The notes under the pieces: generated by a model | What the model saw: only the letters and a program-made list of their open reading frames with translations | Database searches by the model: none | What the model was told of the DNA's origin: nothing | From: Vicinamibacteraceae bacterium | Lineage (GTDB): Bacteria; Acidobacteriota; Thermoanaerobaculia; Multivoradales; Multivoraceae | Reading direction: 5' to 3' | Assembly (NCBI GenBank): GCA_012270995.1 | Contig: JAAXHG010000134.1 | Span: forward strand, 1-64,000 | Length of the DNA stretch: 64,000 nucleotides | Made by a program: the position numbers and the translations under genes | Shown here: in pieces, positions 1-64,000 of the stretch | How positions within the stretch are numbered: position 1 is the stretch's first letter | How the letters are laid out: the number at the start of each line of letters is the position of its first letter

Positions 1-2
1 AG

Positions 3-20
3 CGCAGCGACAACGCTGCG
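3..20. other. Inverted repeat at the window edge
   Basis: A perfect 7-base stem (CGCAGCG / CGCTGCG) closes on a 4-base loop, 35 bases before the first gene. It has no T-tract, so it may be an operator, a factor-assisted terminator of a gene outside the window, or chance in GC-rich DNA. Confidence 0.25.
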
Positions 21-54
21 GACGCTGCTAAGGTACTGCGCTACGTCTCGGCAC

Positions 55-3000
55 ATGGCTGACGAAGCACGGCAACGCGAACTGGGGAACGGCCTCCCCA
101 GCTCTCTGAACGGACTTGAGGAGCTGCAGAAGCCCCTCTACCTGAGCGGAGGCCGGCGCAAGAAGCTCCTGAAGAGCGTCTACGTGCGTCGCCGCGTCGA
201 CGCCCGTCTGCATGGGGCCCCAGACGAAGATCTGCTGCTGGCCTTCTACGGAAACGCGAAGAACCGCCGCGACCTTTGGCGGCACTGGCGGCAGCAGTCG
301 GCCGCAAAGCCCGGTCCCGCCCCGAAGAAGCCGCGTCAGGCCGCCAGCGACACGCCCCCCTCCCTGGAGTACTGCATCCTGGACGGCATGGACCGGGCGC
401 TTCTCCGCTCGGAGAACTCCGACGAGGTCCTTCTAGAGCGCCTGAGAGCCGAGGTGGCGAGGCGCCTCGAGATGTGGTCCGCTTCAGAAGCGGACGAACG
501 CCGACTGACCATTCACCTGACGTTCGCGCTTGCGTCGCTCGCGAACGACCGATCCGTTCTTCAGGACGCCGTTGGCCAAGCCGCCGAACTGGAAGCCGAG
601 TTCGGAGACCTGCTCGCCGCCCGGCCCGTCGACATCGCCGCTTCCGATGGCGAGGCGACACCCGAGCAGGCCGATCCGGAGACCGTCGCGGAGCAGCCGA
701 AGAGTGAGCCGCAACCGGCTCTGCGGCGCCGCATCCGGCGGACGGAGTCGGCCTTCGAGCAGGCCTTCGATTCGTTCGGCGATCTACTCGACTTCGTCGG
801 CGACGTCGAAGCTCTGGAGATCGTCGGGGGACTCGCCGACGATCTCCAGAACCGCTTCGAGAACCTACCCGCCGATCTGGCTTCGAGGCGGAAAGAAGTC
901 GAGGACGAGGTCGCGGTCAGTTCCCTGCTGGCCGCCGCCAACGGCCAGCTCGACGAGATCGCCAAGCACGAGGCCAGCGCGGCGATCCTGGGGGATCTCG
1001 ACGAGCTCCGCGACCGATGGGCCAGCTTGCCGGACCTGACGCCGGCACAAGTTCGATCCGAACTCAACCGGCAGGAGACCCACGTCCCGCCGGCGTTCGA
1101 GGCCCTCAAGGAGAACTACGCGCACCATCGCGAGTTGCAAGAGGAAAGGGAGGAACTCCGCGCCCGTAAGCCCACGAACCGCGCCGAGCAGCGGGACCTG
1201 TCCGCTCGCCGGAAGGAATGCCGCGAACGGACCGACGCGGCGGAGGAGCGGTGCCGAGAGACGGAGGACGATCTGCTCAGGTTGCTGGAGCCGAACATCC
1301 CGAGCAACCAGAGAACCCCCTTTCCCGCAGCCCCAGCTGGCACGGACGCGACCGACCCTTTCTGCTCGCCAGTCGACGAACCGCCCCGCGTCGACACGAG
1401 TGAATCAGCGGAGTCCAAAGGGAGGTCGCAAGCAGACCGAGCGTCGGACGCCGATGTGAGTCGCACGGACGAACCGTCAGAGGCCGACGTCGAACCGACC
1501 CCCTTGGATCCCCCAGAGACCGTTCCGACCGAACCGGCAGCGCCCGCGGACAGTGCCGGGGAAGCACAGCCGCGCACGGATTCGACCCGTAAGGACCCGG
1601 AGTCGAAACCCGACGAGCAGCTCGATCGGCGCACGGCGGCCCCACCTGATCGCGTCGTCGGCGAAACTCCGCCCGACGAGGCAAGGGAGGAGAAGGCACG
1701 TGAAGAGGATGTGCCCCCAAGATGGAACGAGCATGAGCGGAAGATCCGTCAGGCCGTTGCCGCGGCGCTCGCAGCCGAGCCTCCTCGCCTCGCCCATGCC
1801 TATCACCTCTGCCGAGCCGCCGAAGCCGCGGACGTCGACGCCGGACTGCCCCGGGCCGCCCTCCTCGCGGCCGCCCTCTACGCGGCCCATCTGAAGACGG
1901 CGCACGGCGAACTCGAACCCGACCTCCGGGACGCCATTCAGAGCGCCCTGGAAGGCGCGCCGGGAGAAGGAACGCTCTCTCCGGAGACCGAGAACACGGA
2001 GGCGCTGGTCGGCTTCGCCGCAGCCCTTGCGCCGGCGCTCATAGCCCCCTACACCGGCGCCGCCGCCCTGCTCCAGCGCCTGACCCACGAGGGTCTTCCC
2101 GAGCTGTACGACTTCTGTCAAGAGGCGGCGCAGGGAAGCTGGGGACTCCAAAAGGCCCAAGTGGACGCCGGCGCCGCGCTGCGCAGGTCAAAGCGCCACG
2201 CGAAGCGCGAGGGCGCCTTGGACAAGGTGCGGGAAGACCTGCGCGCTTGGCGTAGCGAGGGCGCAAGGAGCCCCTTCCGCTACACGCCCGCCAACCGCGT
2301 CTGGGAAGCTCTGCTCAGCGAGGAAGGCGAACTCGGCCAGCTCATCCAGGCGGTCCTGGCCACGGCCCAGCCCGATGCCGTCCGGAAGCTCCTCGCCGAC
2401 CTCGAGGACCACGACAGTCTGCGCGAGATCGTAGACCGGAAGAGCAAGGGACTTCTCAAAGCTCGCCAAGACATCGACACGAAGACCTTCCGACAGTTCC
2501 AGAACCGCCTGGGTCGTCCCCTAGAGCTGGCCCACGAGTATCTCGAACTCGATCTTGCGAAGAGGCCGAAGGACCATCGGCGCCGCGTGGTCAACGAATT
2601 CGTCTCCCTTCTGCGGAAGAAGCTGCCGGGGCTGTTGGAGATGCTGGATCGAGTCGCCGTGACCGCGGAACAACCGCTCTTCGTGCGAGCGGCTATCGGA
2701 AGTGCGCAACAGGCGGCGAAACGGGTTCAGAACCTCGTTGATCCGCACGACGACGAGGAGTTCCTCGACGAACCTCCGGCCGCGCTGCTGAAAGCGGCGG
2801 GCCTGTTCCGCCTTCCGGACGTCCGTATCACCGGGGATGGCGAGGCTGAAGGCGAACCCGCCGACGTTCTGGAGGTTCTTCTCGCTTCCGGCGACGCTGA
2901 CGGTCTCGAGATCGCCTTCGAGAGGCGCCTCGACTCGGAGGACTTCGAGACTGCGGAGCGGATTCTGAACTGGGCGGAGGACTGGGCAGCCGGAGACGAG

Positions 3001-6000
3001 GAGATAGGCGCCGCCGCGGCGGAGCAGTGGCGTAAACGACTCGACTCCCACAGAGAAGAGCGCCTTGACGAACTCCGTGAGCAGACGGCCGAGCTCCGCT
3101 CCGCCCTCGATCTGGCGTTCCGGCACGGCCAAGTCGAAGTGGATGACCGGACGTCGCTGGATGGAGGTACACCGCTGGACGGACTTGCGTCGCTGGATGG
3201 GCTTCTGAGTTCCGTCGAGGAGGGACTCGAACAGGACGGTATCCGACGCTTGGACCGGCTCAGGGAGAGAGTTCTACGGGCCGGCAACGGTCTGGACGAG
3301 GCCGTCCACAAGAGCCTCAAGGCCCTGCAAGAGAAGGCAGAGAGCGCCTTCCCCGACAAGTCCGACCCCACGTACCGGAGGATCGTGCAGCACATCGACG
3401 ACGGCGACTTGGTAGCCGCGAACGAACTCCTTCACCGTTCCGACGAGGAGGCGAGCTTTCCGACCGGGGCGGAAGAGCCCGAACCCCCGCTTCTGGATGC
3501 GTACCTCGAGCTGAACCGCGGCGACCTCCGCCGGGAAGCGCGGGATTCGAGCCGAATCGTCGACACGGCCAGGAAGGGAAAGCGGAGCGGCGACCTCCGC
3601 TTCGACAAGCTGGACGATGACGACCGCGAGTCCGCCGCTGGCCTGCTCGAGAGCTGGAGGTCGCTGAAGCAGTCCGCGACGCAAAGCCGACAGAAGATTG
3701 CCAAAGCAACGATCGACCTGATGACGCGACTGGGGTTCCTGGACGTCCGGCTCAAGCTTGACGCCCGCAAAGACAAGACAACGACAGCCTTCCGGACCGG
3801 TGAACTGATCACCTCGCCACTGTCGAACCGCGACGAGTGTCCGGCGCCCTACTTCGGTTCCCAGGCGAGAGGCCGCTATCGGCTCCTCCTGTTCTTCGAT
3901 CCGCCGACGGCGCCGCTGGTGCTTCAGCGTCTGCAAGGCGACGCCGGCGGCCGAGCTCCGATCGTCGTCTGTTTGGCCCCGCTCAGCGACGCGGCGCGCG
4001 AGCAGCTTGCCCGGAAGAGCTTCGAGCAGTCGCTGCCGTTCGTCACGCTGGACGAACTCTTGCTGATCTACCTTGCGACGCTGCGGCCTTCCCGTCTCGC
4101 CGCCTTCTTCGCGCTGGCCCTGCCTTTCTCCCACTGCCAGCCGTTCGAGCGCCGGAGCGGCGCCGTTCCGCCCGAGATGTTCTTCGGGCGCGAACGGGAG
4201 GCGCGGGAGGTCATGGACTTCCACGGTTCCTGTTTTCTCTACGGCGGCCGTCAACTGGGCAAGACGGCCCTGCTGCACCGGGTGCGGGACGAATACTCGG
4301 AGCCGGACAAGGGCCGCTTCGCCGCCGTGATCGACCTCAAGGCGTCCGGGATCGGCGAAGCGGACACGGCGGACGTCTGGGGGGCCCTCTGGACGGCGCT
4401 GAGAGACATTCGCGCCATCGACGAAGACGTCGCGCTGCCGACCCTGGCGCCGCGGAGCGTCGAGGAGTTCATCAACGCGCTGCACAAGCGGTTCAACCGG
4501 GACACGGGCCGAACGCTGCTCCTGCTCTTCGACGAGGCCGACAACTTCCTGCGGCGGGACGCGGAGAACAGCAGCCGCGAGACCTTCGCCGAATCCTCGC
4601 GGCTCAAGGGCTTGATGGATCGGGACCGTTCGATCAAGGTCGTCTTCGCCGGCCTCCACAACGTGCTGCGGACGACGACCCAGTCGAACCACCCGCTGGC
4701 GCACTTGGGCGAACCCGTCGGCATCGGCCCCTTCATCGCGCCGAAAGAGCGTCGGCAGGCGGAGCAGCTCCTCCGCCTGCCGCTTCAGGCGTGCGGATAC
4801 CGGTTCGACCCGCCTCGCCTGGCCCTAGGCATTCTGGCGAGGGCAAACTACTACCCGAGTCTGCTGCAGATCTACGGCAACTCGATCGTCAACGCACTGG
4901 CCAGATCGACAACCCCTCGAACGGTTCAGCTTCCAACCATCCAACGCGACATCCTGGACGAGATTCACCGCGGCCGCGAGTTGCAGGAGCAGATCCGTCA
5001 GCGGTTCGAGTGGACGCTGAAGCTCGATTCGCGGTACGAGGCGATCGCCTACGCCGTCGCCTGGACGTGCCGGGCCGACCCGGACGTTCTCGAGACGGGA
5101 GTGAACCAGGAACGCATTCTCGACGACGCACGCCAGTGGTGGCGCGCCGGTTTCGAGAACGTCGACGCCGGAAGATTCCTGGCGCTGCTCGACGAGATGG
5201 CGGAACTGGGCGTGCTGCGGCGAATCCACGAGTCCGGCCGAACGGACCGCTACACACTGCGGAATCCGAACGTGCTGACCCTGCTGGGAAACCAGGACGA
5301 AATCGACCGGAAGCTGGACGCGCTCGAAGGGCGCGTCCCTGAGCCGGAGCTGGAGCCCTACGTAATCCGGCGCCGTCACGGCGTCAAAGGGCCGCTCGGC
5401 CGCCCCTTGACTCTCTGGCAGGAACGCCGGCTCGCCGGCCTGGCCGACCGGAGGAACCGGCGCAACGCGGTCGTGCTCGTGTGCGGGCCGGCCGCCGCGG
5501 GGATCGCGCAAGTGACCGGCTTCCTGACGAAAGGCCAAGGCCTCGTCCATCCCGTACGGCTGGCTTCGTCCCGATCCACCGTGGGCTTCGAACGCGATCT
5601 CAGGCGCCGCATCTTGGCAAGAAAGCACGCAACGACCCTGTTCCTTGCGCCGGCCGGCGGTGCGAACTGGGATGCAGCCTGGATCGAAGCGGCGATGGAA
5701 GCTCTCCGAACGCTCCGCTCGCGCGACCGGCTCGCCCGCGTCGCCTTCACGCTGGGCGTCCGGCGCTTGCTGGAGCATCGCGGCCTGATCGAAGTGTGGG
5801 AAAGGCGGGGCGTCGTCGAGATCGTCCGCCTCCGCCCGTGGTCTATCGACTTCGCCGCCCTTTGTCTCGACGAAGATCCGGATGTGGGCCGGAAGCTCAG
5901 CGCACAACAGGAACGCCGCCTCGCGGAGCTGGCCGGCGGTTGGCCCGTTCTGCTCGAACTCGTCCTCGACTCCCTGCGCGGCGGCGCCGACCCGGTTGAG

Positions 6001-6306
6001 TTGACCGCGGAAGAAGGCTTCGGGGCTCTGCTCAAGGAGAACGCAGTCGGGCTGCGGTCGTCTTTCTGCCTCGATCAGGAGGCCCTGACGAAAACGCTCC
6101 GTCACGTTCGTGACTACGGCGAGGCGGACCGACGCGAGCTCCTGGGACAGGAAGCGAGGGCGATCTCCGACTGCACGCTGAGCGAAGAGGAACTCCAGGC
6201 TGCCTTCTGGACCGCCCACAAGCTCCGCCTGCTTCGGGAAACGGATGCCTGCCTCTGGCGGGTTGACCCGACCGTCGCCAGGGTGATGCGCGCGACGATG
6301 GAGTGA
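55..6306 (+). CDS. Giant STAND-like ATPase, possible defence protein
   Basis: A 2083-residue protein with no signal peptide. Residues 1-420 are charged and helix-rich; residues about 420-560 are an acidic, Pro-rich linker; residues 560-1350 are long helical sequence with an LDG-containing mini-repeat near residue 1035. The ATPase core follows: a FFGRE segment, Walker A GGRQLGKT at residues 1397-1404, and Walker B ending in Asp1493-Glu1494. A winged-helix-like segment follows, then a second ATPase-like module near residue 1800 whose P-loop reads CGPAAAGIA and lacks the catalytic Lys. Large multidomain STAND NTPases usually act as sensors or switches in conflict systems; the trigger here is unknown. 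The downstream gene starts with a GTGA overlap, so the two products are probably made together. I do not recognise the full architecture as a named system. The ATPase is clear; the defence role is inference. Confidence 0.8.
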   Translation: MADEARQRELGNGLPSSLNGLEELQKPLYLSGGRRKKLLKSVYVRRRVDARLHGAPDEDLLLAFYGNAKNRRDLWRHWRQQSAAKPGPAPKKPRQAASDTPPSLEYCILDGMDRALLRSENSDEVLLERLRAEVARRLEMWSASEADERRLTIHLTFALASLANDRSVLQDAVGQAAELEAEFGDLLAARPVDIAASDGEATPEQADPETVAEQPKSEPQPALRRRIRRTESAFEQAFDSFGDLLDFVGDVEALEIVGGLADDLQNRFENLPADLASRRKEVEDEVAVSSLLAAANGQLDEIAKHEASAAILGDLDELRDRWASLPDLTPAQVRSELNRQETHVPPAFEALKENYAHHRELQEEREELRARKPTNRAEQRDLSARRKECRERTDAAEERCRETEDDLLRLLEPNIPSNQRTPFPAAPAGTDATDPFCSPVDEPPRVDTSESAESKGRSQADRASDADVSRTDEPSEADVEPTPLDPPETVPTEPAAPADSAGEAQPRTDSTRKDPESKPDEQLDRRTAAPPDRVVGETPPDEAREEKAREEDVPPRWNEHERKIRQAVAAALAAEPPRLAHAYHLCRAAEAADVDAGLPRAALLAAALYAAHLKTAHGELEPDLRDAIQSALEGAPGEGTLSPETENTEALVGFAAALAPALIAPYTGAAALLQRLTHEGLPELYDFCQEAAQGSWGLQKAQVDAGAALRRSKRHAKREGALDKVREDLRAWRSEGARSPFRYTPANRVWEALLSEEGELGQLIQAVLATAQPDAVRKLLADLEDHDSLREIVDRKSKGLLKARQDIDTKTFRQFQNRLGRPLELAHEYLELDLAKRPKDHRRRVVNEFVSLLRKKLPGLLEMLDRVAVTAEQPLFVRAAIGSAQQAAKRVQNLVDPHDDEEFLDEPPAALLKAAGLFRLPDVRITGDGEAEGEPADVLEVLLASGDADGLEIAFERRLDSEDFETAERILNWAEDWAAGDEEIGAAAAEQWRKRLDSHREERLDELREQTAELRSALDLAFRHGQVEVDDRTSLDGGTPLDGLASLDGLLSSVEEGLEQDGIRRLDRLRERVLRAGNGLDEAVHKSLKALQEKAESAFPDKSDPTYRRIVQHIDDGDLVAANELLHRSDEEASFPTGAEEPEPPLLDAYLELNRGDLRREARDSSRIVDTARKGKRSGDLRFDKLDDDDRESAAGLLESWRSLKQSATQSRQKIAKATIDLMTRLGFLDVRLKLDARKDKTTTAFRTGELITSPLSNRDECPAPYFGSQARGRYRLLLFFDPPTAPLVLQRLQGDAGGRAPIVVCLAPLSDAAREQLARKSFEQSLPFVTLDELLLIYLATLRPSRLAAFFALALPFSHCQPFERRSGAVPPEMFFGREREAREVMDFHGSCFLYGGRQLGKTALLHRVRDEYSEPDKGRFAAVIDLKASGIGEADTADVWGALWTALRDIRAIDEDVALPTLAPRSVEEFINALHKRFNRDTGRTLLLLFDEADNFLRRDAENSSRETFAESSRLKGLMDRDRSIKVVFAGLHNVLRTTTQSNHPLAHLGEPVGIGPFIAPKERRQAEQLLRLPLQACGYRFDPPRLALGILARANYYPSLLQIYGNSIVNALARSTTPRTVQLPTIQRDILDEIHRGRELQEQIRQRFEWTLKLDSRYEAIAYAVAWTCRADPDVLETGVNQERILDDARQWWRAGFENVDAGRFLALLDEMAELGVLRRIHESGRTDRYTLRNPNVLTLLGNQDEIDRKLDALEGRVPEPELEPYVIRRRHGVKGPLGRPLTLWQERRLAGLADRRNRRNAVVLVCGPAAAGIAQVTGFLTKGQGLVHPVRLASSRSTVGFERDLRRRILARKHATTLFLAPAGGANWDAAWIEAAMEALRTLRSRDRLARVAFTLGVRRLLEHRGLIEVWERRGVVEIVRLRPWSIDFAALCLDEDPDVGRKLSAQQERRLAELAGGWPVLLELVLDSLRGGADPVELTAEEGFGALLKENAVGLRSSFCLDQEALTKTLRHVRDYGEADRRELLGQEARAISDCTLSEEELQAAFWTAHKLRLLRETDACLWRVDPTVARVMRATME

Positions 6307-7427
6307 AAGGACGATTGGAGTCACTCTGGCGTCTGCCGGGCCCCTCCCGCTTCGTCGAGACAATCGCCCGCGACCTGGGCGACGGAGCGAGCGTCGTGCT
6401 GCGCTTCGGCCCGAACCTGCCCGCCGCCCTCGATGATCATATGGAGCAGCACTGCCGTCGCCGGGGGTACCGCTGGACAACGGCCGCGGCGTCCGGCGGG
6501 ATCCGGCCGCTCTCCCTGATTCGCACCGCAGCCGGCCTGGATTCGTCGGCCGCCGGCCCAGCCTCCTGGCGACGCCTCGTCCTCCACGAGAGCCTCCAGC
6601 ACCGCGTGTTCTGGATCGATGGCCTGACGCCGGCAGACTGGCCTCGGTGGCGACGCTTTCTCCTCTCCTACGCTCATGCTCGCCGCAACGCGGTCACGGA
6701 CGCCGGCGGTCCCCCGATCTTTGTCGCTCCGCTGTGCGGTCCAGGGTTCCAAGACGACGACCTCGCGGACCCCATGCTCAGCTATCGGGAGTTCCGCGAC
6801 GCGGTCGACCGGGACGATCTCCTGATGCTTGCCCTCCAGAATCCCAACGCATCCGGGCGGAACCGGGCGATCCGTTCCCTGTTCGCCAACACCGTGGCCC
6901 AACTCGCCCAATGGGACCTCGTCCTCGCCCGGCGTTTGCTGGACGGCGGACCGGATGCTGCCTTCGAGCCTCGCCCGATCCTCGAGGACTACGCAAGAGA
7001 GCGCGGCTGGACGGACAACACGCCGGAAGCGTGGGTGGAAGGCACCCTGGACGGTCCGCGAGACCGGCCGATCATCCACTCGGCGCTGCTTCTCGTGCAG
7101 GGGCGCGAGGCCGAACTGAACCGGCGGCTGTGGGCGGCGCAGGCTGCGGTTCTCATGCCGCTCCTGGAGGAGCGGCGAGCGGAACTCGTGCACCGCCACC
7201 GACACCGTTTCCGCCTTCCCTTCGAGACAGAGATCGGGGTCTTCGAGAAGCCGGAAGACCTGGAGATCGGCCTCCTCGTGCACTACTTCTCGATTCACAA
7301 GGCCGAGGGCCGGGGCCTGACGGCAAAGGCAAGGAAACTGAGGAACTTCCGCAACAAACTCGCGCACCTCGAACCGCTGAGTCCCAGGGAAGCGACCCAC
7401 CCGATTCTGCTCAACCCGATCGCATAG
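6303..7427 (+). CDS. HEPN-like partner of the giant ATPase
   Basis: A 374-residue protein that starts at a GTG overlapping the previous stop (GTGA), which argues for translational coupling. The N-terminal part resembles a P-loop domain without a clear Walker A. The C-terminal part is helical and carries RNFRNKLAH, which fits the R-x4-6-H catalytic motif of HEPN ribonucleases; it is followed by a Pro-rich tail. HEPN proteins paired with NTPase sensors are common toxin or effector modules, so an RNA-cleaving effector gated by the ATPase is a reasonable inference. The motif is short and I cannot verify the fold, so a non-enzymatic HEPN-like adaptor is possible. Confidence 0.65.
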   Translation: MKGRLESLWRLPGPSRFVETIARDLGDGASVVLRFGPNLPAALDDHMEQHCRRRGYRWTTAAASGGIRPLSLIRTAAGLDSSAAGPASWRRLVLHESLQHRVFWIDGLTPADWPRWRRFLLSYAHARRNAVTDAGGPPIFVAPLCGPGFQDDDLADPMLSYREFRDAVDRDDLLMLALQNPNASGRNRAIRSLFANTVAQLAQWDLVLARRLLDGGPDAAFEPRPILEDYARERGWTDNTPEAWVEGTLDGPRDRPIIHSALLLVQGREAELNRRLWAAQAAVLMPLLEERRAELVHRHRHRFRLPFETEIGVFEKPEDLEIGLLVHYFSIHKAEGRGLTAKARKLRNFRNKLAHLEPLSPREATHPILLNPIA

Positions 7428-7552
7428 ACGACCTCATCCCGCAAACCCCTGGCCCCGACCATCCGTCGAAGACCATCGGGCCAGGACGCCGACGTCATGA
7501 CCCGCACGAGAAGCAGGCGCTGCGGGGCGCCAAGGCAAACGGAATCCGTCGC

Positions 7553-7816
7553 TCACCCGAGCAGACAAAGCAAGGCCAGAACCGCAGCCAACTGGCCAGC
7601 CAGCAAAGCCGCCGCCACGCCGTACAGCGTCCGCGTCATGCGGGTCTCGACCGACGCCATGTCGGCCCGCAACTCGGCTATGTCCGACTTGGTCGCCACG
7701 CCCTCGGATACCGCGGAGCGGATCGAGTCCGTGATCGCTTCGGCCTGCGCGGCCGCCAGGCCCGCCTTCTCCATGGCGCGCACGGCGGCGTGGGTATCGA
7801 ACGCGGCGCGACTCAT
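7553..7816 (-). CDS. DUF1640-like coiled-coil membrane protein
   Basis: An 87-residue protein. Its N-terminal half is an amphipathic helix rich in Ala and charged residues (AVRAMEKAGLAAAQAEAITD), then a short coiled coil, and a single C-terminal membrane segment. This order matches small DUF1640/CCDC90-type proteins, whose function in bacteria is not established. The start is supported by AGGAGGT eight bases upstream of the ATG. It lies opposite to and downstream of the ATPase/HEPN pair and may not belong to it. Such genes are frequent in accessory regions. Confidence 0.7.
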   Translation of the reverse strand: MSRAAFDTHAAVRAMEKAGLAAAQAEAITDSIRSAVSEGVATKSDIAELRADMASVETRMTRTLYGVAAALLAGQLAAVLALLCLLG

Positions 7817-7908
7817 GGCCCCGACCTCCTATCTGGAGTCCGCTGCTCGCTGCCGTCGCGGCGATTCGTCTGAACCACTTCCGAAGCGGTGGTTCCGAGG
7901 CTTCCAAC

Positions 7909-9150
7909 CTAGCTCTCGCCGACCGTGGCCAGGATGTCGTCGAACGAGCGGCCGGGAACGAGGCCGCGAAGGAAACCGTCGTGCGGCAGGCAGAGGATGC
8001 CGTTCGTGAGCGTGCGACGGCCGCCGTAGAGCAGCACCGGCGTGGCCTCCGGATAGTCCGCCGCGAAGGCGCGGAGACCGCGCAGGTCACGGGGGTGGAC
8101 GACGCGCGACCTCTTGACCTCAAGGGCGTGGAAGCCGCTTTCGCCGTAGAGAACGAAGTCGACCTCGCTGCCGGAGCGGGTTCGCCAGAAACTCAGCGAG
8201 TCCCTCCGCCGGGTGTAGGCGATCCAGGCCCGCAGGTGCTGGGCGACCAGACCTTCAAGCGCCGGGCCGGCCAGTTCCGAGTCCTGGTCGAGCGGACCTC
8301 GCGGACGCAGCGAACGGAACACGCCCGGATCGACGAGGTAGAGCTTGGGGTGGGACGTGAGCTTGCGGCGTGAGCGCCTCCGGAAGACCGGCAGCGTGAA
8401 GCCGATCAGCAGATCCTCGAGCACGGAGAGGTAGGTCGCCGCCACCTTGCGGTCGACCTGACACTCGCGCGCGAGATTCGACACGTTCAGCACGGCGCCG
8501 TGGCTGAAGCTCGCCGCTTCGAGGAATCGCGAGAAGGCGCCGACGTTGCGCACCAAACCCTCCGCCTGGACTTCCTCGCGCACGTAGAGCGCCGCGTAGG
8601 TGCGAAGCGCGGACTCCGGCTCGGGCGCGTCGACGACAAGCGGAATCAAACCGAGCGTCAGAGCCGACTCCAGAACGAAGGCGGACCCCAGTTCGGCCGC
8701 CATGAAGGGGTGCATCGTCGTGAGGAGAGCCCTGCCGGCCAGCAGATCCACGCCGGTTCGCCTGAGCTTCCTCGCGCTCGACCCGGTCAGGACGAAACGG
8801 AGGTTCTTGTCCCGCTCGATCAGCCGATGCACGACCTGGAGAAGACGCGGCGCTCGCTGCACCTCGTCGATAACGACAGGTCTCCCGGACGGCTGCGACG
8901 ACACCGTGCTCTCCAGACGTTCGGGCGCCGCGCCGTAGTAACGCTCCTCTTCCGGGTCGTTCAGATCGATGAACAGACCTTCGGGATAGCGACTCCGCAG
9001 CCAGGTCGACTTGCCGGTCCCGCGCGGACCGAACAGGAAGTAGCTCGACGCCGCAGGAGGCGTGAAGAAGCGATCGAACACGGGTGGGAAGGCTAACGTC
9101 AGGCGGACATTTTGTCCATCCTGATTCCATTTTGCCCGGCATAACGGCAT
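7909..9150 (-). CDS. AAA ATPase with DUF4143 domain
   Basis: A 413-residue protein of the AAA_14/DUF4143 family. Walker A GPRGTGKST lies near residue 42 and Walker B VVIDEVQRAP near residue 94. The C-terminal half has the family's GLVAQHLRAWI...LSFWRT...EVDFVL...EVK pattern, which resembles a PD-(D/E)xK nuclease-like fold. Family members are widespread, often in accessory regions or with toxin-antitoxin genes, and their molecular role is poorly defined. The first 15 residues look unlike the family, but no other in-frame start codon lies close downstream. A small inverted repeat (GGACA-TTT-TGTCC) lies at 9105-9117 inside the first codons and may be an operator. Confidence 0.85.
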   Translation of the reverse strand: MPLCRAKWNQDGQNVRLTLAFPPVFDRFFTPPAASSYFLFGPRGTGKSTWLRSRYPEGLFIDLNDPEEERYYGAAPERLESTVSSQPSGRPVVIDEVQRAPRLLQVVHRLIERDKNLRFVLTGSSARKLRRTGVDLLAGRALLTTMHPFMAAELGSAFVLESALTLGLIPLVVDAPEPESALRTYAALYVREEVQAEGLVRNVGAFSRFLEAASFSHGAVLNVSNLARECQVDRKVAATYLSVLEDLLIGFTLPVFRRRSRRKLTSHPKLYLVDPGVFRSLRPRGPLDQDSELAGPALEGLVAQHLRAWIAYTRRRDSLSFWRTRSGSEVDFVLYGESGFHALEVKRSRVVHPRDLRGLRAFAADYPEATPVLLYGGRRTLTNGILCLPHDGFLRGLVPGRSFDDILATVGES

Positions 9151-9400
9151 CTTCCCCGTCAGAATGGCTGGTGCCCTACACCGGCAAGCACTTGCGGCTG
9201 ACCGACAATCCGTGCGGCCGTAAGCCGCCGGAGCAGACGTCCCGTCTTCTCGTCGGCGCCTGCCCCGAGCGTCCGGGGCGCAGCCGGGACGCCTGCGCGG
9301 CGAGCTCTCTGGCCGGCGCCCGCCCCGGGCGTCCCGGGCCGTACCGGAACGCCGCCGCCTCGGGGGCCTACCGGCGACTGTTCGCGCGGCCGGCAGTCAG
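9151..9400. other. Non-coding spacer with a 60-base-period repeat
   Basis: No convincing gene lies in this 250-base spacer between two leftward genes. Positions 9252-9300 and 9312-9360 are an imperfect direct repeat with a 60-base period; about three quarters of positions match. Its role is unknown. Confidence 0.35.
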
Positions 9401-10237
9401 TCAGGCCCGCAGCGTGGCGTAGCGGTCGAGGCGCGGCAGGTTCCGGTCCCGGTCCTCCGGCGGCAGCGGCAGGATGACGCGGTCCACGCCGGCCTCGGCG
9501 TAGGCATCGAGCACCTCCCGGCGTGGAGGCGCGCCGAAGACGCTGATGGAGATCGTGTCCATGCCGCGGCCGGCCCGCTCCGCGCGCTGCTTCAGGTCCC
9601 CGATGCCGTCGAGCACGGCCTCGGTGGAGCGACCGATCGGCAGCCAGCCAGAGCAAGAGTCGACCACCCGCTGGCGGGTATACCCGGTGCCGCCGCCGAG
9701 CAGGATCGGCGGGTGGGGCTTCTGCTCGGGCTTCGGCCAGGACCAGATCGGCTCGAAGTCGACGTGGCGGCCGTGGAACTCGGCCTCGTCCTCGGTCCAG
9801 ATCGTCTTGAAGGCCGCCACCTGCTCTTCCAGCTTGGCGAAGCGGGTCGGGTAGTCCGTGCCGTGGTGCTCCATCTCTTCCCGGTTCCAGCCGCCGCCGA
9901 TCCCGAACACGAAGCGACCGCCCGAGAGCACGTCCAGGCTCGCCACCGCCTTGGCGGTGGTGATCGTGTCGCGTTCGATGATCAGACAGATGCCGGTGCC
10001 GAGCCTGATCCTCTTCGTGGTCATCGCGGCCGCGGTCAGCGCGACGAACGGGTCGTGGGAACGGGAGTACTCCGGCGGCAGCTCGCCGCCCCCGGGGAAG
10101 GGTGTCCGCCTTGAAGTCGGGATGTGCGTGTGCTCCGGGAACCAGAGGGACTCGAAGCCGCGCGCCTCGACCGCGGCGCCGAGTTCGTCCGGCCGCATCG
10201 CGTCGCCGGTCGGAAACATGAAGATGCCGATATCCAT
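9401..10237 (-). CDS. LLM-class F420/FMN-dependent oxidoreductase
   Basis: A 278-residue luciferase-like monooxygenase-fold protein. The N-terminus MDIGIFMF, the WFPEHTHIP segment, the RIRLGTGICL strand and the GGRFVFGIGGGWNREEMEHHG block match the TIGR03619 subfamily of probable F420-dependent oxidoreductases. These are cytosolic TIM-barrel enzymes using F420H2 or FMNH2; the substrate cannot be read from sequence. It appears to be a single gene, with a 33-base gap to the DUF4340 gene on the same strand. Confidence 0.9.
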   Translation of the reverse strand: MDIGIFMFPTGDAMRPDELGAAVEARGFESLWFPEHTHIPTSRRTPFPGGGELPPEYSRSHDPFVALTAAAMTTKRIRLGTGICLIIERDTITTAKAVASLDVLSGGRFVFGIGGGWNREEMEHHGTDYPTRFAKLEEQVAAFKTIWTEDEAEFHGRHVDFEPIWSWPKPEQKPHPPILLGGGTGYTRQRVVDSCSGWLPIGRSTEAVLDGIGDLKQRAERAGRGMDTISISVFGAPPRREVLDAYAEAGVDRVILPLPPEDRDRNLPRLDRYATLRA

Positions 10238-10270
10238 AGGCGGCGCAGTTTACCTGCCCGGGAACGCGAC

Positions 10271-11314
10271 TCAGCGCAGCAAGCCGTCCAGGTCGGCGCA
10301 GACTTCCTCGGCGAGCGACGCGGAAAGCTCGACGACGAGGCGGGTGAACGGCGAGCGCGCCAGCCAGACGCGGTCCTCTTCGGCGGGCGCCGACCAGATC
10401 TCCACCGTCGAAGCACCGTGCTCCCGGGATTCGACCGTGATGCTCGCCTCGGGCCGCCAGTCGGCGGCGGGCTCGCCGCTCCGGTACGCGGCGACCGACA
10501 GGCGGAAGAACTTGTCGACCCAGGTGGCAACGTCGGGGTCGGCTTCGTCCGATCCACTCACCGTCCAGTAGGCGTCGGCGCCAGGAGGACCGGAGACTCC
10601 CGCGCCGGTCCGCTGGACGATGCGGAGCGGCTCGCTCCCGCCGGCGCCCGGCCGCCGAAGAGACATGGCCTCCACGTCGGGCCGCGACGAAGCGAGCAGT
10701 CGCCTCTCCATCAGCAGGTCGGCGCCGCCGCCGAGGCCCAAAGCGACCTCGGACGGGAGCACCAGCACCGTGCCGCCGGCGTCACTCTCGCCGTCCGGCC
10801 CTCCTTCGCGGCGGGCGTAGCGATCGGCGCCGCCGAACGGCCTGCCGCCCAGCCGATAGCGAACCTCGCGGCCCCGGACGGTGAGGTGCAGGCGTTCCGG
10901 CGGCGACTCGCCGCCGGCGAGACCGAGTTCCTCGAGTTTCGTCCCATCCACGCCCTCGAGCACCCTCACCGCCCGCAGCGGTTCCAGCTCTCGCCAGACG
11001 GTCTCGACCTGTCGGCCGCCGACGAACACCGTGTCGGTTCCCTCGCGGCCCATGAACCAGCGGCCCAGGTCGTCTTCCCGGGCTTCGACCTCGAGCCTCC
11101 GGTCGCCGTGCTCGTGGACCAGCCGCTCGACCTCGCCCTCGGCTGCCCGAACCACGACGACGCCCTCCGTCGCGCCGGAAGGTTCCGCCGCGAACGGCCG
11201 TTCGAACGACAGCCAGGCGCCCAAGAGCGCGAGGACCAGCAGACCGAAGTGAAGCCAGGTCGATCGCCAAGGCGACTTCGGGCGCGGAACCGGGATCGGC
11301 GCCGGGGACGTCAC
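10271..11314 (-). CDS. DUF4340 protein of the Gld-like ABC cluster
   Basis: A 347-residue protein with one N-terminal membrane segment (WLHFGLLVLALLGAWLSF) and an extracytoplasmic remainder containing two similar halves, as in DUF4340. Such proteins regularly sit at the end of GldA-GldF-GldG type ABC gene clusters. Its start overlaps the stop of the GldG-like gene by four bases. It is probably a periplasmic accessory subunit of that transporter, with unknown cargo. Confidence 0.8.
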   Translation of the reverse strand: MTSPAPIPVPRPKSPWRSTWLHFGLLVLALLGAWLSFERPFAAEPSGATEGVVVVRAAEGEVERLVHEHGDRRLEVEAREDDLGRWFMGREGTDTVFVGGRQVETVWRELEPLRAVRVLEGVDGTKLEELGLAGGESPPERLHLTVRGREVRYRLGGRPFGGADRYARREGGPDGESDAGGTVLVLPSEVALGLGGGADLLMERRLLASSRPDVEAMSLRRPGAGGSEPLRIVQRTGAGVSGPPGADAYWTVSGSDEADPDVATWVDKFFRLSVAAYRSGEPAADWRPEASITVESREHGASTVEIWSAPAEEDRVWLARSPFTRLVVELSASLAEEVCADLDGLLR

Positions 11315-13257
11315 GACGCCTCCTTCGCGGCCCGCCGCCAGCCGCCCGAACGGCGGCGACGGACGTACCCGAGACCGGTGGCCAGGACCAGGGCGGGCAC
11401 TCCGAAGACCGTACCGAGGAACCAGCGGATCGACTCGCCGCGCGTCCGCTGCAAAACGGGATCGTCGTTGCCCGGAACGCTCGCGACCGCCGCTTCACCC
11501 TCGCGGGCCAGCCACGAGTACGCGTCGAGCAGGAGCTTGGCGTTGGCCGACATCGCGCCGGGACCCGTGACGTAGACGTAGTCGTCGGCAAGAGCGTCGA
11601 TGTCGCCGATGACGACGGCGCGGCTCTCGGCCGGCTGCTCCCGGGACGCGGATGGGATGCCTGCGTTCCCGGGATCCTCCGCCGCGTCCTGAGAGTCGTC
11701 CGACGCGGCGCTCGTCGTCCCGGCCGCGGCCGCCTCGTTCTGGATGTCGAGGGTCGACGCCATCGCCAGCGCCTCGATGTCGGCCGACTCCGCCTCGCGG
11801 TCGCGCTCGAAGTCGCCGCCCTGTTCCAGCCAGCTCCCCGTCATCGGCCGCACCAGCACGGTCGAGCGGGCCGGACCGCCCGCCACGCCCTCGAGCCCGG
11901 CCGCCCCTTCGAGCACCAGGCCGATCCGGCTCGCGGCCCGGGACAGGTCGCTCGTCGTCGCGTGGCTGCCGAAGCGGTTGGTCAGAATCAGCCGCCGGTC
12001 GCTCACGCCCCCGTCACGCCGCAGATGGTAGCGATCGTTTGCCACCGTACCTTCGAGCCGGCGAATCGCCATTTCCTCGAGCAGCGGCGCCAGGCCGTCG
12101 CCCGTTCCCGGCTCCAGCAGCAGCAGAATCGAACCGCCGCGGTTCCAGAAGCGGCGCAGACTGTCGACCTCCTCGGGCAGAAAGCGCCGCGTCGGGCCGA
12201 GCGCGGCGACGACGCCGGCGTCCGGCGGCAGATCCTGGATCAGGTCGGCCACCGGCAGATTCCGGGTGTTGACGTTGAGCGCCCGCAGGATGCCGTACGC
12301 GTTCCCGAGGCCGGGTTTGCCGGCGTCGTTCGCGTACTCGCCCCGCTCGCCGTGGCCCGCAGTCACGTACAGCGTTCGGCGCTCCCGACCGATCTCGAGC
12401 AGCGCCTCCTGGAACTCCCGGTCGAGGGCGCCGAGCCTTCGCTTCGCCCGCTCGTAGTCCACGTCCAGTTCGATCCTGCGCTGATCGCCTCCGCGCAGCA
12501 CGAACAGGACGCCGTTCTCGCGCGCGCCGAGTTCCGCCGCGCGGGTCGGTTCGAGCGCCTGGTCCAGCACCGTCACCTCCAACGGTCCGGCGGCCGCGAC
12601 CTCGTCGAGGAAGGGTTCGATCCGTCGCAGAACCTGGTTCGCCGGCGGGAAGAACGCGACGACCTCGACCGGCTCTCGCAAAGCGCCGACGAGCTCCAGC
12701 GTCGCCTCGGAGGCCCGCGCCCGGCTGAGGGCGCTCCACTCCCACAGCCGGTCGCGCTCGCCGGCGGTGTAGTTGACGGCGAACACCCAGGCCACCGCCA
12801 GCGCCAGGCTCAGGGCGGCGGCGGTCGCGGCGCGCACCCGCCGCGGCGCCAGGTCGCCGCCGCGGAAGCGGGTCCAGTCGGCGCCTAGCGCGGCCGCGGT
12901 TCCCACCCACCAGGCGAGCAGCCAGGCCACCGTCCACGCCGCTCGCCAGGACGCGGCGCCGTCGTCGTCGAAGCCGAGCCGGTCCACGACCGTCCCGGTC
13001 GTCAGCGGGTACAGGACCAGACCGAGCGCCCCCAGAGCATAGAACCACGGACTTGCCCCGGTCGCGCCCCGAGCCTTCCGCTCCCGGCGCGTGCGCAAGA
13101 GCTCGGCGGCGCAGATGCCGAGGGTCGCCGCCGCGAGCAGGCAGCCGACGCCGTCGAGCAGCCAGCGGAGGGCCGCGAAACCCGCGTAGCGTTCGCCGGC
13201 GAGCAGCAGCGCGGAACCGCTCAGCCACGACCACGGCGCCACATGTCTCACGCGCAT
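11311..13257 (-). CDS. GldG-like ABC auxiliary membrane protein
   Basis: A 648-residue protein. It has several N-terminal membrane helices in the first 190 residues, then a large extracytoplasmic domain with the GldG/ABC_transp_aux pattern (VEVVAFFPP, TVLDQALEPTRAAELG, LYVTAGHGERG, and GGSILLLLEPG), and a C-terminal membrane helix followed by Arg-rich sequence. An Ala/Asp/Ser-rich low-complexity segment precedes the last helix. In Bacteroidetes, GldA/F/G form an ABC transporter needed for gliding; homologues elsewhere have unknown cargo. The upstream permease gene ends 178 bases away, a gap in which I see no gene. Confidence 0.85.
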   Translation of the reverse strand: MRVRHVAPWSWLSGSALLLAGERYAGFAALRWLLDGVGCLLAAATLGICAAELLRTRRERKARGATGASPWFYALGALGLVLYPLTTGTVVDRLGFDDDGAASWRAAWTVAWLLAWWVGTAAALGADWTRFRGGDLAPRRVRAATAAALSLALAVAWVFAVNYTAGERDRLWEWSALSRARASEATLELVGALREPVEVVAFFPPANQVLRRIEPFLDEVAAAGPLEVTVLDQALEPTRAAELGARENGVLFVLRGGDQRRIELDVDYERAKRRLGALDREFQEALLEIGRERRTLYVTAGHGERGEYANDAGKPGLGNAYGILRALNVNTRNLPVADLIQDLPPDAGVVAALGPTRRFLPEEVDSLRRFWNRGGSILLLLEPGTGDGLAPLLEEMAIRRLEGTVANDRYHLRRDGGVSDRRLILTNRFGSHATTSDLSRAASRIGLVLEGAAGLEGVAGGPARSTVLVRPMTGSWLEQGGDFERDREAESADIEALAMASTLDIQNEAAAAGTTSAASDDSQDAAEDPGNAGIPSASREQPAESRAVVIGDIDALADDYVYVTGPGAMSANAKLLLDAYSWLAREGEAAVASVPGNDDPVLQRTRGESIRWFLGTVFGVPALVLATGLGYVRRRRSGGWRRAAKEAS

Positions 13258-13435
13258 GTTTCACCGAAGTCCGTAGCGAGGACGTGGAAGCGCCGCCGCG
13301 GCGCGGCGCTCGGACCGGGGAGCAGCGCAGGCGCGGATGACGCTACGTCGAGCCGACGCGAGGGAGATCGTCGCGCCGCGGCGAGCGAATCCCCGGCTGC
13401 GGCGGGAGATCGGCGAACACGCGCGGTAAGCCGCG

Positions 13436-14158
13436 TCACCGCCACCTCCGCGCCTGCAGCACCCGCACGCTGAGCAGCAGGAACAGGAACGAGACCGTCG
13501 GCGCGTAGACCAGGGTCTTCAGGTGGACCGCGCCGTCCTGGAACGGTTCGAAGTGCTCGCGGTAGAGGTCCATCGCCGCGAACACGCCGTCCAGCGGCGG
13601 ATCGCTGATGCCCGAGAGGAGCCAGAACAGGACCTGGAGCGTGACCAGGAAACCGGCGGCGACCCCGGCGGCCAGCTGGTTCGGCGACGCCGCGGAGCAG
13701 AAGGTGCCGATCGCGGTGCAGACCGCCGCGGCCAGCGCGATGCCGAGATAGCCGGCCGCGGCCTGACCCCACTCCAGGTTGCCCTTGAGCCAGACCATGA
13801 CCGGGATGTAGGCCGCCGCGGCCACCGTGCAGAGCACGAAGCCCAAGGCGCCCAGGTACTTGCCCAGGACCACCTGCCAGTCGCCGGCCGGCGAGGTGAG
13901 AAGCAGCACCAGGGTGCGCTGCTCGCGCTCGGCGGCGAAGGAGCGCATCGTGACGAACACCGCCGCCGCCATCGTGACGCCGAAGTTCGTGTAGAAGAAG
14001 AGGCTCAGTACCTCGGACGAGGGCCGCTGACTGCCCAGCGTCCAGGCGTTGAAGAAGAGGCCGTCGAGCATGAGGACGAGGGCCAGGATCGCCCAGCCGT
14101 AGAGCCCGGCGAAGGAGGCGCGGAGTTCGCGCCGCGCGATCAGCAGGACCGTGCTCAC
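13436..14158 (-). CDS. ABC-2 type permease (GldF-like)
   Basis: A 240-residue integral membrane protein with about six helices and an N-terminal LIARRELRASFAGLYGW segment typical of ABC-2 permeases. The loop ERQRTL-like motif (EREQRTLVLLLTSPAGDWQVVLGK) after the second helix is characteristic of the GldF/NosY group. It overlaps the ATPase gene by four bases, so the two are co-translated subunits of one transporter. Confidence 0.9.
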   Translation of the reverse strand: MSTVLLIARRELRASFAGLYGWAILALVLMLDGLFFNAWTLGSQRPSSEVLSLFFYTNFGVTMAAAVFVTMRSFAAEREQRTLVLLLTSPAGDWQVVLGKYLGALGFVLCTVAAAAYIPVMVWLKGNLEWGQAAAGYLGIALAAAVCTAIGTFCSAASPNQLAAGVAAGFLVTLQVLFWLLSGISDPPLDGVFAAMDLYREHFEPFQDGAVHLKTLVYAPTVSFLFLLLSVRVLQARRWR

Positions 14159-15150
14159 GACCCGCCCGTTTCACCCGTCTGGCCGGGGCCGCTCGCCTGG
14201 GCGGCGCCGCCGTCGCCCCGCACGAGGTCGAGGAACACCCGCTCCAGGTCGGAGCGCACCGGCGCCAGCCGCCGGATGCCGAACCCGGCCCCGACCAGCG
14301 CCCCGGCCACTTCCTCGCTCTCGACGTCGAGAAGTTCGAGGGTCAGCGTCGAGACGCCGCCGCCGAGATCCGCCGAGTGAACCACTTCGGCGCCCCCTGG
14401 AAGCCGACCGACCGCGTCTACCGCCTTTCCCCGCACGTCGACCTCCAGCCGCTGCCGGTCGGCCAGCACTCCGAGTTCCTCCTGGGTGCCGTGCGCCAGA
14501 AGCTCCCCCTCGTGCAGGACGAGGATCGAGTCGCAGGTCTCGTGAACTTCGCGCAGATGGTGGGACGAGGTGAACACGGTGCGACGACCGCCGAGCGAAC
14601 GCACCAGTTCGCGCATGCCGACGATCTCGGCCGGATCGAGCGAAGACACCGGTTCGTCGAGCAGCACGACATCCGGTGCGTGGAGAAGCGCCTGGGCGAT
14701 GCCGACGCGTTTGCGGTAGCCCATCGACAACTCGCCGATCACCCGGTCCAGGTGACCGTCGATGTGCACCCGCTCGGCCACGACGGCGATGCGATCCGGG
14801 AGTTCGTGCCGCGCCACCCCGTTCAGCGCGCCCACGAAGCCCAGGTACTCGCGGACCCGCATCTCGCGGTAGAGCGGCGGTTCTTCGGGGAGATAGCCCA
14901 CCCGTGAACGCATCGCGCGCGAGTCGTCTCCCTGCTCGCCGTCTCCAAGCCGGAAGGGGCCTACCTGGACGCTGCCGCCGCTGGGCAGGAGCTCGCCCGC
15001 CAGGATCCGCAGCAACGTCGACTTGCCGGCGCCGTTCAGGCCCAGAACCCCGACGACCTCGCCCGCCCCGCACTCGAAACCGACGCCGGCGAGCGCGGTC
15101 ACCGCGCCGAAGCTCTTGCTGAGCCGATCCGTCCGGACGATTGCCGTCAA
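14155..15150 (-). CDS. ABC transporter ATP-binding protein (GldA-like)
   Basis: A 331-residue ATPase. Walker A GLNGAGKST is near residue 37, the signature LSMGYRKRVGIAQ near 140, and Walker B VVLLDEPVSSLDP follows. The C-terminal extension of about 100 residues is usual for ABC-2 exporters of the GldA/NatA type. Translation probably begins at TTG, with GAGGGG nine bases upstream. It is the first gene of a leftward cluster with permease, GldG-like and DUF4340 proteins. Confidence 0.92.
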   Translation of the reverse strand: MTAIVRTDRLSKSFGAVTALAGVGFECGAGEVVGVLGLNGAGKSTLLRILAGELLPSGGSVQVGPFRLGDGEQGDDSRAMRSRVGYLPEEPPLYREMRVREYLGFVGALNGVARHELPDRIAVVAERVHIDGHLDRVIGELSMGYRKRVGIAQALLHAPDVVLLDEPVSSLDPAEIVGMRELVRSLGGRRTVFTSSHHLREVHETCDSILVLHEGELLAHGTQEELGVLADRQRLEVDVRGKAVDAVGRLPGGAEVVHSADLGGGVSTLTLELLDVESEEVAGALVGAGFGIRRLAPVRSDLERVFLDLVRGDGGAAQASGPGQTGETGGS

Positions 15151-15259
15151 CTACCGAAACCCCTCGAACAGGCCCCGAAGCCGGGACCCGCCAGATCCTG
15201 ACCGATACCCCCGAACCGACGCAAGGGGCACCGGCAACGGACAAGTAAACTCCGGCCCC

Positions 15260-16456
15260 ATGACGCAGCGCCTCAGCTTCGGCCCGATCCGCACCTCCGC
15301 CGAACTGCAGGCGCTGGCCCGCCAGGAGTCTCTGGCCTTCAACACCCCCTACGACTCGTGCGTGTCCTGGCTGCGGGCGACGCGGGACCATGTGCGTGTC
15401 GTGCGAGCCGGGCGTGAGGTCGTCGGGGGGCTGGTCCAGTACGACATGGGGCTGTTCCTGGGAGGCCGGTCGGTCCGCAACATTGGCATCGCCGGAGTCG
15501 CCATCAGCCCGACCGCGCGCGGCCGGGGCGCGGCGAAGTCCCTGATGGCGGCCACGCTGAGAGAACTCCGCGACGCCGGCGTGGCGGTGTCGACGCTCTA
15601 CCCCACGACCTTCACGCTGTACGGCCGCGCCGGCTACGCGGTTGCCGGCCACCGTTACCAGTACCGGCTGCCGCTCGCAGGATTGGGGCGCCTTCAGGCG
15701 AGCGGGGAACTCCGCCGGCTCGATCCGGAAACCGACGCCGACAGGCTTGCGCGGCTCTACCGGCGATTGGCCGCGGACCGTCCCGGCTGGCTCGACCGCA
15801 ACGAACACATCTGGCAGCGCGTTCACAACCATCCGGCCGGCCGCGACGTGCATGGCTACGTGCTGCCGGCGGATGACGGCGCCATCGACGGCTACGTGGT
15901 CTACACCCTGGGCGCGGTGGGCCGCTATCCGTACGACCTCAACATCCGCGACGTTCAGGTGGCGCATCCCGGCGCGGCGCGGCGCATCCTTGCCCTGTTC
16001 TCGGATTGCCGCACCCTGGCTCGCCACGCAATCTGGTACGGCCCGCTCGACGACCCACTGCTCCTCGCCGTGCCGGAAGTCGGGACCGAGATCTCCATCG
16101 CCGAAACCTGGATGATCCGCATCGTCGACGTCCGGGCGGCTTTCGCCGAACGGGGCTATCCGGCAGCCGCGAGCGCGAGGCTCGACCTGGAACTGACGGA
16201 CGACGTCCTGCCCGAAAACGCGGGCCGCTGGCTGATCGAGATCGACGGCGGCGAGGCCAGGGCGAACCGGGTCCATCAGGATGCGGGGCCCGACACGCTG
16301 AGGATGGACATCCGCGCGCTCGGTTCCCTCTACACCGGCCACCTGAGTGCCCGCCGCCTGGCGGCCATGGAGGCCGTCCATGGATCGGCTGCCGGACTGG
16401 ACCAGGCGGACCGGGTCTTCTCGGCCGAACCACCGTCGATGCCCGACTACTTCTGA
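15260..16456 (+). CDS. Eis-family GNAT N-acetyltransferase
   Basis: A 398-residue protein with the three-part Eis architecture. Residues 1-150 are a GNAT domain with the acetyl-CoA loop (RGRGAAKSL near residue 88) and the IAGVAISP strand before it. A second GNAT-like domain with several Arg/Asp pairs follows, and the C-terminal 100 residues resemble a sterol-carrier fold (ARLDLELTDD). It ends in an aromatic residue (PDYF), as Eis proteins do, where the terminal carboxylate serves in catalysis. Known members acetylate amines such as aminoglycosides or protein lysines; the natural substrate here is unknown. I chose the ATG at 15260; longer forms would overlap the divergent ABC gene. Confidence 0.88.
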   Translation: MTQRLSFGPIRTSAELQALARQESLAFNTPYDSCVSWLRATRDHVRVVRAGREVVGGLVQYDMGLFLGGRSVRNIGIAGVAISPTARGRGAAKSLMAATLRELRDAGVAVSTLYPTTFTLYGRAGYAVAGHRYQYRLPLAGLGRLQASGELRRLDPETDADRLARLYRRLAADRPGWLDRNEHIWQRVHNHPAGRDVHGYVLPADDGAIDGYVVYTLGAVGRYPYDLNIRDVQVAHPGAARRILALFSDCRTLARHAIWYGPLDDPLLLAVPEVGTEISIAETWMIRIVDVRAAFAERGYPAAASARLDLELTDDVLPENAGRWLIEIDGGEARANRVHQDAGPDTLRMDIRALGSLYTGHLSARRLAAMEAVHGSAAGLDQADRVFSAEPPSMPDYF

Positions 16457-16527
16457 CGAGACCGGCCTCGGCCGCCGAAGGTCGAGCGTCTCGAGAGCCT
16501 GTTGCGAGTTTCCGCGGCGGGCGCCGG

Positions 16528-16650
16528 AGTACCGCAAGGCGCGGGGGCATCCGTCGACAGCTGGCGATCATCTTCGCGGTCGCTCTGGCGGCGAAGCTGT
16601 CGGGCGTGCCCAGCGCGGTGGCGATCCACCGAGTCACTTCTGAGTCACTT
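16528..16650 (+). pseudogene. Probable ISAs1-type transposase remnant
   Basis: This segment can be read as ARRGGIRRQLAIIF, then AVALAAKLSGVPSAVAIHRV. It resembles the N-terminal region of ISAs1/H-repeat-associated transposases (an RG-R-HPL block followed by a hydrophobic LAxxLAGxxSxxAI stretch). There is no start, and the rest of the transposase and the DDE residues are absent. The match is short, so this is tentative. The rest of 16457-16697 shows no gene. Confidence 0.35.
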
Positions 16651-16697
16651 CATGAGGTTGCCAGTTCTTCAGTCCGGCACTAAACTCGCTCCGTTCC

Positions 16698-16796
16698 GCA
16701 ACCAGGGGTTCCCCGCAACCAGGGGTTCCCCGCAACCAGGGGTTCCCCGCAACCAGGGGTTCCCCGCAACCAGGGGTTCCCCGTAACCAGGGAGCC
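16698..16796. repeat. 17-bp tandem repeat array
   Basis: Five identical head-to-tail copies of GCAACCAGGGGTTCCCC run from 16698 to 16782, followed by a degenerate sixth copy that ends just before the ATG of the next gene. Each unit contains AACC/GGTT and GGGG/CCCC complementary pairs, so transcript hairpins are possible. Copies are contiguous without spacers, so this is not a CRISPR array. It occupies the 5' untranslated region of the small Cys-rich protein. Confidence 0.9.
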
Positions 16797-16800
16797 TCTT

Positions 16801-17169
16801 ATGAGCACGGTAAACGGAGATAGGCCACTTCCCGCGGGCAACGTCGGGGGGTCGTTCCGAAAGTGGCACGTCCTGCTCTTTGTCGTCTTGGCGCTGCTCT
16901 TGGTAGGTGCCAAGGGTTGCAAGAAGAAGCAGGGTGTCTACAAGGCCAAGACCGCGAACGGCGACGTGTACTGGTATTACGTCGGCGAAAACAACTGGGA
17001 CCCCGATTGGGCTTGGGGCGGTGCCTTGTGGTGCCAGTCAGCCAAGCCTGACGGGCCACCGCCGCATTGGTGCAACGCCGATTATCCGGTCTCGATCGAT
17101 GTCAAGAAAGGCGAGATCACCTGTACCGTGAAGGGCGGCGGCGGCGTCACGATCGGCTGTCGCTTCTGA
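16801..17169 (+). CDS. Small Cys-rich membrane or lipoprotein
   Basis: A 122-residue protein of unknown function. After a 20-residue basic lead it has one hydrophobic segment (WHVLLFVVLALLLVGAKGC) ending in a Cys that could be lipidated, though the preceding residues are a poor lipobox. The outside part is rich in Trp and Tyr (YWYYVGENNWDPDWAWGG) and has four more Cys (WCQ, WCN, TCT, GCR), which could form two disulfides. The next gene begins five bases after its stop, so the two are probably co-transcribed. I do not recognise a family. Confidence 0.65.
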   Translation: MSTVNGDRPLPAGNVGGSFRKWHVLLFVVLALLLVGAKGCKKKQGVYKAKTANGDVYWYYVGENNWDPDWAWGGALWCQSAKPDGPPPHWCNADYPVSIDVKKGEITCTVKGGGGVTIGCRF

Positions 17170-17173
17170 GAGG

Positions 17174-20100
17174 ATGCTGCTTCTCCGAGGCCTGCTGGCG
17201 TTAACGCTCGCGACAAGCGCCGCGTCGGCGGCGCCCTTCACGGTCCGCGTGGATGACGACGCGGATCGTTTCGGCGAAGCCGTCCGGATTCGCCTCTTCG
17301 AGGCCTGCAGCTCCTACGACTGCGGGCTTGGCTGGCTAGCGGAGTCGCCGCCCGCGTTCCGTCCGCCGGTCGTGGCCGGCCCCGCGGACGGGACCGGAAT
17401 CATCCGGGGTACGGTGCCGGAGGACGGCCTTGCCTGGTGGGTGGTTGCGGAGGGCGGAACGCGCATGCCGATGGCCCTCCTCTGGCGGCCGGAGGCCGCG
17501 CCGGGCGATCTTCCGGCGCCGCCCGCGGTCGAAGGTTCGCCGTGCCGCATCGCGGCAAGTGACAGTGAGGGCAATCCGGTTGCAGCGGCCCTGGTGGCGG
17601 CGAACGCGGCCGAGGAGGAGGAGGAGGAGGAGGAGGATCGCCGCCGGCCGTCGGTGTTCTCTACGTGGCGTCCATGGTTGCCGCCGGGCCGCACCGACGA
17701 GCGCGGGATCGTCTCGATCGTCGTGCCCGCCGGCGAGTCCGTTGAAGTGCGGGTGGCCGCGCCGGGGTTTCGGCATGAGACGACTACCTGCCTGCTCGGG
17801 TCGGTTTCGACAGTTCGCTTGGACCGCGCTTCCACGACAGCGGCGGAAGTCCGCGACATGGCTGGCCAAGTCCTCTCGGGCGCCCTGGTTCGGAACGACG
17901 CCGGCGTACCGCTGGCGGTGACTGATCCCGCCGGACGTTTCGAACTCGAGGCGGTGCTCGGGTCGAGACGTCTGTGGTTCGAGTTGCCGAACGGCGCCGT
18001 CTACACCGGGTCGGCAGGCGCCATGCCCCCGGACGCGAGGTCGCGTCTCGTTCAAGCCAGCAGCTACTCGGAGCTGCGCACGGGTCGGATCCAACTCATG
18101 GAGCGGGCGCAGCCGCGGGACGCCATCTACTACTGGCGCGAGGCGCGATGGCCCTGGCGATCGACCGACGCGCGAGCGGCGCCGTTGCCGATGCGGGCAG
18201 ACGACTTGAGCTACGCGATTCACATGCTGCCAGGGGAGGGCTTGTGGTTTGGCGGGGAGGGCGTGGGCTACGCGGTTTGCGGCTTCGGAGGCGCGCTCAG
18301 CGCCTCGGGGTCCGCCCACGTACGCCTTGGCGGAAGACGACCCGTCACATGCCCCCCGCCTCTGCGGAAAGCGCGGATGGTCGCAGGCGTCGTGGTTGAC
18401 GAAACCGGGGCGCCGGTCGCCGACGCGGACGTGTGGCTCTCCTGGGGCTTTGGCCACGAGCCGAACGAACCGACGGTCCTTCCCGCGCGGCGCCTAGACC
18501 CGTCCGCCCGCATGCTGTTCCGTTCGGACTCGCAGGGCCGGTTCGGGGGCGGGCGCTTCACTCGTCCGACGCGATCCACCTTCGGCGCCGCGACGGCCAA
18601 CCCGGTGCGCTGGCTGTCCGTGACCGCCGAGCACCCCGCCTACCTGCCACTCTTGCGCAAGCCGCTACGGCGGTTCGTATCGAACCACGGCGAACCGGTG
18701 CTCGTGCTGCGAACCGGAGCCCGCGTCACCGGACGCGTCGTTGACGCCGCGACCGGAGAGCCCGTCGGCGCCGCCGAGGTGGCCCTGGGACGCTTCGGCG
18801 AAGCTCAAGGCGAGGTCCTCTTGCGGCCCCTTTCCCTGTTGGACCCCAGCAACGGGCAGTTCGGCCGCCTCCGAAGCGGACACGCCGACCCTTCCGGCTA
18901 CTTTGAGTTGACCGTCTCGCCGGGCAGCTACGACCTGGCCGCGCAAGCTCCCGGCAAGGCGTTCTTCGTCCGTCGCGGCATCAAGGTCGGGCCCGAGGGG
19001 ATCGACCTCGGGGCGGTTCCCCTGAAGTTCGGCCGGTCAATCCTTGGCGAAGTCCTGGACCAGGATCTGAATCCGGTTCCGGGCGCCAGGATCCTGGCGG
19101 CCGGCGTCCCAGAGGCGGACGCTGGCCAGCGAAGCACCGGTCTGCACGGGTGGAGCCGCCTCGCCGCTGATCTGTGGAGCGACGCCCTCGGGCAGTTCCG
19201 CGTCGACGGCTTGAACGACCACTCCTTGATTGACCTAGAGGTTTCGGCGTCCGGGCTGGCCACCAAGCGGTTCTTCGCCGTCGGGCCGACCGGCCCCACG
19301 CCGGTCCAGCTCATGCTCCCGCCGGAAGGGGTCGTTCAAGGACGGGTGACCTACGCGGGCGAACCCGCTGCTACCTGGGTACGCTTCGAGAAGACTAGGA
19401 AGACGCCCAGCGACAGGTCGATCGAGGCCCCCACCGCCCGGAACGGCATCTTCCGCGTGGCCGGCCTGGAGGCCGGGCAGTACGACGTTGTCGCCGACGG
19501 CGGCCGCGAACTCGATGACGCGAGAACGTCCCTGCGGGTCACCGCCGGCGAGACGGTGGAAGTCGCACTCGAGTTGGGCGACGCGAAGGGCTCGGTCGTC
19601 GGCGCCGTGACCGCGAACGGCGGCGGACTCCCTGGAGTCACAATCAGGGCCGGCAAGCGACAAGCCGTGACCGACAGCGCGGGACGATACCGACTCGATC
19701 GCCTGCCGCGCGGTCACGCACTTGTTTCGGCGACCTGGCCCAAGGCCGACGCGGAGGGCTTGCCTTTGACGATCGACGAATCCGTCGATGTCGGTTCGAC
19801 GCCGCCGCGACTCGACTTCGACTTCACGGCCTTTGAGGTCAGGGGCAGGGTCGTCGGAGCGGCCGGTTCTCCGGCGCCCGGTCTCAAGCTGTTGTTCCTT
19901 CGGCGCGGAGGCGGCATGCCTCCACTCAAGGAAGCCGTCGCGGGAAGCGATGGCAGCTTCCACGTCGAGCTCGTCGCCGGTGCCTACGACGTGATGGCGC
20001 CGGGGATGCAGAACGGGGATGTACCCGAGCCGCTTCGCGTCAAGGGGCCAAGATCCGACGTCGAGATTCGGCTTCCCGTCAATCTCCGCATCGAGGGAGT

Positions 20101-20824
20101 TGCGCGGGGCCTGTCGGCTGAGGCCCTCGAGTCGCTGGAAATCACGGCGCGCAACGACGAGATGGAGAACCACTCGGGGATTGTCGACACGGAAGGCCGG
20201 TTCACGATCGACGGGCTCTCTTCCCGTTCGTGGCTGGTCGTCGGCCGAGTGGTCGGCGCCGGACGGCGAGCGGAACGTCGGGTGCGGATCGAGGGCGCCG
20301 AGGCGTACGTCGAACTCGAGTTCGTCCGGCTGCCGGTTGTCCGGGGGACGGTTCGGCTGGACGGCGCGCCGGTTCAAGGCGCGCCGGTGTTCCTGCTCCG
20401 AGGTCGGGAACTGGCCGGCGGGAGACGCGAGTGGACCCGCTACGACGGCTCCTTCCGCTTTGTCGATCTCTTGCCTGGTGAGTACACGTTGGGGACTGGC
20501 GCGGAGATGAGAACGCTCTCCGTGCGCGACGACGAGGTGATCTCGATCGATCTCGCCTCGGGGCGAATCGAGGGTACGGTGGAGGATCCGGCTACGTCCC
20601 GGCCTCTCGCCGGTTCGGCGGTGTATGTCTGGCCTCGCGCGGCACGCCGTCCGGAGGCGGAGGCGCTGGGGCTGACGCGGCGCTCCTTCACCGACGCGAA
20701 CGGCCGCTTCTCGTTCGAGCAGATTCCCGAGGGTTCCTGGTTGCTGGAAGTCGAAGGGACCCGCAAGTCGCGTACAACGGTCGAGGTGGAGCCCGGATCA
20801 AGCAGCGTCCTGAGGGTGCGCTAA
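17174..20824 (+). CDS. Secreted multi-domain carboxypeptidase-regulatory-like protein
   Basis: A 1216-residue exported protein. The signal peptide (LLLRGLLALTLATSAASAA) is followed by repeated beta-sandwich modules of the CarboxypepD_reg type, recognisable by recurring V-x-G-x-V-x-D-x-x-G-x-P-V-x-G-A-x-V and D-x-x-G-x-F/Y phrases near residues 400, 500, 620, 830, 980 and 1150. An acidic run of Glu residues occurs near residue 150. Such modules are non-enzymatic and serve as scaffolds or binding domains on the cell surface. No protease or anchor domain is evident. It may work with the small Cys-rich protein directly upstream. Confidence 0.8.
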   Translation: MLLLRGLLALTLATSAASAAPFTVRVDDDADRFGEAVRIRLFEACSSYDCGLGWLAESPPAFRPPVVAGPADGTGIIRGTVPEDGLAWWVVAEGGTRMPMALLWRPEAAPGDLPAPPAVEGSPCRIAASDSEGNPVAAALVAANAAEEEEEEEEDRRRPSVFSTWRPWLPPGRTDERGIVSIVVPAGESVEVRVAAPGFRHETTTCLLGSVSTVRLDRASTTAAEVRDMAGQVLSGALVRNDAGVPLAVTDPAGRFELEAVLGSRRLWFELPNGAVYTGSAGAMPPDARSRLVQASSYSELRTGRIQLMERAQPRDAIYYWREARWPWRSTDARAAPLPMRADDLSYAIHMLPGEGLWFGGEGVGYAVCGFGGALSASGSAHVRLGGRRPVTCPPPLRKARMVAGVVVDETGAPVADADVWLSWGFGHEPNEPTVLPARRLDPSARMLFRSDSQGRFGGGRFTRPTRSTFGAATANPVRWLSVTAEHPAYLPLLRKPLRRFVSNHGEPVLVLRTGARVTGRVVDAATGEPVGAAEVALGRFGEAQGEVLLRPLSLLDPSNGQFGRLRSGHADPSGYFELTVSPGSYDLAAQAPGKAFFVRRGIKVGPEGIDLGAVPLKFGRSILGEVLDQDLNPVPGARILAAGVPEADAGQRSTGLHGWSRLAADLWSDALGQFRVDGLNDHSLIDLEVSASGLATKRFFAVGPTGPTPVQLMLPPEGVVQGRVTYAGEPAATWVRFEKTRKTPSDRSIEAPTARNGIFRVAGLEAGQYDVVADGGRELDDARTSLRVTAGETVEVALELGDAKGSVVGAVTANGGGLPGVTIRAGKRQAVTDSAGRYRLDRLPRGHALVSATWPKADAEGLPLTIDESVDVGSTPPRLDFDFTAFEVRGRVVGAAGSPAPGLKLLFLRRGGGMPPLKEAVAGSDGSFHVELVAGAYDVMAPGMQNGDVPEPLRVKGPRSDVEIRLPVNLRIEGVARGLSAEALESLEITARNDEMENHSGIVDTEGRFTIDGLSSRSWLVVGRVVGAGRRAERRVRIEGAEAYVELEFVRLPVVRGTVRLDGAPVQGAPVFLLRGRELAGGRREWTRYDGSFRFVDLLPGEYTLGTGAEMRTLSVRDDEVISIDLASGRIEGTVEDPATSRPLAGSAVYVWPRAARRPEAEALGLTRRSFTDANGRFSFEQIPEGSWLLEVEGTRKSRTTVEVEPGSSSVLRVR

Positions 20825-20899
20825 CGCTAGTAGACTCGCTCCTCGCAGACGCCCGGACCTGTCCACGGGAATCCCGTTCACCAAGAGGGCTTACTCGGC

Positions 20900-21853
20900 A
20901 TGGCACGAAACCGCAATCGCAGACCCTGCGTCCTCCCGTTCCTGACCGCGCTTCTGCTCGCCGGCGCGGCACTGGCCCAGGAACCGCCGCCGGAGCCAGC
21001 GTCCGCCGAGCGCGTCGACACCGCCGGAATCGAGCCGTTCCTCGGCGAGTGGGTGCTTGAGGTGCTGACACAGCAAGGCTCGCTCAACAGCCTGATCACG
21101 TTCGCCGACGACGACGGCAAGGCGAGCGCCGACTTCTACCTGGCGCGCCTGGCCGATGTCGTGATCGAGAACGTCAGCCGCACCGAAACGGGCGTCCTGC
21201 TCAAGTGGAACCTGGACTTCGGCGGCCAGCTCGTGCCGGTCGAGATGGAACTCGCGCGGGAAGGCGAGGGCCTGGCCGGGAAGCTGGAAGCCGGGTTCTT
21301 CAACGCCGATGTCAAGGGAGTAACGAAGGAAGCGGCCGAGGCGGCCGGGATCATCGTCGAGCGTCAACCGATCGGAGACGACGACGACCTGGCCCTCTCC
21401 CGGGTCGAGGTCGACGGGCAGGCGATCCGACTCCGCGTCGATCGCCTGGAGGCCCCCGGTCCCGACTACGACAAGCTCGAGTCCCTGGCCGAGGGCGAAG
21501 TCCTGGGGCCGGTCTACGGCAAGCCGTTCAAGTTCTGGACCGACGCCGACCTCGCCTTCGAGGACGCTGAAGTAGCCGCCCACAACCACGGCCCGACCTA
21601 TCCCGGCGTCTACAGCCTGTGGCTCAAGCGGGAGGGCTCCGGCTGGAAGCTCGTGTTCAACCACCTGGCCGACGTCTGGGGCACGATGCACATGGCGGAA
21701 CACGATGCCGGCGAGACGCCGCTGGCGTTGCGCACCCTGGCCGAACCTGCGGAGCAAACGGAGGGCGTGCTGGAGATGGACGGCGCGGCCGGCATGCTGA
21801 CGATCCGCTGGGGCACGATGGAGTGGTCGGCGCCCTTCCAGATAGCCGAGTAA
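20900..21853 (+). CDS. Secreted protein with DUF2911-like C-terminal part
   Basis: A 317-residue exported protein with a signal peptide (FLTALLLAGAALAQ). The C-terminal half contains YPGVYSLWLKREGSGWKLVFN followed by DVWGT, a pattern like DUF2911 proteins (the GxYSL...W..IFN...WGT block). The N-terminal half (residues 40-140) is a predicted beta-rich domain of unknown type. Function unknown. It is the last intact gene before a run of truncated genes. Confidence 0.7.
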   Translation: MARNRNRRPCVLPFLTALLLAGAALAQEPPPEPASAERVDTAGIEPFLGEWVLEVLTQQGSLNSLITFADDDGKASADFYLARLADVVIENVSRTETGVLLKWNLDFGGQLVPVEMELAREGEGLAGKLEAGFFNADVKGVTKEAAEAAGIIVERQPIGDDDDLALSRVEVDGQAIRLRVDRLEAPGPDYDKLESLAEGEVLGPVYGKPFKFWTDADLAFEDAEVAAHNHGPTYPGVYSLWLKREGSGWKLVFNHLADVWGTMHMAEHDAGETPLALRTLAEPAEQTEGVLEMDGAAGMLTIRWGTMEWSAPFQIAE

Positions 21854-22381
21854 AGCGATCGCGGCGCCCGACGGCGTCGCATCCGGCCGCCGACTGAGGA
21901 GCGGCCGTGGGACCGCCTCGCGTTCAGCGCATCCGGAACCGGGGCCGGCCTGGTCACGAACGGCGTCTCCTACTTCCTCCTGATCTACTACAGCCAGGTC
22001 ATCGGCCTGGAACCGGCGCTGGCCGGCTCCGCGCTGCTCCTGGCACTCGCCTTCGACGCCGTCTCCGATCCGCTGGTCGGCCGCTGGTCGGATCGTCTAC
22101 GGAGTCGGCTGGGACGACGCCATCCATTCCTGTACGCCTCGGCCGTTCCGGCCGCGCTCTGCTACTACTGCCTTTGGACGCCTCCGGACCTCTCGCAGTC
22201 CGCGACCTTCCTGTGGCTCGCGAGCTTCACCATCGGGCTGCGCCTGGCGATGACGATGCACACCGTCCCCTTCAACGCCCTGCTGCCGGAAATCGCTCCC
22301 GACTACGACGACCGCACGGGGCTCATGAACTACTCGTACGCGGCCGGCTGGCTCTTCGGCACTGCGATGGCCGTGGCCATG
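21854..22381 (+). pseudogene. MFS (MFS_2-type) transporter, N-terminal remnant
   Basis: The frame is open from the stop of the previous gene and encodes RLAFSASGTGAGLVTNGV, YFLLIYYSQVIGL and DAVSDPLVGRWSDRLRSRLG. This is the first third of a glycoside-pentoside-hexuronide type (MFS_2) symporter, including the signature D-P-L-V-G-x-x-S-D loop and RRHPF. I find no ATG, GTG or TTG start in frame upstream. The transporter sequence stops after about five helices at GTAMAVAM, where dioxygenase sequence follows in the same frame. This is a broken gene, or a misassembly. Confidence 0.75.
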
Positions 22382-22984
22382 GACCTCAGGTGGCTGGCCG
22401 ATTCGCACCTCGGCTACCTGCACAACAAGACCCTGGGCGCCGCCTACCCGGACCGGAACATCTGGCATCCGGTGGGCCGCCACACCGTCTGGTACTCGAT
22501 CGAACGGGAAGGCGATCCGCAGTCGACCACCGTGCTGTCGGCGGAGATGGCGGACGCCGCCGGGGCCACTCGCCTGCCGGGCCACGAGGAGAGCTTCTAT
22601 CCGGGCGTGGTCATGCTCTTCCCGCTGACCATCCTGTCGCCGAGCCCCTGGGGCTTCCACGTCTCGTTGCTGGAACCGAAGACTCCGGACCTCACCACCA
22701 TGTGGACGCAGAGCTGGACGACCTACGGATCCGCTTCACGCGCCGAGGCAGGCAAGGCGCCCACGCCGATCAGTCTGGCCAACCTGGAAGGACACCCGAT
22801 GGAGTCGGGAAACTTCCAGCTCGAGGACATGTGGATCTGCGAGATGATCCAGCGCAATCTGCGGTCCCCGAAGTTCAAGGTCGGGCCCATGGCCGCCGGT
22901 TTCGGGGCGGAGTCGCCCATCATGCACTTCCAGCAGAGCGTGCTCGACTACCTGAACGGAGATCCCGGCGGGAGCGGCGTCTGA
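22382..22984 (+). pseudogene. Rieske oxygenase alpha subunit, C-terminal remnant
   Basis: Directly fused in frame to the MFS remnant. It encodes LADSHLGYLHNKTLG, which fits the iron-binding D-x-x-H-x-x-x-x-H motif region of Rieske non-heme iron oxygenases (phthalate/vanillate type), then the C-terminal catalytic domain through LEDMWICEMIQRNL. The Rieske [2Fe-2S] domain (CxH...CxxH) is missing. An ATG at 22250 would allow a 244-residue hybrid product, but no function is plausible. Confidence 0.7.
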
Positions 22985-23460
22985 TGGAGTTCGTCATCCT
23001 CGCCATCCCGTACATGCGGCGCCTTGGCGAGCAGGTCGGTCGCGAGGGCGGCAAGATGATGGGCATGTTCAACGAGTCGAACGAGGAGTTCATCCCCCTG
23101 ACCCTGGACATCTGCCTGGAGGAAGCGCTGCAACACGGCCGGATCATCGGCCCCAACGACATGCTCGCCCTGGGCGGACACCTGATCATGGGACGAAACC
23201 CGGCCGAGACGAAGAAGCTCTTCGACGGCTTCGAGTGGCTGTTCAACTTCGCCTACAACGCCCCGCCCTACCACGTGCCGATGGGCCGGCTGTGGACGGG
23301 GTCGCGCCAGCAGGTGCTCGACCACGTGGGGCGGCTCAACGAGACCTTCGGCATCGAGGAGTTCTTCCTCTGGCAGCACGTCGGCTGGTTCGAGCAGGAC
23401 GAGGAGATGGCGATGCTCCACGAGTTCGCGGAGGGAGTCATCGGCCCCCTTTCCTCCTGA
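22984..23460 (+). pseudogene. Luciferase-like monooxygenase, C-terminal remnant
   Basis: It starts at an ATG overlapping the stop of the Rieske remnant (TGATG) and encodes 158 residues. The segments ALGGHLIMGRNPAETKKL, GSRQQVLDHVGRLNETFG and EEFFLWQHVGWFEQ resemble the C-terminal third of LLM-class flavin-dependent oxygenases, normally 340-400 residues. The flavin-binding N-terminal part is absent. The overlapping start suggests the original Rieske and LLM genes were coupled, before truncation on the LLM side. A complete small protein of another kind cannot be excluded. Confidence 0.55.
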
Positions 23461-23473
23461 ACCGCGGCCGTGG

Positions 23474-24676
23474 TCAGAGTTCGGCCGCGACCGGCGAACC
23501 GTCGTTCAGGCTGTCGCTCGGGTAGACGACGACCTGATCGCCGGGTTCGAGGCCGCCGAGCACCTGGGCTTCCCGCGCGTTCCGCTCGCCGACTTCGATC
23601 TCCCGAACGGCCGCGCGGCCCTCTTCGACCGCGAAGACGGCCCAGTTCTCGTCACGCCGGAAGAGCGCACCGGTCGGCACCTTCAGCTCGTCCCCGCTCT
23701 CCCAGACGACGACCCGAGTTTCGACCCGGAATCCGTCGCCCAGACCGGCCCAGACGGCGGGCGGATCGACGATGTCGATGACTACGTTCACCCGCTGCTC
23801 TTCAACGCCGAGCGCCGAGATCTTCGTGAAGCCCGAGGGTTCCACCCGCCGTACCCGCCCCCGCAGGGGCCGCTCGCCGCCCCATCGATCGATCAGCACG
23901 CGCTGGCCCGACCGCATCCGGACGGCGTCCTTCGACAGGTAGTCCGTGACCACCTCGATCCGGTCCGGATCGCCGACTTCGAGCAGGGCCTCGCCGGCCG
24001 GCACCACGGACTCGCTTTCCCGCACGCGACGGAGCACGACCCCCGAAACGGGCGACACGATCCGGATCGCCGTACCGTTCACGTCCTCGGCGCTCTCGGC
24101 GCTGAAACGCAGCAGCCGAACCCGCGCCGCCTGCAACTCGCTCCGGGCCGTGCGCACCGCGTAGTCGGCCGCCTCCAGCGCCTCCTCCCGCGTGTCGAGG
24201 TCGAGCTGGGCCGTTTCCATCGCTTCGACCGAGACGATTCCCTCCTGGCTGAGCCGCAGGTAGCGCGCCGCCTCGGCGCGAGAGAAGACGAGTTCGGCCG
24301 CCGCCCGCTCGTAGTGCGCCTCGGCCTGACCGAGCGCGGCGGTCGCGGTCTCTACTGCCGCCTCCGCCTCTGCCCGGCTACGGGCGTCGAGGAGCACCGG
24401 CGCCGAGGGCAGGAAGACCGCCAGCACGGTCTCGCCAGCCGCCACGACATCACCGGGCTCGAGTTCGATTCGAAGCACTCGGCCGGCGAGCGGCGCCGAG
24501 ATGACGAACCGATCCTTGACCCTCGTCTCGCCCTCGTCGTCGACGGTCACTTGCAGCGGCCCTCGCGTGACCTCGGCCAGCTCCGCCGGCACCGGCTGCG
24601 GGCGCGTGCCGAGGACCACGGCGGCCGCGGCCAGGACCAACCCCACTCCCCACAACAGCCAGCGCCCCGTCTTCAT
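23474..24676 (-). CDS. HlyD-family periplasmic adaptor
   Basis: A 400-residue membrane fusion protein. It has an N-terminal membrane anchor (WLLWGVGLVLAAAAVVLG), a first lipoyl half (LAGRVLRIELEPGDVVAAGE), a long helical hairpin (residues 100-200), and a second lipoyl half (VSPVSGVVLRRVRESESVVPAGE), then beta-barrel and membrane-proximal domains. This is the order of MacA/AcrA-type adaptors. It is the last gene of the leftward run, 14 bases after the permease, and forms a MacAB-like exporter with the next two genes. No outer-membrane channel gene is in the window. Confidence 0.92.
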   Translation of the reverse strand: MKTGRWLLWGVGLVLAAAAVVLGTRPQPVPAELAEVTRGPLQVTVDDEGETRVKDRFVISAPLAGRVLRIELEPGDVVAAGETVLAVFLPSAPVLLDARSRAEAEAAVETATAALGQAEAHYERAAAELVFSRAEAARYLRLSQEGIVSVEAMETAQLDLDTREEALEAADYAVRTARSELQAARVRLLRFSAESAEDVNGTAIRIVSPVSGVVLRRVRESESVVPAGEALLEVGDPDRIEVVTDYLSKDAVRMRSGQRVLIDRWGGERPLRGRVRRVEPSGFTKISALGVEEQRVNVVIDIVDPPAVWAGLGDGFRVETRVVVWESGDELKVPTGALFRRDENWAVFAVEEGRAAVREIEVGERNAREAQVLGGLEPGDQVVVYPSDSLNDGSPVAAEL

Positions 24677-24690
24677 CGGTTTCTTCTCTC

Positions 24691-27060
24691 CTACTCGCGG
24701 GTCTTGAGCACCGCGACCAGATCGAGGTCGTGGAGCTTACGTCTCACGGTCCAGGCGGAGATAGCCATCGACCCGAGAACGGTCGCCGCGGAAACCAGGA
24801 ACGTGCTCGGCTCGACCACCACCGGCAGCCGGAACAGCTCGCTCTCGAAGGCGCTCATCACGCCGGCGATCATGCCGTAGCCGAGGAACAGACCCAGCGG
24901 AATCGAGGCCAAGGTGAGGATCCCGAGTTCGCCCAGCAGGATCGAGGAGATCTCGGCGCGCGTGAAGCCGATCACCCGCAGGCTGGCGAGTTCGCGGCTG
25001 GTCTCGGACAGGGAGATCCGCGCCGTACTGTAGATCACGCCGAAGGCGATGATCACCGCGAAGAGGAGGTTGACGCTCATCATCATGCCCATGTTGTCGA
25101 GCATGTAGGTCTGGATGTTCTCGAGCGCGGCGCCGCGCAGCGTCACGCCCGCCACCGCCGGCATCGCCTTGAGCAGACCGAAGAGCCGTTCCTCGGCCGC
25201 GCCGTCGATCTTCAGCATCGCCCCGGTGATCGTGTCGTCTCGCCGCACCAGCCGCCGGAGCGACTCCTGCTCCATGTACGCCGTCACGCCGAGCAGGTCG
25301 TCGACCGTGTCGGCCAGCACGACCTCGCGCACGGGCCTGGCGTCCTCCATGATCTCGACCACCAGCGTGTCGCCCGGCTCGACCTGCAACTGTTCCGCCA
25401 GCAGCGTGGACAGAACGAGACCCGGCCGATCCAACCGGATGGCGCGGTGGTCGACGTCGACCACGCGACGCAGCCTGGCGTCCGGAGCGAGCGCCTGGAT
25501 CGCCGTCTGCTTCCGCAGGTACCCGTTGCGCAACCGCGCCGCGACCGCGCCAGTCGGTTCCACCTGGAGCACGCCGGACAGGGCCGCGAGTTCGTGCACC
25601 GCACTCCGTTCGACCGGCTCGAACAAGCTCACCGACAGGTCCTGGCGCTGGACGATGTTGAACTGCACCTCGAGCAGTTCGTCCATCGAGTCGATCATCG
25701 CCGAGCCGACGACCATGATCGCGCCGGCGAAGGCGATGCCGACGACCGACAGGCCCGCGCGCACCGGGCGCCGCGACAGGTTGCGGAGCACCATCCGCGC
25801 CGGTTGCGACAACCATCGCCTGGCGCCCAGCCGTTCGAACAGCGACACCCGGAAGGTCTCGGGGGCCGCCGGGCGCATCGCTTCGGCGGGCGGCAGCGAA
25901 GCGACGCTGCGCACCGCGCCCAGCGCGCCCACCGTCGCGGCGGCGAGGCTCACTCCGACCGCGATCAGGATGCTCGACGCCGAGACCTTGTACACCAGGA
26001 ACGGGAAACGGAAGTACTCCATGTAGACGCCGAGCATCGCTTCGGCCAGCAACAGGCCGGCCCCGATCCCGAGCACAGCGCCCAGGCCCACCACGACGAC
26101 GGCCCACTGCAGGTAGTGGACGCCGAGCCGGACGTTCGAGTAGCCGAGAGCCTTGAGCGCGGCGATCTGTTCGCGCTGCACCGCGACCGTTCGCCGCAAG
26201 ACCACGTTGAGCAGGAACGCGGCCACCGCAAGGAAGATCGAGGGCACCATGAGTCCCATGTTCCGGAGCTGGGACAGCTCGTTCTGGAGGTACCAGTTGG
26301 ACGTCTGCTCCGTGCGCGGAATCGCGCCCAGACCGCCGTAGGGATCGAGAATCGCGTCGAGTTCGACGATCGCCGCGCGCTCGAGGCTGGGCGAGTCGCC
26401 GGCCAGCGCCAGGGCGACGTCGTTGAACCCGCCCTCCATCTCGAACGCGGCGGCAAGGTGCCGCCGCGACATCCACAGGAAGCCGAAGTGCTTCGGATCC
26501 GGAACCAGTTCTCCCGGGCCGATGCCGTAGACGTACTCCGGGCCGAGTACCATGCCGACGATCAGAAGCGGTTGCCGGCGACCGTTGATGACCGCGAACA
26601 GACGATCGCCCAGGTCGAGGCCGTGAGCTTCGGCGAAGCGCTCGCCGACCAGTGCTTCCTCCGCCCGGTCCGGGTCCAGGAACCGCCCGCGGCGCAGAGC
26701 GACGTCGTTGAGCGCCGGCCGGCCCCGCTCCGGCAGGGAGATCAGGCGTCCGTTGACCGGATCGGAGACTCCGGGCACGTCCAGCGAGACGCTCACGACG
26801 ACGCGGGTCTGGACCTTCTCCACTCCCGGGATCGCCGCGACGCGTTCTTCGACCCAGTTGGGGACGCGCTTGGCGCCGGCGAACACGTCGGCGAAGGCGT
26901 AGCGAGCGTAGTAGGCGTCGCGGGTGGTCAGGAGCGATCCGAACACTCCCCGCGCCATGACCAGCAGCGCGATTCCCGACGTGACGACCAGGGCGATCGC
27001 CAGCACCTGGGACCGCGCGTTCCACAGGTCGCGCAGCAGTTTGCGGTCGAGGGCTCTCAT
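24691..27060 (-). CDS. FtsX/MacB-type ABC permease
   Basis: A 789-residue permease with two FtsX-type modules: an N-terminal helix plus a periplasmic domain (residues about 40-260), three helices, then a second helix, a second periplasmic domain and three final helices. This is the DevC/YbjZ-like duplicated form rather than four-helix MacB. The ATG at 27060 is preferred because a longer form would overlap the ATPase gene; it leaves a four-base gap. With the neighbouring ATPase and adaptor it should export a substrate from the inner membrane or periplasm; the cargo is unknown. Confidence 0.92.
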
Positions 27061-27064
27061 CGTC

Positions 27065-27814
<750 letters not shown>

Positions 27815-27830
27815 TCGGAGCGCCCGGACG

Positions 27831-29993
27831 CTACGGAGTCGGATAGTCGAAGTCGGGCGGCGCGGCCGACAACTCGACGATCATTTCCGTGTATTCGCCG
27901 GGTTCGGTATCCACGCGAATCATGCCGCCGTGCTCGCGCACGATGTCGGCCGAAAGGGCGAGGCCCAGACCCGTGCCCTGATCCGTCGGCTTCGTCGTGA
28001 AGAAGGGATTGAAGATCTTGTCCACCACGTCGCGCGGTATGCCGTTGCCGTTGTCGCGGACCCGGACCTCCACGCCGTCGTCCATCTTGCGGGTCGTCAC
28101 CGTGAGGGTCGGCTCGTAGGACTCGTCGTCCGAGTTCTGCCGTCTCTCGTTCGTCGCGTAGCAGGCGTTGCTGACCAGGTTGAGGAAGACGCGGCCCACG
28201 TCCTGCGACACGACCTCCAGGGCGCCCAGATCCGGATCGAAGTCCTTCTCGATCGTCAGGTTGAAGTTCGGATCGGTGGCGCGCGCGCTGTGGTAGGCCA
28301 GCCCGATGTGTTCGTCGACCAGGCGGTTGATGTCGGCCTTCTCCCGGCCGACGGCGCCGCGCCCCATCTTCAGCATGTCGGTGACGATCCGGTTGGCGCG
28401 CTCGCCGTGGTTCCGGATCAGCTTCAGATTGCCGCTCAGGTCCTCGAAGATCTCTCCGATCTCTTCCCGCTGATCCTCGTTCAGACTGCCGTCCTCGCCC
28501 TCCTTCATGATCTCCTCGACCTCCTCGAGGAGTTCTCCGGAAACCTCGGAGAAGTTCTTCACGAAGTTCAGCGGATTCTTGATCTCGTGGGCGACGCCGG
28601 CCGTCAGTTCGCCGAGCGCCGCTAGCTTCTCACGCATCACGATCTGGTCCTGCGCCTTCTGCAGATCCGCCAGCACGACCTCCAGCTCGTCGTTCTTCTC
28701 CTTGAGTTCGTCGGCCAGCCTCTCGACCAGGTTCAGGCGCTGCACCTCCAACGCGTGCCGGCGGAAGACCTCCAGCGCGGCCGCCATGTCGGCGACCTCG
28801 TCCTGGCCGCCGATGCCGATCTCGGCTTCCAGGTTGCCGCCGGCCATTTCCCGCATGCTGCTGGAGAGCGCCTCGAAACGACGCACCAGCAAGCGGCCCA
28901 CGAACAGCCAGGCGATGAAGATCGCACCCGCGATGCTGACGACGTTGAGCCCGATCAGCAGGGCGCGGCCGGTGCGGATCGCCTGCGAGGCAGCCAGTGT
29001 CGCCGCGCCGGCTCGGGAGCGGGAGGCGTCGACCAGGCTCACCACCCCCGCACCCAGTTCAAGGGCGAGGTCCTGGTTCTCCTGCAGGAGCGTCTCCTGC
29101 CGGTCGAGCACGTCGACCTCCTGCCGTCTCAGGTCGAAGGCGGTCCGGCTCTTGTCGAGCAACTCCCCGAAGAGAGCCTTCAACTGGCCGGATGTCGCGG
29201 TCTGGTCGATCGCGCTCAAGGCGCGCTCGATGCTCGTCGCCGACGACTCGTAACGCTCCTCGACCGGTTCGATCCGCAACCGGTCCGTCAGCACCGCCAG
29301 GCTCTTCAGGAGCTGATCGATGATCGTGACGTCCTGCTGCAGGCCCACGAACACGCGGTAGCGGTCGATCTCCGGCTCGGAAAAGTGGGTCCCACGAGGC
29401 GCCGGCGGCTCGTCGAACGAGCGGAAGCCGGTCATCGCGTAGAACAGCTGATCGTCGAGAGCCGGCACCAGGAGCGCCGTGATCCGGCTGTGGAGCGCCT
29501 CCAGTTCCACGTGCAGCGCCTCACTCTCCGCACTCAGATCGAAACTCTCCGAAACCGAGTCCTGGATCGCCGCGATGTTTCCGATCAGCTCTTCGCCCCG
29601 CGCGCGGATGCCGGCGATCTCCGCTTCGCCGCCGAGCGACTCCTCGGCGCCGGCTTCCCGGTTCATCAGTTCTTGCAGCGCGTTCTCGAAGTCCCGCCGG
29701 GCGGGCGCGATCTCGACCGTGGCACGATTCAGTTCGCCCTCGTTCACGGCCGCGGTCAACCTGGGGCCCGCCGCGACCAGCGTGCCGCTTCCCTGGGCGA
29801 CGCCGAACGCGGCCGCGAGTTCGGGCACCGTTCCCTGGTTGACCCGGCTCTGGGAGTCGCCGACCTGCGCGAAGGCGAACAGCGCCACCAGACTGGCCGC
29901 GAGCGTCAGCGCGGCCGCGCCGCCGATGCCTACGTAGAGCTGCGTGGCGATCCTGTACCGGGCTTCGGCCAGTCGTCGGAACCACGAGATCAT
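27831..29993 (-). CDS. Membrane sensor histidine kinase (HAMP-HisKA-HATPase)
   Basis: A 720-residue two-component kinase. A membrane helix near residues 22-45 and another near 345-365 flank a 300-residue helical periplasmic sensor resembling the TorS type. A HAMP domain (residues about 365-420), a coiled coil, the H-box [12 protein letters not shown] with His469, and an HATPase domain (N-box [12 protein letters not shown]1 [10 protein letters not shown]2 GTGLGLALS) follow. There is no receiver domain. Its start overlaps the stop of the substrate-binding protein gene, so the binding protein is probably its periplasmic ligand sensor. The likely phosphate acceptor is the receiver domain of the phosphatase two genes upstream. 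Confidence 0.93.
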
Positions 29994-31204
29994 TCGCTCA
30001 CCGCGGCTTCGAGGCGCGTCGCGGGCCGATACCGGCCCCGTTCGTCGATCACGGTCAGGAACACGGCGTCCGAGCCCTGGTTGTCGTCCTCACCGAACGC
30101 CAGTCGAAAGCCGTTCAGATCGATCGAGCCGGCGCCGCGGAGGACCTCGATGAAGCGCTCGCGATCGACCGTCGTCCCGCAGCGCTCGAGCGCCTCGATC
30201 ACGAGGCGTCCGGCCAGGTAGCCCTCGAACGAGACGAAGCCGGGTTCGGCGCCGGGGGTGTGAGCGCGCAGCGCGCGCCGGTAGGCGGCGGCGACTCTCG
30301 AGTTCCGCGCGCTCGGAAACGGCACGACCTGGGTGACGTAGACGCCGGCGCCGCGCGGACCGAGTTCCTCGGCCAGGGCATTGCTGCCCACGAAGGAGAG
30401 CGTCATGAACACCGGATCCAGGCCTATGTGCCGGGCCCAGGCGATCAGGCTTGCGACCGGTTGATAGGCGCCCACGATGATGACGGCCTCGGGCCGCCCC
30501 AACTCGATGTCCACGAGGGCCGTCTTGACGGCGGTCGTGTTGCGGGGGTAGACGCCGATAGCGACCGCCTCCATGCCCCGCCTGTCGAACGCGGCGCGAA
30601 CGCCCGCCAGGCCGGCACGCCCGAAGGAGTCGTTCTGGATGACGACCGCGATCCGCTCGATGCCCAGATCCCTGGTCAGTCGCTCCACCATCTCCTCGGT
30701 CTCCTGGGCATAGGAGGCGCGGAGGTTGATCACGTGCGGTTCGCCGCGGAGAAAGCCCGCGCCGGTGAACGGCGCGATGTACGGCACGCCCGCCTCGTCG
30801 GCGACCGGAACGGCGGAGCGGGAGGTCGGCGTGCCGACGCCGCCGACCAGCGCGAACACGCCTTCATCCTCGATCAGGCGGCGGGTGTTGCCGATCGCCG
30901 CCTCGGGCTCGTAGCCGTCGTCCACCGTGACCAGCTCCAGACGCCGACCGTGCACGCCGCCGGCATCGCTGGCCTCCTTGAACGCCGCCTGGATGCCGAG
31001 CCGCATCCCCCTGCCGAGTTCGGCGGCCGGACCGCTGAAGGCGGCGGACTGACCGAACAGGATGTGCTCGGCAGTAACGCCAGGCGTCCCTTCCGGCCCG
31101 GTCGGCGACGCTGCCGGCTGGGCCGGCGACGGCGCCGCGGCGAGCAACGCCGCCGCGGCCCAGGCGGACGCGGTCAGAGTCGTTCGAGCAGCACTTGCAC
31201 GCAT
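29990..31204 (-). CDS. Periplasmic substrate-binding protein (LivJ/UrtA-like)
   Basis: A 404-residue type I periplasmic binding protein (Peripla_BP_6 family). The signal peptide is MRASAARTTLTASAWAAAAL followed by an Ala-rich cleavage region. The mature part shows ILFGQSAAFSGPAAELG, a ligand-site pattern of branched-chain amino acid and urea binding proteins, and VFALVGGVGTPTSRSAVP. No permease or ABC genes of the Liv type are nearby. It sits between an anti-sigma kinase and a histidine kinase and overlaps the latter by four bases, suggesting a sensing rather than transport role. I chose ATG 31204 over a TTG 30 bases upstream. Confidence 0.9.
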   Translation of the reverse strand: MRASAARTTLTASAWAAAALLAAAPSPAQPAASPTGPEGTPGVTAEHILFGQSAAFSGPAAELGRGMRLGIQAAFKEASDAGGVHGRRLELVTVDDGYEPEAAIGNTRRLIEDEGVFALVGGVGTPTSRSAVPVADEAGVPYIAPFTGAGFLRGEPHVINLRASYAQETEEMVERLTRDLGIERIAVVIQNDSFGRAGLAGVRAAFDRRGMEAVAIGVYPRNTTAVKTALVDIELGRPEAVIIVGAYQPVASLIAWARHIGLDPVFMTLSFVGSNALAEELGPRGAGVYVTQVVPFPSARNSRVAAAYRRALRAHTPGAEPGFVSFEGYLAGRLVIEALERCGTTVDRERFIEVLRGAGSIDLNGFRLAFGEDDNQGSDAVFLTVIDERGRYRPATRLEAAVSE

Positions 31205-31230
31205 GGCTCCAAGCGGTCCCGTGCCGCGGT

Positions 31231-31650
31231 TCAACTCCGGCGCTTGACCATGGTCACGTGGTTGCGGCCGCCCTCGCGCCGGTAGAACGCCTCGTCCATC
31301 AGCGCCTTCACGATGTGAACGCCCAGGCCGCCGATCTTTCGATCTTCGAGCGCCGCGTCGATGTTCGGCGCCGGCGCCTCGCGGAACGGATCGAACGGCT
31401 TGCCCTTGTCGCGCACCTCCACCCGGACCTCCTCATCCGTCGAGACGACCTCGATCTCGATCTCACTCGCGCCCTCCTCCTCGCCGCCGTGACGAACCAC
31501 GTTCGTTGCCAGTTCCTCAAGCGCCAGAACGACGCCGTAGGAAACGTCCGGCGCCCAGGCCTCCTCCCGGCCTAGGGTCTCCACGGCTTCCGAAACGCCC
31601 GCGAGCTCCTCGATCCGGTTCGGCACGCGAAGAATCCGGCTAGCGCTCAC
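31231..31650 (-). CDS. RsbW-like anti-sigma factor kinase
   Basis: A 139-residue HATPase_c_2 protein. It has the N-box ALEELATNVVRHG, the G1 loop VRDKGKPFDP and the G2 loop GGLGVHIVK of the RsbW/SpoIIAB family. These bind an STAS partner or a sigma factor and phosphorylate the STAS protein. It overlaps the upstream phosphatase gene at GTGA. No sigma factor gene is in the window, so the output target is unknown. Confidence 0.92.
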   Translation of the reverse strand: MSASRILRVPNRIEELAGVSEAVETLGREEAWAPDVSYGVVLALEELATNVVRHGGEEEGASEIEIEVVSTDEEVRVEVRDKGKPFDPFREAPAPNIDAALEDRKIGGLGVHIVKALMDEAFYRREGGRNHVTMVKRRS

Positions 31651-32843
31651 TCGTCGGCGACACGCAAGGTCATGCAGGTCAGATCGTCGAACTGCGGCGC
31701 TTCGCCGGCGAAATCCCGCACCGCCTGCAGGATCGTCTCGGCAGCTTCCCGGGCACTCGGTCGCCGACCGCCTCGAAACAGCGCCCGAAGGGCTGCCAGG
31801 CCGAACTCTTCGTTCGACGCGTTGATCGCCTCGGTGACGCCGTCCGTGAAGAAGACGACCAGATCGCCCGGATGAAGCGCGACGCTGGCCTGACCGTAGG
31901 GAAACCCGGAAACCGCTCCCAGGGCAAGGCCGCCCGTCAGCTCAAGTTCCTCCGAACTGCCGTCGGCGTGAACCACCAGCGGTGGGTTGTGGCCGCCGTT
32001 GGCGAAGGTGAGCACCCTGCTCGAAGGATCGTAGACGCCGTAGAACACGGTGACGAACATCGCCGCCTCGTTCGTCTCGTTCAGCAGGTCGTTCACTTCG
32101 GAAAGGACCGCCGAAGGGCTCCCGGCGCCGACCGCCGCCCCCTTGAGCAAGGTGCGGCTGGACATCATGAACAGGGCCGCCGGCACTCCCTTGTCCGACA
32201 CGTCGGCTACGGCAAGCCCTACGCGGCCCCTTTCCAGCTTGATCACGTCGAAGAAGTCGCCCCCGACGTTGCGCGCGGCCTGCATGCATCCGTACACCTC
32301 GCAGCCGTCCAGGCGGGGGAAGGCGTCCGGCAGGATCGACTGCTGGATCTTCGTCGCCACGTCGAGTTCGTTCTGGAGCGCCACCAGCTTGTCGCGCGAG
32401 GCGAGCGCGGCGCGCCACTCGTCCAGGTGCCGCAAGGTCCGCTCGATGGTGACTTCGAGGTCGGTGAAGTCGATCGGTTTGGTGACGAAGTCGAAGGCGC
32501 CGCGGTTCATCGCGGTGCGGATGTTCTCCATGTCGCCGTAGGCCGAGACGATGACGGAGCGGAGATCCGAGTTCACGTCGGGGATCTGCTGCAACAGGGT
32601 CAGACCGTCCATCTTCGGCATGTTGATGTCCGAGAGAACGATGTCGATGTCCGGATCCCGCGCCAGGACCTCCAGCGCCTCGACGCCGTTCGCGGCGAAC
32701 TCGAAGCCGTACTCGCCCCGTCGGATGTGGCGTCGCATCCGCTGGCGAACCAGGCGCTCCAGGTCCGGCTCGTCGTCGACGACCAGGATCCTGTAGTCGG
32801 GAACATCCCCGCGCGCCGCCCGGGCACTCGCTCCGTCGGACAT
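31647..32843 (-). CDS. Response regulator with RsbU-type PP2C phosphatase domain
   Basis: A 398-residue protein. Residues 17-135 are a receiver domain with the acid pair VVDDEP and phosphoacceptor Asp72 in SDINMPKMDG. A coiled-coil linker ends in the QQSILP segment typical of RsbU-like proteins. Residues about 190-395 form a SpoIIE/PP2C domain with GGDFFDV, ADVSDKGVPAALFM and FFTDGVTEA metal-binding motifs. Phosphorylation of the receiver should control dephosphorylation of the STAS protein encoded directly upstream (19-base gap). Confidence 0.95.
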   Translation of the reverse strand: MSDGASARAARGDVPDYRILVVDDEPDLERLVRQRMRRHIRRGEYGFEFAANGVEALEVLARDPDIDIVLSDINMPKMDGLTLLQQIPDVNSDLRSVIVSAYGDMENIRTAMNRGAFDFVTKPIDFTDLEVTIERTLRHLDEWRAALASRDKLVALQNELDVATKIQQSILPDAFPRLDGCEVYGCMQAARNVGGDFFDVIKLERGRVGLAVADVSDKGVPAALFMMSSRTLLKGAAVGAGSPSAVLSEVNDLLNETNEAAMFVTVFYGVYDPSSRVLTFANGGHNPPLVVHADGSSEELELTGGLALGAVSGFPYGQASVALHPGDLVVFFTDGVTEAINASNEEFGLAALRALFRGGRRPSAREAAETILQAVRDFAGEAPQFDDLTCMTLRVADE

Positions 32844-32862
32844 CGAGCGGCGCCGGGGCGAC

Positions 32863-33201
32863 CTACTTTCCGGCGGCCGCGAGAGCGTCGGCCTGCGTGT
32901 CGTAGATCTGAATGATGCGGTTGAAGCCGCTGATCTCGAACACCGACTGAACGGGATCGGAGAGCGCGCAGAGGGAGATGCTCACGTTGCGCTGGCCGAG
33001 GGTCTTGGCGACCAGCAGCACGACCCTCAGGCCGGCGCTGCTGATGTAGGCGAGCTGACCCAGATCGATGACCACGGCCTTGACGTCCTCGCCGATCGCC
33101 CCCTGCAACTGGCGCTCGAAGTCCTGGGAATTCGAGCTGTCGACGCGGCCTTCGACTTTCGCCAAGAGAACTTCGTCGTGATGCTCAGCCTGGACGTTCA
33201 T
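32863..33201 (-). CDS. STAS-domain anti-sigma factor antagonist
   Basis: A 112-residue SpoIIAA/RsbV-like protein. The motif AYISSAGLRVVLL carries Ser54 and Ser55, one of which should be the site phosphorylated by the RsbW-like kinase. The start at 33201 is fixed by AGGAGG at 33210-33215, eight bases upstream; a much longer open frame has no family similarity. It is the first gene of a leftward run of eight genes with gaps of at most 26 bases. Confidence 0.94.
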   Translation of the reverse strand: MNVQAEHHDEVLLAKVEGRVDSSNSQDFERQLQGAIGEDVKAVVIDLGQLAYISSAGLRVVLLVAKTLGQRNVSISLCALSDPVQSVFEISGFNRIIQIYDTQADALAAAGK

Positions 33202-33503
33202 CCTCTCTGCCTCCTGTTCCTTACCGCTCACTCTTGGTCCCCGTTCCGAGGATCGGACGAAACCGCGGTGGATCTTATCCGAAAGGCGCTGAACCGACGT
33301 CATGGGATCGTCGTCCGGCAACTCCCGGCGCCGTTGTTCTCGACACTCCTCGACCCGGCATCTCCGATAGAGGCGCCGCGAGCCCTGTTCGCGCGGCTCA
33401 TTTGGACGCTCCCGACGCCAGCCCCGTATGATTCTGTAAGCCGCAGGTGACCCGCCCGCACTCCGCCCGCGGCCGAACCCGACTTCTCTCAAGGAACACG
33501 AAA
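33202..33503. other. Divergent intergenic region
   Basis: Non-coding spacer of 302 bases between the STAS gene (left) and the pseudopilin gene (right). It must hold promoters for both. On the + strand the best candidate is TTGGAC at 33402-33407 with TATGAT at 33427-33432, but the 19-base spacer is long. I see no other convincing element. Confidence 0.4.
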
Positions 33504-34085
33504 ATGAACGGAGCGCGCTCCCACCGCCGGCACGGCGGATTCACCCTGATCGAACTGCTGATCGTCGTGGCGATCATCGGCATCATCTCCGCCCTGCTGG
33601 TGCCGAACCTGATGACCGGCCTCCAGAACGCGAACCAGACGCGGACCCAGGCCGACATGAAGAGTGTCGGCACCGCCTGGATGCAGTGGCTCACCGACCA
33701 GGTCAGCGCCGCCGCCGCCGGATCGAGCACGACCGCGACGTTCGCCTGGAGCGAGTTCACCCACGCCGACTTCTCGCACGCCGATCTGTCCGCCCTGCTC
33801 AGGCCGTCGAACACGTTCTTCTACCTGCAGGACGTGCCCGAACGCGACGGCTGGAACAACCCCTACCGTTTCGGCTTCGCGGGCTCGGACAAGCTGCTCG
33901 GCACACAGGTCATCGGCATCTGGAGCGGCGGCCGCGACGGCTCGGCCACCGCCCAACCGGAGTCGAGCTACGAGATCGGCGCCTTTCCGGGCACCGACTT
34001 CAACCAGGATCTGGTCTGGGCCGACGGTTACTGGGTGCGCTGGCCGGGCAGTGCGGCGGCGGCCGACGAGGAAGGCGGCAACTGA
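33504..34085 (+). CDS. Type II secretion/type IV pilin-like protein
   Basis: A 193-residue prepilin. The N-terminus has a short basic leader (NGARSHRRHGG) and the processing site GG|FTLIEL, followed by the hydrophobic helix LIVVAIIGIISALLVPNL of class III signal peptides, with Glu5 of the mature protein present. The C-terminal part (GWNNPYRFGFAG...IGIWSGGRDG) resembles GspG-type pseudopilins. No secretion or pilus assembly genes are nearby, so it relies on machinery encoded elsewhere. Confidence 0.9.
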   Translation: MNGARSHRRHGGFTLIELLIVVAIIGIISALLVPNLMTGLQNANQTRTQADMKSVGTAWMQWLTDQVSAAAAGSSTTATFAWSEFTHADFSHADLSALLRPSNTFFYLQDVPERDGWNNPYRFGFAGSDKLLGTQVIGIWSGGRDGSATAQPESSYEIGAFPGTDFNQDLVWADGYWVRWPGSAAAADEEGGN

Positions 34086-34123
34086 CACGCCTGACGGCTC
34101 CGGAACGCCGGAACCGCCAGCGA

Positions 34124-34999
34124 TCAGATCTGGGAGAACGCGGTCGGCCGCAGGAACACGCTCTCGATCCCCGAGACCGTACCCCTGTACATCTCCATGT
34201 CGCGCATGCGGACCCACTCCGGGTGCTCGAGGAACGCCGTCCAGTGCTCGCGGTGCGATTCCATGTCGGGCGCCGACAGGATGTAGACGAGGGCCGGCAC
34301 GTTGGCGCCGATCAGCAGTTCGCCGTACAGGAGAGGCGCCATGTCAACGTCCCGCATGATGTCGATCTCGCCGTAGTCGAACATGTGGACCTTGCGGCGC
34401 GCCGTGTCCTCGTTGTGGCTCTCGTACAGGCGGAGTTCGAAGATCCGGTCTTCGCCAGCCGCTGTCTGCGGCGGTAGCTCCATTGTCGGCATGCCCTTGA
34501 AGGCGCGCAGGAGCCAGCTCTCGACCCGCTCGTAGATCGGCTCCCGCCTCGGCGTGGCGTACATCGGCGCCGCTGCCTCCAGGTACTCGGCGTCCGCTTC
34601 CAGCGCGGACTTCATGCCGGTGAAATCGTCCACGCTCGAGAACGCGATGATCGCCCACACGGACATCGCGTCCACGGGATCGAGGGCCTCCTCCTCCGAG
34701 GGCGGTTCGACGCCGAACACGCCGACCCGGTCGATTCCCGCACGGTTCAGCGCCGGCACCAGGACGTTCTCCAGATAGGCGAGGACGGTCTGCCGGCTGT
34801 TTTCGTCCGAGAGCCGGTAGCGGCGGATCTCGTAGTACTCCCGGGCGGGCCCGCTCTGCTCCGCGACCTCCTCGGCGGCCGCCTCCGGCGCCTCGGCCGG
34901 CGCGCAAGCGACGATCAGGCCAAGAGCCGCCGCGGGCGCGGCGAGCGCGGACCAGAAACTACTGTTTGACCGGATGAGCATCGTTCGACGTACCTCCAT
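34124..34999 (-). CDS. NIPSNAP-family lipoprotein
   Basis: A 291-residue protein. A signal sequence ends in the lipobox-like LIVAC, so it is probably an outer-membrane-side lipoprotein. The mature part has two ferredoxin-like repeats of the NIPSNAP type (YYEIRRYRL and RIFELRLYESHNED starts). Function of bacterial members is not established. The ATG at 34999 overlaps the stop of the upstream hydrolase (TGATG); an ATG at 34981 is an alternative start. Confidence 0.85.
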   Translation of the reverse strand: MEVRRTMLIRSNSSFWSALAAPAAALGLIVACAPAEAPEAAAEEVAEQSGPAREYYEIRRYRLSDENSRQTVLAYLENVLVPALNRAGIDRVGVFGVEPPSEEEALDPVDAMSVWAIIAFSSVDDFTGMKSALEADAEYLEAAAPMYATPRREPIYERVESWLLRAFKGMPTMELPPQTAAGEDRIFELRLYESHNEDTARRKVHMFDYGEIDIMRDVDMAPLLYGELLIGANVPALVYILSAPDMESHREHWTAFLEHPEWVRMRDMEMYRGTVSGIESVFLRPTAFSQI

Positions 35000-35934
35000 C
35001 ACTCCCTGGCCAGCAGCCAGGCACGCATCGTCTTCGAGACGAGATCCGCGGCCTCCAACTGGACCCAGTGGCCCACCGACGGCACCGTGACCAGGGTGTA
35101 GTCGCGGTCGATCCAGTCCCAGGTGTTCTTCAGCCCGTCCTTGTCCACCGCCGTGTCCTTCAGGCCGTGGAACTGGAGCACCGGCATCTGCAGGTTCGGC
35201 ATCTCGCCGCCGCCGGCAACCTGGCCGTAGTTCGCCCGGTAGTAGTTCAGCATGCCGTCCCAGTAGGAGCGGGCGAACGCCTCCCGATAGTGGCCGGCCA
35301 CCTTGGCGCCCTCGCTGGCGTAGCGGTTCAGAAGACCCTCCGGCACCGGACTGCCGTCCGGCTCCGACGTCGCGAAGTTCCGGGCGTACTGCGTGTTTTG
35401 CCGCTGCGCCTCGGTGGCGTTCGCGATCACGTTCGCGTAGCCCTTCGGATGGGTGAGGTTGAGGATGACGAGGCGCTCGATCTGCTCCGGGTGCGTCATC
35501 GCGTAACGCCAGGCGATCGCGCCGCCCCAGTCGTGCCCGACCAGAGTCACCGGTGCTCCGAGATCCTCGATCACGGCGGCGACGTCACCCAGGATCAACG
35601 GCATCCGGTAGTCCTCGGCCCGCTTCGGCTGACCGCTGCGGTTGTATCCGCGCAGGTCCATCGCCGCCGTCCGGAACTCGCCCTCGAGAGCCGCCATCTG
35701 GTGTCGCCAGGAGTACCAGAGGTCCGGGAAGCCGTGAAGGAACAGGACCGGCTTGCCCTCCCCCAGAGTGACGTAGTGGATGTCGATGTCACCGCTCTTC
35801 ACCGTATGGTGCTCGACACGGTCCCACACGTCGGCATTCGAATCGTCGCCGGCGGCGGCGAGCGGAACCAGCAAGATGGCGAGCAGGAGCGCCGCGCACC
35901 GGGTCAGTCGGCTTCGGGCCTTGATCGAGATCAC
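34999..35934 (-). CDS. Exported alpha/beta hydrolase (epoxide hydrolase/dehalogenase type)
   Basis: A 311-residue protein with a signal peptide (CAALLLAILLVPLAAAG). It has the oxyanion motif HGFPDLWYSW at residues 67-76, nucleophile Asp135 in GHDWGG, and a catalytic His in VGHWVQLE near the C-terminus. An Asp nucleophile with HGFP indicates the soluble epoxide hydrolase/haloalkane dehalogenase subfamily; the actual substrate is unknown. The GTG start at 35934 has GGGAGG six bases upstream. It is co-translated with the NIPSNAP lipoprotein. Confidence 0.88.
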   Translation of the reverse strand: MISIKARSRLTRCAALLLAILLVPLAAAGDDSNADVWDRVEHHTVKSGDIDIHYVTLGEGKPVLFLHGFPDLWYSWRHQMAALEGEFRTAAMDLRGYNRSGQPKRAEDYRMPLILGDVAAVIEDLGAPVTLVGHDWGGAIAWRYAMTHPEQIERLVILNLTHPKGYANVIANATEAQRQNTQYARNFATSEPDGSPVPEGLLNRYASEGAKVAGHYREAFARSYWDGMLNYYRANYGQVAGGGEMPNLQMPVLQFHGLKDTAVDKDGLKNTWDWIDRDYTLVTVPSVGHWVQLEAADLVSKTMRAWLLARE

Positions 35935-35955
35935 GTCCGTCCTCCCTTCGGGGCT

Positions 35956-35968
35956 ATCATGGCATGAT
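35956..35968. promoter_or_regulatory. Operator-like palindrome between divergent genes
   Basis: A perfect inverted repeat ATCATG-G-CATGAT lies in the 75-base region between the divergent hydrolase and beta-helix genes. The position suits a repressor site for either gene; no regulator is adjacent. Confidence 0.35.
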
Positions 35969-36009
35969 CCCGCCGGCCAGGAAACGACCCCGGAGATGAA
36001 ACCCCAGCC

Positions 36010-37260
36010 ATGAAGCAAAGTCACCTCTGTACCGCCGTCTGCCTGCTCGCCCTGGCCGCCTGCGCCGCCCAGGACGGACCTCTCCGCCCCGGCGCCAACG
36101 ACCACAAGACCCTCCAGGAAACCCTGCTCGTCGCCGAGCCCGGGGCCGTCATCGAGCTCGGCGCCGGCCGCTTCGAACTCGACGCGACCCTCTCCCTCGA
36201 CGTCGAGGGCGTGACGCTTCGCGGCCAGGGCATGGAGGAGACGATCCTCGACTTCGCCAGCCAGGCGCCGGGTACCGGCGGCGAGGGGGTTCTGGTCACG
36301 GCCGACGACTTCACGGTCGAGAACCTCGCCGTCGAGAACACGCAAGGCGACGGCATCAAGGTCGAGGGCACGACCGGCGCCGCCTTCCGCAACGTGCGGG
36401 TCGAGTGGACCAACGGCCCGGACACGAACAACGGCGCCTACGGTCTCTACCCGGTCCAGGTGACGAACGTCCTGATCGAGGACAGCCGGGTACGCGGCGC
36501 ATCGGACGCCGGCATCTACGTCGGTCAGTCCGCCAACGTGGTCGTGCGGCGCAACGAGGTGTGGGAAAACGTGGCCGGGATCGAGATCGAGAACACGACC
36601 GGCGCGGACGTCTACGAGAACCGGGTCCACGGCAACACGGGCGGCCTGCTCGTCTTCTCCCTGCCGGAGCTTCCGGTCAAGGACGGCCGGGACGCGCGCG
36701 TGTACGACAACGAGATCGCGGACAACAACCTGCCCAACTTCGGCAAGGAGGGAGCGATCGTCTCCACGATTCCGGCCGGCTCGGGGATCATCGTCATGGC
36801 CAGCGACAACGTCGAGCTGTTCGGAAACCGGATCCGGAACAACCAGAACTCGAACCTCGCGGTGATCTCCTACCTCTCGACCGGACGCGCCTACAACGAT
36901 CCCGGTTACGACCCGTACACCGAGGGCATCTACATCCACGACAACGAGTTCGTCGGCGGCGGCGACCGGCCGAACGGGGCCTTCGCGGACGCGTTCGTCG
37001 AACTGGCCGGCGGCGCCTTCCCGGACATCGTGTGGGACGGCGTGGTCAACCCTGACCGGCTCGTCGACGGCGCGGTGCCCGATGAACTCCGCCTCTACAT
37101 CGAAAACAACGGGGACGCGGACTTCGTCAACCTCGACGTCGGGGCCGTGTTCGCGGGCGGGCAGCCGGACGTCAGCACGGATCTGGCGGCCCACCAGGGC
37201 GCACTGCCGGCGGTTCCGCAGCCGGTCGACCTGGGAGCGGCGACCGGTGGCGCTCCGTAG
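36010..37260 (+). CDS. Parallel beta-helix lipoprotein (TIGR03805-like)
   Basis: A 416-residue lipoprotein (lipobox LALAAC) built of right-handed beta-helix turns. Recurring N-x-V-x-x-N and I-E-D-S/N phrases (FTVENLAVENTQGDGIKVEG, VVVRRNEVWENVAGIEIENT, VELFGNRIRNNQNSN) define the coils. It matches the family routinely found next to SO2930-type di-heme cytochromes, and such a gene directly follows with a 14-base overlap. The pair's role is unknown; a surface or periplasmic redox function is usually supposed. Confidence 0.88.
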   Translation: MKQSHLCTAVCLLALAACAAQDGPLRPGANDHKTLQETLLVAEPGAVIELGAGRFELDATLSLDVEGVTLRGQGMEETILDFASQAPGTGGEGVLVTADDFTVENLAVENTQGDGIKVEGTTGAAFRNVRVEWTNGPDTNNGAYGLYPVQVTNVLIEDSRVRGASDAGIYVGQSANVVVRRNEVWENVAGIEIENTTGADVYENRVHGNTGGLLVFSLPELPVKDGRDARVYDNEIADNNLPNFGKEGAIVSTIPAGSGIIVMASDNVELFGNRIRNNQNSNLAVISYLSTGRAYNDPGYDPYTEGIYIHDNEFVGGGDRPNGAFADAFVELAGGAFPDIVWDGVVNPDRLVDGAVPDELRLYIENNGDADFVNLDVGAVFAGGQPDVSTDLAAHQGALPAVPQPVDLGAATGGAP

Positions 37261-38350
37261 CCGACTCGCGATCGCCGCGCTCGCGCTGGCGGGCTGCACT
37301 GCAGGCGACCGCGGTTCAGCCGACGGCCCGTTCGCCCGCTACCCCGGGACGCTCTCGGCCTGGGATCTGTTCGTCCGCGAGCCGGCCGACCACGTCCCCG
37401 CCGCCGGCGTCGAGGCCTACGACCTGAATACGCCGCTCTTCTCCGATTACGCGCTGAAGCTCCGCTTCATCCTGTTCCCCACCGCGCCGGACGGAGCCCC
37501 GCAGCCCGCTACGTACCGTGATGCGGGGCCGTTCGAGTTCCCGGTCGGCACGGTGATCGCGAAGACCTTCGCCTATCCGGCCGACTTCCGGTCCCCGGAC
37601 GCGGATCCGCGTCTGCTCGAAACCAGACTCCTCATCCACGAACAGGACGGCTGGGTCGGGCTGCCCTACATCTGGAACGAGGAGCAGACCGACGCGGAAC
37701 TCGTGATCGTCGGCGGTCCCCTCGACGTCTCGTGGATCGACGGCAGCGGCCGGACGGTTGAGCACACCTACCGCGTGCCGAACACGAACCAATGCAAGAA
37801 CTGTCACCGCACCGACGGCGAACGGCTGCTGCCCATCGGTCCGCGCGCCGGTCAGTTGAACCGCGAGTCCGTCTACGCCGACGGTGGCGACGGGCCCGGC
37901 CGCGCCGAGAATCAGCTCGCCCGCTGGCGGCGTCTCGGCCTGCTCGAGGATGCCCCACCGCCAGCCGAGGCGCCCCGGGCGCCGGTCTGGAACGACTCCT
38001 CGACCGGCAGCCTCGGCGAGCGCGCCCGCACCTGGCTCGACATCAACTGCGCCCACTGCCACAACCTCGAGGGGAGCGGACGCACCTCAGGACTCGACCT
38101 GCGCGCGGCCCACGACGACCGGACCCGCCTCGGCGTCTACAAGCATCCGGTCGCCGCCGGCCAGGGCACCGGCGACCGGCTCTACGGCGTCGTGCCCGGC
38201 CGTCCGGACGAATCGATCCTGGTCTACCGGCTCGAGTCGGTACACCCCGGCGTGATGATGCCGGAACTCGGCCGCGGCCTGGTCGATGTCGAAGCGGTCG
38301 CGCTGATCCGCCAGTGGATCGAAGAGATGGAACCCGGAACCGAAGCCTGA
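37247..38350 (+). CDS. SO2930-family di-heme c-type cytochrome
   Basis: A 367-residue lipoprotein (LALAGC) with two heme-binding motifs, CKNCH near residue 183 and CAHCH near residue 268, and the family blocks LSAWDLFVREPADHVPAAGV, YDLNTPLFSDYALKLRF and FPVGTVIAKTFAYP. It corresponds to TIGR03806. The start is a GTG inside the end of the beta-helix gene, with GGGAG upstream. The two genes form a conserved pair seen in many marine and soil bacteria. Confidence 0.92.
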   Translation: MALRSRLAIAALALAGCTAGDRGSADGPFARYPGTLSAWDLFVREPADHVPAAGVEAYDLNTPLFSDYALKLRFILFPTAPDGAPQPATYRDAGPFEFPVGTVIAKTFAYPADFRSPDADPRLLETRLLIHEQDGWVGLPYIWNEEQTDAELVIVGGPLDVSWIDGSGRTVEHTYRVPNTNQCKNCHRTDGERLLPIGPRAGQLNRESVYADGGDGPGRAENQLARWRRLGLLEDAPPPAEAPRAPVWNDSSTGSLGERARTWLDINCAHCHNLEGSGRTSGLDLRAAHDDRTRLGVYKHPVAAGQGTGDRLYGVVPGRPDESILVYRLESVHPGVMMPELGRGLVDVEAVALIRQWIEEMEPGTEA

Positions 38351-38373
38351 CGGCCGCGTGGCGAGTCGCCTGA

Positions 38374-39030
38374 CTACTCCGCCAGCACCTGCCGTGCGCG
38401 GTGGAAGACCTCGTCCAGGCCAACCCGGTCCGAGCCGTAGTCGCCCCGGACGCGACCGCCCTGGTCGACGAGAACCAGGCGCGTCGTATGCGCCACATCG
38501 ACCGCGCCGCCCGACAGGATCAGGCGCTCACCCATCGGCTGTTTGAATCCGTCCTCCACCAACGACCGCACGTTCTGCTCAATCCCGCTAACGAGACTCC
38601 ACCGCTCGTCGTCGAGGCCGCGACTCTGGGCAAACTCCCGCAGGCGCTCGGGCGTGTCGTACCCCGGATCGACCGAGAAGCTCACGAGACGGACACCCTG
38701 GACACCCTCCTCCCGAAACCTCAGCCCCAACTCGCGCAGCGACGCGGTCATCCGCGGACAGACAGCCGGGCAACGGGTGAACAGGAAGGAAGCAACGTAG
38801 ACGTCGCCGGCGAGGTCGCCGCTGCCGAAGGCCTCGCCGTTCTGGTCCACCAGCCGCCACTCGGGCAAGCGGCTCACGACCGGCGGCGGATCCGGCTCGA
38901 ACCGGAGCAGCGGCCGCAGGGCCGGAATCAGCACGACACCGCCGAGGGCGGCCAGAAACCAGGGATTCAGCAGCCGGCGGCGGGGTGGAATCGCCGCTCC
39001 TTTTGACCTCTCGGAACCTCCCTCCGGCAC
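38374..39030 (-). CDS. SCO1/SenC family copper chaperone
   Basis: A 218-residue membrane-anchored thioredoxin-fold protein. One N-terminal helix (LNPWFLAALGGVVLIPAL) precedes the copper-binding motif Cys87-PAV-Cys91 and a conserved His in DVAHTTRLVLVD. SCO proteins deliver copper to the CuA site of heme-copper oxidases or act as thiol reductases. No CuA oxidase subunit is in the window; it is transcribed away from the act genes. SCO genes commonly accompany alternative complex III operons. Confidence 0.92.
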   Translation of the reverse strand: MPEGGSERSKGAAIPPRRRLLNPWFLAALGGVVLIPALRPLLRFEPDPPPVVSRLPEWRLVDQNGEAFGSGDLAGDVYVASFLFTRCPAVCPRMTASLRELGLRFREEGVQGVRLVSFSVDPGYDTPERLREFAQSRGLDDERWSLVSGIEQNVRSLVEDGFKQPMGERLILSGGAVDVAHTTRLVLVDQGGRVRGDYGSDRVGLDEVFHRARQVLAE

Positions 39031-39057
39031 ACGCTGAGGTTATCGGGGCTCCGTCCT

Positions 39058-39086
39058 TTGACCGCCTCGATGGCACGCTGTACACT
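39058..39086 (+). promoter_or_regulatory. Sigma-70-type promoter of the act operon
   Basis: TTGACC at 39058-39063 and TACACT at 39081-39086 are separated by exactly 17 bases. Transcription would begin near 39093, leaving about 50 bases of leader before the TTG start of actA, which has GCAGGAG just upstream. This is the best promoter I see in the window. Confidence 0.6.
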
Positions 39087-39142
39087 CCGCGCGATCTCGG
39101 AAGCGTGCAGGGCTTCACACCCTGCTTCGGGGCGCAGGAGTT

Positions 39143-39790
39143 TTGGCACAGATCTTCCCCAAGTGGACCCTAAAGGTCCCGCTGTACCTCGCGGCCGCGC
39201 TGCCGGTTGCCGGCGCCGCGGCGGTGGGCGCCGTCTGGTACTACGGTTCGCCCGAGTACACCGATGTCGGCTACCGGCCGGCACAGCCGGTCCCCTACAG
39301 CCACGCCCTCCATGTCGGCGAACTCGGCCTCGACTGCCGCTACTGCCACGCCTCCGTCGAAGAGTCGGCGGTGTCGAACATTCCCCCCACGCAGGTATGC
39401 ATGAACTGCCACCATGTCGCGTTGCGCGAGAGCGAACTCCTCGAACCGGTCCGCAAGAGCGCGGAACAGGGCCGCCCGTTGCGTTGGGTGCGGATCCACA
39501 ACCTGCCCGACTACGCCTTCTTCGATCACAGCGTCCACGTCGGCGCCGGGGTCGGCTGCCGGAGCTGTCACGGGCCGGTCCATGAGATGGAGGTCGTCTA
39601 CCAGGCCGAACCGCTGAGCATGAGCTGGTGCCTCGACTGTCATCGCGACCCGGGTCCCAATCTCCGGCCGCTCGACGCCGTCACCGACATGGAGTGGACC
39701 CCGACCGGCGATCACGCTGCCTTCGCCGAGCAGGCGATCGCGGAACGTGGTCTCGCGCCGCCCGAAGACTGCACGGGGTGCCACCGATGA
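39143..39790 (+). CDS. actA: Alternative complex III pentaheme cytochrome ActA
   Basis: A 215-residue protein with an N-terminal membrane helix (LYLAAALPVAGAAAVGAVWYY) and five CxxCH heme motifs: CRYCH (residues 65-69), CMNCH, CRSCH, CLDCH and CTGCH. Order and spacing match ActA, the pentaheme subunit of alternative complex III, a quinol:cytochrome c oxidoreductase. The TTG start has a good ribosome-binding site and its stop overlaps the actB start (ATGA). A cytochrome c3-like protein is the broader family. Confidence 0.92.
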   Translation: MAQIFPKWTLKVPLYLAAALPVAGAAAVGAVWYYGSPEYTDVGYRPAQPVPYSHALHVGELGLDCRYCHASVEESAVSNIPPTQVCMNCHHVALRESELLEPVRKSAEQGRPLRWVRIHNLPDYAFFDHSVHVGAGVGCRSCHGPVHEMEVVYQAEPLSMSWCLDCHRDPGPNLRPLDAVTDMEWTPTGDHAAFAEQAIAERGLAPPEDCTGCHR

Positions 39791-42700
39791 GCACGGGCAG
39801 CGGCCACCGGCCGCCCAGGACGTACTGGCGCAGCCTCGAACAGGTCCGGGGCGATTCCCGGGCGACCGAGTTCCTCCACCGGGAGTTTCCGCCGGACGCC
39901 TCCGAGGCGCCGGCGAAGCTGCTCGAGGACGGAGTCAGCCGGCGCTCCGTGCTGGCGATGCTGGGCGCCACGACCTCCCTGGCCGGCCTGACCGGCTGCG
40001 AGATCATCCGCCGGCCGGTGGAGCACATCGTTCCCTACGTCGACGCGCCGGAAGGCATGGTTCCCGGCGTTCCTCTGGAGTACGCCACCACGATGCCGCT
40101 CGGCAACCGGGCCCTCGGGCTCCTCATGGAGAGCCACGACGGCCGGCCGACCAAGGTCGAGGGCAACGAGCGCCACCCGTCTTCGGGCGGCGCGTCGAGC
40201 GTCTGGGCGCAAGCCTCCATCCTCGACCTGTACGACCCGGATCGCTCGAAGACGGTGCGATTCGGCGACCAGGCGTCCTCCTGGAACGAGTTCGTCGCCG
40301 CCTGGACCGAGGGCGACCTCGCTCCCGCCGCGGACGGTTCCGGATTGGCTGTTCTGGCCGAACCGTCTTCGTCGCCCACGATGTTGCGCCTCAAGTCGGC
40401 GCTTCTCGAACGCTATCCCCAGGCTCGCTGGGTGACCTGGCAACCGGTCAGCGACGAGAACGTCGACCGCGGCGTCGAGTCGGCCGCCGGCGATCACTAC
40501 CACGCCCTCTACCACCTGGAACGGGCGCGGGTTCTGCTCTCCCTGGACTCCGACCTCCTGAGCACCGAGGGCGACAGCGTCCGCAACCTGCGGGGCTACG
40601 CCAGGTCCCGGCGGGCGGGCGACAACGGCTCGCCGGAGATGCTCCGGCACTACGCCGTCGACGGCGTCCACTCGCTCACGGCCGCCAACGCGGACCACCG
40701 CCTCCGCGTGCAGAGCGGTCGCGTCGCGGCCTTCGTCGCCCGGTTGGGGCACGCCTTCGCGGCGCAGGGCATGGAACTGCCGCTCGAGGGCGCCGCAGCG
40801 GCCGAGGACATCGACGACGACTGGGTGGAGGCGGTCGCCAGGGACCTGCTCGATCACCGCGGCGCGGGCCTGATCGTCGCGGGCGACCGGCAGCCGGCGG
40901 AGGTCCACGCGGCGGTCTACGCACTGAACTCGATGCTCGGCAACATCGGTGCGACCGTGACCTACCACCAGACGCCGGATACCGGCACTTCGAGCGACGC
41001 CGACCTGGCCGCGCTGGTCGCGGCGATGAACGAAGGCACCGTCGACCGGCTGCTCGTTCTGGGCGCGAACCCCGCCTACAGCGTGCCCGCCGACCTCGAC
41101 TTCGCCGCCGCCCTCGAGAACACCGGGAGCAGCGGCGCGGTCATCCATGTCGGCACCCACCTCGACGAAACCAGCCGGTTCGCCCGCTGGCACATTCCCT
41201 TGGCCCACTATCTGGAGAGCTGGGGGGACGCCCGAGCCACCGACGGCACGGCCAGCGTGGTACAGCCCCTGATCGAGCCCCTCTGGGGCGCCAGGAGCGC
41301 CCTCGAGGTGCTCGCCCTGGCCGCCCTGGGCGAGCCGCGGGACGGCCGTGACCTGGTCCGCGAGACCTGGTCCGAGCTGCTGGGGCTGCCGCTCGATGAC
41401 GGCGCCGAAGCGGAAGCGCCGGCGCCCGCCGAGGAAGCCGCGGAGGCCGAGCCGGAGGACGCCAGCGAGGAGGCCGAGGCCCCACCCGTCGATCCCATGT
41501 CGCTGCCGTTTCCCGTCGCGCTCTCCGAGTTCGAAGTCGCCTGGCGCCGGGTGCTCCACGATGGTGTGCAGGAGGGCAGTGCGCTACCCGCCGCCGAGCT
41601 GACCACGGTCGCTCCGGAGGACTGCGCCGCCGCCGTTCAGGCCGCCGGCGACGCCGCCGGTCCGGTCGCTGCCGGCGAGGAATACGAGGTCGTCTTCCGC
41701 AGCTCACCGGCGCTCTACGATGGGCGCTTCGCGAACAACGGCTGGCTCCAGGAGCTCCCCGATCCGATCACCAAGCTGACCTGGGACAACGCCGCGCTCG
41801 TCAGCCCGGCCACCGCCGACGCGCTCGGGCTGGAGAACGAGGACCTGATCACCGTCACCCGCAGCGAGCGGGAACTCGAACTGCCGGTGTGGAAGGTGCC
41901 CGGCCAGGCCGACCACACGGTGACGATCGATCTCGGCTACGGCCGCGACTTCGGCGGCCGGATCGCCAGCACCGCGAACGACGAAGACCACACTCCGGGC
42001 GCGAACGCGTATCTGCTCCGCACCTCGAACGCGCTCCATTTCGGTCGCTGCGCACTGCGAGCCAGCGGCGGCAGCTACGCCCTGGCACAGACCCAGGACC
42101 ACCACTCGATGGAAGGCCGGCCGATCGTCAAGGAAGCGGACCTCGACTACTTCGAAGAGCACCCCGACTTCGCCACCGCCCACAGCGAGAAGCCGCACGA
42201 GAACTCGATGTGGGACGAGTGGACCTACGAGGATTCGCCCCAGTGGGGCATGACGATCGACCTGAACGCCTGCGTCGGCTGCAACGCCTGCGTCGTCGCC
42301 TGCCAGAGCGAGAACAACGTGCCGATCGTCGGCAAGGAGCAGGTGATCGAAGGCCGGGAGATGCACTGGCTCCGCATCGACCGCTACTTCTCCGACGAGG
42401 GAGAATCCCGCGGCATGCTCCGGGACCTCGTCCGCGACCTCCCCGCTGAGCCGCAGACCAGCTTCCAGCCCGTTCCCTGCATGCAGTGCGAGAACGCACC
42501 CTGCGAACAGGTCTGCCCGGTCGCCGCCACCGTGCACGACGGCGAAGGCCTCAACGCGATGGTCTACAACCGCTGCATCGGCACCCGCTACTGCTCGAAC
42601 AACTGCCCCTACAAGGTGCGGCGCTTCAACTACTTCAACTTCACCAAGGACACTCCCGAGGTGATGAAGCTGGGCAAGAACCCGGACGTGACGATCCGTT

Positions 42701-43050
42701 CGCGGGGTGTCATGGAGAAGTGCACCTACTGCGTCCAGCGGATCAGCCGCGCGAAGGTCGACGCCAAGCAGGACGGTCGACCCCTCGCAGACGGCGATGT
42801 GGTCACCGCCTGCCAGCAGGCGTGTCCGGCCGACGCGATCCGCTTCGGCGACATCACGGACGCCGCCAGCGGCGTTTCCGAGGCCAAGGCCAGTCCCCGC
42901 AACTACAACCTGCTCGACGACCTGCACACGAAGCCGCGCACCACCTACCTGGCGAAGCTGCGCCATCCCAACCGGGACATCACGCCGGCGCCGCCGCCGG
43001 CCGAAGATCACGGCGAAGAGAGAGCCGGACACGGCGAGGACGCCCACTGA
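39787..43050 (+). CDS. actB: Alternative complex III iron-sulfur subunit ActB
   Basis: A 1087-residue ActB with both halves fused. Residues 10-75 are the extended Tat signal with the YWRSLEQ and EFLHREFP blocks and the twin Arg at 52-53 followed by SVLAM. Residues 80-800 resemble a molybdopterin oxidoreductase, but in characterised ActB no molybdenum cofactor is bound. An acidic Ala/Glu insertion is near residue 545. The C-terminal part has four ferredoxin-type clusters, starting with Cys829, Cys832, Cys835 and Cys839 (CVGCNACVVAC), then CMQCENAPCEQVC, CIGTRYCSNNC and CTYC...CQQAC. The ActC anchor normally encoded next is absent; an ActE-like cytochrome overlaps its stop instead. Confidence 0.93.
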   Translation: MSTGSGHRPPRTYWRSLEQVRGDSRATEFLHREFPPDASEAPAKLLEDGVSRRSVLAMLGATTSLAGLTGCEIIRRPVEHIVPYVDAPEGMVPGVPLEYATTMPLGNRALGLLMESHDGRPTKVEGNERHPSSGGASSVWAQASILDLYDPDRSKTVRFGDQASSWNEFVAAWTEGDLAPAADGSGLAVLAEPSSSPTMLRLKSALLERYPQARWVTWQPVSDENVDRGVESAAGDHYHALYHLERARVLLSLDSDLLSTEGDSVRNLRGYARSRRAGDNGSPEMLRHYAVDGVHSLTAANADHRLRVQSGRVAAFVARLGHAFAAQGMELPLEGAAAAEDIDDDWVEAVARDLLDHRGAGLIVAGDRQPAEVHAAVYALNSMLGNIGATVTYHQTPDTGTSSDADLAALVAAMNEGTVDRLLVLGANPAYSVPADLDFAAALENTGSSGAVIHVGTHLDETSRFARWHIPLAHYLESWGDARATDGTASVVQPLIEPLWGARSALEVLALAALGEPRDGRDLVRETWSELLGLPLDDGAEAEAPAPAEEAAEAEPEDASEEAEAPPVDPMSLPFPVALSEFEVAWRRVLHDGVQEGSALPAAELTTVAPEDCAAAVQAAGDAAGPVAAGEEYEVVFRSSPALYDGRFANNGWLQELPDPITKLTWDNAALVSPATADALGLENEDLITVTRSERELELPVWKVPGQADHTVTIDLGYGRDFGGRIASTANDEDHTPGANAYLLRTSNALHFGRCALRASGGSYALAQTQDHHSMEGRPIVKEADLDYFEEHPDFATAHSEKPHENSMWDEWTYEDSPQWGMTIDLNACVGCNACVVACQSENNVPIVGKEQVIEGREMHWLRIDRYFSDEGESRGMLRDLVRDLPAEPQTSFQPVPCMQCENAPCEQVCPVAATVHDGEGLNAMVYNRCIGTRYCSNNCPYKVRRFNYFNFTKDTPEVMKLGKNPDVTIRSRGVMEKCTYCVQRISRAKVDAKQDGRPLADGDVVTACQQACPADAIRFGDITDAASGVSEAKASPRNYNLLDDLHTKPRTTYLAKLRHPNRDITPAPPPAEDHGEERAGHGEDAH

Positions 43051-43664
43051 TGCGGCCGCCCTACCCCGTCACGCGCCTGGCGCCGGGCCTCCGGCTTGCT
43101 CCGCTGGCAGCCATGCTGATCCTGCTCGGCTGCCGCGGCATGTCCTCGCCGTTCCCGCCGATCCACCCGAACCCGAACATGGACTACCAGGAGCGCTACG
43201 ACCCGCAGGAAGCGAGCGACTTCTTCTACGACGGCATGGCGATGCGCCAACCGGTCGCGGGCACCGTGGCGAGGGGACAGCTCAACGTGGATCACCGCCT
43301 GCTCTTCGGCCGCGACGACGAGGGCTACTTCCTGGACTCCTCCCCGGTCCCCGCAAGCGACGAGGTCCTGGCTCGCGGCAGAGATCGCTACGCCATCTAC
43401 TGCCAGCCCTGCCACGACGAGCGCGGCACCGGCCAGGGCATCCTGTTCGAACGGGCAGCCACTCCGACCGCCACCCTTCATGACGAGTTGCGGCTCGGCT
43501 ACAGCGACGGCCGCCTCTACGACATCATCACAAACGGCTCCGGGCTAATGGCCGGCTACCGCTACCCGCTCACTGTCGAAGATCGATGGGCGATCGTCTC
43601 CTACGTCCGCGAGTTGCAGGAAGAACGCCGCACGATGGAGGCGGAGCGGGCCGCCCGCCAGTAG
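43050..43664 (+). CDS. ActE-like monoheme cytochrome c lipoprotein
   Basis: A 204-residue lipoprotein (lipobox LILLGC) with one heme motif CQPCH and an axial Met candidate in GLMAGYRYPL. The MDYQERYDPQEASDFFYDGMAMR segment matches ActE-type subunits. Its ATG overlaps the actB stop (TGATG), so it is translationally coupled to actB without ActC or ActD in between. Confidence 0.88.
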   Translation: MRPPYPVTRLAPGLRLAPLAAMLILLGCRGMSSPFPPIHPNPNMDYQERYDPQEASDFFYDGMAMRQPVAGTVARGQLNVDHRLLFGRDDEGYFLDSSPVPASDEVLARGRDRYAIYCQPCHDERGTGQGILFERAATPTATLHDELRLGYSDGRLYDIITNGSGLMAGYRYPLTVEDRWAIVSYVRELQEERRTMEAERAARQ

Positions 43665-43685
43665 CGCTCTCGGAGCGAAGAACCT

Positions 43686-45608
43686 GTGAGCAGAAACAAG
43701 ATCCTCTTCGGAATCGGCGTTCTCGCCTTCATCGCGGTCATCGTCACGGTGCGCCTGGGTGGTTTCCTGGTGGACAACGAGTATCGCCAGCCGGAGCGGC
43801 AGGTCGCCGTCGAGGAAGCGGCCGGCGAAGCCGAGGCGACGCCGCGCCAGCAGGGCATCGCGGACGAGCAGGCCGCCGACGAGGCCGAGGCGAGAGCCAG
43901 GCCATACGTAGAGGCCGAGTACCGCACCGTCCCCTTCGTCGGCAGCCGGGTCACGGTCTGGGTGCTGGCGCAGCTCCACCTGCTGTTCGCGGCGTTCGTG
44001 CTGGCGGTGCCGATCTTCGCCTTCATCATCGAGTTCATCGGCTACGTCACCGGTGAAAAGCGCTACGACAGGCTGGCCTACGAGTTCACCAAGCTCCTCT
44101 CGGTCTCGTTCTCGATGACCGCCACCTTCGGGGCGTTCCTGACCTTCGCGTTGATCATCCTCTACCCGAAGTTCACGAACTACCTGATGCACATCTTCTC
44201 GCCGACGTTCCTGCCGTATGTGCTGCTGTTCTTCCTGGAAGCGCTCTTCCTCTACAGCTACTACTACGGCTGGGGCAAGTTCGGCCCGAAGATGCACCTG
44301 TTCCTGGGCTTCATGCTGAACGTGGTCGGAACGGCGATCATGTTCATCGCGAACGCCTGGCTGACCTTCATGATGTCGCCCGGCAAGCGGGAGGACGTCG
44401 ACGGCGACGGCGTCCCGGACTTCGTCTCCGCCGTCTCGGAGAGCGGCGCGCTGCTGAGCCTCCGGGACGCGTTCTTCAACTTCACGTGGATGCCGATCAA
44501 CATCCACCGGATCATCGCCAACGTCGCCTTCGGCGGCTCGATCGCCGCCGCCTACGCGGCCTTCCGCTACCTCCAGGCAAAGAACGACGAAGACAAGGCG
44601 CACTTCGACTGGATGGGCTACGTCGGCAACTTCGTCGCCATCATCGCCTTCCTGCCCCTGCCGTTCGCCGGCTACTACCTCGCCGCCGAGATCTACGCCT
44701 ACAGCCAGACCCTGGGCATCCAGATGATGGGCAGCACTTTCTCATGGCTGTTCGTCATTCAGGCGGCCCTGATCGGCAATCTGTTCCTGGGCGCGAACTA
44801 CTACCTGTGGCTCGGAATGGGGCGGATCGAGGGCACCGTCCACTTCCAGAAGTTCATCAAGTGGCTGCTGATCGCGATCGCAATCTGCTTCGCGGTCTGG
44901 GCCACGCCTCGATACGCGATCTCCTCGGTGTCCGAGATCGCCGCGATGGGCGGCAGCAGCCACCCGCAACTCTCCTACCTGGGGCAGATGTCGGCCAAGA
45001 ACACGGCGGTCAACATCCTCATCCTGTCCACTTACATGAGCTTCCTGCTTTACCGGCGGACCGGCAGAACCTCAATCCACCCGCACCGACAGCTCCTTAC
45101 GCGCGCCCAGGCGATCGTCTTCTCCACCGCGGCCATGCTGGTCATCTTCTTTGGCGTCTATGGCTACCAGGTCGACGCAGCGACGCGCATCCGGTTCGCG
45201 ATACCCCAGGTCTACTCGGTGCTCGCCGCCATGGTTGTCATCACCGTGATCGACCTGCCCCTCTACCGGAACGCCCGGCAGGCAGCTCAGACGCACTGGG
45301 GGAAGATGCCCGCGATCTCTCAGTACGCGCTGATATTCATCGCGCTCAGCTTCACCTGGCTGATGGGCTTGATGGGGTATGTCCGCTCCGGCCTGCGAGG
45401 CGAATGGCATGTATATGGAGTGGTCCTCGACACCTCACCAGACGCCTACACCCCCACCCTCGGGTTCGCCACCCAGGTTGTCTCGGTCACGGTCCTCATT
45501 TTCTTCGGTCTGATCGGCGTTGTCTTCTGGCTCAGCAGCCTCGGCGGCAAGAAAGCCTATGAACCGCAGGCGGCCGCTGATGCCGACGGGCAACTGGAAG
45601 GGGCTTAG
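43686..45608 (+). CDS. CydA-like bd-type oxidase subunit I, cytochrome c-linked type
   Basis: A 640-residue integral membrane protein with about ten helices. It begins with a helix, then an acidic Glu/Ala-rich periplasmic stretch (residues 35-80) not present in classic CydA. LAQLHLLFA, FLEALFLYSYYYGWGKFG, MFIANAWLTFMMSP and NIHRIIANVAFGG align with CydA; the two His are candidate heme ligands. The GRQPW-type motif of the quinol site is not visible; RSGLRGEWHVYG occupies a late position instead. The Met ligand of heme b558 also seems replaced. No CydB gene is present. I infer an oxygen reductase fed by cytochrome c or by ActAB rather than directly by quinol, similar to the cytochrome c-associated bd subfamilies. 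It begins 22 bases after the ActE-like gene. Confidence 0.85.
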   Translation: MSRNKILFGIGVLAFIAVIVTVRLGGFLVDNEYRQPERQVAVEEAAGEAEATPRQQGIADEQAADEAEARARPYVEAEYRTVPFVGSRVTVWVLAQLHLLFAAFVLAVPIFAFIIEFIGYVTGEKRYDRLAYEFTKLLSVSFSMTATFGAFLTFALIILYPKFTNYLMHIFSPTFLPYVLLFFLEALFLYSYYYGWGKFGPKMHLFLGFMLNVVGTAIMFIANAWLTFMMSPGKREDVDGDGVPDFVSAVSESGALLSLRDAFFNFTWMPINIHRIIANVAFGGSIAAAYAAFRYLQAKNDEDKAHFDWMGYVGNFVAIIAFLPLPFAGYYLAAEIYAYSQTLGIQMMGSTFSWLFVIQAALIGNLFLGANYYLWLGMGRIEGTVHFQKFIKWLLIAIAICFAVWATPRYAISSVSEIAAMGGSSHPQLSYLGQMSAKNTAVNILILSTYMSFLLYRRTGRTSIHPHRQLLTRAQAIVFSTAAMLVIFFGVYGYQVDAATRIRFAIPQVYSVLAAMVVITVIDLPLYRNARQAAQTHWGKMPAISQYALIFIALSFTWLMGLMGYVRSGLRGEWHVYGVVLDTSPDAYTPTLGFATQVVSVTVLIFFGLIGVVFWLSSLGGKKAYEPQAAADADGQLEGA

Positions 45609-45613
45609 TCGGC

Positions 45614-46081
45614 ATGAAGCTGAACGTCCCGATGCCGGTCAAGATGGTCCTGCTGGTCCTCGGCACGACTGCCTTCTACATGTACCTCGGCCAGATCGTG
45701 CCGCAGAAGGAAGTGCACCCGCCACCGCCGGTCCTCATCGACCCGGGCATGACGACCGAAGACCTGATCGAGGTCGGCCGTGAACTGGTCAACGGCAGGG
45801 GCATCTGCATGGACTGTCACAACGATGTTCGCGCGCCGGCCTTCGACGGCGTCGGAGCCCGTGCCAGCAGCCGGATCGAGGGACTGTCCGACATCGAGTA
45901 CCTGGCCCAGTCCCTGTACGATCCAGACGCCTTCCTCGTCCCCGGCTTCGCCCAAGGCATGCAGAAGATGAACGAGCCTCCCATCAGCTTCTCGGACGAA
46001 GAGATGAAGGCAGTCGTCGCCTGGCTGCAGAGCCAGGGCGGCACAGCAACAGTCACGCTGGAAACCGACCTCGGCTATTGA
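45614..46081 (+). CDS. Membrane-anchored monoheme cytochrome c
   Basis: A 155-residue protein with an N-terminal membrane helix (VKMVLLVLGTTAFYMYLG), one heme motif CMDCH, and a likely axial Met in FAQGMQKM. It starts five bases after the CydA-like gene and is probably its electron donor or a fixed subunit. No close family name is evident. Confidence 0.9.
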   Translation: MKLNVPMPVKMVLLVLGTTAFYMYLGQIVPQKEVHPPPPVLIDPGMTTEDLIEVGRELVNGRGICMDCHNDVRAPAFDGVGARASSRIEGLSDIEYLAQSLYDPDAFLVPGFAQGMQKMNEPPISFSDEEMKAVVAWLQSQGGTATVTLETDLGY

Positions 46082-46133
46082 GCGTCAACTTTCAGAAACT
46101 TTTGAAGCAATGAGGAACAACTGCCAACCCACC

Positions 46134-46151
46134 GCTGTTGTAAAGAACAGC
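46134..46151. other. Intergenic hairpin
   Basis: GCTGTT / AACAGC form a perfect 6-base stem with loop GTAAAG in the 123-base, relatively AT-rich spacer 46082-46204. A second potential stem (GCTAC...GTAGC) directly overlaps it. This could be an attenuator or mRNA processing site that sets relative expression of the downstream cytochromes. Confidence 0.35.
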
Positions 46152-46204
46152 TACTCCTCTCTGGGTAGCCAACTCATTGCCCCCGAACTTCTTCGGAACT
46201 GATC

Positions 46205-47023
46205 GTGTCGGCAATCAATCTACCGCTCGTTCTTGCCCTGCTCGCCGCCGCCGGCCTGATGGTGTGGCGCCGCGCGAATACCTTCACCTGGCTCCTCTTC
46301 ACCTGGCTGTCGCTTTGGGCCTTCTTCAAGTTCGGTCTGACGGTGCCCATTCCCCAGTCGGTGGTAACGATCTACGTCGGCATCATGACCCTCGCGGTCG
46401 TCAGCTATGCCTCCTCGAGCCGCGAACGGTTGTCGGAAACGGTCCAGCCGATCGTGCGCCTGATCGTTGAACCGCGTTTCCGCCTGCTGCTTGCCGCGCT
46501 TCTCATCGGGCTGCCTGCCCTCGCCGCCTACAACGTCTACGCGGACATGAGCGCGCCTCTGGAGGCACCCGGCTTTGGACGGGAGATCCATCCGGCACCG
46601 CCACCTGAGATCACAGTGCACGATGAGACGGTCAACATGACGACCGCTGACAACCCTTACCTCCATCTCCACGAGGACGATCCGGCAGCCTGGGAGGAGC
46701 ACCTGGAGAGCGGACGCCGCGTCTACTACGAGAACTGCTTCTGGTGCCACGGCGACGGCATGGGCGGCGACGGCATGTTCGCCCACGGTCTGAACCCGGT
46801 GCCCAGCAACTTCAACGACGTCGGTACGCTCCCGGCCCTGCAATCCTCCTTCGTCCACTGGCGGATCGCCAAGGGCGGCCCCGGTCTTCCGGATGGCGGC
46901 ACGCCCTGGGACAGCGCCATGCCGGCCTGGGAGAAATTCCTGACCACCGAGGAGATGTGGGACGTCAACCTGTTCATCTACGAGTTCAACGACTTCGAGC
47001 CGCGGGCTCTGGGGCAGCACTGA
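46205..47023 (+). CDS. Membrane cytochrome c with three N-terminal helices
   Basis: A 272-residue protein. Three predicted helices (residues 5-20, 28-70, 92-112) precede a periplasmic cytochrome c domain with CFWCH and MPAWEKFLT as the axial Met region. The combination of a small helical anchor and one heme suggests a fixed subunit of the bd-like complex. It starts with GTG and its stop overlaps the next start (TGATG). Confidence 0.88.
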   Translation: MSAINLPLVLALLAAAGLMVWRRANTFTWLLFTWLSLWAFFKFGLTVPIPQSVVTIYVGIMTLAVVSYASSSRERLSETVQPIVRLIVEPRFRLLLAALLIGLPALAAYNVYADMSAPLEAPGFGREIHPAPPPEITVHDETVNMTTADNPYLHLHEDDPAAWEEHLESGRRVYYENCFWCHGDGMGGDGMFAHGLNPVPSNFNDVGTLPALQSSFVHWRIAKGGPGLPDGGTPWDSAMPAWEKFLTTEEMWDVNLFIYEFNDFEPRALGQH

Positions 47024-48843
47024 TGACGGTGCGCGCCAACCACCGCTTCCAGGCCGCGGCGCTCGTCGCCGCCGGGCTGCTCCTGGCTCTTCCCGCCGTC
47101 GCCCAGGTCGACCTCGGCACCGAGGAGCAGCGGGCGGCCGGAAAGGTCGTCTACGACAAGTACTGCGGCCAGTGCCACGGCGACACCGGCGACGGCAACG
47201 GCTACGTGACCCCGCGGGTCCAGCCGAAGCCGCGCGACTTCACCACCGGCAAGTACAAGTTCCGGACCACGCCAAACGGCATGCTGCCGACAGACGACGA
47301 CCTGCGCCGGATCATCGAGATCGGAGCCCCCTACACCTCGATGCCGGGCTGGCCGAACCTGACGGCGGCGGAGATTCAGAACGTCATCTACTACATCAAG
47401 TCCTTCTCGCCTGACTTCGAGAATCCGGACCGCTACGGCGAGCCGATCGACATTCCCCGGCCCCTCGAATCGACGGAGGAGTCGATCGCGCGCGGCCGGG
47501 TGGTCTACGAGGAACAGGGCTGCGCCAACTGCCACGGCGACCAGGGACGGGGCGACGGGAACTCCGCACCGACCCTGGTCGACGACGCCGGCGACCACAT
47601 CAAGGCCGCCGACCTGACCCAGCGCTGGACCTACCGCGGCGGACCGACGAAGGAAGACATCTATCGCACCTTCTCCACCGGGCTCAACGGCACGCCGATG
47701 CCCTCCTACGCGGACTCGCTCGAAGTCGAGGACCGCCAGCACCTGGTGAACTACGTCTACTCCCTTGGTGAGGCCGACGACCCGAACTACGGCACCCTGA
47801 TCACCGCCGCCTGGACCGAGGAAGCGATCGATCTCCAGGACACCGAGGCGCTCGACACCCAGTTCGAGACAGCGCCGATGACCCGCTTCCCGCTCGTCGG
47901 CCAGATCAGCGAACCGGGCCGGAACTTCTATCCCTCAGTGACCTCGATCGAGGCCCAGGCGATCTACAACCGGGGCGAGATCGCCTTTCGGGTGCGCTGG
48001 CACGACCTGCGCGCCGACAACAGCGGCAAGAACAGTCCCTACCTCGAAGTTCCGATGTGGGACGAGGACAACGACATCGTGGCGTCCGGAGACGAAGGCG
48101 GCGATGACGGCGGCTTCTTCGGCATCGAGGAGGAGCCAGCGGACGACGCGGGCTTCTTCGGCGTCGAAGAGGTCGAACCTCAGGACGATTCCAGCTTCTT
48201 CGGCGTCGAGACGGTTGACGACAGCGCCGGCGACTTCTTCGGCACCGGCGACGACTTCTTCGGCACCGGCGACGCTACCAGCGATGGCGCCGAGTTCTCC
48301 GACGCCGTCGCGCTGCAGTTCCCGGCCTCACTGGCGCCCGAAGGACAGCCGGAGCTCAAGCCCTACTTCCTGTTCGGCGACGCCCAGAACCCCGTCGACC
48401 TATGGTTCGTCAACCTGACCCATGGCGTCGCGGACACCTTCCGGGGCCGCGGCAGCGAGGCCATCGAGCCAACCGAGGCCGACATCGTCGAGGCGGTCAC
48501 CTCCTACGACCAGGGCGAGTGGACGGTGACCTACAAGCGGCGCCGAGCCTCCCGCGCCGGCGTCAGTTTCGCCGAGCAGCAGTACACGCCGATCGCGTTC
48601 AGCGTCTGGGACGGCTTCAACCGCGAACGCGGCAACAAGCGGTCCCTGTCGTCCTGGTTCTACGTCTACACCGAGCCGAGCGTCCAGCAGACCGCCACCA
48701 TTCCGATGCTGCGCGCGGCGCTCATCGTGCTCGCGATCGAACTGCTCATCGTGTTCCTGGTTCGCCGGCGGGCGAGCCAGGGCAAGGCCGGCGAGGAAAG
48801 CGCTTCTCACGGCCTTGCCGGTACCGAGGCGCCCGCCGTCTGA
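47023..48843 (+). CDS. Di-heme cytochrome c with ethylbenzene-dehydrogenase-type heme domain
   Basis: A 606-residue exported protein. A signal peptide (ALVAAGLLLALPAVAQ) precedes two cytochrome c domains (CGQCH near residue 48, CANCH near 168). Residues about 290-580 resemble the EB_dh heme b-binding domain of ethylbenzene dehydrogenase gamma subunits (IAFRVRWHD, DLWFVNL, WTVTYKR). An acidic insert carries five FFG repeats between residues 363 and 415. A C-terminal membrane helix (MLRAALIVLAIELLIVFLV) anchors it. It is coupled to the preceding cytochrome gene and is probably the periplasmic electron-entry or exit subunit. Confidence 0.88.
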   Translation: MTVRANHRFQAAALVAAGLLLALPAVAQVDLGTEEQRAAGKVVYDKYCGQCHGDTGDGNGYVTPRVQPKPRDFTTGKYKFRTTPNGMLPTDDDLRRIIEIGAPYTSMPGWPNLTAAEIQNVIYYIKSFSPDFENPDRYGEPIDIPRPLESTEESIARGRVVYEEQGCANCHGDQGRGDGNSAPTLVDDAGDHIKAADLTQRWTYRGGPTKEDIYRTFSTGLNGTPMPSYADSLEVEDRQHLVNYVYSLGEADDPNYGTLITAAWTEEAIDLQDTEALDTQFETAPMTRFPLVGQISEPGRNFYPSVTSIEAQAIYNRGEIAFRVRWHDLRADNSGKNSPYLEVPMWDEDNDIVASGDEGGDDGGFFGIEEEPADDAGFFGVEEVEPQDDSSFFGVETVDDSAGDFFGTGDDFFGTGDATSDGAEFSDAVALQFPASLAPEGQPELKPYFLFGDAQNPVDLWFVNLTHGVADTFRGRGSEAIEPTEADIVEAVTSYDQGEWTVTYKRRRASRAGVSFAEQQYTPIAFSVWDGFNRERGNKRSLSSWFYVYTEPSVQQTATIPMLRAALIVLAIELLIVFLVRRRASQGKAGEESASHGLAGTEAPAV

Positions 48844-48908
48844 CCTGAGCTTTCTCGATACCCACCGCATCTCTGACCCGACACTCCGTCAACACAAGAG
48901 ACATCACC

Positions 48909-51101
48909 ATGTACAAGACGATCTACGTCCCCGTCGACAACTCGGACTACTCGAACCAGGCGATCGCGTCCGCGGTCGAGTTGGGTCGCAAGTTCGACTC
49001 CACGATGGTCGGCTGCCACGTCTACGCGGCCAGCATGCACGACTACCGGTTCAAGCAGATGGAGTACACCCTGCCGGACGAGTACCTCGAGGAGACCGAG
49101 CTCGACCGCCAGCGGAAGATCCACGACTCGCTGATCACGATGGGGCTGGAGCTCATCTCCGAGAGCTACCTCGAGCCGATGAAGGCGGTCTGCGACGAAG
49201 CGGACCTCGAGTTCGAGCCGAAGATGATGGACGGCAAGCACCACGTCGAGATCGTGCGCGACATCCGCGAGTCCGGTTACGACCTGACGGTGCTCGGGGT
49301 GATGGGCATCGGCCGCGTCCGCGACACCCAGATCGGCTCCGTCTGCGAACGCGTCGCCCGCACCGCCGACCGGGACGTGCTGGTCATCAAGCGTTTGCCG
49401 GCGAAGGCCGGGGCGACGAACGGGAACGGCAACGGGAACGGCCACCAGGCGGAGGCCGAGGCCGACGGCCGCGACACGATTCTCGTCGGAGTCGACGGCT
49501 CGCCCCAGTCCTTCGGAGCGCTGATGACCGCGATCGACCTGGCGAAGACGTTCGGCAAGAAGGTCGAGGCGATCTCGGTCTACGACCCCTACCTGCACTA
49601 CTCGGTGTTCAAGGGCGTCGTCAACGTGCTCACCGAGCGCGCGGCGAAGATCTTCCGCTTCGAGGAGCAGAACCAGCTCCACGAGGAGATCATCGACACG
49701 GGTCTGGCGCAGATCTACCAGTCCCACCTGGACGTCGCCGAGACGATGGCGACCGAGGTGGGCGTCGAGCTGACGAAGACCCTTCTCGACGGCAAGGCAT
49801 TCCAGAAGGTCCTCGACCACGCGCGGAAGATCGACCCCTGGATGCTCGTCATCGGCCGGGTCGGCGTCCACTCCGACGACAGCGAAACCGGCCTCGGCAG
49901 CAACGCCGAGAACCTGCTCCGCGCCTGCCCCTGCGACCTGCTCCTGACCACCCGCCTCGAGTACCCGGAACTCGACGTCAAGGCCGAGGAGAGCATCCGC
50001 TGGACTCCCGAAGCCGAGGAGCGCTTCACGCGCGTGCCGGAACAGGTTCGCGGCATCGCCCGTACCGCTCTGTACCGCCTGGCGGTCGAACAGGGTCATA
50101 GCGTGATCTCGAGCGACGTGCTCGACGAGGCAATGGACCGCTACATGCCGAAGTACACCGCCCGCGAGACGGAGGCCCTCGCCGAGCAGGTCGCCCTGCA
50201 GCTCGCCCGCAGCAGACCCACCTTCATCTGCAGGAAGTGCGGGGTCACCTCCGCGGAGCCCGATCCGGTGCGCTGCGGCGTCTGCGGCAGCGAGTCGTTC
50301 GAGCAGATCACCGAAGAGATGCTCGACCGGATCGCCGAGATGGAGGGCGGCCTCGAGGTCGAGACCACCTACGACGGCCGCAAGCTGAAGTGGACCGCCG
50401 ACGCCCGCCTGGCCCTCAAGACGATCGAGGACGCCTACCGCCGCCGACGCGCCAAGGCGCGGATCGAGAAGAAGGCGCGGATGAGCAAGCTGCCGGCCGT
50501 CACCTTCGAGTTCGCTCGCGTGATGATCGAGGAGGAGACCGGCGAGCCGGTGACGATCGAGGCCCGCGAGGCGGCCGCAGAGGCGAACGGCAACGGCACC
50601 GCCGAAGCAACCGCGGACGAGCGGAAGCTGGTCGCCCGCGACGACGACCGCGTACCGCTGCTCTCGACCTTCGAGTGGTCGGCCGATGCGACCGAGCGCA
50701 TCCTCCGGGTCCCGGCCGGCTTCATGCGGGACCGCACCCAGGAGCGCGTCGAGCTGGTGGCCCGTGAGAAGCACGTCTCCCGGATCGGCATCAAGACGGT
50801 CGAGGAGGGCATCGAGCTTGGCCGCAAGCTGATGGAGCAGATGATCGCGGCCTACGAGATCGACAAGAAGGACGAGTCACCCGCCAAGGATGTCGCCGAA
50901 GCCGAAGCGCAAGCCGCGACCGCCGCCGGCAGATGCCCCTTCTCCGCTCTCGCCGAAGCCGGCGCAAGCGAAGCCCAGGTCGAGGCGGCCAAGGACGCGA
51001 AGGCCGGCACCTACCTCGCAAAGTCCGACAGCTACCTGAACGAGGTCGGCCTGATGTCGGCCCTCGACGAGAAGCGCAAGGCCGGCGAACCGGAAGCCTG
51101 A
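48909..51101 (+). CDS. Tandem universal-stress protein with zinc ribbon and PCP_red-like modules
   Basis: A 730-residue cytosolic protein. Two UspA domains occupy residues 1-160 and 180-345; the first ends in the nucleotide-binding pattern GIGRVRDTQIGSVCERV. Residues 364-415 read WTPEAEERFTRVPEQVRG and match the C-terminal domain of light-independent protochlorophyllide reductase (PCP_red). A zinc ribbon follows (Cys441, Cys444, Cys456, Cys459), then two more divergent copies of the module (starting KWTADARLAL and EWSADATERILRVP). A CPFS motif lies near the C-terminus. It is 65 bases after the cytochrome genes and likely belongs to the same system, perhaps as a regulator or tetrapyrrole carrier. 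That role is inference. Confidence 0.85.
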   Translation: MYKTIYVPVDNSDYSNQAIASAVELGRKFDSTMVGCHVYAASMHDYRFKQMEYTLPDEYLEETELDRQRKIHDSLITMGLELISESYLEPMKAVCDEADLEFEPKMMDGKHHVEIVRDIRESGYDLTVLGVMGIGRVRDTQIGSVCERVARTADRDVLVIKRLPAKAGATNGNGNGNGHQAEAEADGRDTILVGVDGSPQSFGALMTAIDLAKTFGKKVEAISVYDPYLHYSVFKGVVNVLTERAAKIFRFEEQNQLHEEIIDTGLAQIYQSHLDVAETMATEVGVELTKTLLDGKAFQKVLDHARKIDPWMLVIGRVGVHSDDSETGLGSNAENLLRACPCDLLLTTRLEYPELDVKAEESIRWTPEAEERFTRVPEQVRGIARTALYRLAVEQGHSVISSDVLDEAMDRYMPKYTARETEALAEQVALQLARSRPTFICRKCGVTSAEPDPVRCGVCGSESFEQITEEMLDRIAEMEGGLEVETTYDGRKLKWTADARLALKTIEDAYRRRRAKARIEKKARMSKLPAVTFEFARVMIEEETGEPVTIEAREAAAEANGNGTAEATADERKLVARDDDRVPLLSTFEWSADATERILRVPAGFMRDRTQERVELVAREKHVSRIGIKTVEEGIELGRKLMEQMIAAYEIDKKDESPAKDVAEAEAQAATAAGRCPFSALAEAGASEAQVEAAKDAKAGTYLAKSDSYLNEVGLMSALDEKRKAGEPEA

Positions 51102-52934
51102 GTGCAGTCTCCGCGGCGGTCATGGCGTCGGTGGGCGGTGGCCCGCGGCCTGGTTGCAGTAGCGCTCCTCGCGGCGACGGCGTGCGGAAGCAACGTCGAA
51201 GAAGCCTCGGATGTCGTGCTCGCGCGACACGTACACACGGACCTCTACGACGCCTACCCCGGCATCCCGTCGCCCGCCGGTGACCGGGTCGTGTTCGCCG
51301 ACTTTGCCGCGGGCGCCAGATCACTGACGGTCTACGACGTCGCGACCGGGGTGGGCCGTGTGCTGACGACGACGCCGGCGGAACGATTCCGGGTGACCTG
51401 GTCGCCCGACGGTTCACGCGTCGTGTACGTCGACCGCCGGCCCGAAAGTCACGGGGTCTGGACCCTGGACCCGAACACCGGCCGGGAATCGCGCATCGTG
51501 GACCCCGGGGACGCCCGCGTCGACCATCCGCGACTGCTGCCCGACGGGACCGTGACCGCCCTTCGGCACGCGGGCGCCGACACCGCGTGGGTCGAGTACG
51601 CGCCGGGAGCCGGCCCCGCGACCGTGCTCGTCGACCGCGCCGAGGGGTGGGCCGCGCCCGTTCGATCTCCCGATGGACGCTCGGTCGCGCACCTTCAGGT
51701 CGCGGGCGGATACCGCGCTGACCTGGCCGTGACGGAGATCGCGACGGGCGAGACGCGCACACTCGCCACCGACTTCCGGTTCGGATGGGACAGCCGCGTG
51801 GAGTGGTCCCCCACGGGAGACGCGCTCTATCTCGCGGCGGCGGGGGCCGACGACCCGCTCCTGGCCGGCTGGCGCGTGCCGCTGAACGGCAGCCCGGCCG
51901 AACGACTGACGCACGACGGCCGCGACGTTCTCGCGGTCACACCGCTGGCCGACGGGTGCGTCGCTCTCAGCGTGTACCACACGCGCACCGCGGTGGGCCT
52001 CGTTCCCGTGACCGGAGGCGAACCCGTCGATGTGACAACGGCAGGCGGCACGAACGCCTTCCTGCCTTCCTGGCGTCCCGACGGAAAGGCGGTCGGTTTC
52101 ACCACGTTCTCCTGGCGACGCCTTCGGATGCCGATCGACTTCGACCTGGGCGCTGTCGACCTCGACGCGGAGGGCGTCCCGACGGGTACGGTCCGGACGC
52201 TCCTCTCGGAAGAGCACGAAGACTACGGCGCCGCGTGGTCGCCCGACGGCCGGTGGCTCGCCTTCCACGGGCACCTGGAACAAAGCGACGACATATGGCT
52301 CGTCCCGGTTGACAGGAGCGAGCGACCCACGCGACTCACGCGGTTCGGACCGGGTGCGGACACCGGCGAGCCGGACTGGCGTCCGGACGGACGGGCGCTC
52401 GCCTTCAGCAGCCACGGGCCGCCGTCCGAGGGGAACCCGGGGTCCGTCTACTCGGTCGCGGTCGATCCGGCGACGGGGCTCGCGGCCGCCGACCCTGTCC
52501 GCGTCCCGCTCGACGGGTTCCAGGGCTATGCCATGGGCGCCCGCTACTCGCCGGACGGCGAGCGGCTGGCCTTCTACGGACGCTCGTTTGAGGACGGACG
52601 CGTCACCGTCTACACGGTGCCCGCCGCGGGTGGGACCCCCACGGCCGTTCTCTCCTTCGCCAACGGCGAGCCCTACAGCGCGCCCGAGTGGAGCGCCGAC
52701 GGCGCGTCGCTCTTCTACTCGCGCAACGACCGATTCGGGCCCTTCCAGGTGTGGCGGGTGGACATCGCCACCGGTGCGACGGAACAGGTTACGACCGGCG
52801 CGATCGGAGCACTCCAGCCGAGCGTGAGCCCGGACGGACGCACGCTCGCGGTCACGATGCGAGAGGCCGCCATCGAGGTCATAGCAACCGCCGCCGGAAG
52901 CACTGGCGCCAACCGGGAACCGAACCAGGGGTGA
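51102..52934 (+). CDS. TolB-like beta-propeller lipoprotein
   Basis: A 610-residue protein with signal sequence and lipobox (LAATAC). The mature part is WD40-like/PD40 beta-propeller repeats, seen as repeated W-S-P-D-G-x-x-x-x-F/Y phrases (TWSPDGSRVVYVD, AWSPDGRWLAFHG, YSPDGERLAFYG). Such propellers are periplasmic or surface protein-binding scaffolds. Its GTG start directly follows the stop of the previous gene, but gene content gives no obvious functional link. Confidence 0.85.
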   Translation: MQSPRRSWRRWAVARGLVAVALLAATACGSNVEEASDVVLARHVHTDLYDAYPGIPSPAGDRVVFADFAAGARSLTVYDVATGVGRVLTTTPAERFRVTWSPDGSRVVYVDRRPESHGVWTLDPNTGRESRIVDPGDARVDHPRLLPDGTVTALRHAGADTAWVEYAPGAGPATVLVDRAEGWAAPVRSPDGRSVAHLQVAGGYRADLAVTEIATGETRTLATDFRFGWDSRVEWSPTGDALYLAAAGADDPLLAGWRVPLNGSPAERLTHDGRDVLAVTPLADGCVALSVYHTRTAVGLVPVTGGEPVDVTTAGGTNAFLPSWRPDGKAVGFTTFSWRRLRMPIDFDLGAVDLDAEGVPTGTVRTLLSEEHEDYGAAWSPDGRWLAFHGHLEQSDDIWLVPVDRSERPTRLTRFGPGADTGEPDWRPDGRALAFSSHGPPSEGNPGSVYSVAVDPATGLAAADPVRVPLDGFQGYAMGARYSPDGERLAFYGRSFEDGRVTVYTVPAAGGTPTAVLSFANGEPYSAPEWSADGASLFYSRNDRFGPFQVWRVDIATGATEQVTTGAIGALQPSVSPDGRTLAVTMREAAIEVIATAAGSTGANREPNQG

Positions 52935-52936
52935 AG

Positions 52937-53821
52937 ATGGGTAGACCAAAGGACGTCGGCGTCGTCGACCTGTTTCTCGACATCCCGGCCGGCGGCAAGG
53001 GCATGGGCATGGAGGCCGTGCGCCGGCTCAGCCGTGACCGCGGAACGGAGGACTTCTCCCATCATCCGGCGCAGTACCTGTTCAAGGACGCCGGACGGCG
53101 CATGGACAGGGCATGGACGGCGGCCGACGTCGTCGCGATGATGGACGCGTTCGGCGTCCAAATCGCCCAGATCGGGGTCAGCTCCCAGAACCCGGAACCG
53201 GCGCTCAAGGTGTTCGAGGAGTTCCCCGGGCGCTTCTTCGGCGCCGTCGGTGTCGATCCGAACGCCGGCATGGACGGCGTCCGTGCCCTCGAGGCGACCA
53301 TCAACCTCCACCCGGCGATCCGCGCCGCTTCCGCCGCGCCGTGCCTGGCCTACCCCCAGGTGCCGATCGACGACAAGCGCTTCTACCCGATCTACGCCAA
53401 GTGCATCGAGCTGGACATCCCGATCAACATGCTGGTCGGCGTGCCGGGGCCGCGGGTCCCCTACAAGTGCCAGTACCCGGGTCTGCTGGACGAGGTCGCC
53501 TGGTTCTTCCCCGAGCTCCGGGTCGTCATGCGCCACGGCGGCGATCCGTGGACCGACCTGTGCGTCAAGCTGATGCTCAAGTGGCCCAACCTGTACTACT
53601 CGCCGTCGGCGTGGGCGCCCAAGCACTACCCCCGCGACGTGATCGAGTTCGCGAACAAGCGCGGACCGGACAAGTTCCTGTACGCGGGCTACTTCCCCGG
53701 TCTCTCCTACGAGCGTATCTTCACGGAGATGGACGACCTGCCGCTGCGCGATCACGTCTGGCCGAAGTTCCTGCGAGAGAACGCGGCAGCGGTCTTCAAG
53801 CTGGACGACCTGCTCGGCTGA
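52937..53821 (+). CDS. Amidohydrolase-2 family metal-dependent hydrolase
   Basis: A 294-residue TIM-barrel protein of the Amidohydro_2 (ACMSD-like) family. Family features are AVGVDPNAGMDGV, the strand PINMLVGVPGP, LRVVMRHGGDPW with the metal/catalytic His, and YAGYFPGLSYERI near the C-terminus. The usual N-terminal HxH metal ligand is not apparent, so activity may be altered or use other ligands. Substrates range from decarboxylation to hydrolysis in this family. ATG 52937 follows AGGGGTG; a GTG at 52931 is also in frame. Confidence 0.85.
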   Translation: MGRPKDVGVVDLFLDIPAGGKGMGMEAVRRLSRDRGTEDFSHHPAQYLFKDAGRRMDRAWTAADVVAMMDAFGVQIAQIGVSSQNPEPALKVFEEFPGRFFGAVGVDPNAGMDGVRALEATINLHPAIRAASAAPCLAYPQVPIDDKRFYPIYAKCIELDIPINMLVGVPGPRVPYKCQYPGLLDEVAWFFPELRVVMRHGGDPWTDLCVKLMLKWPNLYYSPSAWAPKHYPRDVIEFANKRGPDKFLYAGYFPGLSYERIFTEMDDLPLRDHVWPKFLRENAAAVFKLDDLLG

Positions 53822-53849
53822 GTCGCCCGCAGCCGGGGGATCGGCTCGC

Positions 53850-55175
53850 TTGGACCCGTCCGACCCTGACCCGATGCCGACACCGGACGCCAGCGCCACG
53901 TTCCACGGCTGGAAGATCGTCCTCGTCTCCTTTCTGGCGCTGTTCGTCTCGGTCGGCTTCGGCTTCTACTCGTTCGGGGCCTTCTTCGTCGCGCTGACCG
54001 AGGAGTTCGGAGGCGGCCGCACCGGAGTCGGTGTCGGTCTTGCCCTGTTCGGGATCACGAACGGGCTCGTCGCGCCCTTCCTCGGCAGCGCTCTCGACCG
54101 GGGCCACGCGAAGCGGATCATGCTCTGGGGCGCCTGGCTGCTTGCGTTCGGTCTCCTGCTGACCGCCGCTGTTCGGAACCTGATGCAGTTCTACCTCGTC
54201 CTCGGCACCCTCCTGTCCCTGGGGGCGGCTCTGATCGGCGGGGTCACCGCCTCGACGCTGGTCGCCAATTGGTACGTCCGCAAGCGCGCGATGGCGCTAG
54301 GCATCGCCACGATGGGCATCTCGCTCTCCGGGGTCGTCATGGCTCCCGTCTCCACCCGGCTGATCTCCCTGGTCGGCTGGCGAGGCACGTTCGTGATCTA
54401 CGGCGCGCTGACCCTCCTCTTCGTCGTCCCCGCGGTTCGCCGCTGGGTCGTCGACCGACCGGAGGACATCGGCCTTCACCCGGACGGCGACGTGACTTCC
54501 CCGGTTGCCGGGTGGTCGCCGGCACCGATCGTGTCCTCTGCGTCCCGCCGTCCGCACTGGACCGAACCGCTCAGGAGCCGGAACTTCTGGGTCATCGCCC
54601 TCGTCGTGTCGATGAACTTCTGCGCCAACTCGGCGATCCTGACCCACATCATCGCGCACGCCAGGGACCTCGGCTTCCCACCGCTTCCAGCCTCCTACGC
54701 TCTGTCGACCATCGCGGCGATGGGCGTTCTCGGCAAGGTCGTCTTCGGCTGGATCGGCGACCGCCTCAGCGGGCGGGGCGCGCTCTGGCTGGCGATCGGT
54801 CTTCAGGCGTCGGGTTCCACGGGCCTTCTCCAGGCAGAAAGCTACTCGGGACTGCTGTCGGCCGCCGCCGTGTTCGGCCTCGGCATGGGTGGCATGATGC
54901 CGCTCTGGGGCACCCTGATCGGCGCCTGCTTCGGCCGCCGTTCCTTTGGCCGGGTGATGGGTCTGATGAGCCCGATCCTGCTGCCGATCCAGATCCTCGG
55001 CGTACCCTTCGCCGGGTACGTCTTCGACCGATCGGGGACCTACGACCTCGCCTTCGCAGTGTTCGTCTGCATGTACCTCTCCGCCATGCTGGTCCTCTTT
55101 CTGCTGCGCACGCCCGCCCAGGAACCCACGGAAGCACCGGTGCCGACCGGCCTGAAGACGGCGGCCAACCCGTAA
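53850..55175 (+). CDS. MFS transporter, monocarboxylate/oxalate type
   Basis: A 441-residue membrane protein with 12 helices in two sets of six, and the OFA/MCT pattern: WKIVLVSFLALFVSVGFGFYSFG in helix 1, TLVANWYVRKRAMALGIA after helix 4 and GWIGDRLSGRGALW in the second half. Probably a proton-coupled carboxylate or related transporter. The TTG at 53850 is used; ATG 53874 is an alternative. It is the last gene before the first 36-base hairpin repeat. Confidence 0.9.
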   Translation: MDPSDPDPMPTPDASATFHGWKIVLVSFLALFVSVGFGFYSFGAFFVALTEEFGGGRTGVGVGLALFGITNGLVAPFLGSALDRGHAKRIMLWGAWLLAFGLLLTAAVRNLMQFYLVLGTLLSLGAALIGGVTASTLVANWYVRKRAMALGIATMGISLSGVVMAPVSTRLISLVGWRGTFVIYGALTLLFVVPAVRRWVVDRPEDIGLHPDGDVTSPVAGWSPAPIVSSASRRPHWTEPLRSRNFWVIALVVSMNFCANSAILTHIIAHARDLGFPPLPASYALSTIAAMGVLGKVVFGWIGDRLSGRGALWLAIGLQASGSTGLLQAESYSGLLSAAAVFGLGMGGMMPLWGTLIGACFGRRSFGRVMGLMSPILLPIQILGVPFAGYVFDRSGTYDLAFAVFVCMYLSAMLVLFLLRTPAQEPTEAPVPTGLKTAANP

Positions 55176-55189
55176 ACGAAGTAGCAGTA

Positions 55190-55225
55190 GAGTCGCGGCG
55201 TCCGCGCCGCGCTGACGCACAGGAA
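55190..55225. repeat. 36-base hairpin repeat, copy 1
   Basis: The unit starts GAGTCGCGGCGT and ends CTGACGCA-C-AGGAA. GCGGCG and CGCCGC form a 6-base stem with loop TCCG. It differs from copy 2 at 60506-60541 in four bases, three of them in the loop. It lies 15 bases after the MFS stop and 18 bases before the acetyltransferase start. Confidence 0.85.
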
Positions 55226-55243
55226 GGGCAGTTCCATACAAGC

Positions 55244-56164
55244 ATGTCCGCCTACCGCTTCTGCCGCTCGGACGACGTGCCCCTGCTCGTCGACGCGTAC
55301 GAACGCTGCAACGTGGGGCCAGGCGCTGTGCCGTGGCGCCTCACGATCGCTCACATGAAGCGGCTCTCCCGGGAGATGGACCTCTGGACCAGCAGTTGCA
55401 TGGTCGCCCTTGCGGGATCCGATCCGATCGGCGTCCTGATCGCGGCGAAGAGGGAGCCCACGGCCAGCCTGGTGCTCCACGCAGCCGTCCACCCGGACCA
55501 CCGCCGGCAGGGCCATGCCCGCCACATGATGACTTCGCTCAGCCAGAAGATGGCGATCCTCGAGCCGACCCGCATGCTGGTCGAGGTTCCGGTGGAGGCC
55601 GTCGCCGCACAGGGCTTCCTCGTCGCCTGCGGCTACGCCAGGACGGAGCAACTGACCGACTACTTCCACGCAGGCGAGGGCGCAGCCGCCACCCCCGTTC
55701 TCGACCTGATCGGAACCGTCTCGCCCGCGGAGATCCTCGCCAGCGCCGAGTTCGGCGACGCCTCGGAGCTCAATCGCTGCTGGCAGCGCTCCCCCCGGAC
55801 GATCGGGAACCTGCGCCAGGGGGCACGGGGCGTGGGCATCGCGACGGACCGCGGGTTCGAGGCCTATCTCCTCTACCGAGACTCCCGGGACGCCGACGAC
55901 CCCCTTCCCTTCATCGCGCGGCCCTCGATCCCGCCCGACCTCCGTTCCGGACCGGCACCCTGCGAGATCCTCGCGATCGGCGGCCTGAGACCCGTTCCGG
56001 CACTCCTGGGACCGCTCCTCGCCCTCGCCGCCAGAGACTCCGGACGACCGCTCTACCTGCCCCGCGTACACCCCCGTGAACCGCTGGCGGAACGTCTCGA
56101 ACAGGTCGGCTTCCAGGCGGCGGGAACAACCCTCCGATACGAAGGCGACGCGGCGCGGTCGTGA
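55244..56164 (+). CDS. GNAT-family N-acetyltransferase
   Basis: A 306-residue protein. The N-terminal half is a GNAT domain with strand LVLHAAVHPDHRRQGHARHM holding the acetyl-CoA loop RRQGHA. The C-terminal half is divergent and ends with a second partial GNAT-like fold (LAERLEQVGFQAAGTTLRYEG). Substrate unknown. Its stop overlaps the GTG of the methyltransferase-like gene, so it belongs to the operon that encodes the radical SAM enzyme. Confidence 0.85.
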   Translation: MSAYRFCRSDDVPLLVDAYERCNVGPGAVPWRLTIAHMKRLSREMDLWTSSCMVALAGSDPIGVLIAAKREPTASLVLHAAVHPDHRRQGHARHMMTSLSQKMAILEPTRMLVEVPVEAVAAQGFLVACGYARTEQLTDYFHAGEGAAATPVLDLIGTVSPAEILASAEFGDASELNRCWQRSPRTIGNLRQGARGVGIATDRGFEAYLLYRDSRDADDPLPFIARPSIPPDLRSGPAPCEILAIGGLRPVPALLGPLLALAARDSGRPLYLPRVHPREPLAERLEQVGFQAAGTTLRYEGDAARS

Positions 56165-57030
56165 CTGCTACGCTGCCGACGATGTCTGCCCGTGCCCGCT
56201 CCCAACAAAGGGCGATCGGAGCGCGGTCCGAGGTCCAGCCCAAGGCGGAGAAACTCGAACTGCTCGACACGGCGTTCGAACTGACCGAGTTCCGGTCGTT
56301 CGCCGACCTTGGAGCGTGCTGGGGCGTCGACGGGGCCTACACGTTTCACGCTGCCGAACTGTGCGGAAACGAGCTGGAGAGGGCGGTCATCGTCGACGGC
56401 CACCTGACGCCTCTGACCAGGGAGCGTGCGAAGGAGGTTCCGAACGTCGAACTCGTCCAGGCCCTGCTCGGCTCGGATGAGGCGCTCGATGAGGTCGGCA
56501 AGGTCGACGCCCTCATCATGTACGACATCCTGCTCCACCAGGTCAAGCCGGACTGGGACAGGTTCCTGCTCAACTGGCTGCCGCACACGGACGCCCTGAT
56601 CATCTTCAATCAGAACTGGTTGAAGACTCCCCGGACCATCCGCTTCGTCGACCGCGGTTTGGACTGGTACTACGAGAACGTCTACGTCTGGGAAGACGAC
56701 TGGAACACCCGCGACAGGCTCGAGTCGTGGTTCAAAAGGCACAACGAGCGCGACGCGGACGGGCGGCTGGAACGCGACAACCACTGGTACTGGCAGTTTG
56801 GTATCCGGCCGCTGGAACTGGTCGGCCTGCTGGCAAGGAACGGTTTCGAACTCGTCTACATGAAGAGGCATCGTCACGCCTTCGGCCGCAGTCGTCCCTG
56901 GATCGTGAACGACGGCCTCATCTTCCAGCGCGCCGCCTATCCGGAACTCGGTGCCGGCGGGCGGCTCCGCGCCGCGGCCCGTTCCCTGGCCAAGCGAACC
57001 GGGCTTCTCGAACGCCTCCGCCGGCCATGA
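56161..57030 (+). CDS. SAM-dependent methyltransferase-like protein
   Basis: A 289-residue protein with a Rossmann-like start: FADLGACWGVDGAYTFHA (motif I), AVIVDGHL (acidic end of strand 2) and VDALIMYDILLHQV (motif IV). No N-terminal membrane segment. The C-terminal region is Trp- and Arg-rich. The fold looks like a class I methyltransferase; substrate unknown. It is linked by overlapping start and stop codons to both neighbours (GTGA before, ATGA after). Confidence 0.7.
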   Translation: MTATLPTMSARARSQQRAIGARSEVQPKAEKLELLDTAFELTEFRSFADLGACWGVDGAYTFHAAELCGNELERAVIVDGHLTPLTRERAKEVPNVELVQALLGSDEALDEVGKVDALIMYDILLHQVKPDWDRFLLNWLPHTDALIIFNQNWLKTPRTIRFVDRGLDWYYENVYVWEDDWNTRDRLESWFKRHNERDADGRLERDNHWYWQFGIRPLELVGLLARNGFELVYMKRHRHAFGRSRPWIVNDGLIFQRAAYPELGAGGRLRAAARSLAKRTGLLERLRRP

Positions 57031-57899
57031 AGACCTACTTCGACGTCGAGGGGGATGGCGGCTCCGACGTTCTCGGACAGGTCCTCCGGCAACGGGAGCG
57101 CATCGCCCACGCCATGGCCGGCATCGATCACGTCGTCGCCATCGGTTCGGGCAAGGGGGGCGTCGGGAAGAGCACCCTCACCATGCAACTCGCCCTGGCG
57201 CTCGAGCGCGCGAAGCGCCGCTGCGCGATCCTCGACGCCGATCTGAACGGTCCCTGCCAGGCCCGGCTGGCCGGGCTCGAGAACGTGCCGCTGCTGCCCG
57301 GTGATCGAGGCATGGCCCTGCCACGAACGCTTCGCGGTCTGGGCGTCGTGTCGGTGGGCTCCATGGTGCCAGAGGCGAAGCACCTCGAGTTCGAGAGCGT
57401 TGCGGAAGGCGACACCCATGTCTGGCGGGCAACCCGGGAGTTCAACCTGTTCCAGCAGTTGCTGGGCCTGGTGGACTGGGGCCGTCTCGACTTCCTGCTG
57501 GTCGATCTGCCGCCCGGCGCCGAGCGCACGCTGCAGTACGCCGAGGTGCTGGGGCCGGCCGCGCGGTTCGTCCTGGTCACGATTCCTTCGGCGCTGGCGC
57601 GAGGAGTGGTCGCCCGATCGGCGGCGGCGCTCGAAGGGACGCCGAACGAGGTCATCGGCTACATCGAGAACATGAGCGGCTACTACTGCGGAACGTGTGA
57701 CGGGGTCCGGTCCCTGTTTGGCGAGGGCGCCGCCGAGGCGGCCGAGCTTGGATTCCCGTGCCTGGCTAGGGTACCGTTCGACCCGCGGCTGGCATCGGCG
57801 TCCGACGCCGGTGAACCGGACCTGCCCCGGGGACCGGCCCTCCGCGCGATCGACGAGGCTGCGGCACAGATCCTGAGCCGTGTCGCCAAAACGACCTGA
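57027..57899 (+). CDS. Mrp/NBP35-type Fe-S carrier ATPase
   Basis: A 290-residue P-loop ATPase of the Mrp/ApbC group. The deviant Walker A GSGKGGVGKST is at residues 40-50, LDADLNGPCQ follows, and LLVDLPPGA is the Walker B-type strand. ENMSGYYCGTCDGV carries the paired Cys (CxxC) that bridge a [4Fe-4S] cluster in the dimer. This family supplies Fe-S clusters to target proteins; the radical SAM enzyme two genes downstream is a likely client. Residues 1-30 are a short helical lead in place of the usual DUF59 domain. Confidence 0.9.
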   Translation: MKTYFDVEGDGGSDVLGQVLRQRERIAHAMAGIDHVVAIGSGKGGVGKSTLTMQLALALERAKRRCAILDADLNGPCQARLAGLENVPLLPGDRGMALPRTLRGLGVVSVGSMVPEAKHLEFESVAEGDTHVWRATREFNLFQQLLGLVDWGRLDFLLVDLPPGAERTLQYAEVLGPAARFVLVTIPSALARGVVARSAAALEGTPNEVIGYIENMSGYYCGTCDGVRSLFGEGAAEAAELGFPCLARVPFDPRLASASDAGEPDLPRGPALRAIDEAAAQILSRVAKTT

Positions 57900-57926
57900 C
57901 TTCCCACCGGGAGACGGAGACCACGG

Positions 57927-58403
57927 ATGAAGTTCCTCTGCGTATCCTGCGACGAGCAGATGAAGCTGAAGCATGCCGTCGGCCCCGACGGCGGGTCCGT
58001 GGCCGTCGTCTATGCCTGCCCCCGTTGCTCTTCGGAGATGGCGATGATGATGAACCCCCACGAGACCCAGGTCGTCGGGTCCCTTGGTGTGCGAATCGGC
58101 CCCGAAGCCGGAGCCGAGGCGGGGACCGCGACCTCGAAGTGTCCCTTCACCGGCATGCTGACCGACCTGGGTGTGCCGGCCGCCGCAACCGGGCAAGTCG
58201 GCGGAGGGCAGGGCGTTGCCGGCAACGGCGAATCCGCGAGCATCCCCTGGACATCCGAGGCGCGCGAGCGGATGGCGAACATCCCCGACATCGTGCGCAC
58301 CTCCGCCGTCGCCGGGATCGAGAAGTTCGCACTCGACCACGGCTACGAAGAGGTCGATGCGGCGGTGCTGGAACGGGCCCGCACCTTCTTCGGCATTGCC
58401 TGA
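57927..58403 (+). CDS. Zinc-ribbon protein with PCP_red-like domain
   Basis: A 158-residue protein in three parts. An N-terminal zinc ribbon has CVSC and CPRC pairs (FLCVSCDEQMKLK...ACPRC). A KCPFTGML motif in the middle recalls the CPFS motif of the large Usp-type protein. The C-terminal 50 residues (IPWTSEARERMANIPDIVR...FALDHGYEEV) match the PCP_red module. Named families of this architecture are not known to me. It lies between the Mrp ATPase and the radical SAM gene, with gaps of 27 and 36 bases. Confidence 0.82.
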   Translation: MKFLCVSCDEQMKLKHAVGPDGGSVAVVYACPRCSSEMAMMMNPHETQVVGSLGVRIGPEAGAEAGTATSKCPFTGMLTDLGVPAAATGQVGGGQGVAGNGESASIPWTSEARERMANIPDIVRTSAVAGIEKFALDHGYEEVDAAVLERARTFFGIA

Positions 58404-58439
58404 GCCTTCCGGGCGGAATACCGCGCACGAGTCCCTCCC

Positions 58440-59807
58440 ATGACCCTCTCACCCCTCGAGCGGCCGCAGCGTGCCGTGCCGGCGGCCTTCGCCCGCCCCT
58501 ACGTGATCTCCTGGAACCTCACCTACCGCTGCAACCTGGCCTGCGAGCACTGCTACCTCGACGCCGGCGGCAAACCGCTCGTCGAGACCCCCAACTTCAC
58601 CGATCGTTCGGAACTCTCCACCGACCAGTGCCGGAAGGTGATCGACGACATCTGCGAGTTCGCCCCCGAGGCCCTGGTCATCCTCACCGGCGGCGAGCCG
58701 CTGCTGCGGCGCGACATCCTCGACATCGTTCGCTACGCCGCGGAGCGCGAGCTGTGGGTCGTCGTCGGCAGCAACGGCGTCCGTATCACGGAGAATCTGG
58801 CGCGGATCCTCGCCGGTGAGGGCGTACGTGGTCTCGCCCTGTCGCTGGACGCACTGGACCCGCAGGTCCACGACGGCTTCCGCCGCGTGCGCGGCGCCTG
58901 GCAGAACACGGTCGACGGCGCAAAGCACTTGGCCGCCACGGGTCTCCCCTTCATCATCCAGACGACCGCCGGCGCGCACAACCGGGGCGACCTGATGGAA
59001 ATCGCCGACTTCGCCTACACCGAGCTCCAGGCCCGGGTATGGAACCTGTACTTCCTGGTCCCCACGGGCCGCGGTCAGTTCGTATCCGATCTCTCGCCGG
59101 CGGACTACGACGGCGTTCTCGCCTCCCTGGAGCAGATTCAACGCGACTACCGCGGCCGCATGGTCGTCAACGCGAAATGCGCACCCCACTACGTCCGTCA
59201 ACTGCTGTCCGGCGATCCGGAGTCGCCCTTCCTGAAGGCTTTCGACGGCGGCGCCGGCGGTTGCCCGGCAGGCACGCACTACATGGGGATTCGCCCGAAC
59301 GGAGACGTCACACCCTGCCCCTACCTGCCCGTGTTCGGCGGCAACCTGAAACGATCCACGCTGTCGGCGGTCTGGAACGACTCCGAGTTGTTCCAGGACA
59401 TCCGGCGCCGCAAGGAGCTCGGCGGCCGCTGCGGCTCCTGCGAACTTCAGGCGGTCTGCGGCGGCTGCCGCGCCCGCGCCTACGGCATGACCGGCGACCT
59501 GATGGCCGAGGATCCGCTGTGCACCCACGATCCCGGCTCCTTCTCGCCACAGCAGCTCGCGGCTCTTGGAGACCAGACCGGACTTGCATCGCTCTCCCGC
59601 TACGGCGAGGACGCCTCGACCGGCATCGCCTGGGAACCTGAGGCGGAGGCGCGGATGAAGCGCGTGCCCGCCTTCGTCCGCGGCATGGTCGTCCGCTCCG
59701 TGGAGTCGCACTGCCGCAAGAACGGCATCGGCACGGTGACGGTCGAGGAACTCGAAGCGATCCGTGCCCGGATGCCGACGCCGAAGGTGTTCGGCCGACC
59801 GTCCTGA
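58440..59807 (+). CDS. Radical SAM/SPASM enzyme, NirJ/AhbD type, with PCP_red tail
   Basis: A 455-residue radical SAM enzyme. The [4Fe-4S]-SAM motif is Cys31-NLA-Cys35-EH-Cys38 in LTYRCNLACEHCYLDAGG. The SPASM region carries GIRPNGDVTPCPYLP and RCGSCELQAVCGGCRARAYG, followed by TGDLMAEDPLC. This pattern is characteristic of the tetrapyrrole enzymes NirJ (heme d1), AhbC and AhbD (heme b from coproheme). The last 55 residues (WEPEAEARMKRVPAFVRGMV) are a PCP_red-like module. I infer a reaction on a porphyrin or heme side chain; the exact substrate cannot be told from sequence. Confidence 0.9.
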   Translation: MTLSPLERPQRAVPAAFARPYVISWNLTYRCNLACEHCYLDAGGKPLVETPNFTDRSELSTDQCRKVIDDICEFAPEALVILTGGEPLLRRDILDIVRYAAERELWVVVGSNGVRITENLARILAGEGVRGLALSLDALDPQVHDGFRRVRGAWQNTVDGAKHLAATGLPFIIQTTAGAHNRGDLMEIADFAYTELQARVWNLYFLVPTGRGQFVSDLSPADYDGVLASLEQIQRDYRGRMVVNAKCAPHYVRQLLSGDPESPFLKAFDGGAGGCPAGTHYMGIRPNGDVTPCPYLPVFGGNLKRSTLSAVWNDSELFQDIRRRKELGGRCGSCELQAVCGGCRARAYGMTGDLMAEDPLCTHDPGSFSPQQLAALGDQTGLASLSRYGEDASTGIAWEPEAEARMKRVPAFVRGMVVRSVESHCRKNGIGTVTVEELEAIRARMPTPKVFGRPS

Positions 59808-59839
59808 CTTCGCCGACCATCCTGATCCCGGAGGGCCCA

Positions 59840-60496
59840 GTGGCCAGCACCGCGCGCCGCCCGCTGCCCCGCTCCTACGCCCACGTTCCGCGCACCATCC
59901 TGTGGTTGATCCCCGGTGGCGATTTGCTGCTCGCGGGGCGCCCGCTGCGCGTCGAGCCCTTCTACCTCGGCAAATGGCCGATCACCAACGAACAGTTCGA
60001 AGCCTTCGATCCGGACTACGAGCGCTCCGCCCTGTCACCGGGCGACCGCGATCTCGCCACTGGAGTGAGCTGGCGGCAGGCCGACGCCTACTGCCGCTGG
60101 TACGCCGCGGTCTCGCGCAAGCCCATGCGGCTGCCGACCAGGGTCGAGTGGCTCTACGCCTGCCTGGGCAGCAGCGTGCCGGACGATGCTCTTCCCTGGA
60201 GCGCCACGCCGGAGCTGGTCGAGCGCCGCTGCTGGCACGCCGGCAACTCCGGCGGCCAGGCGCGGCACCCGGAGCGGCGGGACGCGAACGACTTCGGACT
60301 CCACGGCATGCTGGGTAGCGTGTGGGAGTGGGTCGCCCCCGACGAAGAGGACGACGACCGCGGAACGCTCTGCGGCGGCTCCTTCCGGCTCGAAGCCGCT
60401 GAACTCCACTGCGAACTGCAGAAACGGGAGTCAGCCGCCTTCTCCGCCGACGACACCGGGTTCCGGGTCGCCCGCTCCTTCCGCATCCGCGGCTAG
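59840..60496 (+). CDS. SUMF1/formylglycine-enzyme-like domain protein
   Basis: A 218-residue FGE-sulfatase-domain protein. It shows FYLGKWPITNEQFEAF, GVSWRQADAYCRWY, MRLPTRVEWLYA, NDFGLHGMLGSVWEWV and LCGGSFRL...DDTGFRVARS. The domain also occurs in PvdO, EgtB and non-catalytic carbohydrate-binding proteins; the second active-site Cys of true formylglycine enzymes is not evident here. It begins with GTG 32 bases after the radical SAM gene and is the last gene of the operon. Role in the presumed tetrapyrrole pathway is unknown. Confidence 0.88.
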   Translation: MASTARRPLPRSYAHVPRTILWLIPGGDLLLAGRPLRVEPFYLGKWPITNEQFEAFDPDYERSALSPGDRDLATGVSWRQADAYCRWYAAVSRKPMRLPTRVEWLYACLGSSVPDDALPWSATPELVERRCWHAGNSGGQARHPERRDANDFGLHGMLGSVWEWVAPDEEDDDRGTLCGGSFRLEAAELHCELQKRESAAFSADDTGFRVARSFRIRG

Positions 60497-60505
60497 CTAG
60501 CAATC

Positions 60506-60541
60506 GAGTCGCGGCGTTTACGCCGCGCTGACGCAAAGGAA
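60506..60541. repeat. 36-base hairpin repeat, copy 2
   Basis: GAGTCGCGGCGT...CTGACGCA-A-AGGAA, with the same 6-base GCGGCG/CGCCGC stem and loop TTTA. It lies nine bases after the stop of the SUMF1-domain gene, so it may act as a terminator for the rightward operon. The neighbouring spacer to 60561 holds nothing else. Confidence 0.85.
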
Positions 60542-60561
60542 ACCGGGCTTGCGGCGCCGCA

Positions 60562-61529
60562 TCAGCGCGTACCGCGAACGACCGGCGTCGGCGGATCCTC
60601 GCCGCGGTGAAGCGCAAGGACGTTGTCCACGGCGAGTTGGGCCATCGCCAGCCGGGTCGGGATGGAAGCGCTCGCGATGTGGGGCAGCAGCACCGCGTTG
60701 TCGAGTTCGAGCAGGTCCGGGTGGACCTCGGGCTCCCGCTCGAAGACGTCGAGACCGGCGGCCCAGATCGCGCCCGAGCGGAGCGCCGCCGCCAGGGCCG
60801 CTTCGTCGACGATCGGCCCGCGGGCGGTGTTGACGAGCACCGCGCTCGGCTTCATCCGCGCCAGCCGCGCGGCGTCGATCAGCCCGGCCGTGTCTCCGGT
60901 CAGCGGCAGGTGGATGGAGACGAAGTCGGCGGCGCCGAGCAACGTGTCGAGATCGGTTCGGCGGACACCGAGTTCTTGCTCCAGGTCAGGACGGCCCCGT
61001 TCGTCCCAGTACAGGATCTCCATGCCGAACCCGAGCCGGGCGCGCCGGGCGACCGCCTCCCCGATGCGGCCCATCCCGAGGATGCCGAGGGTACGTCCGT
61101 GAACCTCCTGACCGGTCAGGAGCATCGGTCCCCAGCGCCGGTAGCGGCCGGCCCGCAGGAAGCGCTCGGCCTCGGGCAAGCGGCGCGCCGCCGCCAGCAG
61201 CAACGCCATCGCCAGATCCGCGGTGGCGCCGTCGAGCACGCCCGGCGTGTTCGTGACCCAGATCCCGCGCGCCGACGCCGCGCGGATGTCGACGTTGTCG
61301 AAGCCGACCGCCATGTTCGCCACCATGCGCAGGTTCGGCGAGAGGTCGAAGAGCTCCCCGTCCATGCGCTCCGTGAGCAGGGCCAGGATGACGTCCGCGC
61401 CCGCGGCGCCGTCGAGCAGCACAGCACGGTCCATTGCGGCGCTCTCCTCCAGCACCGTCGTCTCCACGCCGGGCTCCGCACGCAGCCTTGCCGTGGCCTG
61501 GTCGGGGATCGGTCGCGTCACCAGCAGCT

Positions 61530-61533
<4 letters not shown>
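60562..61533 (-). CDS. D-2-hydroxyacid dehydrogenase (glyoxylate/hydroxypyruvate reductase type)
   Basis: A 323-residue NAD(P)-dependent enzyme with the Rossmann motif GILGMGRIG, catalytic Arg in NTARGPIVD, Glu in EPEVHPDLLELDN and His in LLPHIASAS. It resembles GhrB/GyaR glyoxylate reductases. The start at 61533 overlaps the stop of the Wzt-like gene (ATGA); an ATG 15 bases upstream is also possible. Confidence 0.92.
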
Positions 61534-62717
<1,184 letters not shown>

Positions 62718-62721
62718 TGCC

Positions 62722-64000
62722 TCACCCGGCGGAGTCCTCGCCCGAGGCGGCGATCATCGCGGCCACCTGATCCGGCTGCACTCGGGTGATCAGGGGCTCG
62801 AAGGGCAGGACCTGATGGTCCACGAGGGGCGTGTGGACATCGTCCCAGACCAGGGGATCGATCCCCAGAAAGCTCTCCGCCCTGGCCGCGATCGTCGGTA
62901 CGACCGGCTTGAGATAGACGATCAACTGACGGAACAGCTCGATACCCGTGGTGCATACCGCCTGGACATCGGCCGCTCGACCGGGATCGCGCGCCAGCTC
63001 CCAGGGCCGCCGAGCGTCGATGTAGCGATTCGCCCTGTCCGCCAGGGCGACGACCCGCCGCAGGGCCCGGTTGTAGTCGCGGCCCTCGTAGAGTTCCGCG
63101 ATCTCCTCAGCCTGCGAGGCGGCCTCCGCCGCGAGTTCGGGCGCGTCCAGCGACGCCGCCAGCCTACCGCCCGACTGCCTGTGCAGGAACCCGGCGCAGC
63201 GACTGGCGATGTTGACCACCTTGCCCACGAGATCCGAGTTGACCCGCAGGACGAAGTCTTCGAGGTTGAGGTCGATGTCGGTGAGCCCGTTGCTCAACTT
63301 GGCCGCGACGTAGTAGCGGAAGGCCTCCGGATCGAGGTGCTCCAGGTAGGTGCGCGCCATGACGAAGGTGCCGCGCGACTTCGACATCTTGGCGCCGTCG
63401 ACGGTCAGGAAGCCGTGGACGAACACCGACGACGGCGTTCGGTAGCCGCCGCCATGCAGCATCGCCGGCCAGAACAGGCAGTGGAAGTAGAGGATGTCCT
63501 TGCCGATGAAGTGGTACAGCTCGGCATCGCTGTCGGGTCCCCAGAAGTCCTCGAACCCTACGCCGTTTCGGTCGCAGAATCGGCGGAAGGCGGCCATGTA
63601 ACCGATCGGCGCGTCGACCCAGACGTAGAAGTACTTGTTCGGAGCGTCCGGGATCTCGAACCCGAAGTAGGGCGCGTCCCGGGAGATGTCCCAGTCGCGC
63701 AGTCCGTCGTCGAACCACTCCTGGAGTTTGTTGGCGACCTCGCTCTGCAGGCGGCCATCGCCAACCCAGTCCTTCAGCAGTTCCTCGTAGTCGGAGAGGC
63801 GGAGGAACAGGTGCTCGGACTCCTTCTCGACCGGCAGTGCGCCGGTGACGATCGAACGGGGATCGATCAGGTCCGAAGGCTGATAGGTCGAGCCGCATTC
63901 GTCGCAACTGTCGCCGTTCTGGTCCTTCGCGCCGCAGCGCGGGCAGGTGCCCTTGATGAAACGATCGGGCAGGAACATTCCCCGCTCCGGGTCGTAGAAC
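62722..64000 (-). CDS. metG: Methionyl-tRNA synthetase, 3' part (cut by window edge)
   Basis: The gene enters from beyond the right edge; 426 C-terminal residues are visible. It has the zinc knuckle [18 protein letters not shown], the domain [16 protein letters not shown] and the signature KMSKS in [11 protein letters not shown]. The anticodon-binding helical domain follows ([20 protein letters not shown]). It ends without the extra C-terminal tRNA-binding/dimerisation domain of E. coli MetG. The class I HIGH motif lies outside the window. It charges tRNA-Met with methionine and is essential. Confidence 0.95.

Follow-up and report, generated by a model that had tools for sequence, protein, structure and literature searches.

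A CydA-like protein without a quinol loop, encoded behind ActABE genes of an apparently split alternative complex III

Does a CydA-like gene that lies among cytochrome c genes and has no cydB beside it encode a quinol oxidase, or a protein that receives its electrons from cytochrome c? The question arises from an open reading frame in a 64,000-nucleotide stretch of DNA (hereafter the window) on contig C94 of a sponge-associated Acidobacteriota genome. The frame is real, with the exact boundaries originally proposed, a Pfam match and relatives in other genomes: about 30 genes from elsewhere in the phylum are 66–92% identical over most of the length, which excludes a chance frame, and relatives are encoded at 429 places in named genomes. 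The Pfam match (PF01654, Cyt_bd_oxida_I; E 4e-25) covers residues 87–338 only, and a phmmer search of the PDB returned CydA chains alone below E 0.01.

Structure prediction extended this similarity well beyond the domain match. An AF2 model of the 640-residue protein, built from 46 sequences (window or locus), contains 14 helices of transmembrane length (pLDDT 74.9, pTM 0.75). All solved CydA chains aligned to the model with VIA Z scores of 27.7–30.3 over 341–356 residues, and the next unrelated fold followed at Z 7.8. Because these alignments run across model residues 78–628, the whole chain is CydA-like, beyond the N-terminal part visible to Pfam. Residues 3–30 form a membrane anchor and residues 85–622 the CydA core, in which inserted helices replace the Q-loop. 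Between anchor and core lies a linker of about 50 amino acids, probably periplasmic, with 13 D/E, 6 R and no K by sequence count over residues 31–85. The acidic N-terminal insertion that had been noted is therefore present in this protein as an anchor and an acidic linker, but its acidity is not conserved among relatives. The anchor and linker are common to relatives with the alternative complex III (ACIII) genes ActABE upstream, among which the acid excess ranges from -5 to +11, and this variation in net charge gives no support to the acidic linker as a conserved docking site. Relatives without ActABE mostly begin with a signal peptide-like segment in place of anchor and linker, a pattern that would be consistent with a periplasmic N-terminus.

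We next consider the residues that bind heme, protons and quinol. The ligands in E. coli bd-II are H19 for heme d, H186 and M393 for heme b558 and E445 for heme b595, and E99 is close to heme d (PMC8585947); E107 is a proton donor in E. coli bd (PMC13189123). When E. coli CydA and 14 canonical Acidobacteriota CydAs were aligned as a control (n=15), H19, E99, E107, S140, N148, H186, K252, E257, M393, W441, E445 and RQPW were invariant in 15/15 sequences. Positions in the window protein were mapped by profile and MAFFT alignments, so that ligand assignments rest on sequence alignment; in the C-terminal half, where alignment is weak, the M393 and E445 positions rest on fold and motif similarity. 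Equivalents are kept for H19 (H98), E107 (E185), N148 (N223), H186 (H274) and W441 (W558), and the histidines at H98 and H274 do stand in the CydA-like contexts originally described. The E99 equivalent is lost (it maps on P177/Y178), as are those of M393 (A437, with an invariant M435 two residues off) and E445 (L562). Among the four positions originally singled out for mapping, Glu107 and His186 thus have equivalents, and Glu99 and Met393 have none. Because the E99 and E445 equivalents are gone, a second high-spin heme would be left with no obvious ligand. The Q-loop, with K252 and E257, is absent altogether; helices at about 351–405 take its place, and two additional helices (468–527) follow the TM7 equivalent.

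The original prediction had taken the missing GRQPW string as the loss of a quinol-binding motif. The string is indeed absent, the homologous helix carrying a degenerate form (LRGEWHVYGV, against a family consensus of RQHWHVYGV) preceded by a six-residue insert. As a quinol motif, however, GRQPW had to be discarded, for it adjoins the heme b595 ligand E445, and quinol binds at the Q-loop (control alignment; PMC8585947, PMC13189123). As a separate observation, CydA in two relatives (L055, 5350–7899, minus strand; L056, 5651–8200, minus strand) continues at its C-terminus into a fused diheme cytochrome c, and in both a lysine replaces the histidine equivalent to the heme d ligand H19.

A tree on 199 core columns, comprising the 15 canonical CydAs, the window protein and its relatives, placed the canonical quinol-oxidising sequences (n=15) in a clade with an UFBoot value of 100 for its node, and the window protein outside it, as had been anticipated. 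The window protein and 22 relatives form a separate group (support 93), and two more divergent forms, L059 and L155, fall outside both. L155 (G369:C29) is a short CydA-like frame whose C-terminal part holds the heme c motifs CYACH and CSDCH; it does not match E. coli CydA significantly and is possibly of the OR-C type. At two other loci, L114 and L119, a second divergent CydA-like sequence (38–40% identity) lies close to the first module, accompanied by TM-cytochrome and EB_dh genes.

Neither of the possible partner subunits was found. CydB (PF02322) had no match near the gene or anywhere in the genome, with control genomes positive, which rules out a canonical bd oxidase with a distant CydB. 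A second CydA-type gene was likewise absent at E <= 10 in profile searches of this genome (G000) and of the single-contig genomes G184 and G125; each search gave one gene only, excluding a hidden second CydA. The original claim of no cydB neighbour accordingly holds at the level of the genome; a second CydA or CydB subunit, which would have spoken against the original reading, was not found there, and a single-contig genome of the same genus likewise gave one CydA only. As in the OR-N/OR-C families, the window protein is a bd-superfamily member outside qOR and devoid of a quinol site. CydAA' pairing, put forward for OR-N1/OR-N2 (PMC10839748), is not a defining trait of the family as a whole, and it cannot apply here because G000, G184 and G125 have one CydA-type gene each. 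Such single-CydA genomes allow a direct test of the CydAA' heterodimer model and of cytochrome c as donor.

The CydA-like gene belongs to an eight-gene operon that runs from ActA, ActB and ActE through the CydA-like gene and two membrane cytochromes c to a diheme/EB_dh NxrC-like protein and a Usp protein (Table 1), with intergenic distances from overlap up to 123 bp; ActE shares one base with the ActB stop.

Table 1. The operon and its divergent neighbour; columns give feature, position in the window, strand and properties.
SCO1/SenC copper chaperone	38374..39030	-	Pfam SCO1-SenC, E 4.5e-23; divergent from operon
ActA, pentaheme cytochrome c subunit of ACIII	39143..39790	+	5 CXXCH; best PDB match 6f0k_A, E 2e-67
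ActB, molybdopterin-like and Fe-S subunit of ACIII	39787..43050	+	best PDB match 6f0k_B, E 2e-268; overlaps ActA
ActE, monoheme cytochrome c subunit of ACIII	43050..43664	+	1 CXXCH; best PDB match 6f0k_E, E 9e-50
CydA-like bd-superfamily membrane subunit	43686..45608	+	640 aa; GTG start; 14 predicted TM helices; fourth gene of operon
Membrane-anchored monoheme cytochrome c	45614..46081	+	155 aa; 1 CXXCH; 5 bp past CydA
Multi-TM protein with C-terminal monoheme cytochrome c	46205..47023	+	272 aa; Pfam Cytochrome_CBB3
NxrC-like protein: diheme cytochrome c, EB_dh heme-b domain, C-terminal hydrophobic helix	47023..48843	+	606 aa, ~66 kDa; Pfam Cytochrome_CBB3 x2, EB_dh
Protein with two Usp and PCP_red domains	48909..51101	+	730 aa; Pfam; last operon gene; in most loci

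ActA is the only close copy in the genome and ActB the sole ACIII-type ActB. Cytochrome c genes do stand on both sides of the CydA-like gene, as originally seen: ActA and ActE upstream, and downstream the 155-aa (one CXXCH), 272-aa (one) and 606-aa (two) proteins. What that reading of the context missed was the ACIII half, ActABE, and the NxrC-like module. The diheme part of the 606-aa protein matches cytochrome 6h5l_B (E 1e-56), and the protein also hits TIGR03477 (DMSO_red_II_gam) at E 5e-22, under the cut-off of that model. The Usp/PCP_red protein (protochlorophyllide reductase 57 kD-like) closes the operon in many phyla. The SCO1/SenC gene adjoins the operon in the genus and a few others; in the window it stands between ActA and a pair of genes at 36010–38350, a TIGR03805 parallel beta-helix protein beside a TIGR03806 (SO2930-family) diheme cytochrome c.

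The downstream half of the operon is widely conserved. We took the best 80 of the 429 relatives in named genomes for locus counts; by record labels these come from about ten phyla and include Acidobacteriota (Thermoanaerobaculia, the group of this genome, and others), Calditrichota, Rhodothermales and other Bacteroidota, Fibrobacterota, Myxococcota, Hydrogenedentota, Verrucomicrobiota, Gemmatimonadota, NC10 and Chloroflexota. The module thus occurs far beyond nitrite oxidisers. Among these best 80 loci, the 155-aa cytochrome c had a match in all 80 (within 3.5 kb downstream of CydA in 76), the 272-aa cytochrome c lay downstream of CydA in 79, and the NxrC-like protein did so in 76. ActABE precedes the module in a subset of loci only, with ActB present in 38/80; elsewhere the module frequently follows caa3 genes.

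ActC, ActD and ActF are missing from the CydA operon and sit beside the caa3 genes on contig C77 (locus L037). ActC and ActF from that locus, like ActA, ActB and ActE from the window, match the Rhodothermus marinus ACIII best (PDB 6f0k), the C77 ActD also matches a known ACIII subunit, and the C77 ActC retains H139, D169 and D253, the quinol residues of R. marinus ActC (PMC8076601). Searches of the genome gave a single ACIII-type ActA, a single ACIII-type ActB, one COX1 and no bc1-type cytochrome b (PF00033). Because neither a further ACIII set nor a bc1 cytochrome b was found, the simplest reading is that one ACIII appears split over two operons, with the CydA-like gene in the ActABE half. 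An ActC 70–96% identical to that of C77 was present at a separate locus in 13/13 sampled genomes with ActABE before CydA, in six of them on the same contig about 20–40 kb from ActB, and three genomes without ActABE at the CydA module (G125, G198, G372) had no ActC above 58% identity. Ten sampled genomes outside the window genus have an additional ActB-ActC pair; within that genus, no other ACIII-type ActA or ActB was found as a partner for ActC.

The arrangement of the two halves varies. All subunits stand in a single row, ActC-D-F-A-B-E-CydA, at L109, and the halves are divergent at L104 and convergent at L091. A one-operon layout with ActC between ActB and ActE is not seen in this genome, where the genes are split between C94 and C77; they are likewise split in the remaining sampled genomes that carry the operon, and ActABE-CydA without internal ActC, ActD or ActF recurred in 15/20 loci from many families of the phylum. 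This recurring order, the ActB counts among named loci and the one-base overlap of ActB and ActE exclude a broken ACIII operon or an assembly error. For annotation, the correction is that ACIII would look incomplete if the CydA operon alone were searched. Elsewhere in the genome (L038; G000:C125:2000-16000), molybdopterin, Fe-S and NrfD-like subunits in a row form a separate ACIII-superfamily complex.

On balance, we think the OR-N-like bd-superfamily subunit is probably the terminal, O2-reducing part of a module fed by cytochrome c, with the split ACIII as electron source, and not a quinol oxidase. Read gene by gene, the operon gives a likely electron path. Quinol would be oxidised at ActC, encoded with ActD and ActF beside the caa3 oxidase; electrons would then pass through the ActB Fe-S clusters and the ActA and ActE hemes, and onward via the predicted periplasmic cytochromes beside CydA (155 aa, 272 aa and diheme/EB_dh) to a putative heme b at H274 and from there to a candidate high-spin heme at H98, with E185 as the likely proton donor. 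The caa3 oxidase would offer an alternative exit. A cytochrome c donor seems favoured because the whole Q-loop is lost, dedicated cytochromes c accompany the gene in an operon found across phyla, and L055 and L056 are fused to diheme cytochromes. The original proposal of a bd-superfamily member with cytochrome c as donor thus survives on its position outside the quinol clade, the lost Q-loop, the conserved cytochromes and the fusions, from which we infer the donor; its GRQPW ground does not.

O2 reduction appears less certain than the earlier reading assumed, because the E99 and E445 equivalents are lost. Also counting against the favoured reading are the lysine at the H19 position of the two cytochrome-fused relatives, the degenerate GRQPW helix and the lack of a counterpart in the window genome to the OR-N1/OR-N2 CydAA' pairing. 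A partial search of the literature found no experimentally tested OR-N member, and a 2013 paper suggested quinone interaction and reverse electron flow for a bd-like protein instead (PMC3578206). More tentatively still, one two-locus ACIII might feed two oxidases, its quinol half encoded alongside caa3 and its cytochrome half alongside a bd-type oxidase of one subunit that is driven by cytochrome c and physically bound to ACIII; if true, a bd enzyme would have switched from oxidising quinol to oxidising cytochrome c.

The alternative that fares best, though we judge it rather unlikely, is that the CydA-like protein carries electrons on heme b and is not an oxidase, linking periplasmic cytochromes with the quinone pool (for example in reverse flow) or serving an acceptor other than O2. 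Such a function has been suggested for bd-like proteins of Nitrospina and Nitrospira (PMC3578206, PMC6606698), and the missing E99 and E445 equivalents, the lysine in place of H98 in L055 and L056 and the caa3 oxidase already in the genome would all suit it. It accounts less readily for H98 and E185, which correspond to the ligand of heme d and the proton donor in E. coli bd and are invariant in the 46-sequence alignment, or for a module that in many phyla adjoins or follows oxidase genes, also in organisms that would seem not to need reverse flow. We consider it improbable that the protein is still a quinol oxidase whose inserted helices form a new quinol site: the inserted segment does hold the invariant residues E335, H426 and K438, yet every Q-loop residue is lost, the genome lacks CydB, and dedicated c-type cytochromes are conserved alongside the gene. 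Least credible is an own complex of ActA, ActB and the CydA-like protein, the latter replacing ActC and standing apart from the C77 ActCDF set, for the strict ActA-ActB-ActE-CydA co-linearity without intervening ActC, ActD or ActF is outweighed by the constant company of a C77-type ActC, its absence from the three genomes without ActABE, the lack of any other ACIII-type ActA or ActB for ActC in the window genus, and the ActC-D-F genes directly before ActA-B-E at L109.

The enzyme type at the end of the favoured cytochrome c-fed path is already known from genomes. In N. moscoviensis, a cluster combines bd-like_3, two membrane cytochromes c and alt_NxrC_2 (PMC6606698), and bd-like/alt-NxrC clusters also occur in Nitrospina and anammox bacteria (PMC6606698, PMC3578206). 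By published description, the Nitrospira bd-like_3/alt_NxrC_2 cluster has the same four parts as the window module: in both, the bd-like protein has 14 TM helices and no quinol residues, and the NxrC-like protein has two heme motifs and a TM helix (about 62 kDa in the Nitrospira type, 66 kDa here). The Nitrospina bd-like protein, with 14 TM helices and helices replacing the Q-loop (PMC3578206), is built in the same way as the window protein. What differs is the setting of the window module: it occurs in Acidobacteriota and further lineages that are not nitrifiers, it follows ACIII genes, and the genome has a single CydA-type gene.

Links between bd-like genes and ACIII have been described as well. 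In Nitrospirales, OR-N5 CydAA' lies immediately downstream of actABCDE (PMC12342949), and the N. marina ACIII has been likened to the one in sulfur-reducing Acidobacteria (PMC8115632). Both OR-N5 CydAA' and TO_3/TO_4 of Ca. Manganitrophus (PMC9040806) tie a bd-like gene to ACIII genes, as here; in the window genome, by contrast, ActC, ActD and ActF lie outside the operon at the caa3 locus, ActB is one gene and not B1 and B2, and there is no CydA'. A partial literature search found no description of ActABE without ActC, ActD and ActF joined to a bd-like module. With canonical cytochrome bd (qOR; E. coli CydAB), the window protein has in common the CydA fold and the equivalents of H19, E107, N148 and H186; it lacks the Q-loop, E99, M393, E445, GRQPW and CydB, and adds an N-terminal anchor and four core helices. 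The subunits of the R. marinus ACIII are encoded in one operon. Its ActA, ActB, ActE, ActC and ActF all have matching counterparts here, with the quinol residues of ActC conserved, whereas in this genome the genes occupy two loci and the bd-like module lies within the ActABE half.
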